A DNA stretch of 64,000 nucleotides from an uncultured Aquabacterium sp. (GTDB lineage Bacteria > Pseudomonadota > Gammaproteobacteria > Burkholderiales > Burkholderiaceae_C): NCBI RefSeq assembly GCF_913773725.1, contig NZ_CAJYGK010000156.1, forward strand, positions 124,001 through 188,000, read 5' to 3'. Each line of letters opens with the position of its first letter. Position 1 is the stretch's first letter. The notes under the pieces were generated by a model. It did not search any database and was not told where the DNA came from. It saw only the letters and a list, made by a program, of their open reading frames with translations. Positions 1 to 64,000 of the stretch are shown in pieces. A program made the translations under genes and the position numbers.

Positions 1-323
1 CGCTGGGTGTGCTCCCAGATCAGGCCGCCGTGGGCCACGCCCGCGTTGTTGATGACGATGTGGGGCGCACCGAAGCACTCCATGCACAGGTCAGCCAGGG
101 CCTGCACGTCCTCGGCGCGCGACACGTCACCGCGCAGGGCCGCCACCTTCACGCCCTTGGCGGTCAGCTCGGTCACGGCCGCATCCAGCGCGTCCTGCTG
201 CACGTCGGTCAGGACCAGGTTCAGGCCCTTCTCGGCGCCCAAGCGCGCCAGTTCCAGCCCGAAGCCGCTGCCGGCGCCCGTGATCACGGCCGTCATGCCA
301 GGGCGAAGGGTCAATGCGCTCAT
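1..323 (-). CDS. SDR family oxidoreductase, N-terminal part
   Basis: Only the first 107 residues lie inside the window; the gene runs off the left edge. The start ATG is at 321-323. The Rossmann glycine motif TGAGSGFG sits at residues 15-22, and an NNAG motif follows near residue 93, both typical of classical short-chain dehydrogenases using NAD(P)(H). The active-site Tyr-Lys pair would be outside the window. It is the last visible gene of a minus-strand series of acyl-CoA/lipid catabolism genes, so a 3-hydroxyacyl or alcohol substrate is plausible but not shown. Substrate unknown. Confidence 0.85.
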   Translation of the reverse strand, partial: MSALTLRPGMTAVITGAGSGFGLELARLGAEKGLNLVLTDVQQDALDAAVTELTAKGVKVAALRGDVSRAEDVQALADLCMECFGAPHIVINNAGVAHGGLIWEHTQ

Positions 324-363
324 GTAGGTCTCCTGCTGAAGCGTTGTTCAATGAAAATCAGGC

Positions 364-1395
364 TCAGATCAGCTTCACCAGCTGCTTGCCAAAATTGCGG
401 CCCTTGAGCAGACCCATGAAGGCTTCCGGCGCGGCGCTCAATCCCTGAGCCACCGACTCGCGGAACTTCATCCTGCCGGTGGCCACCATGCCGCCCAGCT
501 CGGTCATGGCCTCGGGCCACACCTCGGGGTGCTCGCTGACGATGAAACCTTCCACCTTCAACCGGTTGACCAGGATCAGCGCCGGGTTCTGCATGGGTGT
601 GGGCTCACCGTTGTAGCCAGCGATCATGCCGCACACGGCGATGCGGCCGAACGCGTTCATGCGCGCCAGCACGGCGTCCAGCACCATGCCGCCCACGTTC
701 TCGAAGTAGCCGTCGATGCCGTTCGGCGTCGCTTCCTTCAGCGCCTTGTAGAACGACTTCGGGTCGGGGTGGGCCTTGTAGTCCACGCAGGCGTCGAAGC
801 CCAGCTCGTCGACCACATAGCCGCACTTCTCGGCGCCGCCCGCCACGCCCACCACACGGCAACCGCGCGCCTTGGCGAGCTGGCCCACCACGCTGCCCAC
901 CGCCCCGCTGGCGGCGCTCACCACCACGGTCTCGCCGGCCTTGGGCTGGATGATCTTGATGAGACCGTACCAGGCCGTGACGCCCGGCATGCCGACCGAG
1001 CCCAGATAGGCCGACAGCGGAATGTGGGTGGTGTCGACCTTGTTGAGCAGGCCGCGCTGCGTGGCGTCGACCACGCTGTACTCCTGCCAGCCGCCCATGC
1101 CGACCACCTTGTCGCCCACGGCAAACTTGGGGTGCTTGCTGGCCACCACCTCACCCACCGTGCCGCCGATCATCACGGTGTCCAGCGGTTGCGGTTCTGC
1201 GTAGCTCTTGCTGTCGTTCATGCGGCCGCGCATGTACGGGTCGAGCGACAGGTAATGGTGGCGCACCAGCACCTGGCCCTCGGCCAGATCGTCGGCCGAG
1301 GGCACGGGGGCTTCGACCATGCGGAAGTTGTCGGGGGTGACCTCGCCTTGCGGGCGAGAGGCCAGCAGCAGCTGGTGGTTGACGGCCTGGCTCAT
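364..1395 (-). CDS. NADP-dependent oxidoreductase, zinc-independent MDR family
   Basis: A 343-residue medium-chain dehydrogenase/reductase of the leukotriene-B4-dehydrogenase/curcumin-reductase type, which reduces activated C=C bonds of enones with NADPH. It shows the family's early LDPYMRGRM segment, a nucleotide-binding SAASGAVGSVVGQ glycine motif near the middle and no zinc-ligand cysteine pattern. The chosen start MSQAVNHQLLL (ATG 1393-1395) matches where the family begins; the open frame continues upstream without support. It lies 40 bp before the SDR at the window edge and 34 bp after the thioesterase, so probably in one transcript. The real substrate is unknown; a role in removing enoyl intermediates is inference. 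Confidence 0.88.
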   Translation of the reverse strand: MSQAVNHQLLLASRPQGEVTPDNFRMVEAPVPSADDLAEGQVLVRHHYLSLDPYMRGRMNDSKSYAEPQPLDTVMIGGTVGEVVASKHPKFAVGDKVVGMGGWQEYSVVDATQRGLLNKVDTTHIPLSAYLGSVGMPGVTAWYGLIKIIQPKAGETVVVSAASGAVGSVVGQLAKARGCRVVGVAGGAEKCGYVVDELGFDACVDYKAHPDPKSFYKALKEATPNGIDGYFENVGGMVLDAVLARMNAFGRIAVCGMIAGYNGEPTPMQNPALILVNRLKVEGFIVSEHPEVWPEAMTELGGMVATGRMKFRESVAQGLSAAPEAFMGLLKGRNFGKQLVKLI

Positions 1396-1429
1396 GGGAT
1401 GCTCCTTGGGTGGGTTGGCACAGCGGGGT

Positions 1430-1897
1430 TCAGTCGGACCCGTCCCCTTGCAGGGGAACGCGCGACAGGGCCTGCGTGGCACGGCCAGACACCGGCAGCG
1501 CGCGCAGGAACTTGAAAGTGCCCGTGGCATGGGCACAGATCTGCCCCGCCTCGTCGAGCACACGGCCTTCGCAAAAGGCCATCTTGGCCGTGGCATGCAT
1601 CACCGCGCCCACGGCACGCAGCGTGCCCTGCCCGGGTCGCATGAAGCTGGTCTTCATCTCGATGGTGACGATGCCGGGGCCGCCATCGGGGGCGTCCTTG
1701 TTGCGGCTGCGCGCAGCATGCGCCATGGCCACGTCGAGCATCATCATCAACAGCCCGCCGTGGGCCACCTTGAAGGAGTTGGTGTGCACGTCCGCGTCGA
1801 GCGTCAAGCTCAACTCGGCCTCGCCATCGGCAAAGCGCTCCAGGCGCAGTCCCAGGTGCTCGACCAGCGGGATGTGAACGGGAAAGGGAATGGACAT
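1430..1897 (-). CDS. PaaI-type hotdog thioesterase
   Basis: A 155-residue protein with one hotdog fold, the usual length for PaaI/YdiI-like acyl-CoA thioesterases, which hydrolyse acyl-CoA to free acid and CoA in the cytoplasm. The central VAHGGLLMMMLDVAMA segment carries the family's HGG motif and the acidic residue of the hotdog helix. The last 15 residues are poorly conserved in character. The stop of the upstream SDR lies at 1901, three bases before this start at 1897, so the two are probably translationally coupled. It could trim stalled intermediates of the neighbouring beta-oxidation enzymes. Substrate chain length cannot be told from sequence. Confidence 0.87.
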   Translation of the reverse strand: MSIPFPVHIPLVEHLGLRLERFADGEAELSLTLDADVHTNSFKVAHGGLLMMMLDVAMAHAARSRNKDAPDGGPGIVTIEMKTSFMRPGQGTLRAVGAVMHATAKMAFCEGRVLDEAGQICAHATGTFKFLRALPVSGRATQALSRVPLQGDGSD

Positions 1898-1900
1898 GGA

Positions 1901-2701
1901 TCAGGCACCGATGATGGCGCTCACCCCGCCGTCGACCGCGAGGATCTGGCCGGTGATGTGCTTGCCGGCATCCGAGGCCAGCAGCACGGTGGCGCCCTTG
2001 AGGTCTTCGTCGTCGCCGACACGGCGCAGCGGCGCGCCTTCGGCGATCTTGTCTTCACCGACCGCCCCCAGGAAGCCGGCGGTCATCTTGCTCGGGAAGA
2101 AGCCGGGCGCCAGCGCGTTGACGCGGATGCCGTGCCGGCCCCACTCGCCCGCCAGCGCGCGCGTGAAGTTCACCACCGCGCCCTTGCTGCTGTTGTAGGC
2201 AATGGTCTGCATGAAGGCGGGGTTGCCCCCCAGCCCGGCGATGGACGCCACGTTGATGATGCGCCCCTGCTGGCGCGGGATCATGCTGCGCTGGGCCACC
2301 GCCTGCGACAGCAGGAAGTAGCCGCGCACATTGAGGTTCATGACCTTGTCCCAGGCCTCGAGCGGGTGGCTTTCGGCGGGCGCGCCCCAGGTGGCACCGG
2401 CGTTGTTCACGAGGATGTCGATCTGGCCCAGGCGGGCCATGGCCTCGTCGGCCAGGCGGGCGATGTCCTCGGGCTGACCGGCATCGGCCGCCACCCACTG
2501 CGCATCGATGCCCGCCTGCTGGAGCGCGGCCACCGCCTCTTCCAGGTCGGCCGCCTTGCGCGAGCTGATCAGCACGCGGGCGCCGGCCTCGCCCAGCGCA
2601 AACGCCATCTGCAGGCCCAGCCCACGCGAGCCGCCGGTGATCAGGGCGGTTCGCCCGCGAAGGTCAAACAGTTGCTGAACGGTGCGGGGCGTGTGGCTCA
2701 T
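1901..2701 (-). CDS. SDR family oxidoreductase
   Basis: A 266-residue classical short-chain dehydrogenase, full length. The cofactor motif TGGSRGLG is near residue 23, NNAG near residue 100, the catalytic serine in NVASIAG, and the Tyr-x3-Lys pair in YNSSKG. The C-terminal GQILAVDGG is characteristic of FabG/gluconate-5-dehydrogenase-like members. Start ATG at 2699-2701 was preferred; the longer open frame upstream overlaps the next gene. The position between a thioesterase and a Dabb protein in a beta-oxidation block suggests a 3-hydroxyacyl-CoA or secondary alcohol substrate, but that is inference. Confidence 0.88.
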   Translation of the reverse strand: MSHTPRTVQQLFDLRGRTALITGGSRGLGLQMAFALGEAGARVLISSRKAADLEEAVAALQQAGIDAQWVAADAGQPEDIARLADEAMARLGQIDILVNNAGATWGAPAESHPLEAWDKVMNLNVRGYFLLSQAVAQRSMIPRQQGRIINVASIAGLGGNPAFMQTIAYNSSKGAVVNFTRALAGEWGRHGIRVNALAPGFFPSKMTAGFLGAVGEDKIAEGAPLRRVGDDEDLKGATVLLASDAGKHITGQILAVDGGVSAIIGA

Positions 2702-2715
2702 GGGTGTGTGAGGGG

Positions 2716-2997
2716 TCAGACGAAGTAATCGATCACCTGCCGGCCAGAGGCCATCTCGCGGATCTGCGCGACGACGCCCTGGTGATGCGGGTGCGGCTGG
2801 TAGGCGGCCAGGGCTGCCTGGTCGGTGAAGGTGGACACCAGCACCACGTCGGCGTTGGCTTCCAGGCCTTCGGTGCGGATGCCCACGTCGAACTCGTGCA
2901 TGCCGGGCACCAGGTCCTTGCAGCTGTCGAGCAGGGCCTTGACCTTGGGCGCGTCGGCCGGGTTCTTGAGGGTGAACATCACGATGTGGCGAAGCAT
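2716..2997 (-). CDS. Dabb family protein (stress-responsive A/B barrel)
   Basis: A 93-residue single-domain protein. The opening MLRHIVMFTLK, the DAPKVKALLDSCKDL helix and the DVVLVSTFTDQAAL strand are typical of the dimeric alpha/beta-barrel (Dabb) family. Members are small dimers often encoded beside catabolic oxidoreductases; most have no proven reaction. It is 14 bp upstream of the SDR on the same strand and 58 bp downstream of the acyl-CoA dehydrogenase, so it is part of the same gene string. No specific function can be assigned. Confidence 0.8.
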   Translation of the reverse strand: MLRHIVMFTLKNPADAPKVKALLDSCKDLVPGMHEFDVGIRTEGLEANADVVLVSTFTDQAALAAYQPHPHHQGVVAQIREMASGRQVIDYFV

Positions 2998-3055
2998 GGT
3001 CTGTCTTTCTGGAACAGGGAAACAATCGGTGAAACGCCGCCCCCTGCCCCGGGCT

Positions 3056-4930
3056 TCAGAACCAGTCGGCCTCGGCGCGGGCGCAGGTCAGGTCACGGCG
3101 TGCCACCACCCCCAGCCACGCGTCGATCTTGGGCAACTCGTAGGCGTAGAAGTAGTCGGCGGTGGCGAGCTTACCCTTGAGGAAGCCGGTACCGAGCGGG
3201 CCCTTGTCCCATTCCCCTGCGGCCTGCGCCGTCTTGGCGGCCAGCGCCAGCTCCAGCCAGATCCAGGCCATCACGGTGTGGCCGAACGCCTGCAGGTAGG
3301 GCGTGGCGTTGGCCAGGGCCTCTTCCGGCACGCCGGTGGCCCAGGCCGCCTTCGTGGCCGCGCCCACCTTTTGCAGCGCGCCGGCCAGCGCATTCGCATG
3401 CTCCGCCAGCCCGTCGACCTGACCGGCGCGGGTCACGGTGTCGCTGATGCGCGCGGCCAGCACGGCCAGCGCCTTGCCACCGTTCATCACCACCTTGCGG
3501 CCCAGCAGGTCCAGCCCCTGGATGCCGTGCGTGCCTTCGTGGATCATGTTCAGGCGGTTGTCGCGCCAGTACTGCTCGACCGGGAAGTCGCGCGTGTAGC
3601 CGTAGCCGCCCAGGATCTGGATGGCCTGGCTGTTGGCCTCCTGGGCCCACTCGCTCGGCCAGCTCTTGGCTATCGGCGTCAGCAGCTCGAGCAGCAGGCG
3701 GGCGTTGTCTCGCTCATCGGGTGAGCCGGTGTACTCGTCGTCCACCAGCTGCGCGCACAGCAGGCCCAGCGCCAGGCCACCTTCGGCCACGGCCTTCTGC
3801 ATCATCAGCATGCGCTTGACGTCGGTGTGCTGGATGATGGGGATCTGCGGGGCGCTGTGATCCTTGCCACCGGCGCCCATGGCACGGCCCTGCGGGCGCT
3901 GCCTGGCGTACTCCAGCGAGGCCTCGTAGCCGGCATAGCCCAGCATGGTCGCGCCCAGGCCCACGCTGATGCGCGCCTCGTTCATCAGCGTGAACATGCA
4001 CTTCAGGCCCTCGCCTTCCTTGCCGATCAGGTAGCCCACGGCCCCGGCCTGCCCGTTGACCGGGAACTTGCCTTCACCGAAGTTCAGCAGCGTGTTCACC
4101 GTGCCGCGGTAGCCGCACTTGTGGTTGAGGCCGGCCAGCGCCACGTCGTTGCGCTGGCCCGTGATCGTGCCGTCGGCCTTGACCAGCTTGCGGGGCACGA
4201 TGAACAGCGAAATGCCCTTCACGCCCGGAATCAGCTTGCCATCGGGCCCCGGGATCTTGGCCAGCACCAGGTGAACGATGTTCTCGCCCATCTCGTGCTC
4301 GCCGCCCGAGATCCACATCTTGTTGCCCGTCAGGCGGTAGCGCGGGCCCAGCTCATCCTGCTGCCATGCCACGCCGCTGCCATCGCCCTGCACATCGGGC
4401 ACGGCGCGCGTGACGATGTCGGACAGGCTGGAGCCGGCCTGCGGCTCGCTCAGGCACATGGTGCCGAAGGTGCGGCCTTCCAGACCGCCCTTGGCGAACA
4501 CCTCGATCTGCTTGGGCGTGCCGTGCGCCAGGATGGTGTTGGCGTTGCCGCGCGTGAGCATCGGGTAGGCCGCCAGGCCCACGCTGCTCTTGTAGAAGAA
4601 GCTCATCGATGCGATTTCGACCACCGTGGGCAGCTGCATGCCGCCCACCTCGGCGTCCTTGCTGGCGGCCATCAGGCCCGCATCGGCAAAAGCCTGCAGC
4701 GCCACCGGTGTTTCCTTGGGCAGAGTCACCGTGGTGCCGTCGAACTCGGGCTCGTGCACGTCGATCAGGCGGTTGATCGGCGCGAACTGCTCGGTGGCGA
4801 TCTGCTCACTCAGGTCCAGCACGGCCGTGAAGGTCTCGCGGTTGTGCTCGGCGTGGCGTTCGCGGGCGCACAGGCCATCGGCCTTGAGCCAGTCATACAG
4901 CAGGAAGTCGACGGTGGCGCGGTGGGTCAT
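3056..4930 (-). CDS. Acyl-CoA dehydrogenase, long form
   Basis: A 624-residue FAD enzyme of the long acyl-CoA dehydrogenase group (about 600 residues, with an extra C-terminal domain) rather than the 380-residue short form. It would make the trans-2,3 double bond in acyl-CoA, the first step of beta-oxidation. CLSEPQAGSSLSDI is the flavin-contacting acyl-CoA dehydrogenase signature, and IQILGGYGYTRDFPVEQYWRD with the following HEGTHGIQG contains the likely catalytic glutamate. The C-terminal 130 residues are the helical extension. It is followed 91 bp upstream by the FadB-like gene, which would catalyse the next two steps. No thiolase gene is seen in the window. Confidence 0.93.
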   Translation of the reverse strand: MTHRATVDFLLYDWLKADGLCARERHAEHNRETFTAVLDLSEQIATEQFAPINRLIDVHEPEFDGTTVTLPKETPVALQAFADAGLMAASKDAEVGGMQLPTVVEIASMSFFYKSSVGLAAYPMLTRGNANTILAHGTPKQIEVFAKGGLEGRTFGTMCLSEPQAGSSLSDIVTRAVPDVQGDGSGVAWQQDELGPRYRLTGNKMWISGGEHEMGENIVHLVLAKIPGPDGKLIPGVKGISLFIVPRKLVKADGTITGQRNDVALAGLNHKCGYRGTVNTLLNFGEGKFPVNGQAGAVGYLIGKEGEGLKCMFTLMNEARISVGLGATMLGYAGYEASLEYARQRPQGRAMGAGGKDHSAPQIPIIQHTDVKRMLMMQKAVAEGGLALGLLCAQLVDDEYTGSPDERDNARLLLELLTPIAKSWPSEWAQEANSQAIQILGGYGYTRDFPVEQYWRDNRLNMIHEGTHGIQGLDLLGRKVVMNGGKALAVLAARISDTVTRAGQVDGLAEHANALAGALQKVGAATKAAWATGVPEEALANATPYLQAFGHTVMAWIWLELALAAKTAQAAGEWDKGPLGTGFLKGKLATADYFYAYELPKIDAWLGVVARRDLTCARAEADWF

Positions 4931-5021
4931 GCTTTCTCCAGGATGAGCGCAGCCCGTCCGCTGCCTTCAAGCAGCGGATCAGGCCGGGGCACCTTCCAGC
5001 GCCCCGTGGATCACGGAACGA

Positions 5022-7118
5022 TCAGTTGAAGGTCTTGCCTTCGGCGGCCAGTTTCGCCAGCAGCGGCGCCGGAGTCCAGAAAGCCGGGTCGCCGTGCGGG
5101 TTGCCGGCAAAGCCCTTCATCAGCTCGACCACCTTGGGCAGGCCCAGCAGGTCGGCGTACAGCATCGGGCCGCCCCAGGTCAGCGGGAAGCCGTAACCGG
5201 TCAGGTAGACCATGTCGATGTCCGAAGCCTTCGAAGCGATGCCTTCTTCCAGGATGGCGGCCCCCTCGTTGACCAGGGCCAGCACCAGGCGTTGCACGAT
5301 CTCTTCGTCGCTGATGGCGCGCGGCGTCAGGCCCTTGTCGGCACGCACCTTGTCGATGCAGGCCTGCACCTCGGCCGAGGGCACGGGTTCGCGCTTGCCG
5401 GCTTCGTAGTCGTACCAGCCCTTGCCGACCTTCTGGCCGAAGCGGCCGAGTTCGCACACGGCGTCGCCCACCGGGCTGTAGATCACGTCGGGCTGCTCGA
5501 TCTTGCGGCGCTTGCGGATGGCAAATCCGATGTCGTTGCCCGCCAGGTCGCCCACGCGGAACGGGCCCATGGCAAAGCCGAAGGCTTCGGCGGCCTTGTC
5601 GACCTGCTGCACGGTGGCGCCCTCTTCCACCAGGAAGAAGCTCTGGCGCACGTACTGTTCGAACATGCGGTTGCCGATGAAGCCATCGCACACGCCCGAC
5701 ACCACGGCCACCTTCTTGATCTTCTTGGCCACCTGCATCACCGTGGCCATCACGTCCTTGGCGGTGTGCTTGCTGCGCACCACTTCCAGCAGGCGCATCA
5801 CGTTGGCGGGGCTGAAGAAGTGCAGGCCCACGACGTCGGCCGGGCGCTTCGTCACCTCGGCAATCTTGTCCACGTCCAGCGTCGAGGTGTTCGAGGCCAG
5901 GATGGCGCCGGGCTTCATCACGGCATCCAGCTTGGTGAACACCTGCGACTTCACGCCGAAGTCTTCGAACACGGCCTCGATCACCATGTCGGCCTGGGCG
6001 ATGTCGTCGTAGCTCAGCGTGGTGGTCAGCAGGCCCATGCGCTGCTCGTACTTGTCCTGCGCGAGCTTGCCCTTGGCCACCTGGGCTTCGTAGTTCTTGC
6101 GGATGATGCCCACGCCACGGTCGATCGCCTCCTGCTTCATCTCCAGCAGCGTCACCGGGATGCCGGCGTTCAGGAAGCACATCGTGATGCCGCCGCCCAT
6201 CGTGCCGGCACCGATCACGGCCACCTTCTCGATCTTGCGGGCCGGCGTGCTCTCGGGCACATCGGGGATCTTGCTGGCAGCGCGCTCACCGAAGAAGGCG
6301 TGCTGCATGGCCTTGGCCTGCGGGCCGACCATGATCTCCTTGAAGATGTCCAGTTCCTTCTGGATGCCGACGTCGATGTCCGGCGTGTTCGCGGCGATCT
6401 CGATCGCGTCGACGCAGCGCTGCGGCGAGATCAGGCCGCGGCGGGCCTTGGCCATGTCGGCGCGGGCCTTGTTGAACAGCTCGGGGTCGCTCACGGGCGA
6501 CACGGGCAGATGACGCACCAGCGGCATCGGGCGCACGTCGGCCACTTCCTTGGCAAAGGCCACGGCGCCGGCCACGAGGTCGCCCTCGATCAGCTTGGCG
6601 ATCAGTTGCTGGCCGGGCACCTTGGCGAGCTTGTCGCTGGGCACCGAGGCGCCGGTGGTGACCATCTGCAGCGTCTGCTCGACGGGCAGCACGCGCGGCA
6701 GGCGCTGGGTCCCACCACCGCCGGGGATCAGGCCGATGTTCACTTCCGGCAGGGCCACCTGCACGCCAGGCGCCATCACGCGGTAGTGACAGCCCAGGGC
6801 CAGCTCCAGCCCGCCGCCCATGACGACGCCATGGATGGCAGCGACGACGGGCTTGCTGCTCTTCTCGATGGTCTCGATGGTGAGGTGCAGGCCGGGCGCC
6901 GCAAAGGCAGCCGGGGTGTTGAATTCGCGGATGTCTGCGCCACCGCAGAACACCTTGCCCCCACCGGTGATGACGATGGCCTTGACCGAGGCGTCGGCAT
7001 TGGCCTGGTTCACGCCGTCGACGATGCCGGCACGGGTGCTGTGGCCGAGGCCGTTGACGGGGGGGTTGGTCAGCGTGATGACGGCCACGCCGTCGGTGAC
7101 TTGGTAGGAAGCGCTCAT
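5022..7118 (-). CDS. FadB-like enoyl-CoA hydratase/3-hydroxyacyl-CoA dehydrogenase
   Basis: A 698-residue bifunctional beta-oxidation enzyme. Residues 1-190 form a crotonase domain with the two catalytic glutamates expected of FadB/FadJ (Glu105 in GGGLELAL, Glu125 in LPEVNIG). Residues about 295-480 form an NAD-binding 3-hydroxyacyl-CoA dehydrogenase domain with GAGTMGG at 303-309, followed by the catalytic histidine in HFFSPANVM and two C-terminal helical domains. It hydrates enoyl-CoA and oxidises the 3-hydroxyacyl-CoA. It appears to head the catabolic transcript running leftwards, and the 224-bp gap before it carries a strong dyad (7208-7237). Peroxisomal-type bifunctional enzyme is the closest architecture. 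Confidence 0.94.
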   Translation of the reverse strand: MSASYQVTDGVAVITLTNPPVNGLGHSTRAGIVDGVNQANADASVKAIVITGGGKVFCGGADIREFNTPAAFAAPGLHLTIETIEKSSKPVVAAIHGVVMGGGLELALGCHYRVMAPGVQVALPEVNIGLIPGGGGTQRLPRVLPVEQTLQMVTTGASVPSDKLAKVPGQQLIAKLIEGDLVAGAVAFAKEVADVRPMPLVRHLPVSPVSDPELFNKARADMAKARRGLISPQRCVDAIEIAANTPDIDVGIQKELDIFKEIMVGPQAKAMQHAFFGERAASKIPDVPESTPARKIEKVAVIGAGTMGGGITMCFLNAGIPVTLLEMKQEAIDRGVGIIRKNYEAQVAKGKLAQDKYEQRMGLLTTTLSYDDIAQADMVIEAVFEDFGVKSQVFTKLDAVMKPGAILASNTSTLDVDKIAEVTKRPADVVGLHFFSPANVMRLLEVVRSKHTAKDVMATVMQVAKKIKKVAVVSGVCDGFIGNRMFEQYVRQSFFLVEEGATVQQVDKAAEAFGFAMGPFRVGDLAGNDIGFAIRKRRKIEQPDVIYSPVGDAVCELGRFGQKVGKGWYDYEAGKREPVPSAEVQACIDKVRADKGLTPRAISDEEIVQRLVLALVNEGAAILEEGIASKASDIDMVYLTGYGFPLTWGGPMLYADLLGLPKVVELMKGFAGNPHGDPAFWTPAPLLAKLAAEGKTFN

Positions 7119-7207
7119 GTCGGTGTCGGGGCGTTCAATGAAGACACACGGACCCCGACAGTCACCCTGCGCACAGGGATGGCCGGCGGCGCCCGCTCAG
7201 CTGAATT

Positions 7208-7237
7208 CAATTCTGACAAGAAGTCTTGTACGAATTG
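7208..7237. promoter_or_regulatory. 30-bp nested dyad, candidate operator
   Basis: The sequence reads CAATTC-N2-ACAAGA-N2-TCTTGT-N2-GAATTG: two nested six-base inverted repeats sharing one centre, so 24 of 30 positions are symmetric. It lies 90-120 bp upstream of the FadB-like start, in the only sizeable gap of the block. Its AT-rich makeup contrasts with the surroundings. A TetR- or FadR-type acyl-CoA-responsive repressor would be an obvious binder, but no regulator gene adjoins it. Confidence 0.5.
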
Positions 7238-7293
7238 AGGTTGATTCTGACACAGGCTCTGCAAGCCTGCATCTCGGCCTTCCAGCCCCTGGT

Positions 7294-7318
7294 GAAAACA
7301 CCTAGGCGGGAAAACACC
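7294..7318. repeat. Two 9-bp direct repeats GAAAACACC
   Basis: GAAAACACC occurs at 7294-7302 and again at 7310-7318, a 16-bp period, in the gap between livF and the FadB-like gene. Read on the transcribed strand the unit is GGTGTTTTC. The placement just after the livF stop and upstream of the dyad suggests an activator site for the beta-oxidation promoter, but no known regulator consensus was recognised. Confidence 0.4.
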
Positions 7319-7342
7319 CCACACTGTATCCAGTTTGGCGAC

Positions 7343-8038
7343 TCAAACCTCAAGCCACTCCTTGCGCACGTACTGGTCGGCACGCAACTCGTCGGGGGTA
7401 CCGTGGAACACCACCTCGCCATGGCCCATCACATAGCAGCGCTGCGAGATGTCGAGCGCGATGGTCAGCTTCTGCTCCACCAGCAGCACGGCCAGCCCCC
7501 GCTTCTGCAACTCTTTCAGGTACTCGCCCACCAGTTCGACGATCTTCGGCGCCAGCCCTTCGGTCGGCTCGTCGATCATGATGAGGTCGGGGTCCCCCAT
7601 CAGCGTGCGGCACAGCGTCAACATCTGCTGCTCGCCACCCGACATCACGCCCGCTTCGGTGTGCTGGCGCTCCTTCAGGCGCGGGAACATCTGGTACATG
7701 TCGTCCAGGCTCCAGCGGCTCTTCTTGCGGCCCGATTTCTGTCCCAGCAGCAGGTTCTGCTCGACCGTCAGCTTCGGGAACACGTCCCGGCTCTCCGGCA
7801 CATAGCCGAGGCCGTGTCGGGCAATGTCGTACGTCTTGTGACCCAGCAGGTTCTCGCCGTTCCACTCGACCGTGCCATGGCCATCCACCAGGCCCATGAT
7901 GGTCTTGATGGTGGTCGAACGGCCAGAGCCGTTGCGGCCCAGCAGGCTCACGATCTCGCCCGGATTCACTTCCAGATTCACGCCATGGAGGATGTGGCTC
8001 TTGCCATAGAAGGCGTGCAGGTTCTCGATGCGCAACAT
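7343..8038 (-). CDS. livF: Branched-chain amino acid-type ABC transporter ATPase LivF
   Basis: A 231-residue cytoplasmic ATPase of the Liv (HAAT) importer family, normal length. The signature MSGGEQQML and the Walker B LIMIDEPTEGLAP are intact. The Walker A reads GRNGSGRST: the usual lysine is arginine, confirmed in the nucleotide sequence (codon CGT). It is the last gene of livK-H-M-G-F on the minus strand, with three bases between livG stop and this start. In this family the transporter may import branched-chain amino acids, but association with acyl-CoA ligase and beta-oxidation genes suggests another carboxylate. Confidence 0.93.
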   Translation of the reverse strand: MLRIENLHAFYGKSHILHGVNLEVNPGEIVSLLGRNGSGRSTTIKTIMGLVDGHGTVEWNGENLLGHKTYDIARHGLGYVPESRDVFPKLTVEQNLLLGQKSGRKKSRWSLDDMYQMFPRLKERQHTEAGVMSGGEQQMLTLCRTLMGDPDLIMIDEPTEGLAPKIVELVGEYLKELQKRGLAVLLVEQKLTIALDISQRCYVMGHGEVVFHGTPDELRADQYVRKEWLEV

Positions 8039-8041
8039 GCG

Positions 8042-8851
8042 TCAGGCTCCGCTGGTTTGGGCTTCGGCGGCCTGGGTTTCAGCCAGCACCGAGCCCAGAT
8101 AGGCTTCCTTCACGCGCTCGTTGGCGCGCACGTTCTCGGGCGTGTCGCAGGCAATCACCTCGCCGTACACCAGCACGGCGATGCGGTCGGCCAGGCCGAA
8201 CACCACGCCCATGTCGTGCTCCACGGTCAGCAGGGTCTTGCCCTCCGTCACATCCCGGATCATGCGCACGAAGTTCGCGGTCTCCGACTTGCTCATGCCG
8301 GCCGTGGGCTCGTCGAGCAGGATGACGTTGCCGCCCCCGGCGATCGTCACGCCCACCTCCAATGCCCGCTGCTCGGCATAGGTCAACGACGACACGCTGG
8401 TGTCGCGCTTGCGGCGCAGCCGGATCATGTCCAGCACTTCCTCTGCACGGCGGTTCACCTCGGTGAGGTTGGACAGGAAGCGCCAGAAGGCATAGCGCTC
8501 GCCCATGGACCAGAGCACCGCGCAGCGGATGTTCTCGAACACACTCAGGCGCGGGAACAGGTTCGACACCTGAAAGCTGCGCGCCAGGCCGCGGCGGTTG
8601 ATCTCGTAAGGCTGGTGCCCGTGGATGGCTTGTCCATTCAGGAGGATCTCGCCGCTCGTCGGTGCCATCCGGCCACTGATGAGGTTGAACAGCGTGGACT
8701 TGCCCGCGCCGTTCGGGCCGATGAGCGCCACCCGCTCCCCTGCCTTCACGGACAGGTTGGCCCCACGAATGATTTCGGTCTTGCCGAAGGATTTGCGTAC
8801 GTCGCGCAGCTCCAGCGCCAACGGTGCATGAGATGTGGATGTCTGGCTCAT
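8042..8851 (-). CDS. livG: Branched-chain amino acid-type ABC transporter ATPase LivG
   Basis: A 269-residue ATPase partner of LivF. It has a canonical Walker A GPNGAGKST near residue 45, a signature region LTYAEQRALEV (as in other LivG proteins, where it departs from LSGGQ) and Walker B VILLDEPTAGMS. The start MSQTSTSHAP (ATG 8849-8851) was chosen because it sits ten bases after the livM stop; the longer open frame would overlap livM. LivG has the catalytically normal P-loop, which matters because LivF's is altered. Confidence 0.93.
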   Translation of the reverse strand: MSQTSTSHAPLALELRDVRKSFGKTEIIRGANLSVKAGERVALIGPNGAGKSTLFNLISGRMAPTSGEILLNGQAIHGHQPYEINRRGLARSFQVSNLFPRLSVFENIRCAVLWSMGERYAFWRFLSNLTEVNRRAEEVLDMIRLRRKRDTSVSSLTYAEQRALEVGVTIAGGGNVILLDEPTAGMSKSETANFVRMIRDVTEGKTLLTVEHDMGVVFGLADRIAVLVYGEVIACDTPENVRANERVKEAYLGSVLAETQAAEAQTSGA

Positions 8852-8861
8852 GTCGTGATCC

Positions 8862-10154
8862 TCAATGCCCTTCCGCGCGGCGTTGCGCCAGCTCGATCTC
8901 TTCCTGGATCTGCCCCCACTGGTGCGCAAACTGCCGGCGCGCCAGTTCGAACAACGCCGCGCCCGTCAGCGTCAGCATGGCTGCGCCCACCCAGGCATCC
9001 GTGCCCTGCGTGTCGATTTCCACGCCAGCGAACCGCATCACCGGGCCCAGGGCCTCGTTCAGCTTCAGGTGGTAGATCATCTCGGCCATCACGGCCACAC
9101 CGGTCAGCGCGACCATGCCCGTACCGAACAGAGCCAGGTAGGCCGTCCAGATACGACGCAGGAAGCCGTAGGCCGCCACACGCACATTCATCAGCAACAG
9201 GCTGGCAATGCCACCCGGGGCATACATGACCATGAACAGGAAGATCAGGCCGAGGTACAGCAGCCAGGCCTTGGTCAACTCGGACAGCAGCACCGACGCC
9301 AGCACCATCAGGATTGCCCCGATGATCGGGCCGAAGAAGAACAGCGCGCCCCCCAGGAAGGTGAACAGCAGGTAGGCTCCGGACGCGTGGGCGCCCACCA
9401 CTTCGGCCGTCACGATCTCGAAGTTGATCGCATACAGCCCGCCGCCGATCCCGGCAAAGAAGCCCGCGATCATGAAAGCGAAGTAGCGCACACGCTGCGT
9501 GTCATAGCCGATGAACTGGACGCGCTCGGGGTTGTCGCGCACCGCATTGAGCATGCGCCCCAGCGGGGTCTGGGTGAAGGCGTACATCGCAGCCGTGCAG
9601 ATGAAGCAGTAGACCGCAATGAGGTAATAGACCTGGATCTGGGGCCCGAAGGTGATTCCCATGAACGGCTCGCCCACCACCCGGTTGGCCGAAATGCCAC
9701 CCTCACCGCCGAAGAACTCCGGCAGCATCAGCGACATCGACCACACCAGCTCGCCCACGCCCAGCGTGATCATTGCGAAGATGGTGCCGGACTTCTTGGT
9801 CGTGACCGCGCCGAGGACGGCGGCAATCAGGAAGCCCGTTGCTCCGCCCACGAGGGGAATCAGGCTCACCGGGATGCCCCAGGTGCCTTCGGCCACCTTG
9901 TTGAGCGTGTGGATGGCTGCGAACGCGCCGAGGCCGGAGTACACCGCATGCCCGAAGCTCAGCATCCCGCCCTGCCCCAGAAGCATGTTGTACGACAGGC
10001 AGATGATGATGCCGGTCCCCATCTGGGTCAGCATGGTGAGGGCCAGGCTGCTGGTAAACACCTTGGGCGCGATCAGCAACACGAGGGCAAAGGCGGTCCA
10101 CACCACCCATCGGCCCAGGTTGATGGGCCGGAAGTCGTAGGTTGTCGTTGTCAT
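8862..10154 (-). CDS. livM: Branched-chain amino acid-type ABC transporter permease LivM
   Basis: A 430-residue inner-membrane permease. The conserved LSYNMLLGQGGMLSFGHA motif of LivM lies near residue 55, and about eight hydrophobic segments follow up to residue 315. The remaining 110 residues are unusual: they contain two more hydrophobic segments (about 340-362 and 390-405) and a charged amphipathic tail. E. coli LivM is similarly long but is extended at the N terminus. Seven bases separate it from the livH stop. It pairs with LivH to form the translocation pore. Confidence 0.93.
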   Translation of the reverse strand: MTTTTYDFRPINLGRWVVWTAFALVLLIAPKVFTSSLALTMLTQMGTGIIICLSYNMLLGQGGMLSFGHAVYSGLGAFAAIHTLNKVAEGTWGIPVSLIPLVGGATGFLIAAVLGAVTTKKSGTIFAMITLGVGELVWSMSLMLPEFFGGEGGISANRVVGEPFMGITFGPQIQVYYLIAVYCFICTAAMYAFTQTPLGRMLNAVRDNPERVQFIGYDTQRVRYFAFMIAGFFAGIGGGLYAINFEIVTAEVVGAHASGAYLLFTFLGGALFFFGPIIGAILMVLASVLLSELTKAWLLYLGLIFLFMVMYAPGGIASLLLMNVRVAAYGFLRRIWTAYLALFGTGMVALTGVAVMAEMIYHLKLNEALGPVMRFAGVEIDTQGTDAWVGAAMLTLTGAALFELARRQFAHQWGQIQEEIELAQRRAEGH

Positions 10155-10161
10155 GGTGTCG

Positions 10162-11187
10162 TCACTCCTCCCGGGTGCCCAGCAGGCCCTTCGGCCGCAG
10201 GATGAGCATCAGCACGAGAAGCAGGTAAGGCAGGATGGGCGCCATCTGCGCCACGGTGATCTTCAACAGGGGGTAGGCCCAGCTCTCGTAGTCGATGGTC
10301 TGGCCCATCTTCTGCATCACCGAAACGGCGGACACATCGATGACCACGGCAAAGGTCTGGATCAGACCGATCAGCAGAGACGCCAGAAAGGCCCCCGCCA
10401 GCGACCCCATGCCGCCCACGACCACCACCACAAAGATGATGGCGCCCACCGACGCTGCCATGTTCGGCTCGGTCACGAAGGCGTTGCCACCGATCACGCC
10501 AGCCAGGCCAGCCAGCGCACAGCCACCGCCGAACACGCCCATCATCACGCGCGGCACGTTGTGACCCAGGGCCTGCGCCATGTCGGGATGGGTCAGGGCA
10601 GCCTGGATGATGAGGCCCACACGCGTGCGGGTCAGCAGCAGCCACAGCGAGCCCAGCATCAGCAGCGCCACCACGGCCATGAAGCCGCGGTAGATCGGGA
10701 ACTGCGTGCAGCTGTTGCCGGCCGCCACGCTGCACACCGCGGGATCACCGGCGCCAGCCAGCCAGCGCAGGCCTTCACCCTGCACATTGGCCAGCGTGAA
10801 CAACGGGCCGCTCAGGGCTTCCGGCACGCGGTAGTCCACGTTGGCCGGCCCCCAGATCAGGCGCACCACCTCCAGCACCACGTAAGACAGGCCGAAGGTG
10901 ATCAGCAACTCCGGCACGTGCCCGTACTGGTGCACCTTGCGCAGGCTGAAGCGCTCGAAGGCTGCCCCCATCAACCCGACGATCAGGGGCGAGAGGATGA
11001 GCGAAGGGAAGAAACCCACCAACCCGGTGAGGGTGTAAGCGAGGTAGGCTCCGATCATGTAGAAGCTCGCGTGCGCAAAATTGAGCACGCCCATCATGCT
11101 GAAGATCAGCGTGAGCCCGGAGCTGAGCATGAACAGCAGCAGGCCGTAGCTGATGCCGTTCAAGAAAAAGACGAGAAAGGTTTCCAT
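10162..11187 (-). CDS. livH: Branched-chain amino acid-type ABC transporter permease LivH
   Basis: A 341-residue inner-membrane permease with the LivH start FFLNGISYGLLLFMLSSGLT and the NFAHASFYMIGAY motif. About eight transmembrane segments are visible. A loop of roughly 40 residues in the middle (around PAVCSVAAGNSCTQFP) has two cysteines and is likely periplasmic; such insertions are common in LivH of Burkholderiales. Start ATG 11185-11187 was chosen over upstream in-frame codons, which have no hydrophobic or conserved sequence. It lies 161 bp after the binding-protein gene. Confidence 0.93.
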   Translation of the reverse strand: METFLVFFLNGISYGLLLFMLSSGLTLIFSMMGVLNFAHASFYMIGAYLAYTLTGLVGFFPSLILSPLIVGLMGAAFERFSLRKVHQYGHVPELLITFGLSYVVLEVVRLIWGPANVDYRVPEALSGPLFTLANVQGEGLRWLAGAGDPAVCSVAAGNSCTQFPIYRGFMAVVALLMLGSLWLLLTRTRVGLIIQAALTHPDMAQALGHNVPRVMMGVFGGGCALAGLAGVIGGNAFVTEPNMAASVGAIIFVVVVVGGMGSLAGAFLASLLIGLIQTFAVVIDVSAVSVMQKMGQTIDYESWAYPLLKITVAQMAPILPYLLLVLMLILRPKGLLGTREE

Positions 11188-11283
11188 GGTGACCCGTGTG
11201 CATGGGCGAACCGGGCCAGCACAGCCAACGGGCATGGCTGGCCCTGCGGCGGCCCGCTCATGACGGGCCGCCCTGGTACACCG

Positions 11284-11340
11284 ACAAAAGGAAGGCCGCT
11301 CTCGCGGCCGTGAGGCGCACTACCCTCGGGTGCGTGCGCC
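11284..11340 (-). terminator. Hairpins with T-run between binding protein and livH
   Basis: On the minus strand, GGCCGC-GAGA-GCGGCC (11294-11309) is followed by TTCCTTTT, resembling a leaky intrinsic terminator. A second inverted repeat, GGCGCAC/GTGCGCC, spans 11314-11340 just before it. Being inside the operon, it would lower livHMGF expression relative to the binding protein. Confidence 0.6.
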
Positions 11341-11348
11341 GTCCTGCA

Positions 11349-12584
11349 TCACGAAGGACGCTTCATCTGGCAGGACGTGGGCGTGCTGGACACGAACGCG
11401 TCGAACGACTTGACGGGCGAGAAGGTCATGCCCGTGCTCTCCACGTTGTACGTGTTCTTCGCGTCCATCTTCTGCCAGCGCGCGATGTACAGCGGCTGCT
11501 GCAGTTGGTGGTCGGACTTGCGCATCTCCACGTCGCCGTTGAAGCTCTTGAACTTCATGCCTTCCATCGCGAACGCCACCTTGACCGGATCGGTGGACTT
11601 GGCCTGCGCCATGCCCAGCGACAGCAGGTGCAGCGCGTGGTAGGTAGCGCCCGAGTAGTAGTCGTCGTTGAAGCGCTTCTTGAAGTCGGCGATCAGGTTG
11701 CCGTACAGGCCACCCATGTTGTAGTGGCCATAGCCCACCTGGTACACCCGGCCATCGGCCGCGGTGCCCAGGGCGGTCGGCGTGCCACCGAAGTTCGCGT
11801 AGTAGGTGTAGAACTTGGCCGTCAGGCCCGCGTCGTTCGCCGCCTTCACCAGCAGCGCCAGGTCGGAGCCCCAGTTGCCGGTGATCACGGTGTCGGCACC
11901 CGACGCCTTGATCTTGGCCACATAGGGCGTGAAGTCGCGAACCTGGGCCAGCGGGTGCATGTCGTCACCCACGATCTGGATGTCGGGGCGCTTGCGCTGC
12001 AGGGTGGACTTGGCGAACTTGGAGACCTGCTGGCCGTGCGCGTAGTTCTGGTTGATCAGGTAGACCTTCTTGACGTCCGGCTGTTCCTTGATGAAGGTGG
12101 TCATCGCCTCCATCTTCATCGAGGTGTCGGCGTCCAGACGGAAGTGCCAGAAGCTGCACTTGCTGTTGGTCAGATCAGGGTCAACGGCGGCGTAGTTTAG
12201 GAAGACGATTTCCTTGCCGGGATTCCGCTCGTTGTGCTTGTTGATGCCATCGACCAGTGCGGTGGCGGCCCCGGAACCCAGCCCCTGCACGACGTAGCGC
12301 ACGCCTTGGTCAGCGGCCGATTTCAGGGCATTGAGGGTCTCGGCCGGGCTCAGCTTGTTGTCGATGCTGACGATCTCGAACTTCACGCCAGCGGGGTTGC
12401 TGGCATTGATCTTCTCAGCCACGAACTGGAAGCTCTTGAGCTGGTTCTGGCCCACACTGGCCATCAGGCCGGAGAGCGGATCGATCCAGGCCACCTTGAC
12501 CGTCTCCCCCTTCTGGGCCAAGGCGGCACCCGCAGCCAGGGACGCGGTCACGAGAACGGTCAGGGCACGAACTTTGAACGTCAT
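11349..12584 (-). CDS. Liv-type ABC transporter substrate-binding protein
   Basis: A 411-residue periplasmic binding protein (type 1 fold, LivK/AmiC-like). An N-terminal signal peptide is clear (MTFKVRALTVLVTASLAAGA ending at an ALAQ cleavage site), followed by the mature start KGETVKVAWIDPLSG. It contains no lipoprotein cysteine. Start ATG 12582-12584 has GAGGAGCC upstream; the frame extends further but without support. It is the first gene of the transporter operon and is separated from the permeases by a hairpin. The ligand could be a branched-chain amino acid, an aromatic acid or a fatty-acid-like carboxylate; sequence alone does not decide. Confidence 0.92.
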   Translation of the reverse strand: MTFKVRALTVLVTASLAAGAALAQKGETVKVAWIDPLSGLMASVGQNQLKSFQFVAEKINASNPAGVKFEIVSIDNKLSPAETLNALKSAADQGVRYVVQGLGSGAATALVDGINKHNERNPGKEIVFLNYAAVDPDLTNSKCSFWHFRLDADTSMKMEAMTTFIKEQPDVKKVYLINQNYAHGQQVSKFAKSTLQRKRPDIQIVGDDMHPLAQVRDFTPYVAKIKASGADTVITGNWGSDLALLVKAANDAGLTAKFYTYYANFGGTPTALGTAADGRVYQVGYGHYNMGGLYGNLIADFKKRFNDDYYSGATYHALHLLSLGMAQAKSTDPVKVAFAMEGMKFKSFNGDVEMRKSDHQLQQPLYIARWQKMDAKNTYNVESTGMTFSPVKSFDAFVSSTPTSCQMKRPS

Positions 12585-12751
12585 TACAGGCTCCTCTTCA
12601 AGCGTGATGGAATGGGCTTTCGTCACAATTTAAGACCCCGATTCAAGGGGTGCCTCAGGGAAGTCCCGCAAGGTGAGCGTTTTGCCTGATCCCGTTTGGA
12701 GCACGGTGTCTCATACCCCCCACGCTGTAGCAGGGACATACCCGAAGACAT

Positions 12752-12775
12752 GAAAAAAGGCGCCCGAAGGCGCCT
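12752..12775 (-). terminator. Intrinsic terminator of the acyl-CoA ligase gene
   Basis: On the minus strand AGGCGCC-TTCG-GGCGCCT is followed by TTTTTT. The seven-pair stem, stable UUCG-type loop and six-T run form a textbook rho-independent terminator 27 bp after the ligase stop. It separates the ligase gene from the liv operon. Confidence 0.9.
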
Positions 12776-12801
12776 CTGGTCACAGTCGTGTCACCCCTGT
12801 G

Positions 12802-14433
12802 TTACGCAGTGGGGAGCTTGTGATCCTTGAACTTGTCACGCAGCTGAAGCTTGGAGATCTTGCCCGTCGCCGTATGCGGGATTTCCTCCACGAACACGAT
12901 GTCGTCGGGCGTCTGCCAGTTCGGAATCTTGCCTTTGAAGAAGGCGATCAACTCGTCGCGGCTGACTTCGGCCCCGGGCTTTTTCACGACGACCATGAGC
13001 GGGCGCTCGTCCCACTTCGGATGCGGACAGGCGATGGCCGCCGCCTCGTGCACGGCGGGATGCGCCATCAGCACGTTCTCGAGGTCGATCGAGCTGATCC
13101 ACTCTCCGCCCGACTTGATGACGTCCTTGGAACGGTCCGTGATCTGCATGTAGCCGTCCGCATCGATCGTGGCCACGTCGCCAGTCGGGAACCAGCCGTC
13201 GTGCAGGGGCGACTTGTCCATGTTGAAGTAGCCGCTGACCACCCAGTGGCCCCGCACCTCCAGGTCCCCCGACGCCTTGCCATCCCAAGGCAGCACGTTA
13301 CCATCGCCATCGACGATGCGCATGTCGATGCCGTAAATGCCCTTGCCCTGCTTCGCGAGGATCTTCTCCTTTTCCTCCTTGGGCAGATCTGCATGCTTGG
13401 CCTTCAGGCGGCTCAGCGTGCCCAGCGGAGAAAGCTCCGTCATGCCCCACGCATGGATGACCTCCACACCGAAGTCGTCCTGCAAGGTCTTGATCATGGC
13501 GGGCGGGCAGGCCGAGCCGCCGATCACCGTGCGGCGGAAGGTGCTGAACTTCAGGTCATGGCTCTTCGCATGGTTGATCAGCCCCAACCAGATGGTCGGC
13601 ACGCCCGCAGAGAAGGTCACGCGCTCCTGCTCGAACAGCTCGTACAGCGACGCTCCGTCCAGATGGTGACCCGGGAAGACCAGCCTGCAGCCGATCAGCG
13701 CCGCCGAGTACGGCAGACCCCACGCGTTGACGTGAAACATCGGCACCACCGGCAGCACCGTGTCCGAGCTGGACACGCACATGGCATCGGGCAACGCAGC
13801 CGCATAGGCGTGCAGCACAGTCGAGCGATGCGAGTACACCGCCCCCTTCGGATTCCCCGTCGTCCCCGACGTGTAGCAGATGCTGGCCGCGGCGTTCTCG
13901 TCGAACGAAGGCCAGGCATAGTTGCCGTCCTCGGCCGCCAGCATGTCCTCGTAACACAGCAGGCTTGGCAGATCCGACTCGCGCGGCATGTTGCTGCGGT
14001 CACACATGAGCACCACGTGCTTCAGCGAGGGCAGCGACGGCGCCAGCTTTTCGACGAGCGGGAAGATGTTGAGGTCGACGAAGATGACCTTGTCCTGGGC
14101 ATCGTTCGCGATCCAGGCCACCTGCTGCGGGAACAGGCGGGGGTTGATCGTGTGGCACACCCGCTGCGAGCCCGACACACCGTAATAGATCTCGAGGTGA
14201 CGGTAGCCGTTCCAGGCCAGCGTGCCGACCCGCTCACCCGGCGCTACACCGAGACGGTCCAGCGCCTGCGCCAGCTTGCGTGCGCGCAGCTCGACCTCGG
14301 CCCACGTCGTGCGGTGCATGTCACCCTCGACACGCCGCGAGACGATCTCGATGTCCCCGTTGTGCCGCGCAGCGTGCGTCAGCAGCGACGAGATCATCAA
14401 GGGCATGTGCATCATTTGGCCCATCAGGCTCAT
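12802..14433 (-). CDS. Fatty acid/carboxylate-CoA ligase (AMP-binding)
   Basis: A 543-residue adenylate-forming enzyme that activates a carboxylic acid to its CoA ester through an acyl-AMP. The ATP-binding loop YTSGTTGNPKGAVYSH is near residue 175; GDVATIDADGYMQITDR and DVIKSGGEWIS form the hinge, and the C-terminal TATGKISKLQLR carries the adenylation lysine. It belongs to the medium/long-chain group (FadD-like, about 545 residues). Start ATG 14431-14433 follows GGAGG by eight bases. It has its own terminator, so it is a separate transcript beside the liv transporter, probably activating what the transporter imports (inference). Confidence 0.92.
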   Translation of the reverse strand: MSLMGQMMHMPLMISSLLTHAARHNGDIEIVSRRVEGDMHRTTWAEVELRARKLAQALDRLGVAPGERVGTLAWNGYRHLEIYYGVSGSQRVCHTINPRLFPQQVAWIANDAQDKVIFVDLNIFPLVEKLAPSLPSLKHVVLMCDRSNMPRESDLPSLLCYEDMLAAEDGNYAWPSFDENAAASICYTSGTTGNPKGAVYSHRSTVLHAYAAALPDAMCVSSSDTVLPVVPMFHVNAWGLPYSAALIGCRLVFPGHHLDGASLYELFEQERVTFSAGVPTIWLGLINHAKSHDLKFSTFRRTVIGGSACPPAMIKTLQDDFGVEVIHAWGMTELSPLGTLSRLKAKHADLPKEEKEKILAKQGKGIYGIDMRIVDGDGNVLPWDGKASGDLEVRGHWVVSGYFNMDKSPLHDGWFPTGDVATIDADGYMQITDRSKDVIKSGGEWISSIDLENVLMAHPAVHEAAAIACPHPKWDERPLMVVVKKPGAEVSRDELIAFFKGKIPNWQTPDDIVFVEEIPHTATGKISKLQLRDKFKDHKLPTA

Positions 14434-14598
14434 GGAATCGACCTCCAACAGTACATAAAACGTATCCCGTCACGCGGGCCTCGGCCAACGTCATCTGAAA
14501 ACACATCATTCCAGATCACGTCGATCATAGGAAAGTTTGTACCGGGAGTGTCGTGCCTGACCCTCCGGGAGTACCCGTACACGTACCCCGGGCGCGAC

Positions 14599-15042
14599 TC
14601 ACGGTGTCGGCATCTGGAGCCGCCGCAGCGCCCCGAGCAAAGGATCGGGCAAGGCCACCGGTCGGCGCGTCTCGCGGTCCACGTACACGTGCACGAAGTG
14701 GCCACATGCCGCGGCCTGCTCGGCTCCGTCCTCGAACAGGCCGATCTCGTATCGCACGCTGCTGCGTCCGATGTGGGCAACCCGGATCCCCGCCTGCACG
14801 TTCTTCGGGAAGGCCAGCGACGCAAAGTAGTTGCAATGCGTCTCGATGACCAGACCGATCACCTCACCCGCATGGATGTCGAGGACGCCCGCTTCGATCA
14901 GGTAGCGGTTCACCGCTGTATCGAAGTAGCTGTAGTAGGTGACGTTGTTGACGTGCCCGTAAACGTCGTTGTCCATCCACCGGGTGGTGATGGTCTGAAA
15001 ATGCGCGTAAGCACTGCGGGGCTGAGCCTGGGGTCGTTCCAT
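14599..15042 (-). CDS. Acyl-CoA thioesterase, 4-hydroxybenzoyl-CoA/YbgC type
   Basis: A 147-residue hotdog protein. The segment [21 protein letters not shown] has the catalytic-type Asp and the GHVNN motif of the 4HBT/YbgC group, different from the PaaI-type enzyme at 1.4-1.9 kb. Start ATG 15040-15042 is likely; an in-frame GTG six bases upstream is possible, and no good ribosome site is seen for either. It is 12 bp downstream of the deacetylase-like gene on the same strand. It would hydrolyse a short or aromatic acyl-CoA in the cytoplasm. Confidence 0.85.
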
Positions 15043-15054
15043 GTGCACGATTAT

Positions 15055-15972
15055 TCACGGGCGACACCTGCGCTGCCATGCGTGAAAGGCCTCGGCCACG
15101 GACGTCAACTGCACCGCGACCATTGCGGTCAGATCGTGGCCATAGCCGCCCGCCATGCACATCACGGTGGGCAGGCGCCGCTGTTCGCACCAGTGCCACA
15201 CGCGCCGGTCCCGGACCGCCATCCCGTCTGCGGTGAGCTTCAGGCGTCCGAGTCGATCCCCTTCATGCGCGTCCGCCCCCGCCAGGTAGAAGACCAGATC
15301 GAAACACCGGTCCGCATGGGCCTGCGCCAAGTCGGCCAGCGCGGCATCCAGGGCAGCGAGGTAGGGGCCATCCTCGCACCCGTCCGGCAGCGGCACATCC
15401 AGCGAGCCAGGCACCTTGCGAAAGGGAAAATTGCGGTCGCCGTGCAAGGACAGCGTGTACACGTCGCGATCGTCCGCAAAGATTGCCGCAGTACCATTGC
15501 CCTGGTGGACATCCAGATCGATGACCGCGCAGCGTACGCCCGGGCGCCGGTGCTGCTCCCGGCGTATGGCCACGGCCACATCGTTGAACACGCAGAAGCC
15601 GCTGCCCTGGGCTGCGCTGGCATGGTGTGTTCCTCCCGCCAGATTCACCCCCACCCCCTCCTCGATCGCGGCGTCCGTCGCGGCCAGCGTGGCGCCGACC
15701 GACCGCCGGGATCGCTCCACCAGCGCGGGCGACCACGGAAACCCGATCTCGCGCACCTGCGCTGGCGTCAGCGTCCCGCCCGAAACGGCCGCCACATAGG
15801 CCCGATCGTGAGCCAGCACCAGGTCGGCATCCCCCGCCGCCGCCGCCTCGCCAAGACGCACACCGGGCAGCTCGCGGGTCACGGCCGCACGCAGCAGCCC
15901 GTACTTCTGCATCGGAAAGCGGTGGCCCTCAGGCAGATCCGGCTCAAAACGGTCGCTGTGAAACGCGCGCAT
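15055..15972 (-). CDS. Histone-deacetylase-family amidohydrolase
   Basis: A 305-residue member of the arginase/deacetylase superfamily, usual length for bacterial class IV-like members. The active site is visible: the paired histidines in GGTHHA, the zinc ligands in DLDVHQGNGTA (Asp-x-His) and the Asp of GADAHEGDRLG; GGYG follows near the C terminus. Bacterial homologues deacetylate small molecules or possibly proteins; the substrate here is unknown. Start ATG 15970-15972 (MRAFHSDRF) matches the family's first strand. Divergent from the TetR gene at 16099, with a TetR-type operator between. Confidence 0.88.
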   Translation of the reverse strand: MRAFHSDRFEPDLPEGHRFPMQKYGLLRAAVTRELPGVRLGEAAAAGDADLVLAHDRAYVAAVSGGTLTPAQVREIGFPWSPALVERSRRSVGATLAATDAAIEEGVGVNLAGGTHHASAAQGSGFCVFNDVAVAIRREQHRRPGVRCAVIDLDVHQGNGTAAIFADDRDVYTLSLHGDRNFPFRKVPGSLDVPLPDGCEDGPYLAALDAALADLAQAHADRCFDLVFYLAGADAHEGDRLGRLKLTADGMAVRDRRVWHWCEQRRLPTVMCMAGGYGHDLTAMVAVQLTSVAEAFHAWQRRCRP

Positions 15973-16061
15973 GCATGCCAGCTTAATGCCAGCGAGCATC
16001 CCCCGCGTGCCACCAAGCCAACGCATCCGATTTGACCACCGCTTGCCGCGCGGGCTACATT

Positions 16062-16079
16062 ACTGACCGACCAGTCAGT
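16062..16079. promoter_or_regulatory. TetR-type operator ACTGAC-N6-GTCAGT
   Basis: A perfect six-base inverted repeat with a six-base spacer. It lies 20 bp upstream of the GTG start of the TetR gene and 90 bp upstream of the divergent deacetylase gene. The core TGACCGACCAGTCA strongly resembles AcrR/TetR-family operators, so autoregulation and control of the divergent gene are likely. Confidence 0.7.
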
Positions 16080-16098
16080 TAGCAACCCGACCGCTGCC

Positions 16099-16842
16099 GT
16101 GCCCAAGCCCATCGTACCTCCCGCTGCCCCGGCCCCCTCGGCGACGAGCTGCCCGATCAAGGCAGCCGTGGCCGGTCTTGCGCCCCGGCTGCGGCAGCGT
16201 CGCAAGGCGGCCCGCCCGCAGGAATTGCTGGAGGCGGCCCTGACTCTGTTTGTCGAGAAAGGCCTGGCCGCGACCCGCACGGACGATGTTGCCCGCCTGG
16301 CCGGGGTTTCCAAGGGCACGCTGTACCTGTACTACCCGAGCAAGGATGCGCTTTTCAAGGCGGTCGTCCACCACTACCTGGTACAGGTGATTTCAGAGGG
16401 CACCGACCTGCTGGACCAGTTCGAGGGCTCGGCCGCCGAACTGCTGCGCCTGCTCATGCAGACCTGGTGGACCCGCGTGGGCGCCGAGAAGGTCGCAGGA
16501 CTGGTGCCGCTCATCATGGCCGAGTCCGCGCACTTCCCGGAACTGGCCCAGTTCTATGTCGATCAGGTCATCGACCCCAGCCGTCGCCTTCTGGGGCGGG
16601 CGATCCAGCGCGGCATCGACCGCGGCGAGTTTCGCGGCGTGGATGTCCACATGGCCGTGCTCGCCCTGATGGCACCTGTGCACTTCCTGATCATGCACCA
16701 GCACTCGCTTGCGCCCTGCGCCAGCATGCTGACCGGCATCGATCCCCAGGCCTATCTGGACATCCAACTGACGCTGCTGATCGACGGCCTGAGTGCCCGG
16801 ACACAGCGTGGCGGAGAGGAGACAAGCCCGTCAGATGCATGA
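16099..16842 (+). CDS. TetR/AcrR family transcriptional regulator
   Basis: A 247-residue repressor. Residues about 40-90 form the TetR DNA-binding domain: the helix-turn-helix TRTDDVARLAGVSKGTLYLYYPSKDALF is nearly canonical. A 35-residue proline/alanine-rich leader precedes it. The C-terminal ligand domain includes PLIMAESAHFPELAQFY, seen in TetR regulators beside efflux systems. Start is GTG 16099; a later in-frame start would remove only the disordered leader. A matching palindrome is 20 bp upstream. The pcm-like and tolC genes follow on the same strand, so it may govern export, the deacetylase, or both. Confidence 0.9.
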   Translation: MPKPIVPPAAPAPSATSCPIKAAVAGLAPRLRQRRKAARPQELLEAALTLFVEKGLAATRTDDVARLAGVSKGTLYLYYPSKDALFKAVVHHYLVQVISEGTDLLDQFEGSAAELLRLLMQTWWTRVGAEKVAGLVPLIMAESAHFPELAQFYVDQVIDPSRRLLGRAIQRGIDRGEFRGVDVHMAVLALMAPVHFLIMHQHSLAPCASMLTGIDPQAYLDIQLTLLIDGLSARTQRGGEETSPSDA

Positions 16843-16962
16843 GCTGCGTTGAACCGGGACAGTGTCGTCTGAAAGACGGCGCCCCCCTGAATCAGCGGCT
16901 CTTCTTAGAATCACGGTTTTGCCCCCATTCCCTTCCATATCGTCTCCCGTAGGATGCCCAGC

Positions 16963-17616
16963 ATGAACGTCGAACAAGCCCGCTTCAACATGATCGAGCA
17001 ACAGATCCGCCCCTGGGACGTGCTCGACACCTCGGTGCTGCAACTGCTGTCCGTCGTTCGACGCGAGGATTTCGTTCCTGCGGCCCACCGCGCACAGGCT
17101 TTCATGGACCTGGAGCTGCCCCTGGGCAACGGGCGCAACCTGCTGGCCCCGCGCGTGGAAGCCCGCCTGGTTCAGGACCTGAACCTGAGCAAGCGCGACA
17201 CCGTGCTGCAGATCGGCGCGGCCACTGGTTACGTGACGGCGCTCCTGGCTCACAAGGCCCAGCGCGTCGTGGCACTTGAAGCCGATGCCCAACTCGTCTC
17301 CACGGCACGCGCCAACCTGCGGCAAGCCGGCGTCAACAACGCCGAGGTCGTGCAGGGCAGTGGCACCGACGGCCTCGCCGCCCAGGCCCCGTTCGATGCC
17401 ATCGTGCTGTGTGGCTCGGTGGCCGAGGTGCCCCAGGCCCTGCTGGATCAGCTGAAGGCCGGCGGCCGGCTGCTGGCCGTCGTGGGCCAGGAGCCGGTGA
17501 TGCGGGCCGTGCTCTACACCCGCGGAGAAGGCAACCAGTTCAGCCGCCAGGAACTCTTCGACACCGTCGCCGGCCGCCTGCCCGGCTTCGCCGAGCCCAG
17601 CCGCTTCCATTTCTGA
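16963..17616 (+). CDS. Pcm-like protein-L-isoaspartate O-methyltransferase
   Basis: A 217-residue SAM-dependent methyltransferase. The start MNVEQARFNMIEQQIRPWDV and the QIGAATGYVTALLA motif I place it in the Pcm-like group. Classical Pcm repairs isoaspartyl residues using SAM; motif I here is IGAATGY rather than the standard GTGSGY, so activity on isoaspartate is uncertain. Start ATG 16963 is preferred over ATG 16954 because an AGGA is at proper distance. It is followed 38 bp later by a TolC-family gene, an arrangement common in Burkholderiales. Confidence 0.82.
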   Translation: MNVEQARFNMIEQQIRPWDVLDTSVLQLLSVVRREDFVPAAHRAQAFMDLELPLGNGRNLLAPRVEARLVQDLNLSKRDTVLQIGAATGYVTALLAHKAQRVVALEADAQLVSTARANLRQAGVNNAEVVQGSGTDGLAAQAPFDAIVLCGSVAEVPQALLDQLKAGGRLLAVVGQEPVMRAVLYTRGEGNQFSRQELFDTVAGRLPGFAEPSRFHF

Positions 17617-17654
17617 CCCATCGGACCGCCGCGTCCAGCCAAGGAATCCCCGAG

Positions 17655-19085
17655 ATGTACCGTCACGCCCGTTCCCTGCCTTGTGCGCGCCCGCTCGCCT
17701 TCACCGCAAGGCGGGTTCTCGTCAGGGCCGCCATGGCCGCGACGGGCTCTCTCATGGTCGCAGCCCCGGCCCAGGCAGACAGCTTGCTGGATCTCCTTCA
17801 GTCTGCACGCAGCTATGACGCGGTGTACCTCGCCGCCAAGGCCCAGGCTGACTCGGTCCAGTACCGCGTGGAACAGGCCTATGCCTTGCGTCGACCCAGC
17901 GTCGGCCTGCAGGGCGCCGTCACGCGATCGCATCTGGATTCCTCCGTCCCGCCTTCGTCGCTGACTGCGGCACTCGGACAGCGGACCAACAACAGCAATT
18001 ACACCAGCCGCCGTGTGGCCGTGCAGGTCAGGCAGTCGCTGTACAACGGCCAGGACGCTGCTCAGATCGAGCAGGCCGAGCGTTCGCTCGAGGTCGCCAT
18101 GACCGACCTGGAAACCGCCGAGAGCGACCTGATCGTCCGCGTGACACAGGCCTATTTCGACGTGCTGGCCGCGCAGGATGTGCTCGCCACCACCCAGGCG
18201 AACAAAAAGGCACTGGCCGAGCAGCTCGCGGCGGCGCGCCGGAGCTTTGAAGTGGGCAATGCCACGATCACCGACACGCGTGAAGCGCAAGCGCGTCACG
18301 ACCTCGCTTCGGCCCAGGAGATTGCCGCCACCAACGACCTGGAGGTCAAACGCATTGCGCTGGACCAATTGGTGGGGCGAACCAATGTCCAGCCCGACCC
18401 GCTCGCCACGCCGGCCAGCCTGGAAAGCCTGGGCACCGGGACAGTGGACGAATGGGTCGAGCACAGCGCCCGGGCCCCGCTCGTGCGCAAGGCGCAGTTG
18501 GGCCTCGAGGTGGCCCGACTGGAGATCGACAAGGCGCGGGCTGGCCACCTCCCCGCCGTGGCCGCCACGGCGTCCGTGGCCCAGACCGAGGTGGATGCCG
18601 CCTCCTCCTTCGTGAGGACGAGCATGGGCGCCGGTACCTCGGCCACGATGGGCGTCGAGGTGAACGTCCCGCTGTTTGCTGGCTTTGCCACGCAGAATCG
18701 CGTGAAAGAAGCGCTGGCGCTGCAGGAAAGATCCGAGCGCGATCTCGACAACGCCCGGCGTTCCGTATCACTGGCGACACGTCAGGCCTACACCGGGGTG
18801 ATGTCCGGCCTGGCGCAGGTAAAAGCCTATGAGGCCGCGGAGGCCTCGGCCAAGCTGGCCCTCGAGGCCACCCAGTTGGGCTACCGCGTAGGCGTCCGCA
18901 TCAACAAAGACGTGCTGGACGCGCAGACCGCCCTTGCCAACACCCAGAAAGACCTCTACAAGGCCCGCTATGACGTCATCGTGGGCAGCGTGCGCCTGCG
19001 CCAGGCGGCAGGTACCTTGCAGACCGAGGCGCTGGCAGACCTGAACCGTCAGTTGTTCCCCACAGGCGCCCCGGCGCCCCGGTGA
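17655..19085 (+). CDS. TolC family outer membrane channel protein
   Basis: A 476-residue outer-membrane efflux duct with the two repeated OEP domains. A signal sequence spans about residues 20-43, ending at APAQA before DSLLDLLQSA. Long helical heptad regions (about 95-170 and 300-400) match the trans-periplasmic barrel. VLDAQTALANTQKDLYKARYD near the C terminus is characteristic of TolC proper. Start ATG 17655 follows AAGGAAT. It would form the exit channel for type I secretion or RND/MFS pumps encoded elsewhere; no pump gene is adjacent. Two intrinsic terminators follow. Confidence 0.92.
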   Translation: MYRHARSLPCARPLAFTARRVLVRAAMAATGSLMVAAPAQADSLLDLLQSARSYDAVYLAAKAQADSVQYRVEQAYALRRPSVGLQGAVTRSHLDSSVPPSSLTAALGQRTNNSNYTSRRVAVQVRQSLYNGQDAAQIEQAERSLEVAMTDLETAESDLIVRVTQAYFDVLAAQDVLATTQANKKALAEQLAAARRSFEVGNATITDTREAQARHDLASAQEIAATNDLEVKRIALDQLVGRTNVQPDPLATPASLESLGTGTVDEWVEHSARAPLVRKAQLGLEVARLEIDKARAGHLPAVAATASVAQTEVDAASSFVRTSMGAGTSATMGVEVNVPLFAGFATQNRVKEALALQERSERDLDNARRSVSLATRQAYTGVMSGLAQVKAYEAAEASAKLALEATQLGYRVGVRINKDVLDAQTALANTQKDLYKARYDVIVGSVRLRQAAGTLQTEALADLNRQLFPTGAPAPR

Positions 19086-19125
19086 CCCCGTCTACTCCGG
19101 CCTCCGAGCCGGGAGTTCACGCACC

Positions 19126-19171
19126 GGGCCCCTTGTGGGCCCTTTTCTTTTGCCGGCTCAAAGCCGGTTTT
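19126..19171 (+). terminator. Tandem intrinsic terminators after tolC-like gene
   Basis: GGGCCC-N5-GGGCCC (19126-19142) is followed by TTTTCTTTT. A second hairpin, CCGGC-TCAAA-GCCGG (19153-19167), is followed by TTTT. Together they should end the tetR-pcm-tolC transcript efficiently. Confidence 0.88.
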
Positions 19172-19484
19172 GGATCTCTGCGACCCCACTTGGTTGCGGG
19201 GGGTAGCCGTAAACAGATGCAATGGCCGTTTCAGGCCGCCGCACAGGGTTTGCCCTGAAGTGGTGCGCCCCCGGCTTCCCCACTTCGCTGGGAAGAACGT
19301 TTGTTTGATCGCCCCGCCCCCGCAGTGAACCGTGACGCGTTACACACAAATGCTCACGGCCGGCGTCGGTAACGGCCATTACCCTACGGCTCGCCTCGGC
19401 AATTCGCTGGGGCCGGCGTCGGGCCAGGCGGCCGCCTGACGGTGTTTCGATCCAGTAAGCGCCGCACATCAATTGGGGATATTC
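19172..19484 (+). other. Structured intergenic stretch upstream of PEP-CTERM gene
   Basis: About 310 bases without a gene. It contains CAGGG-TTTG-CCCTG (19244-19257), GAAGTGG/CCACTTC (19257-19286) competing with CTTCCC/GGGAAG, GGTAA/TTACC around 19368-19383, and a 12-bp direct repeat GGCCGGCGTCGG at 19358-19369 and 19411-19422. No sigma-54 box or known riboswitch consensus was recognised. It probably holds the promoter and a structured leader of the PEP-CTERM gene. Confidence 0.45.
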
Positions 19485-20282
19485 ATGAAACTCGCACTGA
19501 AGAGCATCATCGCCACCGCGTCGTTCATCGCCATGGGCGCTGCCTCGGCGGCCGACATCAACCTGCCTGTCGGCGGCTCGATCAACGGCTTCACCCTGGT
19601 CGGCGGCACCGGCACCCTGACGTTCGACCGCTCGCTGGTCACGGCCATCAACACCGGCCAAATCAAGCTGGCCGAAGCCGCCCCGGCTACCGCCGTGCTG
19701 AAGACGACCTCCACCGGCCGTTATCAGAACACCGACGGCAACCGCCCCACGTTCACCGCCCCGATCACCGGCCTGGCCGTGACCGGCACCTCGGTGACCG
19801 ACGCGTACACCGCGGGTGGTGCACTGATGACCGTGGAAGGCGAGATCGACGGTGAAGAGAACCTGGCCTCGAGCGGTGGCTCGCTGTCGGTGACCAACAT
19901 CCATGCTGACCTGACCACCAGCCGCATCTACGTCGACATCGTGGGCGGCAACGGCGTCGGCACGCTGACCAACTTCCACCTGTGGGACATCGGCAACATC
20001 GAAGGCGGCACCAGCCTCGTGGACGGCACCGTCACCACGACGCTGAGCAACCTGACCATCGCCGGCGGCGTGGGCGGCGTGGCCTTCAACACCTTCGCGC
20101 AAGCTCTGGGTCTGAAGCCGGCCGGCATCAGCGCCCTGGAAGGCATCAGCAACTACGGTTCCATCGTTTCGACGATCACCGCCCAGGCCACGCCCGCCGT
20201 GCCTGAGCCCTCGACCGTCATGCTGATGCTGAGCGGCCTGGGTCTGGCCGGTGTCGTGGCCCGCCGTCGCAACAAGGCCTGA
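19485..20282 (+). CDS. PEP-CTERM sorting domain protein
   Basis: A 265-residue secreted protein. It has an N-terminal signal peptide (MKLALKSIIATASFIAMG, cleavage after ASA) and a C-terminal sorting signal: VPEPST, a hydrophobic segment MLMLSGLGLAGVV and the basic tail ARRRNKA. PEP-CTERM proteins are processed by exosortase and usually end in the extracellular matrix or cell surface. The body is rich in Thr, Gly and Ala with few Cys, as usual. Start ATG 19485 follows GGGGA; the TTG twelve bases earlier is less likely. Function of the body is unknown. Confidence 0.9.
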   Translation: MKLALKSIIATASFIAMGAASAADINLPVGGSINGFTLVGGTGTLTFDRSLVTAINTGQIKLAEAAPATAVLKTTSTGRYQNTDGNRPTFTAPITGLAVTGTSVTDAYTAGGALMTVEGEIDGEENLASSGGSLSVTNIHADLTTSRIYVDIVGGNGVGTLTNFHLWDIGNIEGGTSLVDGTVTTTLSNLTIAGGVGGVAFNTFAQALGLKPAGISALEGISNYGSIVSTITAQATPAVPEPSTVMLMLSGLGLAGVVARRRNKA

Positions 20283-20330
20283 GCCTGAGTTTTCCGTCCC
20301 ATCGCGCTCCACTCGGTGGGGCGGAAAAGA

Positions 20331-20356
20331 AAAGAGGCCCCGTGAGGGGCCTCTTT
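20331..20356. terminator. Bidirectional intrinsic terminator
   Basis: AAAGAGGCCCC-GTGA-GGGGCCTCTTT is an 11-pair hairpin with A and T tails on each side. It lies 48 bp after the PEP-CTERM stop and just beyond the 3' end of the minus-strand tRNA, so it can serve both transcripts. Confidence 0.88.
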
Positions 20357-20360
20357 GCAT

Positions 20361-20436
20361 TGGTGCCGGCTGTCGGATTCGAACTGACGACCTACCGCTT
20401 ACAAGGCGGTTGCTCTACCAACTGAGCTAAGCCGGC
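20361..20436 (-). tRNA. tRNA-Thr (UGU anticodon)
   Basis: On the minus strand a full 76-nt cloverleaf is readable. The acceptor stem GCCGGCT pairs with AGCCGGC, followed by A and an encoded CCA. The D-arm is TAGCTCAGTTGGTAGAGC, the anticodon loop CTTGTAA (anticodon TGT), and the T-arm has GTTCGAATC. It reads ACA codons as threonine and closely resembles E. coli thrU in layout. It lies between the PEP-CTERM gene and sspB. Confidence 0.96.
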
Positions 20437-20463
20437 ATTTGTCGAGATTCTACATCCCGCCCG

Positions 20464-21045
20464 TTACTTGACCCGTCGCAGTGTGGGGCGAGCGCCACCG
20501 GCCGGCGGCTCTGGCGGAGGCTCGTCACCCTTGTCGGTGGAAGCAACGACCGGCTCCAGCGTACGCCCTTTGCCGGCCTTCGGCGGACGCGCCAGACGCA
20601 GCCCCTGCCCCGCTTCGGCGGGTTCAGGCTTGCGAGAGGCTGGCAGACCATCGTGTACGCCATCCACCACCTCACCCGTGGAGGCAGGCGCATCCTGACC
20701 GTCACCCCCCAGCGATGTGGGCACGGGGAACGCCATACCCTGCCCGTTCTCACGGGCATAGATGGCGATCACGTGATCGACCGGCACGGAGATGTCCCGT
20801 GCCACTCCCCCGAAGCGCGCCTTGAACTCGATGAAATCGTTGCCCAACTGGAGTTGGCTCGTGGCTTCGAAGCTCACGTTCAACACGATCTCGTTGTTCT
20901 TGACGTACTCCTGAGGCACCTGAACGGAACGGTCCACATACACCGCCAGGTAGGGCGTGAACCCGTTGTCGGTGCACCAATCGTGCAAGGCACGGATCAG
21001 GTAGGGGCGCGTCGATGAGCCCTGGGCTTCTTGGTCTGTGGACAT
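20464..21045 (-). CDS. sspB: ClpXP protease specificity-enhancing factor SspB
   Basis: A 193-residue adaptor that delivers ssrA-tagged proteins to ClpXP. The N-terminal 115 residues form the conserved peptide-binding domain (RPYLIRALHDWCTDNGFTPY, then NVSFEATSQLQLGNDFIEF and VPVDHVIAIYARENGQGM). The rest is a flexible linker rich in Gly, Pro and Ala. It ends with a short basic/hydrophobic tail (TLRRVK) resembling the ClpX-binding motif. It is 33 bp downstream of sspA, the standard pairing, in the petABC-sspAB string. Confidence 0.95.
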   Translation of the reverse strand: MSTDQEAQGSSTRPYLIRALHDWCTDNGFTPYLAVYVDRSVQVPQEYVKNNEIVLNVSFEATSQLQLGNDFIEFKARFGGVARDISVPVDHVIAIYARENGQGMAFPVPTSLGGDGQDAPASTGEVVDGVHDGLPASRKPEPAEAGQGLRLARPPKAGKGRTLEPVVASTDKGDEPPPEPPAGGARPTLRRVK

Positions 21046-21078
21046 GCTCTTTCAGAGGTGGGGTCGATCACCGGGCAA

Positions 21079-21693
21079 TCACTTGCGCATGACCTTCTCG
21101 GAGGGCGTCAGTGCTTCGATGTAAGCCGGACGCGAGAAGATGCGCTCAGCATACTTCAACAGCGGCAGCGCATTCTTCGACAGCTCGATGCCGTAATAGT
21201 CCAGGCGCCACAGCAACGGGGCAATCGCCACGTCGAGCATGGAGAAGTCGTCGCCCAGCATGTACTTGTTCTTCAGGAAGATCGGGGCCAGCTGGGTCAG
21301 GCGGTCCCGGATCTGGGAGCGGGCCTTCTCCAGCTGCTTGTCGTTGGCCTTGACGCCGCCACGGCCTTCCAGCAGGTTCACGTGGGCGAACAGCTCCTTC
21401 TCGAAGTTGAGCAGGAACAGACGCACGCGTGCGCGGGCCACGGGGTCCCCAGGCATCAGCTGCGGGTGCGGGAAGCGCTCGTCGATGTACTCGTTGATGA
21501 TGTGCGATTCATACAGAATGAGGTCACGCTCCACCAGGATGGGCACCTCGTTGTACGGGTTCATCAACGCGATGTCTTCGGGCTTGGCGAAGATGTCGAC
21601 GTCACGGATCTCGAAATCCATGCCTTTTTCAAACAGGACGAAACGGCAGCGGTGCGAGTAGGGGCAGGTCGTTCCGGAATACAGCACCATCAT
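21079..21693 (-). CDS. sspA: Stringent starvation protein A
   Basis: A 204-residue RNA-polymerase-associated protein with a glutathione-S-transferase fold. It has an N-terminal thioredoxin-like domain (MVLYSGTTCPYSHRCRFVL) and an all-helical C-terminal domain. SspA binds RNA polymerase and alters transcription in stress and stationary phase. In E. coli SspA the surface pocket PHP is important; here RFPHPQLMPGDP carries it. It lies 131 bp downstream of petC and 33 bp upstream of sspB, a standard betaproteobacterial arrangement. Confidence 0.95.
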   Translation of the reverse strand: MMVLYSGTTCPYSHRCRFVLFEKGMDFEIRDVDIFAKPEDIALMNPYNEVPILVERDLILYESHIINEYIDERFPHPQLMPGDPVARARVRLFLLNFEKELFAHVNLLEGRGGVKANDKQLEKARSQIRDRLTQLAPIFLKNKYMLGDDFSMLDVAIAPLLWRLDYYGIELSKNALPLLKYAERIFSRPAYIEALTPSEKVMRK

Positions 21694-21824
21694 GGCGGTG
21701 GGCTCCTAAGGTCAAAAGAGGCGGGTGGCGCATCGCGCCACAAAACAACGAAGCGCAGTGACCCTTTTCAAGGCCACTGCGCCGGTGACGGGCTCACCGA
21801 GAGGGGTGAGACCGCGTCGCGCGT

Positions 21825-22592
21825 TTACTTCACGTCTTTCCAGTACGCCGCATTCAGGCGCCAGGCAATGAACGTGAAGATCGCCAGGAAGATCAGCACG
21901 CCCACGCCGATGCGGGTACGCTGGATCTGCATGGGCTCGGCCATCCACTGCAGGTAGGCCACCAGGTCGGCCATGGCGCTGTCGTACTCCTGCGGCGACA
22001 GCTTGCCCGGGGTGACCTGCTCGAAGCCATCGAAACGATGGACATTCTTGTTGGCATCGTGCGGATCGGCCTCCTCCACGAACTTGGCTTCACGCACACC
22101 CTGCAGTTCCCAGAGTACGTGCGGCATGCCGACGTTCGGGAACACCAGGTTGTTCCAGCCGGTCGGACGGGCGTCGTCGCGGTAGAACGTGCGCAGGTAG
22201 GTGTAGAGGTAGTCTGCGCCCGTGCCCGAGTGGCTGGCGCGCGAACGGGCCACCAGGGTCAGGTCCGGCGGGGTCGCGCCGAACCACTCCTTGGCGTCAC
22301 GCGGGTTCAGGGACACCTTCATCACGTCACCCACCTTGTCGGTCGGGAACAGGAGGTTGTCCTTGATCTGCTGTTCGGTCAGGCCGATGTCCTTCAGGCG
22401 GTTGAAACGCATGAAGGCCGCGGCATGGCAGTTCAGGCAGTAGTTGACGAAGAGCTTGGCGCCGTTCTGCAGGGCAGCCAGGTCGCTGACGCGTTCCTTG
22501 GGGAACTTGTCGAGCACCAGGTCACCGCCCGAGGCCTGCGCACCCGTCACCAGGGCGAAGGCGGCCAGCAAAGAGGCAAGCAGTTTTTTCAT
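21825..22592 (-). CDS. petC: Cytochrome c1 of the bc1 complex
   Basis: A 255-residue periplasmic-facing haem protein of ubiquinol-cytochrome c reductase. A signal peptide (residues 1-20) is followed by the haem-attachment motif CLNCH with Cys52, Cys55 and His56. A C-terminal anchor (about 227-247, RIGVGVLIFLAIFTFIAW) holds it in the membrane. It takes electrons from the Rieske protein and passes them to soluble cytochrome c. It is 21 bp after petB in the petABC operon. Confidence 0.96.
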   Translation of the reverse strand: MKKLLASLLAAFALVTGAQASGGDLVLDKFPKERVSDLAALQNGAKLFVNYCLNCHAAAFMRFNRLKDIGLTEQQIKDNLLFPTDKVGDVMKVSLNPRDAKEWFGATPPDLTLVARSRASHSGTGADYLYTYLRTFYRDDARPTGWNNLVFPNVGMPHVLWELQGVREAKFVEEADPHDANKNVHRFDGFEQVTPGKLSPQEYDSAMADLVAYLQWMAEPMQIQRTRIGVGVLIFLAIFTFIAWRLNAAYWKDVK

Positions 22593-22613
22593 GGTTGTTC
22601 TTTCCTGCGGTGA

Positions 22614-24014
22614 TCAGTGGGGCTTGAAGGTCACGCGCTCGGGCACTTGCTTGAAGGTGCCGAGCTGGCTCCACCAGGGCATCAGCACGAAGAAGCCGAA
22701 GTAGATCAGCGTGCCGATCTGGCTGACTTTTTCACCCACCGGCGACGGCGGTTGCACGCCGAGGTAGCCCAGGATGATGAAGTTGATCACGAACACCAGG
22801 TACACCAGCTTGTGCCAGTTCGGACGATAGCGGATGGACTTGACCGGGCTCTTGTCGAACCAGGGCAGACCCGCCAGGATCACGACGGCACCGCCCATGA
22901 CGGCCACGCCCCAGAACTTGGCTTCGAAGGTCTTGAGCAGACCGATGACGACTGCAGCGATCACCAGACCGGCCACCTTGGTCTTGCCGTCGCCCTTGCC
23001 CTTGATCAGGTTCAGGACGGCACCCAGGGCGATGATCACGGCGAGCACGTTCACCATCCAGTCGGTGGTGGCACGCAGCATCGAGTAGAACGGCGTGAAG
23101 TACCAGACCGGCGCAATGTGCGGCGGGGTCTTGAACGGGTCGGCCGGGATGAAGTTGTTGTACTCGAGGAAGTAGCCACCGAACTCCGGCATGAAGAAGA
23201 TCACGGCCGTGAAGACGAACAGGAAGCCACCGACGCCCAGGAGGTCGTGCACCGAGTAGTAGGGGTGGAAGGGGATGCCGTCCAGCGGCTTGCCATTGGC
23301 ATCCTTCTTGGCCTTGATCTCGACGCCGTCCGGGTTGTTCGAGCCCACTTCGTGCAGCGCGATGATGTGCGCGACCACCAGGCCCAGCAGGACCAGCGGC
23401 ACGGCGATCACGTGCAGCGAGAAGAAACGGTTCAGCGTGGCATCGCCCACGACGTAATCGCCGCGAATCAGGATGGCCAGGTCAGGACCGACGAACGGGA
23501 TGGCGGCAAACAGGTTGATGATCACCTGGGCGCCCCAGTACGACATCTGGCCCCAGGGCAGCAGGTAGCCCATGAAGGCTTCGGCCATCAGCGCCAGGAA
23601 GATCAGGCAACCGAAGATCCAGACCAGTTCGCGCGGGGTACGGTACGAACCGTAGATCAGGCCACGGTACATGTGCAGGTACACCACCACGAAGAACGCC
23701 GAGGCGCCAGTGGAGTGCATGTAGCGGATCAGCCAACCCCAGGGCACATCGCGCATGATGTACTCGACCGAGGCGAAGGCCAGTTCGGCATCCGGCTTGT
23801 AGTTCATGACCAGGAAGATGCCGGTCACGATCTGGATCACCAGCACCAGCAGCGCCAGCGAGCCGAAGAAATACCAGAAGTTGAAGTTCTTGGGGGCGTA
23901 ATACTCGCCGACGTGCTCGTTCCAGAGCTTGGTGGCCGGGAACCGGTTGTCCACCCAGGTCAGGAGCTTTTCACCGGCGCCAGCGCCAGCGGGGGCTTGT
24001 TTCATTTCAGCCAT
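22614..24014 (-). CDS. petB: Cytochrome b of the bc1 complex
   Basis: A 466-residue integral membrane subunit with about eight to nine transmembrane helices. It carries the two b haems and the quinol oxidation and quinone reduction sites. The Qo-site motif PDWYF appears altered as PVWYFTPFYSML, a PxWY form seen in many proteobacteria. GATLNRFFSLHVIAVPL and the STGASAFFVVVYLHMYRG region contain haem-ligand histidines. It is 14 bp after petA and 21 bp before petC. Confidence 0.96.
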   Translation of the reverse strand: MAEMKQAPAGAGAGEKLLTWVDNRFPATKLWNEHVGEYYAPKNFNFWYFFGSLALLVLVIQIVTGIFLVMNYKPDAELAFASVEYIMRDVPWGWLIRYMHSTGASAFFVVVYLHMYRGLIYGSYRTPRELVWIFGCLIFLALMAEAFMGYLLPWGQMSYWGAQVIINLFAAIPFVGPDLAILIRGDYVVGDATLNRFFSLHVIAVPLVLLGLVVAHIIALHEVGSNNPDGVEIKAKKDANGKPLDGIPFHPYYSVHDLLGVGGFLFVFTAVIFFMPEFGGYFLEYNNFIPADPFKTPPHIAPVWYFTPFYSMLRATTDWMVNVLAVIIALGAVLNLIKGKGDGKTKVAGLVIAAVVIGLLKTFEAKFWGVAVMGGAVVILAGLPWFDKSPVKSIRYRPNWHKLVYLVFVINFIILGYLGVQPPSPVGEKVSQIGTLIYFGFFVLMPWWSQLGTFKQVPERVTFKPH

Positions 24015-24028
24015 CGTGGGGTCTCCGA

Positions 24029-24628
24029 TCAGGCCTTCTTGTCTTCACCGATCAGCAGCTTGCTGTCGGAGAGGTACATGTGGGGCGGGATCTCCAGGTT
24101 GTCCGGAGCGGGCTTGTTCTTGAAGACGCGGCCGGCCAGGTCGAAGGTCGAGCCGTGGCAGGGGCAAAGGAAACCACCGGGCCAGTCGTCCGGCAGCGAG
24201 GCCTGGGGACCCGACTGGAACTTCGACGACGGAGAGCAACCCAGGTGAGTGCAGATGCCGACGGCCACCATGATCTCCGGCTTGATGGAGCGGTTGGTGT
24301 TGCGGCAGTACTCCGGCGTCAGCTCGGCCGGCTTGCGCTCGGAATTGGGGTCGGCCAGCTGGCCATCGATCTTCTTGAGCGCGGCCAGTTGCTCGGGCGT
24401 GCGCTTGATGATCCACACGGGCTTGCCGCGCCATTCGACCGTCATCATCTCGCCCGGCTTGAGCGCGCTGATATCAGCCTCGACAGCGGCACCGGCAGCG
24501 CGTGCACGCTCGGAAGGTTGGAAGGTCGAAACGAAGGGGATGGCTGTGGCCACGCCGCCCACGCCACCGGCGGCGCAGGCCATGGTCACCCAGGTCCGAC
24601 GGCTTTGGTCCACTGGCTGATTGCTCAT
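24029..24628 (-). CDS. petA: Rieske iron-sulfur subunit of the bc1 complex
   Basis: A 199-residue membrane-anchored Rieske protein. The N terminus SRRTWVTMACAAGG followed by a hydrophobic segment is a Tat-type, non-cleaved anchor. The [2Fe-2S] ligands are in CTHLGC and CPCHGS, separated by about 20 residues. It moves electrons from quinol to cytochrome c1. Start ATG 24626-24628 follows AAGGA; a nine-codon upstream extension has weaker support. Its Tat dependence links it to the tatABC genes 5 kb away. It heads petABC-sspAB. Confidence 0.96.
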   Translation of the reverse strand: MSNQPVDQSRRTWVTMACAAGGVGGVATAIPFVSTFQPSERARAAGAAVEADISALKPGEMMTVEWRGKPVWIIKRTPEQLAALKKIDGQLADPNSERKPAELTPEYCRNTNRSIKPEIMVAVGICTHLGCSPSSKFQSGPQASLPDDWPGGFLCPCHGSTFDLAGRVFKNKPAPDNLEIPPHMYLSDSKLLIGEDKKA

Positions 24629-24949
24629 GGTTTTCCTTGAGGACGATGACATTGAATGGGGTCAACCGCGCATTGTAAGGGACGCGCACCCTCTTCCCGG
24701 CAGATCGTCGCGCCTCATGCTGAGACTCTGGCCTGGATCAATCTGCGTCATTTGCACCACAGCGGGCACCTCATCCATGCGGCCGGGGCACGCCACGCCC
24801 TCGCGCCCGGCCTGTATAAGACCGTGTGATTCGTGACAGTTTGCAAAATGACGCAAGTCAGACCGACGGATAGCCGATAAGCTGAAACGACATCCGGTGG
24901 TGCCCTGCGCCAGCGTTTCCCCCTGACCGCCATCCGACAGAAAGCGCAC
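24629..24949. promoter_or_regulatory. Divergent petA/DUF1631 promoter region with inverted boxes
   Basis: A 321-bp gap between divergent genes. It holds TGCGTCATTTGCA (24744-24756) and its near-exact inverse TGCAAAATGACGCA (24842-24855, one extra A), about 85 bp apart. This could be a looping operator or two sites for one regulator, one per promoter. No confident -35/-10 pair was assigned. Confidence 0.45.
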
Positions 24950-27442
24950 GTGACCGACCCGCGAACCGACGCGATCGTTCAGACCGCCGCCCGCCGCGTG
25001 CAGGCAGCGGTCTCGGACGCGCTCGACCGCCTCGCCATGCAGGTCGGCCCGCTTGCCATGGCGGCCACCAGCAACCAGCAACGGCAGACGTTGATGAACG
25101 CGGACAGCGTGTTGCAGCGCCACACGGCTGCGGTGCTTCGCGCATTCAGCCATCGCCTGCACGAGCGTCTTCAGAAAACGTTCCTGCCGGAGACCGCGCC
25201 TTCCACGTCGGGCGGACTCCGGTCGGGCGGCCCCTCGGACTGGTCGTCGCTGACCTTGGTGGACAACGCAGAGGTCGAGCGCGGCGTTCACGCAGACCGA
25301 CTCGGTCAGGCCCTCGGCGTCGAATGCGCCGAGCAACTGGCCGAACTCGACAAACTCCTGTCGGACCTGCTGGACGACGCCCGACTGGCCCGCCACGCCC
25401 TGCGACCCAATCAGATCGCCGGCGCGCTGCTCGAGGCGCTGGCCGAGGTAGAGCCCGATCCCGAGGTCGTGCAGATGCTGGGTCAGCACGCGGGGCGCGT
25501 ACTCGCCCCGCAGATCGGTTCGTGCTACGCCCAGATTTCGACCGACCTGCGTGCCCAGGGCATCCAGCCTCGCGCCCTGTCGGTCCAGCGGCCCCGGTCC
25601 TCCTCGGGTCGCTCCGCCTCCTCCGCGACCACCCCAGGCCAGGTTCCGGGCGACCCGCAGAGCACCGCCTCGGCCCCAGGCGGATGGGTTGATCCGTCGA
25701 CCTGGTCGCCCTCGTACGGCAGCATGGGACCAGAGGCGCACGCACGCGCCGCACAGGCCCTTGGCGCCATGTTCGGCGTCAACATGCCGGTCATGGGGGG
25801 CGAACAGCCGCCCCCGATGCGCCTGCGTGGTGAAGCCGGGGCGCCGCCATTGCGATCCGGTCAGCTGCCTGCAGCCCCGTCTGGCTTTCAGGCCTTGCTG
25901 CAGCGCATCAACCAGGAAGCCACCGGCACAGCCTGGGCACACGCCCCGACGCCTCTCGCTGGTGCACCGGAAGGGGATCTGGGCACGGCACCGGGGTTTG
26001 CCGGAAGGCTGATGGCCGCGAACCTCATTCGCGCACACCGAGACGAACTGGTACGCGCCAGCGGCGGGGCTGCGCTGGACCAGATGGTGATCGACATCGT
26101 GGCCGCGTTGTTCGACCAGGTTCTGTCCGACCCCAAGGTGGCGCCGGAGATGGCGCGGCAGATCGCCCGTCTGCAGATGCCGGTGCTTCGCGTCGCGCTG
26201 GCTGACATGGGTTTCTTCCACTCGCGAAAGCACCCGGTGCGGCGCTTCGTGAACCGGATCGCCACCCTGTCAGTCGCCTACGAGAGCCTTCAAGAAGGCC
26301 CGGGCCGAACCTGCCTCGAGCAGGTCACCGCGCTGGTTGACGACATTGTCGAGGGCGACTTCGACCGGATGGGCCTGTACGAGGCCAAGCTGGCCGAACT
26401 CGAACGCCACATCGAGAGCGGCCATGCCCGGGAATCGGCCGAGCACGCAGCCGTTCAGGCACTGCTCAGCGGCAAGGAAGCCGACCTGCGGGTACAGCAG
26501 CGCTACATGCAGTCACTGAAGCGCGAGCTTGCCGAGGTGACGCTGCCGGACTTTGTCCGGGACTTTCTGACGCAGATCTGGAGTCAGGTGCAGGTGATGG
26601 CGTCGGCCCGGGACGGGGCGGGCTCGGAACTGGCGGCCCGGATGCGCAAAGCAGGCCACGACCTGGCGCTCAGTGTGCAGCCCAAGGGCACCCCGGCGCT
26701 GCGCAAGGCCTTCCTGATGACGCTGCCCCAGCTGATGAAGGACCTCACCGAGGGGTTGGCGCTCATCCAGTGGCCCGAAGAGGCCAAACAAGCCTTCTTC
26801 TCGCAGCTGCTGCCCGCCCACGCCGAGTCGCTCAAGCAGGCACCGCACCACGATCTCACGCAGCGGCTGCTGGAACAGCAGTTGAGCAAGGTCGAGCGAC
26901 TCGCCATCCCGAGCCGGGAAGAAGCGGCCAACGACCCGGTTCCGGCCGCCATGGAGAACCTGTCTGCACTGCCCGTCCTGACAGTGGCGTCTGCGCTGTC
27001 TCCCGAGGAAGCCCAGCAGGCGGGATTCGTGCCGGAGGCCACCGTCCCGACAGACACCGTGGACATCAACCTCGACGAGCCGGCGGGGGAGGTCGATCCC
27101 TCGCTCACGGAAGTGGACATCAACCTGGACAGCCCTCCCCCGCCGGCGGCCGGGCTGCAGCTGGTTCATCACATCCAGAAGGGGACGGCCTACCAGATGC
27201 TCATGCAGGGAGAATGGAAGCGGGTGCGGCTTACCTGGGTCAGCGAAGGGCGCACCTTCTTCATCTTCACGCAAGGGCACCAGCACAAGCGCACCATTTC
27301 GCTGACGGCACGCACCCTCGCCAAGATGTGCGACACGGGCCGGTTCAAGGCCTTCGAGCAGGCCGAGTTGCTGGAGCGCGCAACGATGCGCGCTCGTCGC
27401 CAGCTCGCGGCACTGGCGGGTGGCGGCCGCTCTGCAGCCTGA
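24950..27442 (+). CDS. DUF1631 family protein
   Basis: An 830-residue cytoplasmic protein of the DUF1631 family, found mainly in beta- and gammaproteobacteria and sometimes mislabelled thymidine phosphorylase. Residues 1-200 are helical; about 205-270 is a low-complexity Ser/Pro/Gly stretch; the conserved core is about 330-650 (ADMGFFHSRKHPVRRFVNRIA). Acidic repeats VDINLDEPAGEVDPS/VDINLDSP lie near 700-725. The final 110 residues (RLTWVSEGRTFFIFTQGHQH, then RTISLTARTLAKM) look like a PilZ-type or Tudor-like small barrel. Start is GTG. Molecular function is not known. Confidence 0.85.
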   Translation: MTDPRTDAIVQTAARRVQAAVSDALDRLAMQVGPLAMAATSNQQRQTLMNADSVLQRHTAAVLRAFSHRLHERLQKTFLPETAPSTSGGLRSGGPSDWSSLTLVDNAEVERGVHADRLGQALGVECAEQLAELDKLLSDLLDDARLARHALRPNQIAGALLEALAEVEPDPEVVQMLGQHAGRVLAPQIGSCYAQISTDLRAQGIQPRALSVQRPRSSSGRSASSATTPGQVPGDPQSTASAPGGWVDPSTWSPSYGSMGPEAHARAAQALGAMFGVNMPVMGGEQPPPMRLRGEAGAPPLRSGQLPAAPSGFQALLQRINQEATGTAWAHAPTPLAGAPEGDLGTAPGFAGRLMAANLIRAHRDELVRASGGAALDQMVIDIVAALFDQVLSDPKVAPEMARQIARLQMPVLRVALADMGFFHSRKHPVRRFVNRIATLSVAYESLQEGPGRTCLEQVTALVDDIVEGDFDRMGLYEAKLAELERHIESGHARESAEHAAVQALLSGKEADLRVQQRYMQSLKRELAEVTLPDFVRDFLTQIWSQVQVMASARDGAGSELAARMRKAGHDLALSVQPKGTPALRKAFLMTLPQLMKDLTEGLALIQWPEEAKQAFFSQLLPAHAESLKQAPHHDLTQRLLEQQLSKVERLAIPSREEAANDPVPAAMENLSALPVLTVASALSPEEAQQAGFVPEATVPTDTVDINLDEPAGEVDPSLTEVDINLDSPPPPAAGLQLVHHIQKGTAYQMLMQGEWKRVRLTWVSEGRTFFIFTQGHQHKRTISLTARTLAKMCDTGRFKAFEQAELLERATMRARRQLAALAGGGRSAA

Positions 27443-27454
27443 GATCGCGCCCAC

Positions 27455-28522
27455 TCACCTCGCGGCGAGACGCCCTCGTACCATCTGCCGGGCCATGGCG
27501 ACCGCGTGAGCGAAGCTGGCCGGGTCGGCCCGTCCTGTGCCAGCCAGATCGAAGGCCGTTCCATGATCGGGGCTGGTGCGCACGAAGGGCAGACCGAGCG
27601 TCACATTGACGCCCTGGTCCAGCCCCAGGTACTTCACTGGAATCAGCCCCTGGTCGTGGTACATCGCCACGACCACGTCGAACTCCCCCGGGTGAGCGGG
27701 CGGTGCGTGGCGTGCGCGCATGAACACCGTGTCCGGGGCATATGGCCCTCTCGCATCGATGCCTTCGGCCCGGGCCGCCTCGATCGCGGGGCCGATGATG
27801 GTGACCTCCTCGTCTCCGAAGAGCCCGCCCTCCCCCGCATGCGGGTTGAGCCCGGCCACGGCAATCCGAGGCGCCGGCATGCCCCACAGCGCGGCAGCGG
27901 CATGGGTGATGCGCAGGGTTCCGAGCACAGCAGGCAGGGTGACCTGCTCGATCGCCTGCCGCAGGCCGACGTGGATGGTCACGAGCACCGTCTTGAGCTG
28001 GTCGTTGGCCAGCATCATGCGCACCGGTGCCGGCGGCTGGCCCGGAGGGGCGCCTTCCGCCTGAAGCAACTCGGTGTGCCCCGGATACGGCTCACCCGCC
28101 AGGGCCAACGCTTCCTTGTGCAACGGCGCGGTCACGATGGCGTCCACGGCCTCTTGCTGGGCGAGGCGGACCGCCTGCCGGATGCAGGCCGCCGCGGCCA
28201 TCCCTGCACGCACATCCACCCGACCGACGGGGGCGGCAAGAAGATCCGCCGGCAGACCCGCGGGTTGCCACACGGGCATCACCCCGGCGGGCAGTCGCCA
28301 AGCCTCCTCGATGTCCTCCACCAGGCGCACTGTCACGCCGGTGGCCGATACCCATTGCAGCGCCCTGGCGAGCACGGCCGGATCGCCGACGACCACGGCA
28401 TGCGGGCGGGACTCGCTTGCCCACCAGCGGGCGATGATCTCGGGCCCCACGCCACAGGCATCCCCCATGGTCACGGCAAGACGGACATCGGACGAGGAGA
28501 CGGGCGCGGACGGGTGAATCAT
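27455..28522 (-). CDS. pdxA: 4-hydroxythreonine-4-phosphate dehydrogenase PdxA
   Basis: A 355-residue enzyme of the DXP-dependent pyridoxal phosphate pathway. It oxidises 4-phosphohydroxy-L-threonine with NAD+, giving 3-amino-1-hydroxyacetone phosphate after decarboxylation. [11 protein letters not shown] near the start, the metal-binding histidines in YPGHTELLQ and [14 protein letters not shown], and [12 protein letters not shown] are all present. The gene is convergent with DUF1631 (12 bp between stops) and divergent from hisI. In many betaproteobacteria pdxA follows surA and precedes ksgA; those are not here. Confidence 0.95.
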
Positions 28523-28546
28523 GGCAAGGCAGCACTGAGTGGAACC

Positions 28547-28566
28547 ACTCCCTTGACACAGGGAGT
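28547..28566. promoter_or_regulatory. Inverted repeat in pdxA/hisI divergent gap
   Basis: ACTCCC-N8-GGGAGT, with a TTGACA -35-like hexamer inside the spacer (28553-28558). It sits in the 102-bp gap between the divergent starts of pdxA and hisI. Binding of a regulator here would cover a promoter, but no matching -10 at standard spacing was found. Confidence 0.3.
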
Positions 28567-28624
28567 TCGGATATTGTGGGCCGGAAAGCGAATGCTGGCC
28601 CCGCGATTGCTACACTGCCTGTCT

Positions 28625-29014
28625 ATGACATGGTTGGATGACATTCGCTGGGACGACAAGGGCCTGGTGCCCGTGATCGCGCAGGAAGCTGCCAGCGGCG
28701 ACGTGGTGATGTTCGCGTGGATGAACCGCGAGGCGCTGGCCGAGACGGCCCGCAAGGGTGAGGCGGTGTACTACAGCCGCTCGCGCGGCAAGCTGTGGCA
28801 CAAGGGCGAAGAGTCGGGCCACATTCAGAAGGTGCACGAAATCCGACTGGACTGCGACAACGACGTGGTGTTGCTGAAGGTCACACAGCTTGGGCATGAG
28901 CCCGGCATCGCCTGCCATACCGGTCGGCACAGCTGCTTTTTTCAGAAGCTGGACGACAGCCAGTGGGTGAGCACCGATCCGGTGCTGAAGGACCCCGGCG
29001 AGATCTACAAGTGA
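28625..29014 (+). CDS. hisI: Phosphoribosyl-AMP cyclohydrolase HisI
   Basis: A 129-residue monofunctional HisI, opening the adenine ring of PR-AMP in histidine biosynthesis. Metal-binding and active-site motifs include [26 protein letters not shown] and the cysteines in LDCDNDVV and [13 protein letters not shown]. The start [10 protein letters not shown] is the normal betaproteobacterial N terminus. It is coupled to hisE and is 9 kb from hisF, on the opposite strand, so hisIE is detached from the main his operon here. Confidence 0.96.
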
Positions 29015-29022
29015 GCACCCTC

Positions 29023-29406
29023 ATGAGCGACACCCCACTCCAGCAACTTGATGTGCTGACCCGCGTGGCCGAGGTCATTGCCTCGCGCAAGGGCGGCGAT
29101 CCTGACAAGAGCTATGTGGCCCGCCTGTTCAGCAAGGGCACCGACACCATCCTGAAGAAGGTGGGCGAGGAAGCGACGGAGACCGTTCTGGCGGCCAAGG
29201 ATCTGGCGGCCTCGCCGACCTCCGCCGAGGCGCGGCAGGCTCTGGTTGGCGAACTGGCCGACCTGTGGTTCCATTCGATGGTGGCCATGGCGCATCTCGG
29301 CCTGGGCCCGGAAGACGTGGTCGCCGAACTGGCGCGCCGCGAAGGGCTCTCGGGCCTGGAAGAGTTCGCCCGCCGTGGCAGCGGCACGCCCAAACCTGCG
29401 GCGTGA
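29023..29406 (+). CDS. hisE: Phosphoribosyl-ATP pyrophosphatase HisE
   Basis: A 127-residue monofunctional HisE of the MazG-like fold; it converts PR-ATP to PR-AMP. The core [32 protein letters not shown] contains the EExxE metal-binding helix, followed by [11 protein letters not shown]. Start ATG 29023 was chosen; a GTG at 29011 overlapping the hisI stop is in the same frame and would add four residues. It lies between hisI and tatA, the usual order, though the HIT-family gene often found before tatA is missing. Confidence 0.95.
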
Positions 29407-29541
29407 GTGATGGTGAGCGCGCAACGTCACACACTTGCCTCAGGGCGGGTCTACCATCCCGCCGATGCAGGTGTCGCGTCCGCACGGAGCGCACCGGTTT
29501 CATGTAGTTAATGCGGCCGCAGGCCGTTTTGGAGAGAGAAC

Positions 29542-29763
29542 ATGGGTTCGTTCAGCATCTGGCACTGGTTGATCGTGCTGGTGATCGTGGTGATGGTGTT
29601 CGGCACGAAGAAGCTCAAGAACGTCGGCAGCGACCTCGGCGCCGCGGTAAAGGGTTTCAAGGACGGCATGAAGGACGGTGGCACGGCCGACACGCAGCAG
29701 GTTGGCAACGCCGCCCGCCAGGACGCCAACACCGTCGACGTCGACGCCAAGACGAAGTCGTGA
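29542..29763 (+). CDS. tatA: Twin-arginine translocase subunit TatA
   Basis: A 73-residue membrane protein. A short N-terminal transmembrane helix (about 5-20) is followed by the [24 protein letters not shown] hinge and amphipathic helix typical of TatA, then an acidic tail. TatA oligomers form the translocation element for folded proteins. It lies 51 bp upstream of tatB. Tat substrates in the window include the Rieske protein and the phosphoesterase at the right end. Confidence 0.96.
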
Positions 29764-29814
29764 CCTGCAGCCCCCTGACGGCCCCCTCCCCGGGCGGGGC
29801 CAGGGCTTTTTGCC

Positions 29815-30312
29815 ATGATTGACTTCGGCATCGACAAGATTGCACTGATCGGCGCCGTTGCGTTGATCGTGCTGGGGCCCGAGCGTCTGCCCCGGGTGGC
29901 TCGCACCGTCGGCGTGCTTCTGGGCAAGGCCCAGCGGTATGTGTCGCAGGTCCAGAGCGAGGTGAACCGCTCCATCGAGCTCGAGGAGCTGCGCAAGATG
30001 CAGACCGACATTTCGGATGCAGCACGCAACCTCGGGGAACAGGTGCAGCAAGGCCTCAACGAGGCCGGAAGTGCGCTGTCCGGCGAGGACACGGGTTCAT
30101 CGTCATCCTCGCAGGACGGCAGCTTCTACAACGACCTGACGCACACCCCCTACTACGGCAACCCCGTGCCGGTGCGCAAGAACTGGCGGCTCAAGCGGGG
30201 CGCCACGCCGCTCTGGTACAAGCAACGTCACGGCGTTCGCCGCCATGTGCAGTCCGGCGCGGCCCGCGTGGCCCGCTTCCGTCCGGCTTCGGGCGCCTCT
30301 CGCCAACGCTGA
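29815..30312 (+). CDS. tatB: Twin-arginine translocase subunit TatB
   Basis: A 165-residue membrane protein. The start MIDFGIDKIALIGAVALIVLGPERLPRVART contains the TatB transmembrane segment with the conserved Glu and the LGPERLP motif. A long amphipathic helix follows (about 20-100) and then a variable basic tail. With TatC it forms the receptor for twin-arginine signals. Its stop is six bases before the tatC GTG start, consistent with coupling. Confidence 0.96.
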   Translation: MIDFGIDKIALIGAVALIVLGPERLPRVARTVGVLLGKAQRYVSQVQSEVNRSIELEELRKMQTDISDAARNLGEQVQQGLNEAGSALSGEDTGSSSSSQDGSFYNDLTHTPYYGNPVPVRKNWRLKRGATPLWYKQRHGVRRHVQSGAARVARFRPASGASRQR

Positions 30313-30318
30313 TCCACT

Positions 30319-31119
30319 GTGAGTGACCCCTCCCAAAGCCCGGGCGACCCGGCCGGCACCGAGCAACCCTTTGTTTCGCACCTGATCGAGCTGCGGGATC
30401 GCCTGATCCGAGCGCTGATCGCGGTGGGGGTGGCCTTCATCGCGCTCGCAATCTACCCCTCTCCATCCGGGCTGTACGACCTGCTGGCAGCGCCGCTGGT
30501 GGCCAACCTGCCCCATGGGGCCACCCTGATCGCCACCAACCCGATATCGCCGTTCATGGTGCCCGTCAAGGTGACGATGCTGGCTGCCCTGATGCTGGCC
30601 CTGCCCGTGGTGCTCTACCAGATCTGGGCGTTCGTGGCGCCCGGTCTCTACAGCCATGAAAAGCGGCTCGTCTACCCGCTGATCATCGCGAGCACCGTGT
30701 TGTTCTTCACCGGCGTGGCGTTCTGCTACTTCTTCGTGTTCGGGCAGGTGTTCAAGTTCATCCAGAGCTTCGCGCCCAAGAGCATCACCGCCGCCCCGGA
30801 CATCGAGGCGTACCTGAGCTTCGTGCTCAACATGTTCCTGGCCTTTGGCGCGGCGTTCGAGGTCCCGGTCGTTCTCATCATCCTGGCGCGGATGGGCATG
30901 GTCTCCATCGCCAAGCTGCGCGAGTTCCGCAGCTACTTCATTGTGGTCGCCTTCGTGATCGCCGCGGTCGTCACACCGCCGGATGTGGTGTCTCAACTCG
31001 CGTTGGCCATCCCGATGTGCCTGCTGTACGAGTTAGGCATCTGGGGCGCTGCCTTGTTCGTGAAGCACACGCAGGCCCCCGACAGCGACACGGCGTCGGC
31101 CGCCGGGACCGAGCGCTGA
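30319..31119 (+). CDS. tatC: Twin-arginine translocase subunit TatC
   Basis: A 266-residue polytopic protein with six transmembrane helices. Conserved elements include FVSHLIELRDRLIRAL on the cytoplasmic N terminus, which binds signal peptides, and SFVLNMFLAFGAAFEVPV with the functional Phe and Glu. Start is GTG at 30319, six bases after tatB. It ends two bases before the stop of the convergent DegS-like gene. Confidence 0.96.
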   Translation: MSDPSQSPGDPAGTEQPFVSHLIELRDRLIRALIAVGVAFIALAIYPSPSGLYDLLAAPLVANLPHGATLIATNPISPFMVPVKVTMLAALMLALPVVLYQIWAFVAPGLYSHEKRLVYPLIIASTVLFFTGVAFCYFFVFGQVFKFIQSFAPKSITAAPDIEAYLSFVLNMFLAFGAAFEVPVVLIILARMGMVSIAKLREFRSYFIVVAFVIAAVVTPPDVVSQLALAIPMCLLYELGIWGAALFVKHTQAPDSDTASAAGTER

Positions 31120-31120
31120 C

Positions 31121-32290
<1,170 letters not shown>

Positions 32291-32320
32291 GCAAACATCA
32301 CCGTCCGGAAAGGGACTGCC

Positions 32321-33070
32321 GTGATCGACAGAGACGCCATGGTCGGCTACACCCAGATGCTTCTGGAGGCCGGCCGTTTCAAGGATTATGGGCCGAATGG
32401 GCTTCAGGTCGAAGGTCGGCCGGCCATCCACAAGCTCGTCACGGGGGTGACGGCCAGCCTGGCGCTCATCGAAGCGGCCATCGAGCAGGAGGCAGACGCC
32501 ATCCTCGTGCACCACGGCCTGTTCTGGCGCGGGCAGGATGGCCGTGTCACCGGGTGGATGCGCCAACGCCTGAGCCGCCTGCTGGCCCATGACATCAACC
32601 TGATCGCCTACCACCTCCCGCTGGACGCCCACGACAGCCTGGGCAACAACGCCCAGTGGGGCCAGCGGCTGGGTCTGACGGCCGACGCCCGGTTTGGCGA
32701 CCAGGACCTGGGCTTCATGGGCGCCGCACCGGATGGACTGAGCCTGGACAGCCTGGCGAACCGGGTGCGGGATGCGCTGGGCAGGGAGCCCGTCGTACTG
32801 GCCGGAGACGGGCGACCGCTGCGCCGCATTGCGTGGTGCAGCGGTGGCGCACAAGGGTACTTCGAACAGGCCATTGCAGCGGGAGCGGATGTGTTCCTGA
32901 CCGGAGAGGTCTCGGAGCCGCAGGCGCACTACGCGCGCGAGACCGGCGTGGCCTACCTGGCCTGCGGTCACCATGCGAGCGAGCGATATGGGGTGCAGGC
33001 GTTGGGCGCCCACCTGAGTGAGCGTTTCGGCCTGCACCATGTGTTCATCGACGTGCCGAATCCCGCCTGA
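32321..33070 (+). CDS. Nif3-like dinuclear metal centre protein
   Basis: A 249-residue member of the Nif3/YbgI family, forming hexameric toroids with a two-metal site. Histidines in ILVHHGLFW and NLIAYHLPLDAH, and the C-terminal GHHASERYGV are the likely metal ligands. The family has been proposed as GTP cyclohydrolase-like or as a hydrolase; function remains uncertain. Despite the name it is not a nitrogen-fixation gene. The GTG start at 32321 follows AAGGGA. It is next to degS and tatC, the normal neighbourhood. Confidence 0.92.
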   Translation: MIDRDAMVGYTQMLLEAGRFKDYGPNGLQVEGRPAIHKLVTGVTASLALIEAAIEQEADAILVHHGLFWRGQDGRVTGWMRQRLSRLLAHDINLIAYHLPLDAHDSLGNNAQWGQRLGLTADARFGDQDLGFMGAAPDGLSLDSLANRVRDALGREPVVLAGDGRPLRRIAWCSGGAQGYFEQAIAAGADVFLTGEVSEPQAHYARETGVAYLACGHHASERYGVQALGAHLSERFGLHHVFIDVPNPA

Positions 33071-33100
33071 TGGCCTGCCCTGATCGGCTAAGCTCGCCAA

Positions 33101-34768
33101 ATGGCGGTTTTTTATCCCTTTCACGGCAGGGGCGTGGCGCTGGCCGCGCTGTTTCTGGCGACGGGCGCTCTGGCGCAGGCCACCAGGCAACAGGCCTCGG
33201 GTGCCGACGTGCTGGTTTACGAAGCACGCGAGGGCGACACGCTGATCGGTCTGGGTGAACGCATGCTGGCCCACCCTCAGGATTGGCGAAGGGTGGCCGA
33301 ACTGAATCGGATCGTGGCGCCGCGGCGCATCCCGGTGGGTACCCGCCTGCGCATCCCCGTCAGCCTGCTGAAACACGTACCTCGGGATGGCACGGTGCTG
33401 GCCGCCGTCGGCGATGCCAGCCTTCAATCGCCCGATGGGGTCAGGCGCCCGCTGCGAGCCGGTGACCCGGTGGCGCCAGGCAGCCTGGTGCGCACGGCTG
33501 TGAATGGCTATGTGACGGTCCGCCTGGCCGATGGCTCGGTGCTGCGTATCCAGGCCGACACCGAGGCGCGACTCGACGCTTCGCGCCAGTACGAGCAGGC
33601 CGGCTTCTTTTCCTCCGTCTGGGAGGTGCTGAAGGGTCGCGTCGAAGCCCTCGTGACCCACATGACGGGCGGAGAGCCCCGCTTTCAGGTGAAGACACCG
33701 CAGGCGGTGCTGGGCGTGCGCGGCACGGAGTTCCGCGTCGACGCCGATGCGGCTCGCAGCCAGACACGAGGCGAAACCTTGACCGGTGCTGTGGCCGTGC
33801 AAGGCAGCGGCCGTGAAACCCTCATGCCCGCCGGATTCGGCACGGTGACTCGGACAGATGGCGCGCCCGGCAAGCCCAGCCCGCTGCCGGCGGCGCCCGA
33901 CCTCTCCACCTTGCCGACGCTGCAAGAACGCATCCTTGTGCGCTTTCAGTTGCCGCCGGTGAGGCATGCCGTGGCATACCGCGGCCAGGTGGCAGAGGAC
34001 GAGCAGTTCCAGATCGTGCGGGAAGAAGTCACCAGCCCGACGGCGCAACTGCGTTTTGCCAACCTGCCGGATGGCGACTACGTGCTGCGCGCCCGCGCCA
34101 TCGACGAGCAGGGCCTGGAAAGCGCCGATGCCATCCACCGGTTCCGCTTGAAGGCCCGACCCGAGGCGCCCATCGCAGCCGCACCGGCACCCGGCTCCAA
34201 GTGGCGCACGGCGACCGTCCCCTTCAGCTGGGCGGCCCATCCCCAGGCCTGGCGTTACCGGCTGCAGATCGCCACCACAGCCGATTTCCAGCAGCCCCTG
34301 CTTGACCGCGATGACCTGCAGGACACCGCGCTGGTCGTGCCCCTGCCGCCCGGAGACTATCTCTGGCGTGTGGCCACCACGGCTGCAGGACAGGATCGCG
34401 GGCCCTGGGGCGATGCCCTGCGCTTCGCGGTGCGACCGCAGCCCGCCGCATTGCCGCCACCTCAGGTCACGGATGACACCCTGGCCTTCCAGATGCAAGG
34501 CGAACCGCGTCAGGTCTTCGAACTCCAGCTGGGTCGAGACGCCGGTTTTGCTTCGCTGGCCGGCTCCGAACGCACGGCCGACACGCGGATCGTGTTGCCG
34601 AAGCCCCAGGAGGGCGGGGTCTTCCATGTGCGCTACCGCGCGGTGGACCCGGACGGATTTGTCGGCCCCTGGACGGCCCCGCAGCAACTGGTGCTGCCGG
34701 CATGCGTGCGCAGCGGTTTCGGGGACTGCCTGCAGGCAGGCGGTCGGCTCGCCGTGTCACCGCCCTGA
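33101..34768 (+). CDS. FecR domain protein with LysM motif
   Basis: A 555-residue exported protein. It has a signal peptide (about 1-25, cleavage near ALAQA), a LysM-like segment (about 35-90, VYEAREGDTLIGLGERML), and a FecR domain (about 105-240), with SLVRTAVNGYVTVRLADGS and TPQAVLGVRGTEF being diagnostic. Two or three fibronectin-III-like repeats follow (about 280-540, each with a YVLRARAID or YLWRVATT strand). Such proteins commonly precede CHASE2-domain signalling proteins, as here, and may bind peptidoglycan. In the same frame as the next gene, whose TTG start is 15 bp after its stop. Confidence 0.88.
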   Translation: MAVFYPFHGRGVALAALFLATGALAQATRQQASGADVLVYEAREGDTLIGLGERMLAHPQDWRRVAELNRIVAPRRIPVGTRLRIPVSLLKHVPRDGTVLAAVGDASLQSPDGVRRPLRAGDPVAPGSLVRTAVNGYVTVRLADGSVLRIQADTEARLDASRQYEQAGFFSSVWEVLKGRVEALVTHMTGGEPRFQVKTPQAVLGVRGTEFRVDADAARSQTRGETLTGAVAVQGSGRETLMPAGFGTVTRTDGAPGKPSPLPAAPDLSTLPTLQERILVRFQLPPVRHAVAYRGQVAEDEQFQIVREEVTSPTAQLRFANLPDGDYVLRARAIDEQGLESADAIHRFRLKARPEAPIAAAPAPGSKWRTATVPFSWAAHPQAWRYRLQIATTADFQQPLLDRDDLQDTALVVPLPPGDYLWRVATTAAGQDRGPWGDALRFAVRPQPAALPPPQVTDDTLAFQMQGEPRQVFELQLGRDAGFASLAGSERTADTRIVLPKPQEGGVFHVRYRAVDPDGFVGPWTAPQQLVLPACVRSGFGDCLQAGGRLAVSPP

Positions 34769-34783
34769 CGGGCCCCGACGACC

Positions 34784-37262
34784 TTGCCTCTGCTGCTCCT
34801 CCGCGATGCCGACATTGCGGCACCGACCGCACAGCCCTCATGGCAGCGTGAATGGCGCTGGCTGAGTCTGGCGCTGGCCCTGCTCACGGCCTGGGCCAGT
34901 TGGGGACACTGGACCTGGCGCCTGGACCAGACGGTTCACGACGCCGCGCAAGCGACCTGGACGCATCCAGCCCCCGAGGACGTCGTCATCGTGGCCATCG
35001 ACGATGCGAGCCTCGAGGCCGTGGGCCGCTGGCCCTGGCGGCGGGCCATCCATGCGCAGGTGATCTCGGCTCTGTCCGAGGCCCGCCCCCGATCGATCCT
35101 CTACAACCTGCTGATGACCGAGCCGGACAACGACCCGCAGCAGGATCGCCTGATGGCCGAAGCGCTGCGACGCAGCGGCCGCGTGGTGCTGCCCGTCGGG
35201 CATGCGGTGGACACCCTGGGGCAAGGACACGAACTGCTGCCGCTGCCCGCCTTCCGTGACGCCAGCACACTGGCCCATGCGGACGTCACGCTGGACGTCG
35301 ACGGCGTGCTGCGTCATGCCTGGTTGCACGCGGGAACGCCGGCACAAGCCTATCCCCACCCGGCCCTGGCCCTGCTGCAGGTCGGTGCCGCAGCCGGCGC
35401 AACGCCTCCAGCGTCGCGCCCCGTCGCCCCCCCCCGCACCGCTGACGTCCACCGGTTCACCGACCGAGACGGGGTGGCAGCGCACCGACCGGGTCGCCAT
35501 CCGCTACCTCGGGCCACCAGGCCGGATTCATCAGGTCTCCGTGGCGGCACTGCTGCGTGGCGAAGTGCCGGCCAGCACCTTCACGGGACGCGACGTGCTC
35601 GTCGGGGTGACCGCCCGGGGCCTGGCCGACACCTTTCTGACACCGGTGACCAGCCAGAGCACCGGCATGGCTGGCGTCGAAGTGTCAGGGCAGTTGCTCG
35701 CCAACCTGCGCGCCGGCGGCATGCTGCACACGGTACCCAGACCAGCCCAGGCGGCCACGAGCGCCCTGCTCGTGCTGCTGCTCGGATGGTCGTTCCGTAC
35801 CGTCACGCCCCGCAAGGCCATGGCACACGCGCTGTTGCTGTCCGGGGCGGCGCTCACCGCATCCTGGCTGCTGATGGCGGCGGACATCTGGTGGGCTCCG
35901 TTCAGCACGGTGCTGGTGTGTCTGCTGGCCTATCCGGTGTGGAGTTGGCGACGGCTGGAAGCCACTGCCCGGGCACTCCAGGAGGAACTCGACCTGATCG
36001 CCCGAGACACCGCCGCCGAGAATGGGCAAGTGCCTGATGCCCCTCGGGGTGACATGCTTGACCAGCGCACGGCCGCCCTGAGGCAAGCGGGAGCACAACT
36101 GCGGGTGGCACGCCAGCTGCTGGCCGACACCCTGGCCGCACTGCCGGATGCCGTGTTCGTCCTGGATGCGCAGGGGAGGGTCAACCAGGCCAACCGGCAG
36201 GCGGCGCTGATGAGTGGCCAGGCTTCCCCCACCGCTCTGAACGGTCGCACCCTGCCGGAAGCGTTGGCACACCTGGTCCCAACAGAGGCCCCTTCATGGG
36301 ACCTGTTGCTCAAGCGCGTGGCCTCAGGCTCCGCGGAGGGGGAGAATCGGGGGGCGTCGAACGCCAGCGACACGGCGTCCACCCCGCACACATTGCCCTC
36401 CGTGACCACAGAAGCCAGCCATGCCAGCGGCCGGCAGTATCTGGTCCACCTGGTCCCGATGCAGGGACCCTCCGCTCATGAGGACGACGGCTGGCCGGAC
36501 TGGCCCACCGACGCCCGGGGCGTGATCGTTTGCGCCACCGATCTGACGGAACTGCGTCGGGCGGAAATGCAGCGTCAGGAACTGCTGGGCTTCATTGCGC
36601 ACGACATCCGGTCCCCTCAGGCCTCGCTGTTGGCCCTGGTCGAGTTGCAGCAGATGGGTCACGGGCCCAGCCCGGACGAAGCCCTGCAGCACATCGAAAG
36701 CCTGGCGCGGGGCACACTGGACCTGTGCGAGGAACTCTTGCAGGTGATGCGGGCGGAGAACCGTCCGGTCTCCCTGAAGACCACCGACCTTCATTCGCTG
36801 GCCGACGAATGCATCGACGAGGTCAGCCTGCGAGCACAACTCAAGCACGTCACGCTCGCGCGAGAATGGGACGGCGAAATCCGGCATCCCGCCCTGGTCG
36901 ACGATTACCTGGTGCACCGTGCCCTGGTCAACCTGCTGGGCAACGCAGTGAAGTTCAGCCCGGAACACAGCGAGGTCACGGTCTCGGTCTCAACGCGGGA
37001 TGGTCACCACATCATCGCGGTGACAGACCAGGGGCCAGGCATCCCACAATCCGAGCTGGGTCGCTTGTTCCGCCGCTACGAACGGCTCGAGCAAGGGCGG
37101 GCCTCGCACCTGCCCCCGGGCATCGGCCTGGGGCTCGTGTTCATCGACACGGTTGCGCGCCGGCATGGGGGGCGCGTCACCGTCGACAGCCAGCCCGGCC
37201 AGGGCGCCCGCTTCGAGCTCTGGCTGCCAGACGCCCCCTACCGCCCCGGCGCCACCGTGTGA
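34784..37262 (+). pseudogene. CHASE2 sensor histidine kinase, frameshifted at a C9 tract
   Basis: Two overlapping frames together encode one recognisable kinase. The first (TTG start, 34784) covers an N-terminal transmembrane segment and the first half of a CHASE2 sensor domain. After nine C at 35427-35435 the homology continues in the next frame: RVAIRYLGPPG and the rest of CHASE2, three transmembrane segments, a PAS-like region, the H-box GFIAHDIRSPQ, the N-box GNAVKFSP and DQGPGIPQ/PGIGLGLVF of the ATPase. With eight C the product would be a continuous protein of about 825 residues. As written, translation from the first frame ends at 36037 after about 200 wrong residues. It could be phase variation, mutation or sequencing error. 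Confidence 0.8.
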
Positions 37263-37318
37263 GGGCCAACGCCCCCACGGGAAAAGCGACGTCGGCGTCT
37301 GTGAGGCAGTGTCCCGTG

Positions 37319-37903
37319 TCAGTGCGCCAGCACCTGCTCCAACTCGGCAAAGCTGCGCGAATGCAGATCGGGCTCGATCGCCGTCTGCATGGCCAGTTCC
37401 AGCCGACGTGCGGAGAACAGCCCGCGCAGGGTCAGCTCCTGGCCCTTGCGTTGCGTGACGATCAGATAGCGCAGGCCATGCTCCTTCAGCGTGGCCGCCA
37501 CGTCGCCCAGGCAGGCATGGCGCACGCTGTGCAGGTCGACGGTTTCCCAGAGGTGAACCGGCGTCATGACGTCGGCCAGGGTCAGCTCGTGATGGGGCAT
37601 CTGGTGACGCGAGGCGCGCAACACCGGTCGCTCCCCTTGAATGTCTTCTGCCGTGGCCATGCCGACCAGCTTGCCATCGGCGCCGGAGACGAACACCATG
37701 CGCACCCCGGCGCGCATCATCAGGTGCAGGGTCTGGGGCAGGTTGTCGAGGTGGCTGGCGACCACGCACGGCCCGTGGTGCAGGTCCGTGATGAGGCTGA
37801 GCGCCGGGTCGTCGGGCCGGGCGATGCGCGCCACGCGGGGCAGACTGGGCGCCTGCGAGAGGCTGACGAGGTCGAGGGGTTTGAAGCCTTGGCGAACTGG
37901 CAT
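37319..37903 (-). CDS. CBS domain-containing protein
   Basis: A 194-residue cytoplasmic protein with two CBS motifs, about 30-95 (TDLHHGPCVVASHLDNLPQ, then VRMVFVSGADGKLVGMATA) and 110-175 (LTLADVMTPVHLWETV, then LRYLIVTQRKG). CBS pairs bind adenosyl nucleotides and often regulate partners. Start ATG 37901-37903 has a strong AAAGGAG ribosome site. It stands alone between the kinase (convergent) and hisF and is not part of the his operon in other betaproteobacteria. Partner unknown. Confidence 0.85.
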   Translation of the reverse strand: MPVRQGFKPLDLVSLSQAPSLPRVARIARPDDPALSLITDLHHGPCVVASHLDNLPQTLHLMMRAGVRMVFVSGADGKLVGMATAEDIQGERPVLRASRHQMPHHELTLADVMTPVHLWETVDLHSVRHACLGDVAATLKEHGLRYLIVTQRKGQELTLRGLFSARRLELAMQTAIEPDLHSRSFAELEQVLAH

Positions 37904-38115
37904 GTCACGCTCCTTTCGCGCTGGTCCGCTGCCCTGGCGGCCTGCCCTGCCGATCTCGACAGGCTTCTGGCACGGGACAACGGTGATGCCGGAATCCAAG
38001 TTACGCCCGCGCGCCCTCGCCCGCCATCAGGCAAACCACGAGATAAACGGACAGCGTGACGGACCGCACATCAGCGGCCGGTGGGCTTCATCCCTTCGGA
38101 CGAGGCCGAGCGCGC

Positions 38116-38895
38116 TCAGAAACGGACGGGAATGCCGCGCCGGGCCATCACGGCCTTGGCTTCACCCACGGTGTACTCGCCGTAGTGGAAGATGCTGGCG
38201 GCCAGCACCGCATCGGCACCGCCCTGCTGCACGCCGTCGGCGAGGTGGTCGAGGTTGCCGACACCCCCCGAGGCGATCACCGGCACGCCGACCGCATCGC
38301 TCACGGCGCGCGTCAGAGCCAGGTCGAAGCCGGATTTGGTGCCGTCGCGGTCCATGCTGGTCAGCAGGATCTCGCCGGCGCCATGTTCCGCCATCTGCCT
38401 GGCCCAGGCCACGGCGTCGAGCCCGACGTTCTTGCGACCGCCATGGCTGTAGACGTCCCAGCCTTCGCCACGCGCAGCCAGGTCATCGCCCTGGCGCTTC
38501 TTGGCGTCGATGGCGACCACGATGCACTGCGAGCCGTACTTGTCGGACGCGTCGCGGATGACCTGCGGGTTGGCAATGGCCGCCGAGTTGAAGCTGACCT
38601 TGTCCGCACCGGCGTTCAGCAGGCGGCGCACGTCTTCAACCGTGCGCACGCCCCCACCCACGGTGAGCGGGATGAAGACCTGTGAGGCCACGGCCTCGAT
38701 GATGTGCAGGATCAGGTCGCGACCGTCGCTGGTGGCGGTGATGTCGAGGAAGGTCAGTTCGTCGGCACCCTGCTCGTTGTAGCGCGCCGCGATTTCGACC
38801 GGATCGCCCGCGTCACGCAGTTCGACGAAGTTGACGCCCTTGACGACGCGCCCGCCGGTGACGTCCAGGCAGGGAATGATCCGTTTGGCCAGCAT
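38116..38895 (-). CDS. hisF: Imidazole glycerol phosphate synthase cyclase subunit HisF
   Basis: A 259-residue TIM barrel that uses ammonia from HisH to close the imidazole ring, giving IGP and AICAR. The start [20 protein letters not shown] holds the catalytic Asp (CLD), and the C-terminal half has [15 protein letters not shown] with the second catalytic Asp region. Start ATG 38893-38895; an upstream extension of the frame is not family-like. It is the last gene of this his operon; hisI and hisE are elsewhere. Confidence 0.96.
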
Positions 38896-38937
38896 CAGAC
38901 GCCCCGTTCGGCGACGGGCCGCCCCAAGCCAAACAGC

Positions 38938-38976
38938 GCCCCCTCGGGGGGCAGCGAACACAGTGAGCTCGGGGGC
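38938..38976. repeat. REP-like palindromic element between hisA and hisF
   Basis: GCCCCCT-CGG-GGGGGC-type hairpin followed by a GCGAACACAGTGAGC core and a GGGGGC arm that can also pair with the first CCCCC. Similar short palindromes are scattered through Burkholderiales intergenic regions. It occupies almost the whole space just after the hisA stop. A related element is at 44429-44467. Confidence 0.6.
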
Positions 38977-38977
38977 A

Positions 38978-39718
38978 TCATGATTTCAGTTCGTCGGCGC
39001 GCTTCTGAGCGGCTGCGAAATCGAGGTCACCGCTGTAGATGGCGCGACCACAGATCACGCCTTCCACGCCTTCGTCCTCGACGGCGCACAGGGCTTCGAT
39101 GTCGGCCAGGTTGGACAGACCGCCCGACGCGATCACGGGAATCGACAGCGCCTGGGCCAGCTTGACGGTGGCGTCGATGTTGATGCCCGACAGCATGCCG
39201 TCGCGGCCGATGTCGGTGTAGATCACGCCTTCGACGCCGTAGTCCTCGAACTTCTTGGCCAAGTCCACCACCTCGTGGCCGGAGAGCTTGCTCCAGCCAT
39301 CGGTCGCGACCTTGCCGTCCTTGGCGTCCAGGCCCACGATGATGTGGCCGCCGAACGCCGAGCAGGCATCTTTCAGGAAGCCGGGGTTCTTGACCGCAGC
39401 CGTGCCGATGATGACGTAGCTCAGGCCGTCGTCGAGGTAGCGCTCGATGGTGTCGAGGTCACGGATACCGCCGCCCAGCTGGACGGGGATCTCGTCACCG
39501 ACTTCCTTGATGATGGCCTTGATCGCGGCCTCGTTGACCGGCTTGCCGGCGAACGCCCCGTTCAGGTCCACCAGGTGCAGACGGCGCGCACCGGCATCCA
39601 GCCAGCGACGGGCCATGGCAGCCGGGTCTTCCCCGAAGGTGGTGGAGTCGTTCATGTCGCCTTGCTTGAGGCGAACACATTTACCGTCTTTCAGGTCAAT
39701 CGCAGGGATCAGCAGCAT
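38978..39718 (-). CDS. hisA: ProFAR isomerase HisA
   Basis: A 246-residue TIM-barrel isomerase that opens the ribose of ProFAR to give [26 protein letters not shown] has the first catalytic Asp (AIDL); [12 protein letters not shown] has the second. It is homologous to HisF and encoded next to it. The 82-bp gap to hisF contains a REP-like palindrome. Start ATG 39716-39718 is the family start. Confidence 0.96.
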
Positions 39719-39796
39719 GGCAATCGCGCCAGAGTGGGAGGAAGAAAACGGTGCACATTGTGGCCGAAGATCCCTGCCGCTCGGCAGGGAGCGACG

Positions 39797-40483
39797 TCAC
39801 GGCTTCCAGAGCAGGAAATTGCGGTACAGGGCCAGGCCGTGCTCGGCGCTCTTTTCCGGGTGGAACTGCGTGGCAAAAATGTTATCCCGGGCCACCGCGC
39901 AGGTAAAGCGCACACCGTAATCGGTTTCGCCTGCGCTGTGTTGGGGATTGTCGACAACCGCGTGGTAGCTGTGGACGAAATAGAAGTAGCTGCCGTCGGG
40001 CACACCGGCCCAGACAGGATGGGGCTCGCCACCCCAGACGCCGGCATGGCGCGATTGGTAGACACGGTTCCAACCCATCTGCGGCACCTTGTAGCGGCTG
40101 CCGTCGGGCTGGGTCATGCCGTCCAGGCGGAAGCGGACGACCTTGCCGGGGATCAGCCCCAGGCCGGGCGTGTCCTGCTCTTCCGAGTGGTCGAGCAGCA
40201 TCTGCATGCCGACGCACACGCCCATCAGCGGCTTGGTGGCCGCGGCATCCAGCACGGCGCCGAACAGGTCGCCGCCGTGGGCCTCGCGCAGTTCGCGCAT
40301 GCAGTCGCGCATGGCCCCCTGCCCGGGCAGCACCACGCGCTGGGCCGCTTTCACGACAGCCGGGTCGTTGGTGACGACGACGTTCAGGTCCAGGTCCTTG
40401 GCCGCATGCTCGACGGCCTGGGACACGGAGCGGAGGTTGCCCATGCCGTAATCGATGACGGCAACGGTCGGGGTCTGGCTCAT
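39797..40483 (-). CDS. hisH: Imidazole glycerol phosphate synthase glutaminase subunit HisH
   Basis: A 228-residue class I glutamine amidotransferase. The nucleophile is in [10 protein letters not shown]; the His-Glu pair is in [25 protein letters not shown] carries the oxyanion segment. It passes ammonia to HisF. A roughly 15-residue insertion around [11 protein letters not shown] is typical for betaproteobacterial HisH. It lies 30 bp after hisB. Confidence 0.96.
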
Positions 40484-40513
40484 GGGGTCAGAAGGCGAAC
40501 GGGGCAGACAGGC

Positions 40514-41134
40514 TCACAGCGAGCCTTTGGTGGACGGGATGATGCCGGCCATGCGGGGGTCGCGTTCGAGCGCGCCGCGCAGGGCCCGGGCAAAGGCCTT
40601 GAACACGGTCTCGCACTGATGGTGCGCGTTCGTGCCCTTGAGGTTGTCGATGTGCAGGGTGACGCCAGCGTGGTTCACGAAGCCCTGGAAGAACTCGAAC
40701 GTGAGCTGGGTGTCGAAGCCGCCGATGCTGCCCGCGGTGAACGGGATGTGCATGTGCAGACCCGGGCGGCCGGAGAAGTCGATGACCACACGCGACAGGG
40801 CCTCGTCGAGTGGCACGTAGGCGTGGCCGTAGCGGCGTATGCCCTTCTTGTCGCCCACAGCCTTGGCAAAGGCCTGGCCCAGCGTGATGCCGACGTCTTC
40901 GACGGTGTGGTGGCCGTCGATGTGAAGATCGCCCACCGCGTGGATGTCGAGGTCGATCAGCCCGTGGCGGGCGATCTGGTCGAGCATGTGGTCGAAGAAG
41001 CCGATGCCGGTGTGCAGCTTGGCCGCCCCCGTGCCGTCGAGGTTGACGCGCACGGTGATCTGGGTTTCGGCGGTGTTCCGGGTGACTTCGGCCACGCGGT
41101 CGGTGCAGGCGGGCACCTGGTCGGGAGCGTTCAT
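40514..41134 (-). CDS. hisB: Imidazoleglycerol-phosphate dehydratase HisB
   Basis: A 206-residue monofunctional dehydratase without the N-terminal phosphatase domain found in E. coli HisB. Manganese-binding motifs [30 protein letters not shown] and [17 protein letters not shown] are intact. It converts IGP to imidazole acetol phosphate. The start overlaps the hisC stop by four bases. Confidence 0.96.
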
Positions 41135-42276
41135 GCTTGAGGGGCGTTCAGGGGTTCGCTCAGCACCTCGCGCAGCGCGGCGATGAGCGCGTCGTTTTCC
41201 GCGGGCAGGCCCACGGTCAACCGGACACAGTTTGCCAGCAAACCATGCAGGCCTGCGACATTTTTGATCAGGATCCCACGCGCTTTCAGAGCCTGAAAGA
41301 CCGCGGCCGCGTCAGGGACGCGCACGAGGATCATGTTGGCTTCGCTGGGGAAGGCACGGGCCGTCGGCATCGCGGCCAGCGCGGCCATGAGGCGCTGGCG
41401 CTCGGCCTTGATGACCTCGGCCTGGCGCGCGAACTCGTCGGCGTGGTCGAGCGCGAACAAGGCGGCCTCGGTGTTGAGCACGCTGATGTTGTACGGCGGG
41501 CGCACCTTGTCGACCTGCTCGATCAGGTCGGCGCGGCCCGTCATGTAGCCCAGGCGGATACCGGCCAGGCCGAACTTGCTGAGTGTGCGCATCAGCAGCA
41601 CATGCGGGTGCGCCGCGACGCGGGGCAGCCAGCTGCGGCAGGCAAAGGGCTGGTAGGCCTCGTCGATGATGACCAGGCCTGGGTGGCCGGCGGCGACGTT
41701 GTCGGCCACGGCCTGCACCACGCGGTCGATCGCAGCATCGTCCCACAGGTTGGCCGTGGGGTTGTTGGGGTAGGCGATGAAGGTCAGCGCCGGGCGGTGC
41801 TGTGCAATGGCCGCCACCATGGCGTCGGCATCGAGCTCGAACTCGGCGGTGAGCGGCACGCCCACGAACTGCATGCCAGCGATCTGCGCCGACACGGCAT
41901 ACATCACGAAGCCGGGCACGGGCGCCAGCACCGTGGCGCCGGGGCGGGCACAGGCGGTGCACAGCAGGCTGATCAGTTCATCCGAGCCATTGCCCAGCAC
42001 CAGCCCCATGTCGGCCGGGATGCCGGCGTGGGCGCGCAGCGCGGCATGCAGGTCGTTGATGCGCGGGCCGGGGTAGCGGTTCAGGGCCAGCGGGCTCAGG
42101 CGACGACCCAGCTCGTCCTGCAGCGCGGGCGGCAGGGCGAACGGGTTTTCCATCGCGTCGAGCTTGATGTAGCCGGCCGCATCCTGCACGTGGTAGGCGT
42201 GCATGGCACGCACGTCATCGCGGAAGACGGCCTGGAGGGCGTCGGCCTGCACCGGAGTCTGCGAAGCGAGGGCCAT
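41131..42276 (-). CDS. hisC: Histidinol-phosphate aminotransferase HisC
   Basis: A 381-residue PLP enzyme of fold type [12 protein letters not shown] near the start, [11 protein letters not shown], and the Schiff-base lysine in [15 protein letters not shown] are clear. It transaminates imidazole acetol phosphate with glutamate. Start ATG 42274-42276 overlaps the hisD stop by one base (TGATG on the coding strand), so the two are coupled. Confidence 0.95.
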
Positions 42277-43598
42277 CACTGACCGCCGTCCTTCAGGCGC
42301 AGTTCGGCGGCACGGGCGTGGGCCTGCAGGCCTTCGCCATAGGCCAGCACCGCCGCCGTCTTGCCCAGGGTCTGGGCGCCGGCTTCGCTCACCTCGATCA
42401 GGCTGGAGCGCTTCTGGAAGTCGTAGACGCCCAGCGGCGACGAGAAGCGGGCCGTGCCCGAGGTGGGCAGCACGTGGTTGGGACCGGCACAGTAGTCGCC
42501 CAGCGATTCGCTGGTGTAGGCACCCAGGAAGATGGCGCCGGCATGCTTGAGCAGCGGCTCCCACTTGTTGGGCTCGTTGCTGCTCACTTCCAGGTGCTCG
42601 GGCGCAATGCGGTTGCTGATGGCGCAGGCCTCTTCCATGCTGCGGGTGTGGATCAGCGCGCCGCGCCCTTCCAGCGAGGCGCGGATGATCTCGGCCCGCG
42701 GCATGGTGGGCAGCAGGCGGTCGATGGCTTCCTGCACCCGGGTGATGTAGGCCGCATCGGGGCACAGCAGGATGCTCTGCGCCAGCTCGTCGTGCTCGGC
42801 CTGACTGAACAGGTCCATGGCGACCCAGTCGGGCGGCGTGGTGCCGTCGGCCAGCACGAGGATCTCGCTGGGGCCGGCAATCATGTCGATGCCGACCTCA
42901 CCGAACACGCGGCGCTTGGCACTGGCCACGTAGGCGTTGCCCGGGCCGGTGATCTTGTCGACCTTGGGCACGGTGCGCGTGCCGTAGGCCAGCGCGGCCA
43001 CGGCCTGGGCGCCCCCGATGGTGAAGGCGCGGCTGACACCGGCCACGTAGGCGGCGGCCAGCACCAGCGGGTTCTTCTCGCCGCGCGGCGTGGGCACGAC
43101 CATGATGATCTCTTCGACGCCGGCCACGTGGGCGGGGATCGCGTTCATCAGCACGGACGACGGGTAGGCGGCCTTGCCGCCGGGCACGTAGATGCCGACA
43201 CGGTCCAGCGGCGTGACCTTCTGGCCCAGCAGCGTGCCGTCTTCGTCGCGGTAGGCCCAGCTCTGGCCGCAGGCCTGCTTCTGGCGCTCGTGGTAGCTGC
43301 GCACGCGCTGCGCGGCCGATTCGAGCGCGGTGCGCTGTTCGGCGGGCAGGCTGTCGAAGGCGGCTTTCAGTTCGGACTGGCCCAGTTCGAGCGCGGCCAT
43401 GCCGGGCACGCTCAGGCCATCGAACCGGGCGGTGTACTCGAGCACGGCTTCGTCGCCGCGCAGGCGCACATCGGCCAGGATGGCGGCCACGCGGTCTTCG
43501 ATGGCCGTGTCGGTCTCGGCCGACCAGTGCAGCACCTGCTTGAAGGTGGCCTCGAAGTCGGACTGGGTGGTGGCGAGGTGGCGGATCTGGACTGTCAT
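42276..43598 (-). CDS. hisD: Histidinol dehydrogenase HisD
   Basis: A 440-residue zinc enzyme, oxidising L-histidinol twice to histidine with NAD+. The signature [28 protein letters not shown] (metal and base histidine) and [10 protein letters not shown] are intact, with [21 protein letters not shown] later. Full length for the family. It lies 105 bp after hisG. Confidence 0.96.
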
Positions 43599-43703
43599 GG
43601 TCTCGAGGATCTCAGAAAACGACCGGCTGGGGGCGGGGCTGGCGATGGCTTGTCTCGATCAGCGCCTTAGCGGAAACCGAACACCCCTGCCCCACGGCCC
43701 GCA

Positions 43704-44354
43704 TCAACGCGGAATGGCGGATTCGAAGGCCTGGATCATGGCGCGCAGCGGCTCACGCTTGAGCTTGAGCGAAGCCTGGTTGACCACCAGCCGCGAGCTG
43801 ATGTTCATGATCTGCTCGACCTCGACCAGCTTGTTGGCCTTCAGCGTGCTGCCGGTGGAGACCAGGTCGACGATGGCATCGGCCAGGCCGGTCAGCGGCG
43901 CCAGCTCCATCGAGCCATACAGCTTGATGAGGTCGACGTGCACGCCCTTGTTGGCAAAGTGCTCGCGCGCGATGGTCGTGTACTTGGTCGCCACACGGAT
44001 GCGCGAGCCCTGGCGCACGGCGGCTTCGTAGTCGAAGTCTGCGCGCACGGCCACGCTCATGCGGCACTTGGCGATGTTCAGGTCCAGCGGCTGGTACAGG
44101 CCGGTGTCTGCTTCGCCGGCGGCGTGCTCGATCAGCACGTCCTTGCCGGCCACGCCCAGGTCGGCGCCGCCGTGGGCCACGTAGGTGGGCACGTCGGTGG
44201 CCCGCACCAGCACCACGCGCACGTCGTCACGGGTGGTGGGCAGGATGAGCTTGCGGGACTTTTCCGGGTCTTCGGTCACCTGGATGCCAGCGGCGGCCAG
44301 CAGCGGCAGGGTCTCTTCGAAGATGCGGCCCTTGGACAACGCGAGGGTAATCAT
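43704..44354 (-). CDS. hisG: ATP phosphoribosyltransferase HisG, short form
   Basis: A 216-residue short HisG, starting the pathway by joining ATP and PRPP. Short HisG lacks the C-terminal ACT-like regulatory domain and needs HisZ for activity and feedback control; no hisZ is in the window, so it should be elsewhere. [18 protein letters not shown] and the PRPP loop [16 protein letters not shown] are visible. First his gene after murA; the gap holds a REP-like element. Confidence 0.96.
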
Positions 44355-44428
44355 GGCAGTGGTCTGGTCTGGTGCATCGGCCCGATCAAGCGGACACCGC
44401 AGATCCGGCTTGGCCGGGCTGCTGGTGT

Positions 44429-44467
44429 CGCCCCCTTGAGGGGGCGCGCGAAGCGCGTAGGGGGTGG
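44429..44467. repeat. REP-like palindromic element between murA and hisG
   Basis: GCCCCC-TTGA-GGGGGC (44430-44445) is directly followed by GCGCG-AA-GCGCG and a GGGGGT arm. The arrangement matches the element at 38938-38976. It abuts the murA stop. It may act as an mRNA-end or stability hairpin between murA and the his genes. Confidence 0.6.
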
Positions 44468-44468
44468 G

Positions 44469-45764
<1,296 letters not shown>

Positions 45765-45900
45765 GAAAGCACAAAGGGCGCGAACCCGCCGCCCATGCGG
45801 AGGTCGCGCCTGCGAAAAAAGTGTCGATGAGGGGCCGAAGCCGGTGTGGGAACCGCGTGCGTCGAAGGCAACCTGTGCCCGGCCGCGTCCCCGGAAGGGG

Positions 45901-46149
45901 TCAACGGGACTGGGCGGCCCACTCGGCGGGCGTCAGCGTCTTCATCGACAGCGCGTGGATCTCGGCTCGCATTCTATCGCCCAGGGCCTGGTAGACACGC
46001 TGGTGGCGCGCGACGCGGTTCTTGCCGTCGAACTCGGCCGAGACGATGGTGGCGAAGAAATGCTGGCCATCGCCGTCGACCTCGAGGTGGTCACACGGCA
46101 GGCCATTCGCGATGTAGTCACGGACTTCAGTGGGCGTGGGGTTGGCCAT
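45901..46149 (-). CDS. BolA family protein (IbaG/YrbA type)
   Basis: An 82-residue BolA-fold protein. [27 protein letters not shown] includes the helix-turn-helix-like segment with the conserved basic RHQ and VYQAL. The short length and the position next to murA match IbaG (YrbA), which binds [2Fe-2S] glutaredoxin. Start ATG 46147-46149 (MANPTPTEV) was preferred over four codons upstream. Confidence 0.93.
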
Positions 46150-46191
46150 GGGAGGCAGCACTTTCAGATGGAGAAAAGGAAAGAATGGGGC

Positions 46192-46965
46192 TCAGTTGCG
46201 GATTTTGTAGCCGGTCTTGAGCAGGCGCAGCGCCAGGAGGGAAACACCCAGCGCGGCAGTCGCCACCACGGCGAGGCTGAGCCAGGGGCTGACGTCACTC
46301 GCCCCGAAGAAGCCGCGGCGGAACCCGTCGATCAGGTAGAAGAAGGGGTTCAGGTGCGAGAGGCCCAACCAGAACGGCGGCAGCGAATGCACCGAATAGA
46401 AGACGCCGGACAGAAAGGTCATCGGCACGATGATGAAGTTCTGGAAGGCCGCCATCTGGTCGAACTTGTCGGCCCACAGGTCGGCGATCAGGCCCAGCGC
46501 TCCCAGCAGGGTGCCCCCCAGGACGGCGAACACCAGCGCCCAGACCGGCTCGGCCAGGCCGGGCGGGGCGAACCACGCGGTGGCCAGCAGGACACCCGCC
46601 CCGACAGCCAGCCCGCGGACCAATGAAGCGCCGACGTAGGCCAGAAACCAGGCTCGGTGGGACAACGGGGTCAGCAGCACGAACACCAGGTTGCCGGTGA
46701 TCTTGCTCTGGATCAGCGAGGAGGACGTGTTGGCGAACGCGTTCTGCAACAGGCTCATCATCACCAGCCCCGGGATCAGGAAGCGGGTGTAGCCGACACC
46801 ATCGAAGACCTGCACGTGGTCCTCGAGCACATGCCCGAAGATCAGGAGGTACAGCACGGCAGTGAGCACCGGTGCGCCCACCGTCTGGAAGCTGACCTTC
46901 CAGAACCGCATCACCTCTTTGACGAACAGGGGGCGCGCGCCTTGAAACGATCCGAGCCAACTCAT
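46192..46965 (-). CDS. ABC-2 type transporter permease
   Basis: A 257-residue inner-membrane permease with about six transmembrane helices. MMSLLQNAFANTSSSLIQSKITGNLVFVLLTPLS and FLSGVFYSVHSLPPFW are characteristic of the YadH/NodJ-type ABC-2 exporters. The start overlaps the ATPase stop by four bases (ATGA), so they are one exporter. This pair precedes bolA-murA in many betaproteobacteria. Substrate unknown, possibly an envelope lipid or polysaccharide. Confidence 0.92.
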   Translation of the reverse strand: MSWLGSFQGARPLFVKEVMRFWKVSFQTVGAPVLTAVLYLLIFGHVLEDHVQVFDGVGYTRFLIPGLVMMSLLQNAFANTSSSLIQSKITGNLVFVLLTPLSHRAWFLAYVGASLVRGLAVGAGVLLATAWFAPPGLAEPVWALVFAVLGGTLLGALGLIADLWADKFDQMAAFQNFIIVPMTFLSGVFYSVHSLPPFWLGLSHLNPFFYLIDGFRRGFFGASDVSPWLSLAVVATAALGVSLLALRLLKTGYKIRN

Positions 46966-47894
46966 GCGGACACCTCCTGGGCCGAATCGGTCGCCCGCCC
47001 CTGCATGATGGCGAGAAAGACGTCTTCCAGGTCGGCTCGCCCCATTTCCAGGTCCTCTACCAGGCAGCCGGCCTGACGCAGGGTCGCCAGGATCTGCTCG
47101 ACCTCGGCGGCATCCCGCGCGGGCAGCTGAACGATGCGCCCTGTGATTCGCGCCCGATCGGCCAGAGAAGGCGGCAACACGCCGTCGGTCTTGAAGCGCA
47201 ACATGGTGGACGCCGTGCGGGCCAGCAGCGCCGAGGTGCGGTCCAGCGCCACGAGTTGCCCCTGCTTGAGCATGCCGATGCGCTGGCACAGAGCCTCGGC
47301 CTCTTCCAGATAGTGGGTGGTGAGCAGCACCGCGTGTCCTTGCTTGTTGAGCCGGGCGATGAACTGCCACAGCGTCTGGCGCAACTCCACATCCACGCCG
47401 GCGGTGGGTTCGTCCAGCACGATGACAGGCGGTCGGTGGACCAGCGCCTGGGCCACGAGCACCCGGCGTTTCATGCCGCCAGACAACTGACGCATGTTGG
47501 CGTCGGCCTTGTCGCTCAGGCCCAGGTGGGCCAGCAACTCGTCGATCCAGTCGTCGTTGCGGTTCAGGCCGAAGTAGGCGCTCTGGATGCGCAGCGTTTC
47601 GCGAACCGAAAAGAACGGGTCGAACACCAGTTCCTGGGGCACGACACCCAGCGCGCGGCGCGCCGCGGCATAGTCGCTCACGACGTCATGGCCCTGCACG
47701 CGGACCGTACCCTGGCTGGCGCGCGCCAGACCGGCAAGAATGCTGATCAGCGTGGTCTTGCCCGCGCCATTGGGGCCCAGCAGGCCGAAGAACTCGCCTT
47801 CTTCGATGTCGAAGCTGACGTCGTTCAGGGCGTGCACGGTGCGGCCGCCGGACGCAAAGGACTTGCTGATGTGCTGAAAGGATACGGCGCTCAT
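46962..47894 (-). CDS. ABC transporter ATP-binding protein (YadG type)
   Basis: A 310-residue ATPase. Walker A GPNGAGKTT near residue 42, signature LSGGMKRRV, Walker B VIVLDEPTAGVD. The C-terminal 90 residues are the extension typical of ABC-2 exporter ATPases. Start ATG 47892-47894 was chosen; upstream extension is not conserved-looking. It partners with the following permease. A 14-bp palindrome lies upstream, between it and the divergent acyl-CoA-binding protein gene. Confidence 0.93.
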   Translation of the reverse strand: MSAVSFQHISKSFASGGRTVHALNDVSFDIEEGEFFGLLGPNGAGKTTLISILAGLARASQGTVRVQGHDVVSDYAAARRALGVVPQELVFDPFFSVRETLRIQSAYFGLNRNDDWIDELLAHLGLSDKADANMRQLSGGMKRRVLVAQALVHRPPVIVLDEPTAGVDVELRQTLWQFIARLNKQGHAVLLTTHYLEEAEALCQRIGMLKQGQLVALDRTSALLARTASTMLRFKTDGVLPPSLADRARITGRIVQLPARDAAEVEQILATLRQAGCLVEDLEMGRADLEDVFLAIMQGRATDSAQEVSA

Positions 47895-47981
47895 GAGGGG
47901 GCCGATTCTAGGCGCTGGGCCATGTCCCGTGCCGAGCCACTGCTTTGAGGGGGAGAGGCGCGGCACAGCGGGCCGGACATG

Positions 47982-47995
47982 GTACCGATCGGTAC
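47982..47995. promoter_or_regulatory. Perfect palindrome GTACCGATCGGTAC
   Basis: A 14-bp perfect palindrome in the 155-bp divergent gap between the ABC exporter and the ACBP gene. A -10-like TTTAACAT follows about 17 bp downstream towards ACBP. It may be an operator for the ACBP promoter. Perfect 14-mers also occur by chance several times in 64 kb. Confidence 0.4.
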
Positions 47996-48049
47996 ACAGG
48001 CTTTAACATCGCGCCGTTTCAACCCAACCGCTGACCTGAGGAGCCATTC

Positions 48050-48316
48050 ATGTCCGACCTGCAAGCCCGTTTCGAACAGGCCGTTGTCGAATCCAAGCAG
48101 CTGACCAGCAAGCCCGACAACAACACCCTGCTGCAGATCTACTCGCTGTTCAAGCAAGGCAGCGTGGGCGATGTGCAGGGCGACCGCCCGGGCATGATGG
48201 ATTTCGTGGGCCGCGCCAAGTACGACGCCTGGGCGGCCCTCAAGGGCAAGGGCCAGGCCGAGGCGCAGCAGGCGTACATCGACCTGATCGCCTCGCTGAA
48301 GGCGCGCCAGGGCTGA
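48050..48316 (+). CDS. Acyl-CoA-binding protein
   Basis: An 88-residue four-helix bundle. LLQIYSLFKQGSVGDVQGDRPGMMDFVGRAKYDAW is the family signature, with Tyr and Lys residues that bind the CoA moiety. ACBP proteins buffer and carry medium and long acyl-CoAs in the cytoplasm; they are common in eukaryotes and in a minority of bacteria, including Burkholderiales. Start ATG 48050 follows GAGGAG. It fits the lipid-rich metabolism seen at 1-15 kb. Confidence 0.94.
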   Translation: MSDLQARFEQAVVESKQLTSKPDNNTLLQIYSLFKQGSVGDVQGDRPGMMDFVGRAKYDAWAALKGKGQAEAQQAYIDLIASLKARQG

Positions 48317-48337
48317 GCGCCCCGGCACGAAAAGGCG

Positions 48338-48646
48338 TCAGGCCTGGGTGCCGGATGCCTTGTCGATGATGCGGCCGAGGTTCTTCGCCACCTCGGCCTC
48401 GATCATGGGCTTGAAGGCGGCCATCATCAGACCGAGCTTCACGAGCAGCTCGAAGCGGGTGCCCGTGACGGTCATGGTGCCGGTCACGCCCATGCGCTCG
48501 AAAGTCAGCACATCCTGCTCGGCCCCTTCGGTGTGCTGGCACTCCAGCCCCATCTGGCGGGCCGCGCCGTTGGCCCATTCCTTGGCCAGTTCGCGCGCCT
48601 TCTCCAGGCCCAGGGTGTGGTCGCGTTCGTAACGCACTTCGCTCAT
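48338..48646 (-). CDS. Polyhydroxyalkanoic acid system family protein
   Basis: A 102-residue small protein of the PHA_gran_rgn family, named for its occurrence near polyhydroxyalkanoate genes. It begins MSEVRYERDHTLGLEKARELA and ends in the helical KLGLMMAAFKPMIEAEVAKNLGRIIDKA segment. Function is unproven; some are thought to affect granule formation. It is convergent with ACBP. A 9-bp-stem hairpin lies 25 bp upstream of the start. Confidence 0.85.
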   Translation of the reverse strand: MSEVRYERDHTLGLEKARELAKEWANGAARQMGLECQHTEGAEQDVLTFERMGVTGTMTVTGTRFELLVKLGLMMAAFKPMIEAEVAKNLGRIIDKASGTQA

Positions 48647-48670
48647 CGTGCAGGTCTCCTTCGGTGATCG

Positions 48671-48695
48671 CATCGGGGCCGACATCGCCCCGATG
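48671..48695. other. Hairpin in the leader of the PHA-system gene
   Basis: CATCGGGGC-N7-GCCCCGATG, a perfect nine-pair stem, 25 bp upstream of the PHA-system start at 48646. No T-run follows on either strand, so it is not an intrinsic terminator. Confidence 0.4.
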
Positions 48696-48812
48696 GCCAC
48701 ACTATACGAAGAACGCGGCATGCAAGGGCCCCCACGGCGCATGGGGCCACCCTCCGGAAGCAGGGGCGACAGGTAAGATTCCCGAATCAACGCGTCGCCA
48801 TCCGTCCAGACC

Positions 48813-50030
48813 ATGTCCCTCACACCGCCCGACCTTGCCGACTGCGTGCTGCCCGATGTCGCGGCCCACGCCGCCGAGATCCAGGCTCTGCGCCGCGACC
48901 TGCATGCACACCCCGAGCTGTGCTTCGAAGAGGTGCGGACCAGCGACCTCGTGGCCGACACCCTGACCGGCTGGGGCATCGAGGTGCACCGCGGGCTGGG
49001 CAAGACCGGCGTGGTCGGTGTGATACAGGGACGCCCTGGCCCGCGCGCCGTGGGGCTGCGGGCCGACATGGACGCCCTGCCCATGACGGAGCACAACACC
49101 TTTGCCCACGCCAGCCGCCACCCGGGGCGCATGCACGCCTGTGGGCACGATGGGCACACGGCCATGCTCCTGGCGGCGGCGCGGCATCTGTCGTCGCACC
49201 GCGATTTCGATGGCACGGTCTACCTCGTCTTCCAGCCGGCAGAGGAAGGCGGCGGAGGCGCCCGCGAGATGATCCGCGACGGGCTGTTCGAGCGCTTCCC
49301 GATGGAGGCCATCTTCGGCATGCACAACTGGCCTGGGCTGCCCGCCGGCACGTTCGCCATCAAGGACGGCCCCTGCTTCGCGTCGAGCAACGACTTCACC
49401 ATCCGCATCGAGGGCAAGGGCTGTCATGGTGCGATGCCCCACCTGGGCCTGGACCCGGTGCCGGTGGCCTGTCAGCTGGTGCAGGCCTTCCAGACCATCC
49501 TGACGCGCAACCTCAAGCCCATCGAGACCGGGGTGATCTCGGTGACCATGATCGAGGCGGGCGAGGCGACCAATGTGATTCCCGATGCCGTCACGATGCG
49601 GGGCACCGTGCGCACGTTCACCCTGGAAGCGCTGGACCTGATCGAGGCGCGCATGCGCGAATTGACCACGCAGTTGTGCGCGGCCTTTGGCGCCCGGGCC
49701 ACGTTCGACTTCCATCGCAACTACCCGCCGACGATCAACCACCCCGCCGAGACCGCGTTCGCCCGCGAGGTGATGGCCTCGGTGGTGGGACCGGCCCGGG
49801 TGCAGGCCTTCGAGCCGACGATGGGCGCCGAGGACTTCAGCTTCTTCCTGCAGCACAAGCCCGGCGCCTATTTCGTGATCGGCAACGGCGATGGCACGCA
49901 CCGCGAAGGCGGCCACGGCCTGGGCCCCTGCATGCTGCACAACCCCAGCTACGACTTCCACGATGGCCTGATTCCGGTGGGCGCGTCGTTCTGGGTGGCG
50001 CTGGCCCGACAGTGGCTGGCACGCCCCTGA
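48813..50030 (+). CDS. M20 family metallo-amidohydrolase
   Basis: A 405-residue member of the M20D group (hippurate hydrolase/IAA-amino-acid hydrolase-like). Metal-binding motifs are GLRADMDALPMTE, HACGHDGHTAMLLAAA, VFQPAEEGGGGA and the C-terminal GAEDFSFFLQHKPGAY. It removes acyl groups from N-acyl amino acids or dipeptides, in the cytoplasm. A strong terminator follows at 50068. It is unrelated to the nif operon that starts just downstream, as judged by that terminator. Confidence 0.92.
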   Translation: MSLTPPDLADCVLPDVAAHAAEIQALRRDLHAHPELCFEEVRTSDLVADTLTGWGIEVHRGLGKTGVVGVIQGRPGPRAVGLRADMDALPMTEHNTFAHASRHPGRMHACGHDGHTAMLLAAARHLSSHRDFDGTVYLVFQPAEEGGGGAREMIRDGLFERFPMEAIFGMHNWPGLPAGTFAIKDGPCFASSNDFTIRIEGKGCHGAMPHLGLDPVPVACQLVQAFQTILTRNLKPIETGVISVTMIEAGEATNVIPDAVTMRGTVRTFTLEALDLIEARMRELTTQLCAAFGARATFDFHRNYPPTINHPAETAFAREVMASVVGPARVQAFEPTMGAEDFSFFLQHKPGAYFVIGNGDGTHREGGHGLGPCMLHNPSYDFHDGLIPVGASFWVALARQWLARP

Positions 50031-50067
50031 CACAAACCCGACAAACCGCACAGTTCCCACGCCGCAG

Positions 50068-50108
50068 CGCCGATGCCCCTTGACCGGGGCATCGGCGTTT
50101 TTTCTTTT
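50068..50108 (+). terminator. Strong intrinsic terminator after the M20 gene
   Basis: CGCCGATGCCCC-N6-GGGGCATCGGCG is a perfect 12-pair hairpin followed by TTTTTTCTTTT. It insulates the isc/nif operon from upstream transcription and makes the sigma-54 promoter 33 bp further on its likely only promoter. Confidence 0.95.
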
Positions 50109-50140
50109 CGTTTCAAGGACTTGCGCCAGGAGCGGGCACA

Positions 50141-50156
50141 TGGCACCGGCCTTGCA
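50141..50156 (+). promoter_or_regulatory. Sigma-54 promoter of the iscS-iscU-hscA-fdx operon
   Basis: TGGCAC-CGGCC-TTGCA matches the RpoN -24/-12 consensus at every defined base; GG (50142-50143) and GC (50154-50155) are spaced by ten. Predicted +1 is near 50167, giving a 50-base leader to iscS. No perfect TGT-N10-ACA NifA site is seen upstream; TGA-N10-ACA at 50028-50043 is one base off. Confidence 0.9.
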
Positions 50157-50216
50157 ATGAGGCCGGCACAGGGTTGCAAGCCCCACTTGCCCCGACCGCC
50201 CCAAGGAGCGCCCCTC

Positions 50217-51437
50217 ATGACCATCCTGCCCAAGCGTCCGATCTACCTGGATTACGCGGCCACGACACCGGTCGACCCCCGCGTGGCATCCCGGATGATG
50301 AGTTACCTCAGCGAGCGCTTCGGCAACCCGGCGAGCCGGTCCCACGCCTATGGCTGGGCTGCCGAGGAGGCGGTCGAGATCGCACGGGAACAGGTGGCCC
50401 TGCTGATCGGCGCCGACCCGCGCGAGGTGGTGTGGACCTCCGGCGCCACCGAGAGCAACAACCTCGCCATCAAAGGGGCGGCGCAGTTCTATCAGGGCAA
50501 GGGTCGGCACATCGTCACGGTGGCCACAGAGCACAAGGCCGTGCTCGACACCGTGCGCGAGATGGAGCGCCAGGGATGGGAGGTGACGGTGTTGCCGGTG
50601 ATGCCCGACGGGCTCCTGGACCTGGACCAGTTCAAGGCGGCGCTGCGACCGGACACAGTGCTGGCCTCGGTCATGTTCGTCAACAACGAGACCGGCGTGA
50701 TCCAGGACGTGGCCGCCCTGGGCCACCTCTGCCGCAGCCGCGGGGTGATCTTCCACGTCGATGCGGCGCAGGCCACAGGCAAGGTCGACATCGACCTGAG
50801 CGAGTTGCCCATCGACCTGATGTCGATGTCGGCCCACAAGAGCTACGGCCCGAAAGGCATCGGCGCTCTGTATGTGCGCCGCAAGCCGCGCATCCGCATC
50901 GAGGCCCAGATGCACGGTGGCGGGCACGAGCGGGGCATGCGCTCGGGCACGTTGCCGACGCACCAGATCGTCGGCATGGGCGAGGCCTTCCACATCGCCG
51001 CGCGGGAGATGGGGGCCGAACGCGAACGCATCCGCGCCCTGCGTGATCGCCTGTGGCAAGGCTTGCAGGCGCTCGAGGAGGTCCACCTCAACGGCCATCT
51101 GACCCACCGCACGCCGCACCACCTCAATGTGAGCTTCAACTACGTCGAGGGCGAGTCGCTGCTGATGGGCATGAAGGATGTGGCCGTGTCCTCCGGCTCC
51201 GCCTGCACATCGGCCAGCCTCGAGCCCAGCTACGTGTTGCGCGCCATGGGCCGCAGCGACGAACTGGCCCACAGCTCGGTGCGCTTCTCGCTGGGCCGCT
51301 ACACCACGGTCGACGAAGTCGACTTCACGGTCGCCCGGGTCAGCGAGGTGGTCCGCAAGCTGCGCGACATGAGCCCGCTGTGGGACATGGTGCGCTCGGG
51401 CATCGACCTCGACAGCATCCAGTGGGCGGCGCACTGA
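50217..51437 (+). CDS. iscS: Cysteine desulfurase, IscS type, nif-operon copy
   Basis: A 406-residue PLP enzyme that takes sulfur from cysteine and hands it to IscU. The PLP lysine is in [12 protein letters not shown]; the active-site Cys is in [17 protein letters not shown], the long IscS loop rather than the NifS type. The C-terminal DSIQWAAH is like IscS. Start ATG 50217 is eight bases after AAGGAG. It is the first gene after a sigma-54 promoter, so it likely serves nitrogenase-related Fe-S synthesis; no iscR precedes it. A housekeeping copy would be expected elsewhere. Confidence 0.94.
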
Positions 51438-51479
51438 GCGCACCCTGTCTGCAGACAACCCCATCCAGGAGAGCACCCC

Positions 51480-51923
51480 ATGGCATACAGCGACAAGGTC
51501 ATCGACCACTACGAGAACCCGCGCAATGTCGGCAGTTTCGCGGCCGACGAGGAAGGCGTGGCCACGGGCATGGTCGGCGCGCCGGCCTGCGGCGACGTGA
51601 TGAAGCTGCAGATCAAGGTCAATCCCGCCACGGGCGTGATCGAGGATGCGCGCTTCAAGACCTATGGCTGCGGCTCGGCCATTGCTTCGAGCTCGCTTGT
51701 GACCGAGTGGGTGCGGGGCAAGACGCTGGACCAGGCGCTCGAGATCAAGAACACGCAGATCGCCGAGGAACTCGCCCTGCCGCCGGTCAAGATCCATTGC
51801 TCGATCCTGGCCGAAGACGCGATCAAGGCGGCCGTTGCCGACTACCAGGCTCGCACGGCCACGGCACGCGCGGCCGATGGCCCCGTCACGCTGGGAGACC
51901 AGCCCGTGTGCGCGCCGACCTGA
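51480..51923 (+). CDS. iscU: Fe-S cluster scaffold IscU
   Basis: A 147-residue scaffold for [2Fe-2S]/[4Fe-4S] assembly. The three ligand cysteines are at 37 (PACGD), 64 (YGCGSA) and 107 (KIHCS), with the HscA-recognition motif LPPVK at 100-104. E. coli IscU has about 128 residues: this one has a C-terminal tail of about 20 residues ending CAPT, with one extra cysteine. It lies 42 bp after iscS. It is not the large three-domain NifU. Confidence 0.95.
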   Translation: MAYSDKVIDHYENPRNVGSFAADEEGVATGMVGAPACGDVMKLQIKVNPATGVIEDARFKTYGCGSAIASSSLVTEWVRGKTLDQALEIKNTQIAEELALPPVKIHCSILAEDAIKAAVADYQARTATARAADGPVTLGDQPVCAPT

Positions 51924-51959
51924 TGGCGCCCTGCCCTGCCCTTTCTGCCGGAGACCCTC

Positions 51960-52343
51960 ATGGACACCACCCTTGACGCTGTCGCCCCTGCGACTTCCAC
52001 GGCCGATGTGCCGCCCCCGCCCCTTCACTTCAGCAGCGCCGCGGCCGCCAAGGTGGCCGAGCTGATTGCCGAAGAAAACAACCCGGCGTTGAAGCTGCGG
52101 CTGTATGTGACCGGCGGGGGCTGCTCCGGCTTCTCTTATGGCTTCGCGTTCGACGACAAGGTCGCCGACGACGACACCGCCATCGAGCGCGACGGGGTGA
52201 CCATGGTCGTGGACATGATGAGCCTGCAGTACCTGCTCGGGGCCGACATCGACTACGAGGACGGGCTGGAAGGCTCGCGCTTCGTGATCCACAACCCGAA
52301 CGCGCAGACCACCTGTGGCTGCGGCAGTTCGTTCTCGGTGTGA
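51960..52343 (+). CDS. A-type iron-sulfur carrier, ErpA-like
   Basis: A 127-residue HesB/IscA-fold protein. Conserved cysteines are in [12 protein letters not shown] and at the C terminus in [12 protein letters not shown] 25-residue Ala/Pro/Thr leader precedes the domain. The long hydrophilic segment [23 protein letters not shown] resembles ErpA. It carries clusters from IscU to target proteins. Next to a second A-type gene (iscA, 8 bp later), which is not usual in an isc operon. Confidence 0.92.
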
Positions 52344-52351
52344 GGTGCACC

Positions 52352-52675
52352 ATGCCCATCACCATGACCGACACGGCGGCCCGCCACGTGCAGAAGTCGC
52401 TGGCGAAACGGGGCAAGGGCATCGGCCTGCGCCTGGCAGTGAAGACCAGCGGGTGCTCGGGCCTGGCGTACGCGATGGAGTTCGTCGACGAGCCCCAGCC
52501 TGAGGACGTGGCCTTTCAGAGCCATGGTCTGACACTGCTGGTCGACCCCAAGAGCCTGCCCTTTCTGGACGGCACCGAGCTGGATTTCGTGCGCGAGGGC
52601 CTGAACGAAGGCTTCAAGTTCCACAACCCGAACGCCAAGGCGGCATGCGGGTGTGGCGAGAGCTTCGCCGTCTGA
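52352..52675 (+). CDS. iscA: A-type iron-sulfur carrier IscA
   Basis: A 107-residue protein, normal IscA length. It begins [21 protein letters not shown]; cysteines are in [11 protein letters not shown] and [10 protein letters not shown]. It binds iron or clusters and passes them on. Start ATG 52352 is eight bases after the previous stop; GTG 52340 overlaps that stop and is less likely. The next gene is hscA directly, ten bases on, with no hscB between. Confidence 0.95.
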
Positions 52676-52685
52676 GGGATCGAGC

Positions 52686-54569
52686 ATGGCACTGCTGCAG
52701 ATTGCCGAGCCGGGACAGAGCGCGGCCCCTCATCAGCACCGGCTGGCGGCGGGCATCGACCTGGGTACGACCAATTCGCTGGTGGCCAGCGTGATGAGTG
52801 CCGTGCCGCGGTCGATGGCCGACGCACACGGACGCCTGCTGCTGCCCTCGGTGGTGCGCTATGCCCTCAACGGCGTCGTGACGGTCGGCGCCGATGCGCT
52901 GGAAGCACAGGCCACCGACCCCTTGAACACGATCGCATCGGTCAAGCGCCTGATGGGCCGCAGCCTGGCCGACATCGAATCGTCCGGCGCGCCGGCCTAT
53001 CGCCTGGTCGAGCAGCCGGGCATGGTGATGGTGGAGACGGCGGCGGGGCTGAAGTCTCCCGTGGAGGTCTCGGCAGACATCCTGCGCACGTTGGGCGCGC
53101 GGGCCGAAGCCGCACTGGGCGGCCCCCTGACCGGCGTGGTGATCACGGTGCCCGCCTACTTCGATGATGCACAGCGCCAGGCCACCAAGGACGCCGCACG
53201 CCTGGCCGGCCTGCCGGTGCTCCGCCTGCTCAACGAGCCGACCGCCGCAGCCATCGCGTACGGACTGGACAAGGGATCTGAAGGCACGTATGTGGTCTAC
53301 GACCTCGGAGGGGGCACGTTCGATGTCTCGGTCCTGAGGCTGTCGCGCGGCGTGTTCGAGGTCCTGTCGACCGGCGGGGACTCGGCACTCGGCGGTGACG
53401 ACGTCGACCGGGTGCTGGCGATGTGGACGGCCACGCAGGCCGAACAGGACTGGACCGCGCTGGGCCCGCAGGATCGGCAGCACCTGCTGATCTGCGCTCG
53501 GGCCGCCAAGGAGGCGCTGTCGGGCTACGCGGCGGTCGATGTGCCGCTGGCCCTGCCCGGCAACCCGGCCGATACCCGCGCCGCCACGCTGACGCGCGAG
53601 GTCTTTGCCGACCTGACGCGGGGGTTGATCCAGAAGACGCTGTCGGCCACCCGACGTGCCCTGAAGGACGCCGCCGTCGAGATCGACGAGGTGGACGGGG
53701 TCGTGCTGGTGGGCGGCTCCACACGCATGCCCGTGGTCCGGGAGGCCGTGGCGCGGATGTTCGAGCAGGAACCGCTGACCGATCTCAATCCGGACGAGGT
53801 GGTCGCACTGGGTGCCGCCATCCAGGCCGACGCCCTGGTGGGCAACCGGCAGGGCGATGGGGGCTGGCTGCTGCTGGATGTGTGCCCGCTTTCGCTGGGG
53901 CTGGAGACCATGGGTGGCCTGGTCGAGAAGATCATTCCGCGCAACACCACCCTGCCGGCATCGCGGGCGCAGGACTTCACGACCTTCAAGGACGGGCAGA
54001 CCGCGATGAGCCTGCATGTCGTGCAAGGCGAGCGCGAAGGCGTCAAGGACTGCCGCTCGCTGGCCCGCTTCACTTTGCGCGGCATCCCGCCCATGGTGGC
54101 CGGTGCTGCGCGCATCCGGGTCACCTTTCAGATCGACGCCGATGGCCTGTTGAGCGTCAGCGCCCGAGAGCAGAGCACCGGGGTGGCCACCGAAGTTCAG
54201 GTCAAGCCGTCATACGGCCTGGACAACGACCAGATCGCCGCCATGCTGAAGGACAGTGTGGGCCACGCCGACGAGGACATGCGCCTGCGCATGCTGCGCG
54301 AGGCCCAGGTGGACGCACGGCGCCTGCTGGATGCCACCGAAGCGGCCCTGGCCGAGGACGGCGAAGCCCTGCTGTCGCCGCTGGAGCGGCAGCAGGTGCG
54401 CGATGCCATCAACCTGGTGGCGGATCGGCTGGAGACGCAAGCCGACACCGATGCGGTGAAGTCAGCGTGCCAGGCCCTCAATGCCGTCACGACCGCCTTT
54501 GCCGCACGCCGGATGGACGCCGGCATCCGAAAGGCCCTGTCAGGCCGCGTGCTGGCCACGCTCAGCTGA
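52686..54569 (+). CDS. hscA: Hsp70-type chaperone HscA
   Basis: A 627-residue specialised Hsp70 that drives cluster release from Isc[13 protein letters not shown] is the typical HscA start; the ATPase domain shows [28 protein letters not shown] and [12 protein letters not shown]; the peptide-binding domain starts near 395. About 10 residues longer than E. coli HscA. Its J-domain partner HscB is not encoded at this locus, so HscB must come from elsewhere or the system works without it. Confidence 0.95.
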
Positions 54570-54579
54570 GGACGCCACC

Positions 54580-54918
54580 ATGCCCATTGTCACGGTGCTG
54601 CCGCACAGCCAGTTGTGTCCCGAAGGGGTGCAGTTCGAAGTGGCCTCGGGAAGCTCATTGTGTGAGGCGCTGCTGGCCCACGGGGTGGCCATCGAGCACG
54701 CGTGCGACATGGTGGCGGCTTGTGCCACTTGCCATGTACTGGTGCGCCAGGGAGGCGACGCGCTGGCCGCGCCGGACGATGACGAGAACGATGAGCTGGA
54801 CAATGCCTGGGGCCTGGAGCCCTGCTCGCGCCTGGCCTGCTGCGTGAAGCTGCGCGGCGCAGACCTGACGATCGAGCTGCCACGCCACACGCGCAACCTG
54901 GCGCGGGAACGGCCTTGA
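54580..54918 (+). CDS. fdx: [2Fe-2S] ferredoxin Fdx (isc type)
   Basis: A 112-residue adrenodoxin-like ferredoxin. Cluster ligands are in ACDMVAACATCHV (Cys-x5-Cys-x2-Cys) and RLACC. It gives electrons for Fe-S assembly with IscS and IscU. It is the last gene of the first sigma-54 operon: an intrinsic terminator follows at 54985. No iscX follows. Confidence 0.95.
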   Translation: MPIVTVLPHSQLCPEGVQFEVASGSSLCEALLAHGVAIEHACDMVAACATCHVLVRQGGDALAAPDDDENDELDNAWGLEPCSRLACCVKLRGADLTIELPRHTRNLARERP

Positions 54919-54984
54919 ATGCCTGCCTTCTCGCACACTCAACTTCACCGGCTCATTGAGTGAGCCTATGCCCTTGCAGATTCG

Positions 54985-55014
54985 AAGCCGCCTCCTTGCA
55001 GGCGGCTTTGTTTT
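54985..55014 (+). terminator. Intrinsic terminator after fdx
   Basis: AAGCCGCCT-N6-AGGCGGCTT, nine pairs, followed by TGTTTT. It ends the isc-type operon before the nifV promoter, so the two sets are separate transcripts. Confidence 0.88.
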
Positions 55015-55188
55015 GGCCGCTGGCCTTCGTGACGGGGCGCTCTGCATGTGGCAAAGAAAACAAACCCGACAAGCCCCTCCGACAGCCTGGACCGGACCAG
55101 ACACCACCGCCCCATCACATGCGCATCGATCAGAAAAAACGCTTTTGTTTTCAATAGCTTGAAGCGATTCAGAAGACCTGATCGCACA
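55015..55188 (+). other. Upstream control region of nifV operon
   Basis: A gene-free stretch of 174 bases, within a 329-base gap between fdx and nifV. It is more AT-rich than its surroundings, notably around 55130-55160 (AAAAAACG and TTTTGTTTTCAATAG), a plausible IHF-bending region between the NifA site and the -24/-12 element. No other gene is seen. Confidence 0.6.
55047..55062 (+). promoter_or_regulatory. NifA upstream activator sequence TGT-N10-ACA
   Basis: A perfect TGT-N10-ACA, about 160 bp upstream of the predicted +1 (55215). NifA sites are usually 80-150 bp upstream, so it is slightly far but plausible with IHF bending. It directly supports NifA control of nifV. Confidence 0.75.
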
Positions 55189-55204
55189 TGGCACACCCCT
55201 TGCA
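55189..55204 (+). promoter_or_regulatory. Sigma-54 promoter of the nifV-fixABCX operon
   Basis: TGGCAC-ACCCC-TTGCA matches the RpoN consensus at every defined base (GG 55190-55191, GC 55202-55203, spaced by ten). Predicted +1 near 55215. It overlaps the first codons of the longest nifV frame (55188), which shows that the real nifV start is downstream. Confidence 0.92.
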
Positions 55205-55247
55205 GAACAGCCTGCAAGTGAACCGCAACCCGCCCTGCGATCCTGCC

Positions 55248-56387
55248 ATGTCTGCCCCCATCATCAACGACACCACCCTGCGCGACGGCGAACAGACCGC
55301 CGGCGTGGCCTTCTCGGTCGAGGAGAAGTGCGCCATCGCCACGGCCTTGTCCGAGGCGGGGGTGCCCGAGATGGAAATCGGCATTCCGGCGATGGGCGAC
55401 GTGGAGGTGGCCACCATCAACGCCATTGCGGCACTCGGCCTGCGCAGCCGGCTGATGGTGTGGGGCCGGATGTGCGAAGCCGATGTCGCCGCGGCCAGCC
55501 TGTGCCAGGCCGACATCGTGCACCTGTCCATCCCGGTTTCGGACATCCACCTTCAGCACAAGCTGGCACAGGGCCGGATGTGGGTGCTCGAGCAGATCGA
55601 GCGCTTCGTGTGGCCGCTGGCACATGACGGGATCACCGTGTCTGTCGGGCTCGAGGACGCGTCTCGCGCCGACCCGCACTTCCTGGCCGCGGTGGCGCGC
55701 ATGGCGCAGGACTGCGGCGCCAGGCGCCTGCGGTTCGCCGACACGCTGGGCGTGCTGGACCCATTCAGCACGGTGGACGCGATTGCCGGCCTGCGCCGGG
55801 CCGTGGACATCGACATCGAGATGCACGCACACGACGATCTGGGGCTGGCCACCGCCAACACGCTGGCCGCGCTGCGTGCCGGCGCGACGCACGTGAACAC
55901 CACCGTCAACGGCCTGGGCGAGCGCGCGGGCAATGCCCCGCTGGAAGAGATCGTGATGGGCCTGCGTCACCTGCACAGCGCCGACAGCGGGGTCGACACC
56001 CGCTCGCTGTGCGCCATCTCCAAGCTGGTGGCGACGGCGTCCGGCCGGCAGGTGGCGCCCAACAAGAGCATCGTCGGCGAAGCGGTGTTCCGGCATGAAT
56101 CGGGCATCCACGTCGACGGGCTGCTGAAGAACCCGCACACCTACGAAGGCTTCGATCCGGCCGAGCTCGGGCGCCAGCGCGAAACGGTGCTGGGCAAGCA
56201 CTCGGGGTCGCGGGCCGTCCGTTCGGCCTACCAGGCGATGGGGTTGCCGGTGGTGGAACCCCAGGTGCAAGCGCTGCTGGCCCGCATCCGCGCCCATGCG
56301 GTGCATGCCAAGCGCCCGCCCACCGCGGACGAGCTGCAGCGTTTCTTCCTGGAAGCCAGCCACCCGACCGAAGGGGCCACGCAATGA
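55248..56387 (+). CDS. nifV: Homocitrate synthase NifV
   Basis: A 379-residue enzyme of the DRE-TIM family that condenses acetyl-CoA and 2-oxoglutarate to homocitrate, the organic part of FeMo-cofactor. [13 protein letters not shown] is the signature with metal and catalytic residues; [13 protein letters not shown] gives the metal-binding histidines, and [13 protein letters not shown] follows. Start ATG 55248 ([11 protein letters not shown]) was chosen because the sigma-54 promoter lies over the earlier start; a GTG at 55218 is an alternative. The stop overlaps cysE by four bases. Confidence 0.95.
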
Positions 56388-57232
56388 AGCGCGATGACCC
56401 CGGGCTGCACGCCATCCCGCTGCTCGACACCGAGGACGGCCCCGTTGCGGACGTGGCGGCCAGCCCGTCAACCGCACCGGGATGGTGGCGCCTGCTCAAG
56501 GAGGATGTCGCGTGTGTGCTGACACGCGACCCGGCTGCCCGCAACCTGTTCGAGGTGTGGACCATCTACCCGGGTGTGCAGGCCGTGGCCCTGTACAGGC
56601 TGGCCCATGCGCTCTGGCGCCACGGCGCGCGCTATGGCGCCCGGCTGCTGTCCTTCATTGCACGCTGGCTCACCAATGTGGACATCCATCCCGGGGCGCG
56701 CATCGGACGCCGCTTTTTCATCGACCACGGGGCCTGCGTGGTGATCGGCGAGACGGCCGAGATCGGTGACGACGTCACGCTCTACCACGGTGTGACACTG
56801 GGCGGCACCACCTGGCAACCGGGCAAGCGCCACCCCACGCTGGGCCACGGTGTGGTCGTGGGCGCAGGGGCCAAGATCCTGGGCCCGATCACGGTGGGCC
56901 ACGGCGCACGGGTGGCCGCCAACTCGGTGGTGATCGACAACGTACCCGATGCCGCCACGGTGGTGGGCATCCCGGGGCGCATCGTCATCCGGCGCGAGCC
57001 CCGCCAGGCCAGTGACCGCATCGACCTGCAGCATCACCTCATCCCCGACCCGGTCGGCAAGGCCATCGGCTGCCTGCTGGACCGCATCGCCGAACTGGAA
57101 TCCGAGGTGAAGTTGCTCAAGGGGCAGGCCGCCCCGCCCCACACCGGCGACGACGCCTGCCACAGCTGCGAGGTCGACGGCCACCCCTGTGCCCAACCCA
57201 CCTTCGCCTCACGATCGGGAGTGTCCTCATGA
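56384..57232 (+). CDS. cysE: Serine O-acetyltransferase (CysE/NifP type)
   Basis: A 282-residue acetyltransferase making O-acetylserine for cysteine. The left-handed beta-helix is visible from [30 protein letters not shown] to [14 protein letters not shown], with [17 protein letters not shown] as the active-site loop. Length and N terminus ([19 protein letters not shown]) match the EpsC/NifP group. In nif clusters such copies (nifP in Azotobacter) raise cysteine supply for Fe-S clusters. It has a cysteine-rich C-terminal tail. Overlaps nifV and nifW by four bases each. Confidence 0.94.
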
Positions 57233-57603
57233 TGGAAAACCTCACGCTTGCGCTGCAACGGCTGTCCTCGGCCGAAGACTTCCTCGACTTCTTCGGTGTG
57301 CCCTACGAAGCCACGGTGGTGCACGTCAGCCGACTGCACATCCTCAAGCGCTTCTACCAGTACATCCGCCAGACGCCCGGTCTGCCCGAGGACAACGAAC
57401 AGGCGCTGTATGGCCTCTACCGTGACCTGCTGGTCAAGGCCTACCAGGACTTCGTGACCTCGACCCCGGCACAGGAAAAGGTCTTCAAGGTCTTTCAGGA
57501 GGTCGACGGACACCAGCACGTCACCTTGCAAAGCCTCAAGGGCACGCTGCCATCCCAAGGCGGCAGCGTGCCGTCCTACACGGTGCCGTCGCGCGCCGCC
57601 TGA
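57229..57603 (+). CDS. nifW: Nitrogenase-stabilising/protective protein NifW
   Basis: A 124-residue protein. [35 protein letters not shown] is characteristic of NifW, and [27 protein letters not shown] completes the domain. NifW associates with MoFe protein and helps protect it from oxygen. The ATGATG at 57229 gives two possible starts three bases apart; the first overlaps the cysE stop. The last 15 residues are Ser/Pro-rich. Confidence 0.92.
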
Positions 57604-57635
57604 ACCCGATTCCCTTGCCCGAGCAGGAGCCCAGC

Positions 57636-58484
57636 ATGCACATCGTCGTCTGCATCAAGCAGGTCCCGGATTCCGCACAGATTCGCGTGCACCCGGTCAC
57701 CAACACCATCATGCGCCAGGGCGTTCCGGCCATCGTCAACCCCTATGACCTGTTCTCGCTGGAAGAGGCACTGCGCCTGAAGGACCAGTTCGGCGGCAAG
57801 GTCACCGTGCTGTGCATGGGCCCGCCGCAGGCCGAGGAAGCCTTGCGCAAGTGCATCAGCTTCGGCGCCGACGACGCCATCCTCGTGACGGACCGGGCCT
57901 TCGCCGGGGCCGACACGCTGGCCACGTCGTATGCGCTGGCCTCGGCCATCCGCAAGATCGGCAGCGAGCAGAAGGTGGACATGGTCTTCACCGGCAAGCA
58001 GACGATCGATGGCGACACCGCGCAGGTGGGCCCCGGCATCGCGAAGCGGCTGGGCCTGCAACTGCTGACCTATGTGTCGCGCATCGTGGAGACCGATCTG
58101 GAGAAGGGCACGATCACCGTGGAACGTCGCGGAGAAGGTGGCGTGCAGGTGCTGCGGACGGCCCTGCCCTGCCTCATCACCATGCTGGAGAACACGAACG
58201 AGATGCGCTTTGCATCGCTGCCGATGATGATCCATGCCGCGGCCTGCCAGGTGCGCAAGTGGAACAAGGATGACGCCGGCATCGAAGACGTCACCAAGAT
58301 CGGCCTGAAGGGCTCGCCGACGGTCGTGAGCCGGGTGTTCGGGCCGACGCCCCGTGCCCAGAAGGCCGAGATGATGACCGTGGAGAGCTCGTCGCTGCGG
58401 GACATCTCCCTGAATCTGCTCCAGTCGATCTTCACCGTCCATCCCACGCTGGAGCAGGACCTGGTCGACAAGCTCAGCGCCTGA
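57636..58484 (+). CDS. fixA: Electron transfer flavoprotein beta subunit FixA
   Basis: A 282-residue EtfB-type subunit. [20 protein letters not shown] is the FixA start, and [23 protein letters not shown] is the ETF-beta signature region. FixA-FixB bind FADs and bifurcate electrons from NADH: one to quinone through FixC, one to low-potential ferredoxin. Start ATG 57636 follows CAGGAG; it is 32 bp after nifW without a promoter. Confidence 0.95.
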
Positions 58485-58518
58485 GCCCAATGCGCCACCT
58501 CTGTACCGGAGCCCTACC

Positions 58519-59616
58519 ATGAGCGAAGCCAAACCTGCCCTGAAGCCCGCCGGACGCGGACGCAACCTGGAACTGTCGGAGGAACTCAAGGCCTACAAGG
58601 GCGTGTGGGTGTTCATCGAGCACGAACGTGGTCACGTGCACAGCGTGTCGTGGGAGTTGCTGGGCGAAGGCCGCAAGCTGGCCGATCAGTTGGGTTCGCC
58701 CCTGTGCGGTGTGGTGCTGGGTGGCCCCGACGAGCCGCTCGACGCCTTCGCCCGCGAAGCGTTCACCTTCGGTGCCGACCATGTCTACATCATGCGCGAC
58801 CCGGTGCTCAACGGCTACCGCAACGAGCCTTTCACCAAAGGCCTGACCGATCTGGTCAACAAGTACAAGCCCGAGATCGTGCTGCTGGGTGCCACGTCGC
58901 AGGGCCGTGATCTGGCCGGCTCGGTGGCCACCACCCTGCTGACCGGCCTGACGGCCGACTGCACCGAGTTGGCCATCGACCCCAACACACGCGCCCTCGC
59001 TGCCACACGGCCCACCTTTGGCGGCTCGCTCCTGTGCACGATCATGACTCTGGCCTACCGGCCGCAGATGGCCACCGTGCGCCCCCGCGTGATGGCGATG
59101 CCGTGCGCCGACGAGACGCGCGTGGGCACCACCAGCGAAGACACCCTCGGCCTGATCGAGACCGGCATCGTCACCAAGCTGCTCGACTTCATCGCCGACG
59201 CCCACAGCAACCGGATCAACCTGCCCTATGCCGATGTGATCGTCAGCGGCGGCAAGGGCTTGAAGAACCCGGACAACTTCAAGCTTGTGTTCGACCTGGC
59301 CCGCGTGCTGGGTGGCGAAGTGGGGGCCACCCGCCCCTGTGTGCAGGCAGGCTGGGTCGAGGCCGACCGCCAGGTGGGTCAGACGGGCAAGACGGTGCGC
59401 CCCAAGCTGTACATCGCCGCCGGCATCAGCGGGGCCATCCAGCACCGCGTGGGCATGGAGGCCAGCGACGTCATCGTGGCCATCAACACCGATCCGAATG
59501 CCCCGATCTTCGACTTCGCCCATTACGGCATCGTCGGCAACGCCATGCAGGTCTTGCCGGCCCTGACCCAGGCCTTCCAGACCCACATCGCCCAGCGCGT
59601 GCGCAAGGTGGCCTGA
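58519..59616 (+). CDS. fixB: Electron transfer flavoprotein alpha subunit FixB
   Basis: A 365-residue EtfA-type subunit. [28 protein letters not shown] opens the domain; the FAD-binding C-terminal part includes [13 protein letters not shown]-like [14 protein letters not shown] and [22 protein letters not shown]. It follows fixA by 34 bp. Together with FixA, FixC and FixX it forms the bifurcating complex that supplies nitrogenase. Confidence 0.95.
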
Positions 59617-59647
59617 TCTTCCTCGACGCGACCTCAGGAGAACGGAC

Positions 59648-60958
59648 GTGAACGTGAACAAGCAATTCGATGCCATCGTCGTCGGGGCCGGTCCTTCGGG
59701 GAACGCCGCGGCCTACACCATGGCCAAGGCCGGCCTGAAGGTGCTGCAGATCGAGCGGGGCGAGTACCCGGGCTCGAAGAACGTGCAGGGCGCCATCCTG
59801 TATGCGGACGCGCTGGAGCGCATCATCCCGGACTTCCGGGACGATGCCCCGCTGGAGCGCCACATCATCGAGCAGCGCATGTGGGTGCTGGATGACGCCA
59901 GTTTCGTGGGCAGCCACTTCCGCAGCGAGGACTACAACAAGCCGCCCTACAACCGCTACACCATCATCCGGGCGCAGTTCGACAAGTGGTTCAGCTCGAA
60001 GGTGCGCGAAGCCGGCGCACTGCTGATCTGCGAGACGACGGTGCAGAGCCTGATCATGGACGGCGACAAGGTGGTGGGTGTGCGCTGCGACCGCGAGGCC
60101 GGCGATGTGTTCGCCGACGTGGTCATCCTGGCCGACGGCGTGAACAGCACGCTGGCCCGCAAGGCCGGCTTCCATGGCGAGGTCAAGGCTGGCAACGTGG
60201 CGCTGGCGGTCAAGGAGATCCACTTCATGCCGGAAGAGCTGATCCAGCAGCGCTTCAACATCAAGGACGACGAGGGCGTCGTCATCGAGATGGTCGGCAA
60301 GATCACCGACGGCATGATGGGCACAGGCTTTCTGTACACCAACAAGGACTCGATCACGCTGGGCATCGGCTGCATGCTGTCCGACTTCAAGCACAACGAG
60401 AACAAGACCGCGCCCTATCAGCTGCTCGAGAACATGAAGCGGCACCCCTCCATCGCCCCGTTGATCCAGGGTGGCGAAATGAAGGAGTACTGCGCGCACC
60501 TCATTCCCGAAGGCGGCTTCTTCGCCATCCCCAAGGTCTATGGCGACGGCTGGATGATCGTCGGGGACTCGGGTGGCTTCGTCAACGCGGTGCACCGCGA
60601 AGGCTCCAACCTGGCGATGACGACAGGCCGCCTGGCGGCCGAGACCGTGATCGCCGCAAAGGCTGCGAGCAAGCCGCTGAACGCGTCGACCCTGAAGGCC
60701 TACCAGAAGGCGCTCGATGAGTCCTTCGTGATGAAGGACCTCAAGAAGTACCGCGACATGCCGCGGGTCTTCCACGAGAACCCGCAGTTCTTCACCACCT
60801 ACCCGGAGCTGCTCAACAAGGCGGCCCGCACCATGGTGACGGTCGACAACGTCGACAAGAAGACCAAGGAGCGCGAGATCTTCTCCAGCTTCCGGACGGC
60901 GCGCAGCTTCACCGGTCTGGTCGGTGACGCCGTCAAGCTTTGGCGCGCCTTCCGCTGA
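59648..60958 (+). CDS. fixC: FixC, ETF-quinone oxidoreductase-like flavoprotein
   Basis: A 436-residue flavoprotein. The FAD-binding motif [19 protein letters not shown] is near residue 12; [19 protein letters not shown] is the second FAD signature. FixC passes electrons to quinone in the FixABCX complex. The GTG start at 59648 is nine bases after AGGAG; another GTG two codons later is possible. FixX follows 34 bp on. Confidence 0.95.
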
Positions 60959-60992
60959 GCGCCCCCCGTCCTCTCGCATCCAGGAGACCCTC

Positions 60993-61292
60993 ATGACCCC
61001 GATTGCCGTCAACGTCGAAGAGAAGCTCTATCAGAACCGCTACAAGGTGGACGCAGGCCGCCCGCACATCCGCATCAAGGACACCGAGGTGTGCCGTTCG
61101 GACTGCCAGAACCGCGCGTGCACCTTTGTCTGCCCGGCCAGTTGCTACAAGACCGAAGGCAACGGCGCGGTCACGCTGATCACCGACGGCTGCCTGGAAT
61201 GCGGCAGCTGCCGGATCATCTGCTCCGAGCACCGCAACGTCGAGTGGGAGTACCCCCGCGGTGGGCACGGCATCCTCTTCAAGTTCGGCTGA
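60993..61292 (+). CDS. fixX: Ferredoxin-like protein FixX
   Basis: A 99-residue [4Fe-4S] ferredoxin-like subunit. Cysteines are in VCRSDCQNRACTFVCPASCYK and DGCLECGSCRIIC, and WEYPRGGHGILFKFG is the standard FixX end. It connects to FixC for electron passage to quinone. It completes fixABCX. Confidence 0.96.
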   Translation: MTPIAVNVEEKLYQNRYKVDAGRPHIRIKDTEVCRSDCQNRACTFVCPASCYKTEGNGAVTLITDGCLECGSCRIICSEHRNVEWEYPRGGHGILFKFG

Positions 61293-61333
61293 GCGCGCCG
61301 CCTCTTCTGCATCCCCCCACCCCGGAGCCCCTC

Positions 61334-61657
61334 ATGTCCCGCCCAGATCGCAGTGTGTTCGTGTGTTCCCAGCAGCGGCCCCCCGGCCACCCACGCGGCT
61401 GTTGTGCCGCCCAGGGCAGCCAGGCCGTGCTGCAGGCCTTCTGGAAAGAACTGCAGGCTCGCCAGGCCTACGACCAGGTCGGCGTGACCTACTCCGGCTG
61501 CCTTGGTCCCTGCGATGGCGGGGTCAACGTCGTGGTCTTTCCCGACAGCGTGCTCTACAGCCGCGTGACGCCCGACGACGTGCCCGAGATCTTCGAAAAG
61601 CACCTGCTGGGCGGAGAGGTCGTGACCCGTCTGGCTGCATCGGCGGGGTCATGGTGA
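61334..61657 (+). CDS. Thioredoxin-like [2Fe-2S] ferredoxin (Shethna I type)
   Basis: A 107-residue protein of the thioredoxin-fold [2Fe-2S] ferredoxin family. SVFVCSQQRPPGHPRGCCAAQG gives the first cysteines and SGCLGPCDGGVNVVVFPDSVLYSRV the second pair and family core. The nif-linked relative in Azotobacter is the 'Shethna protein I'/2Fe Fd I. It may carry electrons from FixABCX or help nitrogenase maturation; the partner is not shown. Start ATG 61334, 41 bp after fixX. Confidence 0.9.
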   Translation: MSRPDRSVFVCSQQRPPGHPRGCCAAQGSQAVLQAFWKELQARQAYDQVGVTYSGCLGPCDGGVNVVVFPDSVLYSRVTPDDVPEIFEKHLLGGEVVTRLAASAGSW

Positions 61658-62145
61658 ACCTCCTCACCGGCGAGGCCTCGAGCGACCTGTTCGGCGGCGA
61701 CGTCCCGCCGCAGGCACGCCACCTGGTCGACCAGGCCCGCACCGAAGCCAACCCGCAGCGCGCACTGGCGCTGCTGTGGACCGCCCAGGTGTGCGCGCCG
61801 GAGTGCCCCTCGCTCTACTACCTGCTCTACAAGTTCCACGCCCGCCATGCCGACTTCGAGCAGGCCGAACTGGCTGCGCTGAAGGGGCTGGATGTGGCCG
61901 CCGCGCAGGCCGGCCTGCCGGACGACTGGCGCACGGTGACGCCCGACATGGCCGACTTTCTGGCCCCCGGGCCAGCGCGCTTCTGGGTGTTCACGCTCAA
62001 GGCGCTCGCCTACATCCGGCTGCGCTGCCAGGACCGCGCTGCGGCCGAGGCCTATCTCGCCAAGGTCCAGGAACTGGACCCGCTGGGCGGCAGCGGCGCG
62101 GGGGTCATCGAGGCGCTGCTGAGGGGCAGCGGCAACCCGGGCTGA
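61651..62145 (+). CDS. TPR-like protein of nif cluster, unknown function
   Basis: A 164-residue protein whose start overlaps the ferredoxin stop by seven bases. It is helical: QARTEANPQRALALLWTAQVCAPECPSLYYLLYKFHARHADFEQAELAALKGLDVAAAQ reads as tetratricopeptide-like repeats, and FWVFTLKALAYIRLRC continues them. It has four or so cysteines without a cluster motif. Similar small proteins follow Shethna-type ferredoxins in other nif clusters, to my recollection. No proven function. Confidence 0.78.
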   Translation: MVNLLTGEASSDLFGGDVPPQARHLVDQARTEANPQRALALLWTAQVCAPECPSLYYLLYKFHARHADFEQAELAALKGLDVAAAQAGLPDDWRTVTPDMADFLAPGPARFWVFTLKALAYIRLRCQDRAAAEAYLAKVQELDPLGGSGAGVIEALLRGSGNPG

Positions 62146-62184
62146 GGGGTTGGCAAGACGACCTCCCCCTGATACGGTGAATCC

Positions 62185-62203
62185 GCCCCCGATCCAAGGG
62201 GGC
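62185..62203. other. Hairpin after the nif operon
   Basis: GCCCCC-N7-GGGGGC, 40 bp after the last nif-operon gene, without a following T-run. It could protect the mRNA 3' end or weakly terminate; the evidence is slim. Confidence 0.35.
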
Positions 62204-62230
62204 AAACATTCACATTGACAGGGGAATCAC

Positions 62231-62782
62231 ATGACATTGATCAAGAAGCTGACCCAAACGGGTCTAGCGACGCTCGGCCTGGTCGCAGCAGTGAGTGCCC
62301 ATGCCGACCTGGCTGCCGACCTCAAAGGCACCTGGACCGGAACCTGGGACATCACCCAGTGGTACAACGGCAGCACGCCGATCGAAGGCGAGCCGTTCTC
62401 CGCGGCCGTCACGCTGGTGATCGGCACCGGTCCGGGAAGCGGCACGCTGCACGTCGACCTGCCTGCCGAGTTTGGCCCCGACGATGCCGTGGACTACACC
62501 GGCGTGGTTACGGGCATCGGCACCGGTCCGGATGGAACCGGCATCCGCCTGGAGGTGAGCTATCCCGAGTTGTTCGCGGACGGCGTCGGCGCGCTCCTGC
62601 TGGGGTCCCGCCTGGGCAACGTGCTGTCCGGCACCTACACCGAACTGAACATCCCCATCGAGAACTACCTGCACTGGAGCGGGCCGATCACGCTGACCAC
62701 GCCGGTGCCCGAGCCGGCCGGGCTTGTGCTGGCGGCTGCCGGCCTGGGAGGCCTGTGCTGGCGTCAACGGCGCAGCGGCTGA
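62231..62782 (+). CDS. PEP-CTERM sorting domain protein
   Basis: A 183-residue secreted protein. A signal peptide (MTLIKKLTQTGLATLGLVAA, cleavage after AHA) and the C-terminal VPEPAGLVLAAAGLGGLCW followed by basic RQRRSG show exosortase-type sorting. The body is Gly/Thr-rich, with a WTGTWDITQWYNG segment. No relation to nitrogen fixation is apparent. A terminator follows at 62871. Confidence 0.88.
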   Translation: MTLIKKLTQTGLATLGLVAAVSAHADLAADLKGTWTGTWDITQWYNGSTPIEGEPFSAAVTLVIGTGPGSGTLHVDLPAEFGPDDAVDYTGVVTGIGTGPDGTGIRLEVSYPELFADGVGALLLGSRLGNVLSGTYTELNIPIENYLHWSGPITLTTPVPEPAGLVLAAAGLGGLCWRQRRSG

Positions 62783-62870
62783 GAGACGGCGTGACCGATC
62801 TTCCCCTGCGCTGATCGGTCCCCACGGCGCCATCGGCGTTTCAATCTCGGTTCCTAGAGTGGCATGAAGC

Positions 62871-62891
62871 CCCGCCCCTGAGGCGGGTTTT
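62871..62891 (+). terminator. Intrinsic terminator before phosphoesterase gene
   Basis: CCCGCC-CCTGA-GGCGGG followed by TTTTCTT. It ends the PEP-CTERM transcript 88 bp after its stop and is 25 bp before the next ATG, so transcription of the next gene must start within or after it, or read through. Confidence 0.75.
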
Positions 62892-62916
62892 CTTCATCCC
62901 TCGGGAACCGACCTTC

Positions 62917-64000
62917 ATGACACAACAAGATCGCCGCAGCTTTCTGCGTAACCTCGGCTCGGCCGTCGGCGCCAGCGCCGCGCTCGCCAGTTTCCCGCCG
63001 GCCATCCAGCGCGCCCTCGCCATCCCGGCGAACCAGCGCACCGGCACCCTCCACGATGTCGAGCACATCGTGATCCTCACGCAGGAGAACCGCTCCTTCG
63101 ACCACTACTTCGGCACGCTCGCCGGGGTACGTGGCTTCGGCGACCCGTTCCCGATTCCCGTGATGGACCGCGTCGGCACCTTCACCCGCAAGTCGGTCTT
63201 CGTCCAGCCCATCGGGGGCGGCGCACCGGTTCCCGGCCGCCCCAACTGGGGCAGCACCCGCACGGCCATCGCCCCCTTCCACCTCAACACCGAACAGGAC
63301 TTCTCGGTGATGCGGGTGTCGGGCACGCCGCACTCGTGGCCGGATGCCCAGGCTGCCTGGGACCACGGCCGCATGAACGACTGGCCCAAGGCAAAGCAGA
63401 ACCACTCCCTGGGCTATTTCAAGGAAAGCGACCTGCCCTTCCAGTTCGCGCTGGCCCGGGCCTTCACGCTGTGCGACCACTACCACTGCGCCACCCAGAC
63501 GGGCACCAACACCAACCGGCTCTTCCTGTGGAGCGGCCACAACGACCCGCTTGCCGTCGCGGGCGGTCCCTCGACCGACAACAGCCGCGACTGGTTCAGC
63601 CTCGACCGCAACACCGACTACACCTGGACGACCTATGTCGAGCGGCTGCAGGACGCAGGCGTGAGCTGGCAGGTCTACCAGAACATGGCGGACAACTTCA
63701 CCGACAACCCGCTGGCCGGCTTCCGCCCCTTCCGCGACGCCTGGTACCTGCGTCCGGGCTACTCACGTGCCCTGCGCGAGCGCGGCATCAGCACGCGTGA
63801 TCTGGACCTGCTCAAGGCCGATGTGCTGGCCAACCGCCTGCCTCAGGTCAGCTGGATCATTGCCACGGCCGAAGGCTCGGAGCACCCGGGCCCGTCCAGC
63901 CCGGCCCAGGGCGCGGACTACACCGCCCGGGTGCTGGACGCCCTGACCGCCAACCCCGAGGTGTGGAGCAAGACCGTCCTGCTCATCAACTTCGACGAGA
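62917..64000 (+). CDS. Phospholipase C/acid phosphatase-type phosphoesterase, N-terminal part
   Basis: The first 361 residues are in the window; the gene runs off the right edge. A Tat signal (DRRSFLRNLGSAVGASAALASF) precedes the phosphoesterase domain: HIVILTQENRSFDHYFGTLAGVRGFGDP is the PLC/AcpA-family signature, containing the conserved Glu-Asn metal-binding pair. YHCATQTGTNTNRLFLWSG follows. Members remove phosphate from phospholipids or phosphoesters outside the cytoplasm. Export would depend on the TatABC encoded at 29.5-31.1 kb. Confidence 0.92.
   Translation, partial: MTQQDRRSFLRNLGSAVGASAALASFPPAIQRALAIPANQRTGTLHDVEHIVILTQENRSFDHYFGTLAGVRGFGDPFPIPVMDRVGTFTRKSVFVQPIGGGAPVPGRPNWGSTRTAIAPFHLNTEQDFSVMRVSGTPHSWPDAQAAWDHGRMNDWPKAKQNHSLGYFKESDLPFQFALARAFTLCDHYHCATQTGTNTNRLFLWSGHNDPLAVAGGPSTDNSRDWFSLDRNTDYTWTTYVERLQDAGVSWQVYQNMADNFTDNPLAGFRPFRDAWYLRPGYSRALRERGISTRDLDLLKADVLANRLPQVSWIIATAEGSEHPGPSSPAQGADYTARVLDALTANPEVWSKTVLLINFDE

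Follow-up and report, generated by a model that had tools for sequence, protein, structure and literature searches.

The window (the whole 64,000-nucleotide stretch that was analyzed) encodes an iscS-iscU-erpA-iscA-hscA-fdx set at 50217-54918 on the forward strand, 5' of nifV. The features of the region are as follows.

50032-50052, forward: putative enhancer composed of two ACAAA-N4-ACA elements that overlap (50032-50043 and 50041-50052)
50066-50099, forward: intrinsic terminator for the M20 peptidase gene on the 5' side, a 14-pair stem followed by T's
50141-50156, forward: sigma-54 -24/-12 element TGGCACCGGCCTTGCA of the isc operon, exact match
50217-51437, forward: iscS, cysteine desulfurase, above the NCBIfam cut-off, active Cys and Lys retained
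51480-51923, forward: iscU, scaffold with a C-terminal cysteine tail (...LGDQPVCAPT), above the NCBIfam cut-off
51960-52343, forward: erpA-type A-type carrier, NCBIfam 185.9 bits against a cut-off of 117
52352-52675, forward: iscA, above the TIGR02011 cut-off
52686-54569, forward: hscA, chaperone, without adjacent hscB, above the NCBIfam cut-off
54580-54918, forward: fdx, Isc-type [2Fe-2S] ferredoxin, narrowly under the NCBIfam cut-off
54983-55010, forward: probable isc operon terminator, an 11-pair stem with a short T-rich tail (z -3.03)
55047-55071, forward: NifA-type site of nifV with a third half-site, TGT-N10-ACA-N6-ACA
55189-55204, forward: nifV sigma-54 promoter element, exact match
55248-56387, forward: nifV, homocitrate synthase, open reading frame and profile match
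3' of nifV, up to 61292: cysE, nifW and fixABCX

The six-gene set with an erpA-like member, as described in the earlier note, was confirmed by profile searches, with the reservations that IscA scored below the cut-off of a second IscA model (162.1 versus 181) and that Fdx fell narrowly under the NCBIfam cut-off (130.5 versus 132.1 bits). The reading frames are intact across the nif-linked isc genes, and catalytic residues, at positions that we take to follow the E. coli residue numbers, are present in IscS, IscU, IscA, HscA and Fdx, together with the LPPVK motif in IscU. Neither hscB nor iscR is found at this locus in the gene content of the window. The strong terminator proposed 5' of the operon was borne out (-29.6 kcal/mol, z -5.15), its coordinates being now 50066-50099 where 50068-50108 had been given; the stem at 54983-55010 was not listed by the terminator scan.

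Exact -24/-12 matches occur twice in the window, at 50141 before iscS and at 55189 before nifV, and isc transcription would be expected to start near 50167. When two mismatches were allowed, the pattern was not above chance (31 matches versus 25 expected), so that it is the exact match and its conservation that argue for the promoter. Across the genome, TGGCAY-N5-TTGCW gave 14 matches versus four for the reversed control, eight of the 14 being exact TGGCAC-N5-TTGCA. All 58 distinct nif-isc upstream regions carry a site scoring at least 12 of 15 at 42-97 bases 5' of iscS; the score is at least 13 in 54 of them, and both GG and GC are kept at 56. Among 20 housekeeping iscS upstream regions, one scored 12 and none scored 13, and base shuffles of 450-base regions reached 12 in about one-fifth of the draws and 13 in 0-6 of 100. 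The flawless TGGCAC-N5-TTGCA reported before the operon is thus confirmed, being exact in this genome, conserved at nif-isc loci and absent at the 20 housekeeping ones.

The earlier note had pointed out that, if the genome held no other isc operon, the nif-linked genes would be the housekeeping copy. The search for a second, iscR-linked operon uncovered iscR-iscS-iscU-iscA-hscB-hscA-fdx on contig C32, and the sole HSCB_C match of the genome lies inside it; the nif-linked operon is therefore not the housekeeping copy, and its being the only one is ruled out. A NifU_N domain search of the genome (assembly 99.3% complete, 163 contigs) returned two matches, and because both are IscU, NifU is absent from the assembly; the NifU_proper model, whose cut-off is 273.3, gave the nif-linked IscU a score of 143.9. 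Three NifS-like proteins are encoded, the best at 478.5 bits versus a curated NifS cut-off of 530.75, and a NifS-like desulfurase adjoins nifZ, near nifB. The suggestion that Isc serves in place of, or alongside, NifU and NifS consequently holds firmly as replacement for NifU only, given the NifS-like desulfurase near nifB.

We sampled 399 genomes of the family, 32 of which have NifV. IscU and HscA each occur in a second copy in every one of these 32 (contig ends break one of the HscA genes), and the nif-type HscA shares a contig with nifV in 28. Thirty-one further nif loci were read; 28 hold all six isc genes and the other three are truncated where their contigs stop. Neither hscB nor iscR was detected at any of the 31, and the gene order differs from that of the housekeeping operon at the loci read. 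Conservation of the gene order and of the sigma-54 promoter extends through the family and outside it. Among 25 further NifV genomes chosen from 80 named loci, 13 had two HscA proteins above the cut-off, one had one and a fragment, nine had one and two had none, indicating that nif-type Isc is not universal. The nif locus of Herbaspirillum sp. AP02 has all six isc genes, the cultivable relatives Hydrogenophaga flava and H. taeniospiralis (loci L117 and L121) also carry the locus, and in one genome (G407) NifU and nif-type Isc occur together. The complete rewiring in which the earlier note saw the novelty is not peculiar to this organism, many relatives sharing the arrangement; judged by sequence, the nif-linked isc set is an old, widespread Isc paralogue and not a one-off.

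The core proteins all being ordinary Isc homologues, the operon might be taken for a superfluous, functionless copy that was lately duplicated from the housekeeping operon. The two copies within the genome are only 62.0% identical in HscA and 55.4% in Fdx, and the gene order differs while frames and catalytic residues are intact. As reconstructed, the trees part nif from housekeeping copies before the divergence of the family. In the HscA tree, 38 of the 39 erpA-bearing rows (by gene order) fall in the nif clade, and only for L217 does the nif copy stand beside the housekeeping copy of its own genome; L217 has the nif-type operon order with a housekeeping-type HscA that branches with the housekeeping rows. 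Two labels were altered after the first HscA tree and before the clade test: L213 became nif on account of its operon, iscU-erpA-iscA-hscA-fdx with no hscB, and L217 became housekeeping because of its branching position, despite its nif-type gene order. Two Methylococcaceae rows were held as a third group in this test. When two Azospirillum NifS rows were included in the IscS tree, they fell inside the nif rows, probably through long-branch attraction, and a single nif clade was not rejected (p-AU 0.17). Once NifS and L113, a long row, had been left out, 38 of the 44 nif rows formed a clade, six deeper rows being unplaced, and a single nif clade was again not rejected (p-AU 0.075). The identities and the trees lead us to reject a recent duplication, which we hold to be extremely improbable. 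A cysteine-bearing C-terminal tail also distinguishes the copies, being present in 63 of 66 nif-linked IscU proteins and in none of 21 housekeeping ones.

The region upstream of the promoter was compared in the same way. The two overlapping ACAAA-N4-ACA elements, which together read ACA-N6-ACA-N6-ACA, sit 109 and 100 bases 5' of the -24 element. NifA is encoded in this genome, and the canonical NifA site TGT-N10-ACA is present at its nifV and nifH, but none lies within 300 bases 5' of the isc promoter. The canonical site is likewise absent 5' of isc in all 30 usable family loci, this genome's included, so NifA control would rest on a derived element. CGT stands in place of the expected TGT half-site in 14 of the 30; canonical-type sites with altered spacing were considered and rejected (N9 in four of 30 family loci, N10-N12 in none). 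Of the 58 distinct nif-isc upstream regions, 52 contain forward ACAAA-N4-ACA, where about 0.4 would be expected, and none has it in reverse orientation. Since the element is a direct repeat of fixed orientation and the NifA site is palindromic, one could envisage that it serves another regulator and that NifA either works here with no site upstream or plays no part. We consider this rather unlikely, given that ACA is the NifA half-site, that the remaining six regions have the canonical site instead, that the element is fused to TGT-N10-ACA at three isc loci (L124, L179 and L184), and that it reappears as a third half-site, nine bases beyond the NifA site, in 60 of the 162 distinct pairs of nif promoter and NifA site.

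A further reading is that the operon is a general Isc booster under nitrogen limitation or low oxygen, co-induced with nif and serving all clients, with NtrC or another enhancer-binding protein as the activator. It would accommodate both the missing canonical site in the family and the ordinary Isc character of the nif-linked proteins, IscU and its housekeeping counterpart agreeing at 89.8% of 128 positions; yet isc is linked to nifV, NifU is absent in the same genomes, the canonical site is retained at nine of the 58 upstream regions, and word enrichment in nif-isc upstream regions gave NifA-half-site-like words and, as judged by eye, none that was NtrC-like. We regard the booster as improbable.

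We conclude that the operon is likely an Isc machine dedicated to nitrogenase and switched on by NifA and sigma-54. The dedication, which the earlier note had proposed, is supported by the genomic comparison (conservation, a second isc operon, no NifU); NifA as the activator, delivery to nitrogenase, and roles of the IscU tail and HscB are what we infer. During nitrogen fixation, NifA would bind the ACA half-site repeats near 50032-50052 and activate sigma-54 RNA polymerase at 50141, turning on a second iron-sulfur assembly line. With sulfur from IscS and electrons from Fdx, a cluster would be built on IscU, its release would be aided by HscA, using the housekeeping HscB or acting without HscB, and IscA and ErpA would be its carriers on the way to NifH, NifB and the MoFe protein. 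The nif-linked Isc would thereby fill the role of NifU in Azotobacter or Azospirillum, while the NifS-like desulfurase stays near nifB. A broader proposal, whose chances we judge to be about even, is that a separate iron-sulfur system for nitrogenase, a "Nif-type Isc", evolved in the Betaproteobacteria: an old paralogue with a cysteine-tailed IscU and, in most lineages, an HscA that has no HscB of its own. It would have displaced NifU before nifV, and its driver would be a new class of NifA enhancer with ACA half-sites head to tail, arisen from a three-half-site NifA element by loss of the palindromic partner.

Supplying nitrogenase with iron-sulfur clusters is generally seen as the dedicated task of NifU and NifS, and model nitrogen fixers use the assembly protein NifU, which has IscU-like, ferredoxin-like and Nfu domains. 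A broad bacterial group appears to use a dedicated Isc set instead, a natural alternative nearer to the mitochondrial assembly machinery, with which one can test cleanly what is required of a scaffold that serves nitrogenase. If confirmed, extended and head-to-tail NifA sites would alter how nif promoters are recognized in genomes. New here are the ACAAA-N4-ACA element, the third NifA half-site and the cysteine tail on nif-linked IscU; a search of the open-access literature (subscription papers and preprints being outside the scope) turned up no description of the conserved six-gene operon, the third half-site or the IscU tail.

The nif-linked operon shares IscS, IscU, IscA, HscA, Fdx, the catalytic residues and the LPPVK motif of IscU with the E. 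coli housekeeping ISC operon, iscRSUA-hscBA-fdx-iscX, but it lacks iscR and hscB, has ErpA between iscU and iscA, a sigma-54 promoter and an IscU cysteine tail, and lies beside nifV. In the NIF system of Azospirillum (L165 and L169), iscA-nifU-nifS stand directly before nifV, the same position with presumably the same task; the nif-linked IscU differs in being without the two further NifU domains, IscS is of the Isc type, and HscA and Fdx are added. That nif-linked isc genes were already known in some diazotrophic betaproteobacteria, as the earlier note stated, proved correct: the nif cluster of Rhodoferax antarcticus is reported to contain iscU and iscA and to be missing nifU, the authors leaving the significance open, and the parts of that account available to us describe no promoter, enhancer, IscU tail or conservation (PMC5374385). 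The Herbaspirillum seropedicae nif cluster is reported to have hes, fdx and hsc genes and seven NifA- and sigma-54-dependent operons (PMC3093359); hsc genes are likewise in nif operons there, but genes are named nifU and nifS. An acid-mine fosmid is reported to carry erpA-hscA between nifA and nifB, behind a sigma-N site, with nifS present and no nifU found (PMC3912193); ErpA and HscA are common to both, two of the six genes being reported there. In Paenibacillus polymyxa, Suf is described as replacing NifU together with a NifS-like desulfurase (PMC8038749), so that a general iron-sulfur system likewise stands in for NifU, Suf there and Isc here.

The isc operon, which the earlier note had described as standing behind a terminator and under an exact sigma-54 element, was found to have both, together with all six genes (window positions):

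50066-50099: strong terminator ahead of the isc operon
50141-50156: exact -24/-12 consensus TGGCACCGGCCTTGCA, before iscS
50217-54918: iscS, iscU, ErpA-type carrier gene, iscA, hscA and fdx, in that order
54983-55010: probable terminator after the operon, seen by folding and not listed by the terminator scan

A second exact -24/-12 match lies at 55189, ahead of nifV, with no others in the 64 kb, and the looser pattern TGGCAY-N5-TTGCW occurs 14 times in the genome, with the reversed control matching 4 times. Of the named NifV proteins at the retained loci, the nearest (L111; 81% identity) is from an Aquabacterium metagenome-assembled genome, where the gene order from the M20 peptidase through fixX is that of the window. 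The start of cysE (serine acetyltransferase, 56384-57232) overlaps the nifV end by 4 bases; only some relatives have cysE inside the nif operon, where it would supply a cysteine precursor. Small proteins encoded at 62231-62782 and at a second fetched locus (L007:1121-1813) carry a C-terminal VPEP, a hydrophobic stretch and arginines, which we take to resemble PEP-CTERM sorting signals.

The assembly of this window (G000:C156:124001-188000; 4.5 Mb, 163 contigs, 99.3% complete) was searched for a second, iscR-linked isc operon, and contig C32 holds a separate iscR-iscS-iscU-iscA-hscB-hscA-fdx operon, which rules out the window copy as the housekeeping one and includes the sole HSCB_C match in the genome. 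The NifU_N domain search of the genome detected two IscU proteins only. The proposal that Isc acts in place of, or alongside, NifU and NifS is thus supported as regards NifU; for NifS a candidate remains on contig C29:

L018:2876-4060 (-): NifS-like desulfurase, whose 370 bits fall short of the NifS cut-off (530.75)
L018:4486-4827: NifZ-domain gene adjoining the desulfurase, with nifB also adjacent

Since the desulfurase lies beside nifZ and nifB, nitrogenase may be served by two sulfur routes. C29 also bears nifA, nifH, nifE and two more nitrogenase component-1 genes, nifD and nifK as judged by position. An acid-mine fosmid likewise has a class V aminotransferase adjoining nifZ (PMC3912193).

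The arrangement is conserved in Burkholderiaceae_C. Among 399 sampled genomes, 32 (this one included) have NifV above the curated cut-off, each of them with two or more NifU_N matches (a third, weak one in G314; the second partial in G008 and G023). Two HscA proteins exceeded the cut-off in 31/32, the other, G008, having one plus fragments. The nif-type HscA shares a contig with nifV in 28 of the 32, at less than 5 kb in 25 and 11-17 kb in 3 by printed coordinates, and lies on another contig in 4. The six genes are complete at 28 of the 31 other family nif loci, and the remaining three (L058, L060, L065) are interrupted by contig ends; neither hscB nor iscR was detected at the 31. Housekeeping operons, fetched for 20 of the 31 relatives, contain iscR and hscB in every case and erpA in none. 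The arrangement is old and widespread, and the rewiring in which the earlier note saw the novelty is not peculiar to this organism; conservation supports recruitment of the Isc machine to nitrogenase, which we infer it serves.

Across NifV-bearing betaproteobacteria, nif-type Isc is common, not universal. HscA and NifU_N were searched in 25 of 80 named genomes: two HscA exceeded the cut-off in 13, one in 9 and none in 2, and Thiomonas had one plus a fragment. Trinickia and two Paraburkholderia genomes have a single HscA, and their second NifU_N protein is a weak one. Uliginosibacterium aquaticum (G407; L142, L219) has a 309-aa NifU-type frame alongside nif-type Isc, and is a natural strain for testing how NifU and Isc divide their labour.

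In a tree of 75 HscA rows, including housekeeping copies from the same and other families, 39 rows come from nif-type operons with erpA, and 38 of these fell in one clade (support 96/95); two labels were altered after the first tree (L213 to nif, L217 to housekeeping). The exception, L217 of Sulfuricella sp. T08 (G413), is that genome's second copy and has the nif-type order iscU-erpA-iscA-hscA-fdx; its HscA groups with the genome's own housekeeping copy, by either second recruitment or gene conversion. The IscS tree gave a nif clade of 38 rows (the family, Zoogloea and Thiomonas; 97/95) and a housekeeping clade of 21 (100/99); six nif rows, including Herbaspirillum, were not placed with resolution, and a single nif clade was not rejected (p-AU 0.075). 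The nif-linked operon includes hscB at five of the 80 named loci: L151, L166 (Methylotenera), L176, and L157 and L172 (both Methylococcaceae); none was detected in the Methylophilus copy L220. Azospirillum has iscA-nifU-nifS at the same position ahead of nifV. Together, the hscB-bearing operons and this order fit a history in which NifU would have been displaced by a full isc operon and hscB then lost. In L157 and L172 the operon, which has a canonical NifA site (TGT-N10-ACA), encodes the genome's sole HscA to exceed the cut-off and may therefore double as the general Isc.

A -24/-12-like site lies 42-88 bases 5' of iscS in 30/30 usable family loci (L043, with 18 bases upstream, and L060, without iscS, were unusable). 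From at least 571 loci in the named-genome NifV scan the 80 best were retained, 32 of them with iscS in the flank. The combined set comprised 62 loci with 330 bases 5' of iscS; the 58 distinct regions include related species and so represent fewer than 58 independent events. All 58 scored at least 12 of 15 and 54 at least 13, and GG and GC were both retained in 56. Twelve was reached by one of 20 housekeeping iscS upstream regions, and 13 by none. Base-shuffled regions reached 12 in about one-fifth of draws, so that this score is weak on its own, and 13 in 0-6 of 100.

None of the 30 family loci has TGT-N10-ACA in the 300 bases preceding the isc promoter, and 14 have CGT at the expected TGT position; in the same genomes 24/27 nifV loci have the canonical site. 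An enriched gapped-word search found ACAAA-N4-ACA in 30/30, and it lies at most 150 bases from the -24 element in 52/58 distinct regions, always forward and never reverse, where about 0.4 would be expected from a background rate that itself counts these sites; re-spaced or permuted controls occurred in 0-5 of 58. The six regions without it all have a canonical NifA site, and three loci fuse the two (TGT-N10-ACA-AA-N4-ACA). At least two copies occur in 26/58, with spacing peaks at 41-44 bases (19 pairs, 13 at 43) and at 9 bases, where the window's pair is one of 7. Half-site offsets were analysed in 162 distinct promoter-site pairs, each combining a sigma-54-like promoter with a canonical NifA site, from the 80 named NifV loci (L111-L190), L095-L110, the window, L007, L017 and L018. 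ACA follows the NifA site by 6 bases in 60/162 (0-9 at every other offset from 0 to 39), and the mirror form, TGT 6 bases before, occurs in 18 (0-7 elsewhere); minor side peaks are TGT 11 bases after (12) and ACA 13 bases before (11). We take the pattern TGT-N10-ACA-N6-ACA to show a putative third half-site for NifA at nif promoters; on this view the isc enhancer would be the extended element minus its palindromic partner. Klebsiella NifA is reported to bind a half-site (PMC10590331). NifA is predicted to bind the isc enhancer and control the operon.

Nif-linked IscU bears a cysteine-containing C-terminal tail, often EQPxCAP, in 63/66 rows (a script identified 61, and inspection by eye added L151 and L176; some rows are one species fetched twice), the exceptions being L042, L113 and L186. 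The tail was absent from 21/21 housekeeping IscU and from E. coli IscU. IscS retains its Lys and Cys, IscU its ligands and LPPVK, and Fdx and IscA their cysteines, at what we take to be the E. coli-numbered positions. In Azospirillum NifU a comparable distance separates the IscU-like part from the first cysteines of the domain after it (ICKCF or VCKCF), and the tail is possibly a functional parallel of these cysteines.

The conserved operon, the third half-site and the IscU tail were not found described in the open-access literature searched. In published accounts, Paenibacillus employs SufCDB alongside a NifS-like protein (PMC8038749), and a 2026 survey places iscU with nifU and iscS with nifS (PMC12903952). 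Further cases are Rhodoferax antarcticus, described as lacking nifU and having iscU and iscA within the nif cluster (PMC5374385); the acid-mine fosmid, with erpA and hscA between nifA and nifB, a sigma-N site at erpA, and no nifU reported to be found (PMC3912193); and H. seropedicae, whose hes, fdx and hsc genes lie within seven NifA- and sigma-54-dependent operons, with genes called nifU and nifS (PMC3093359).
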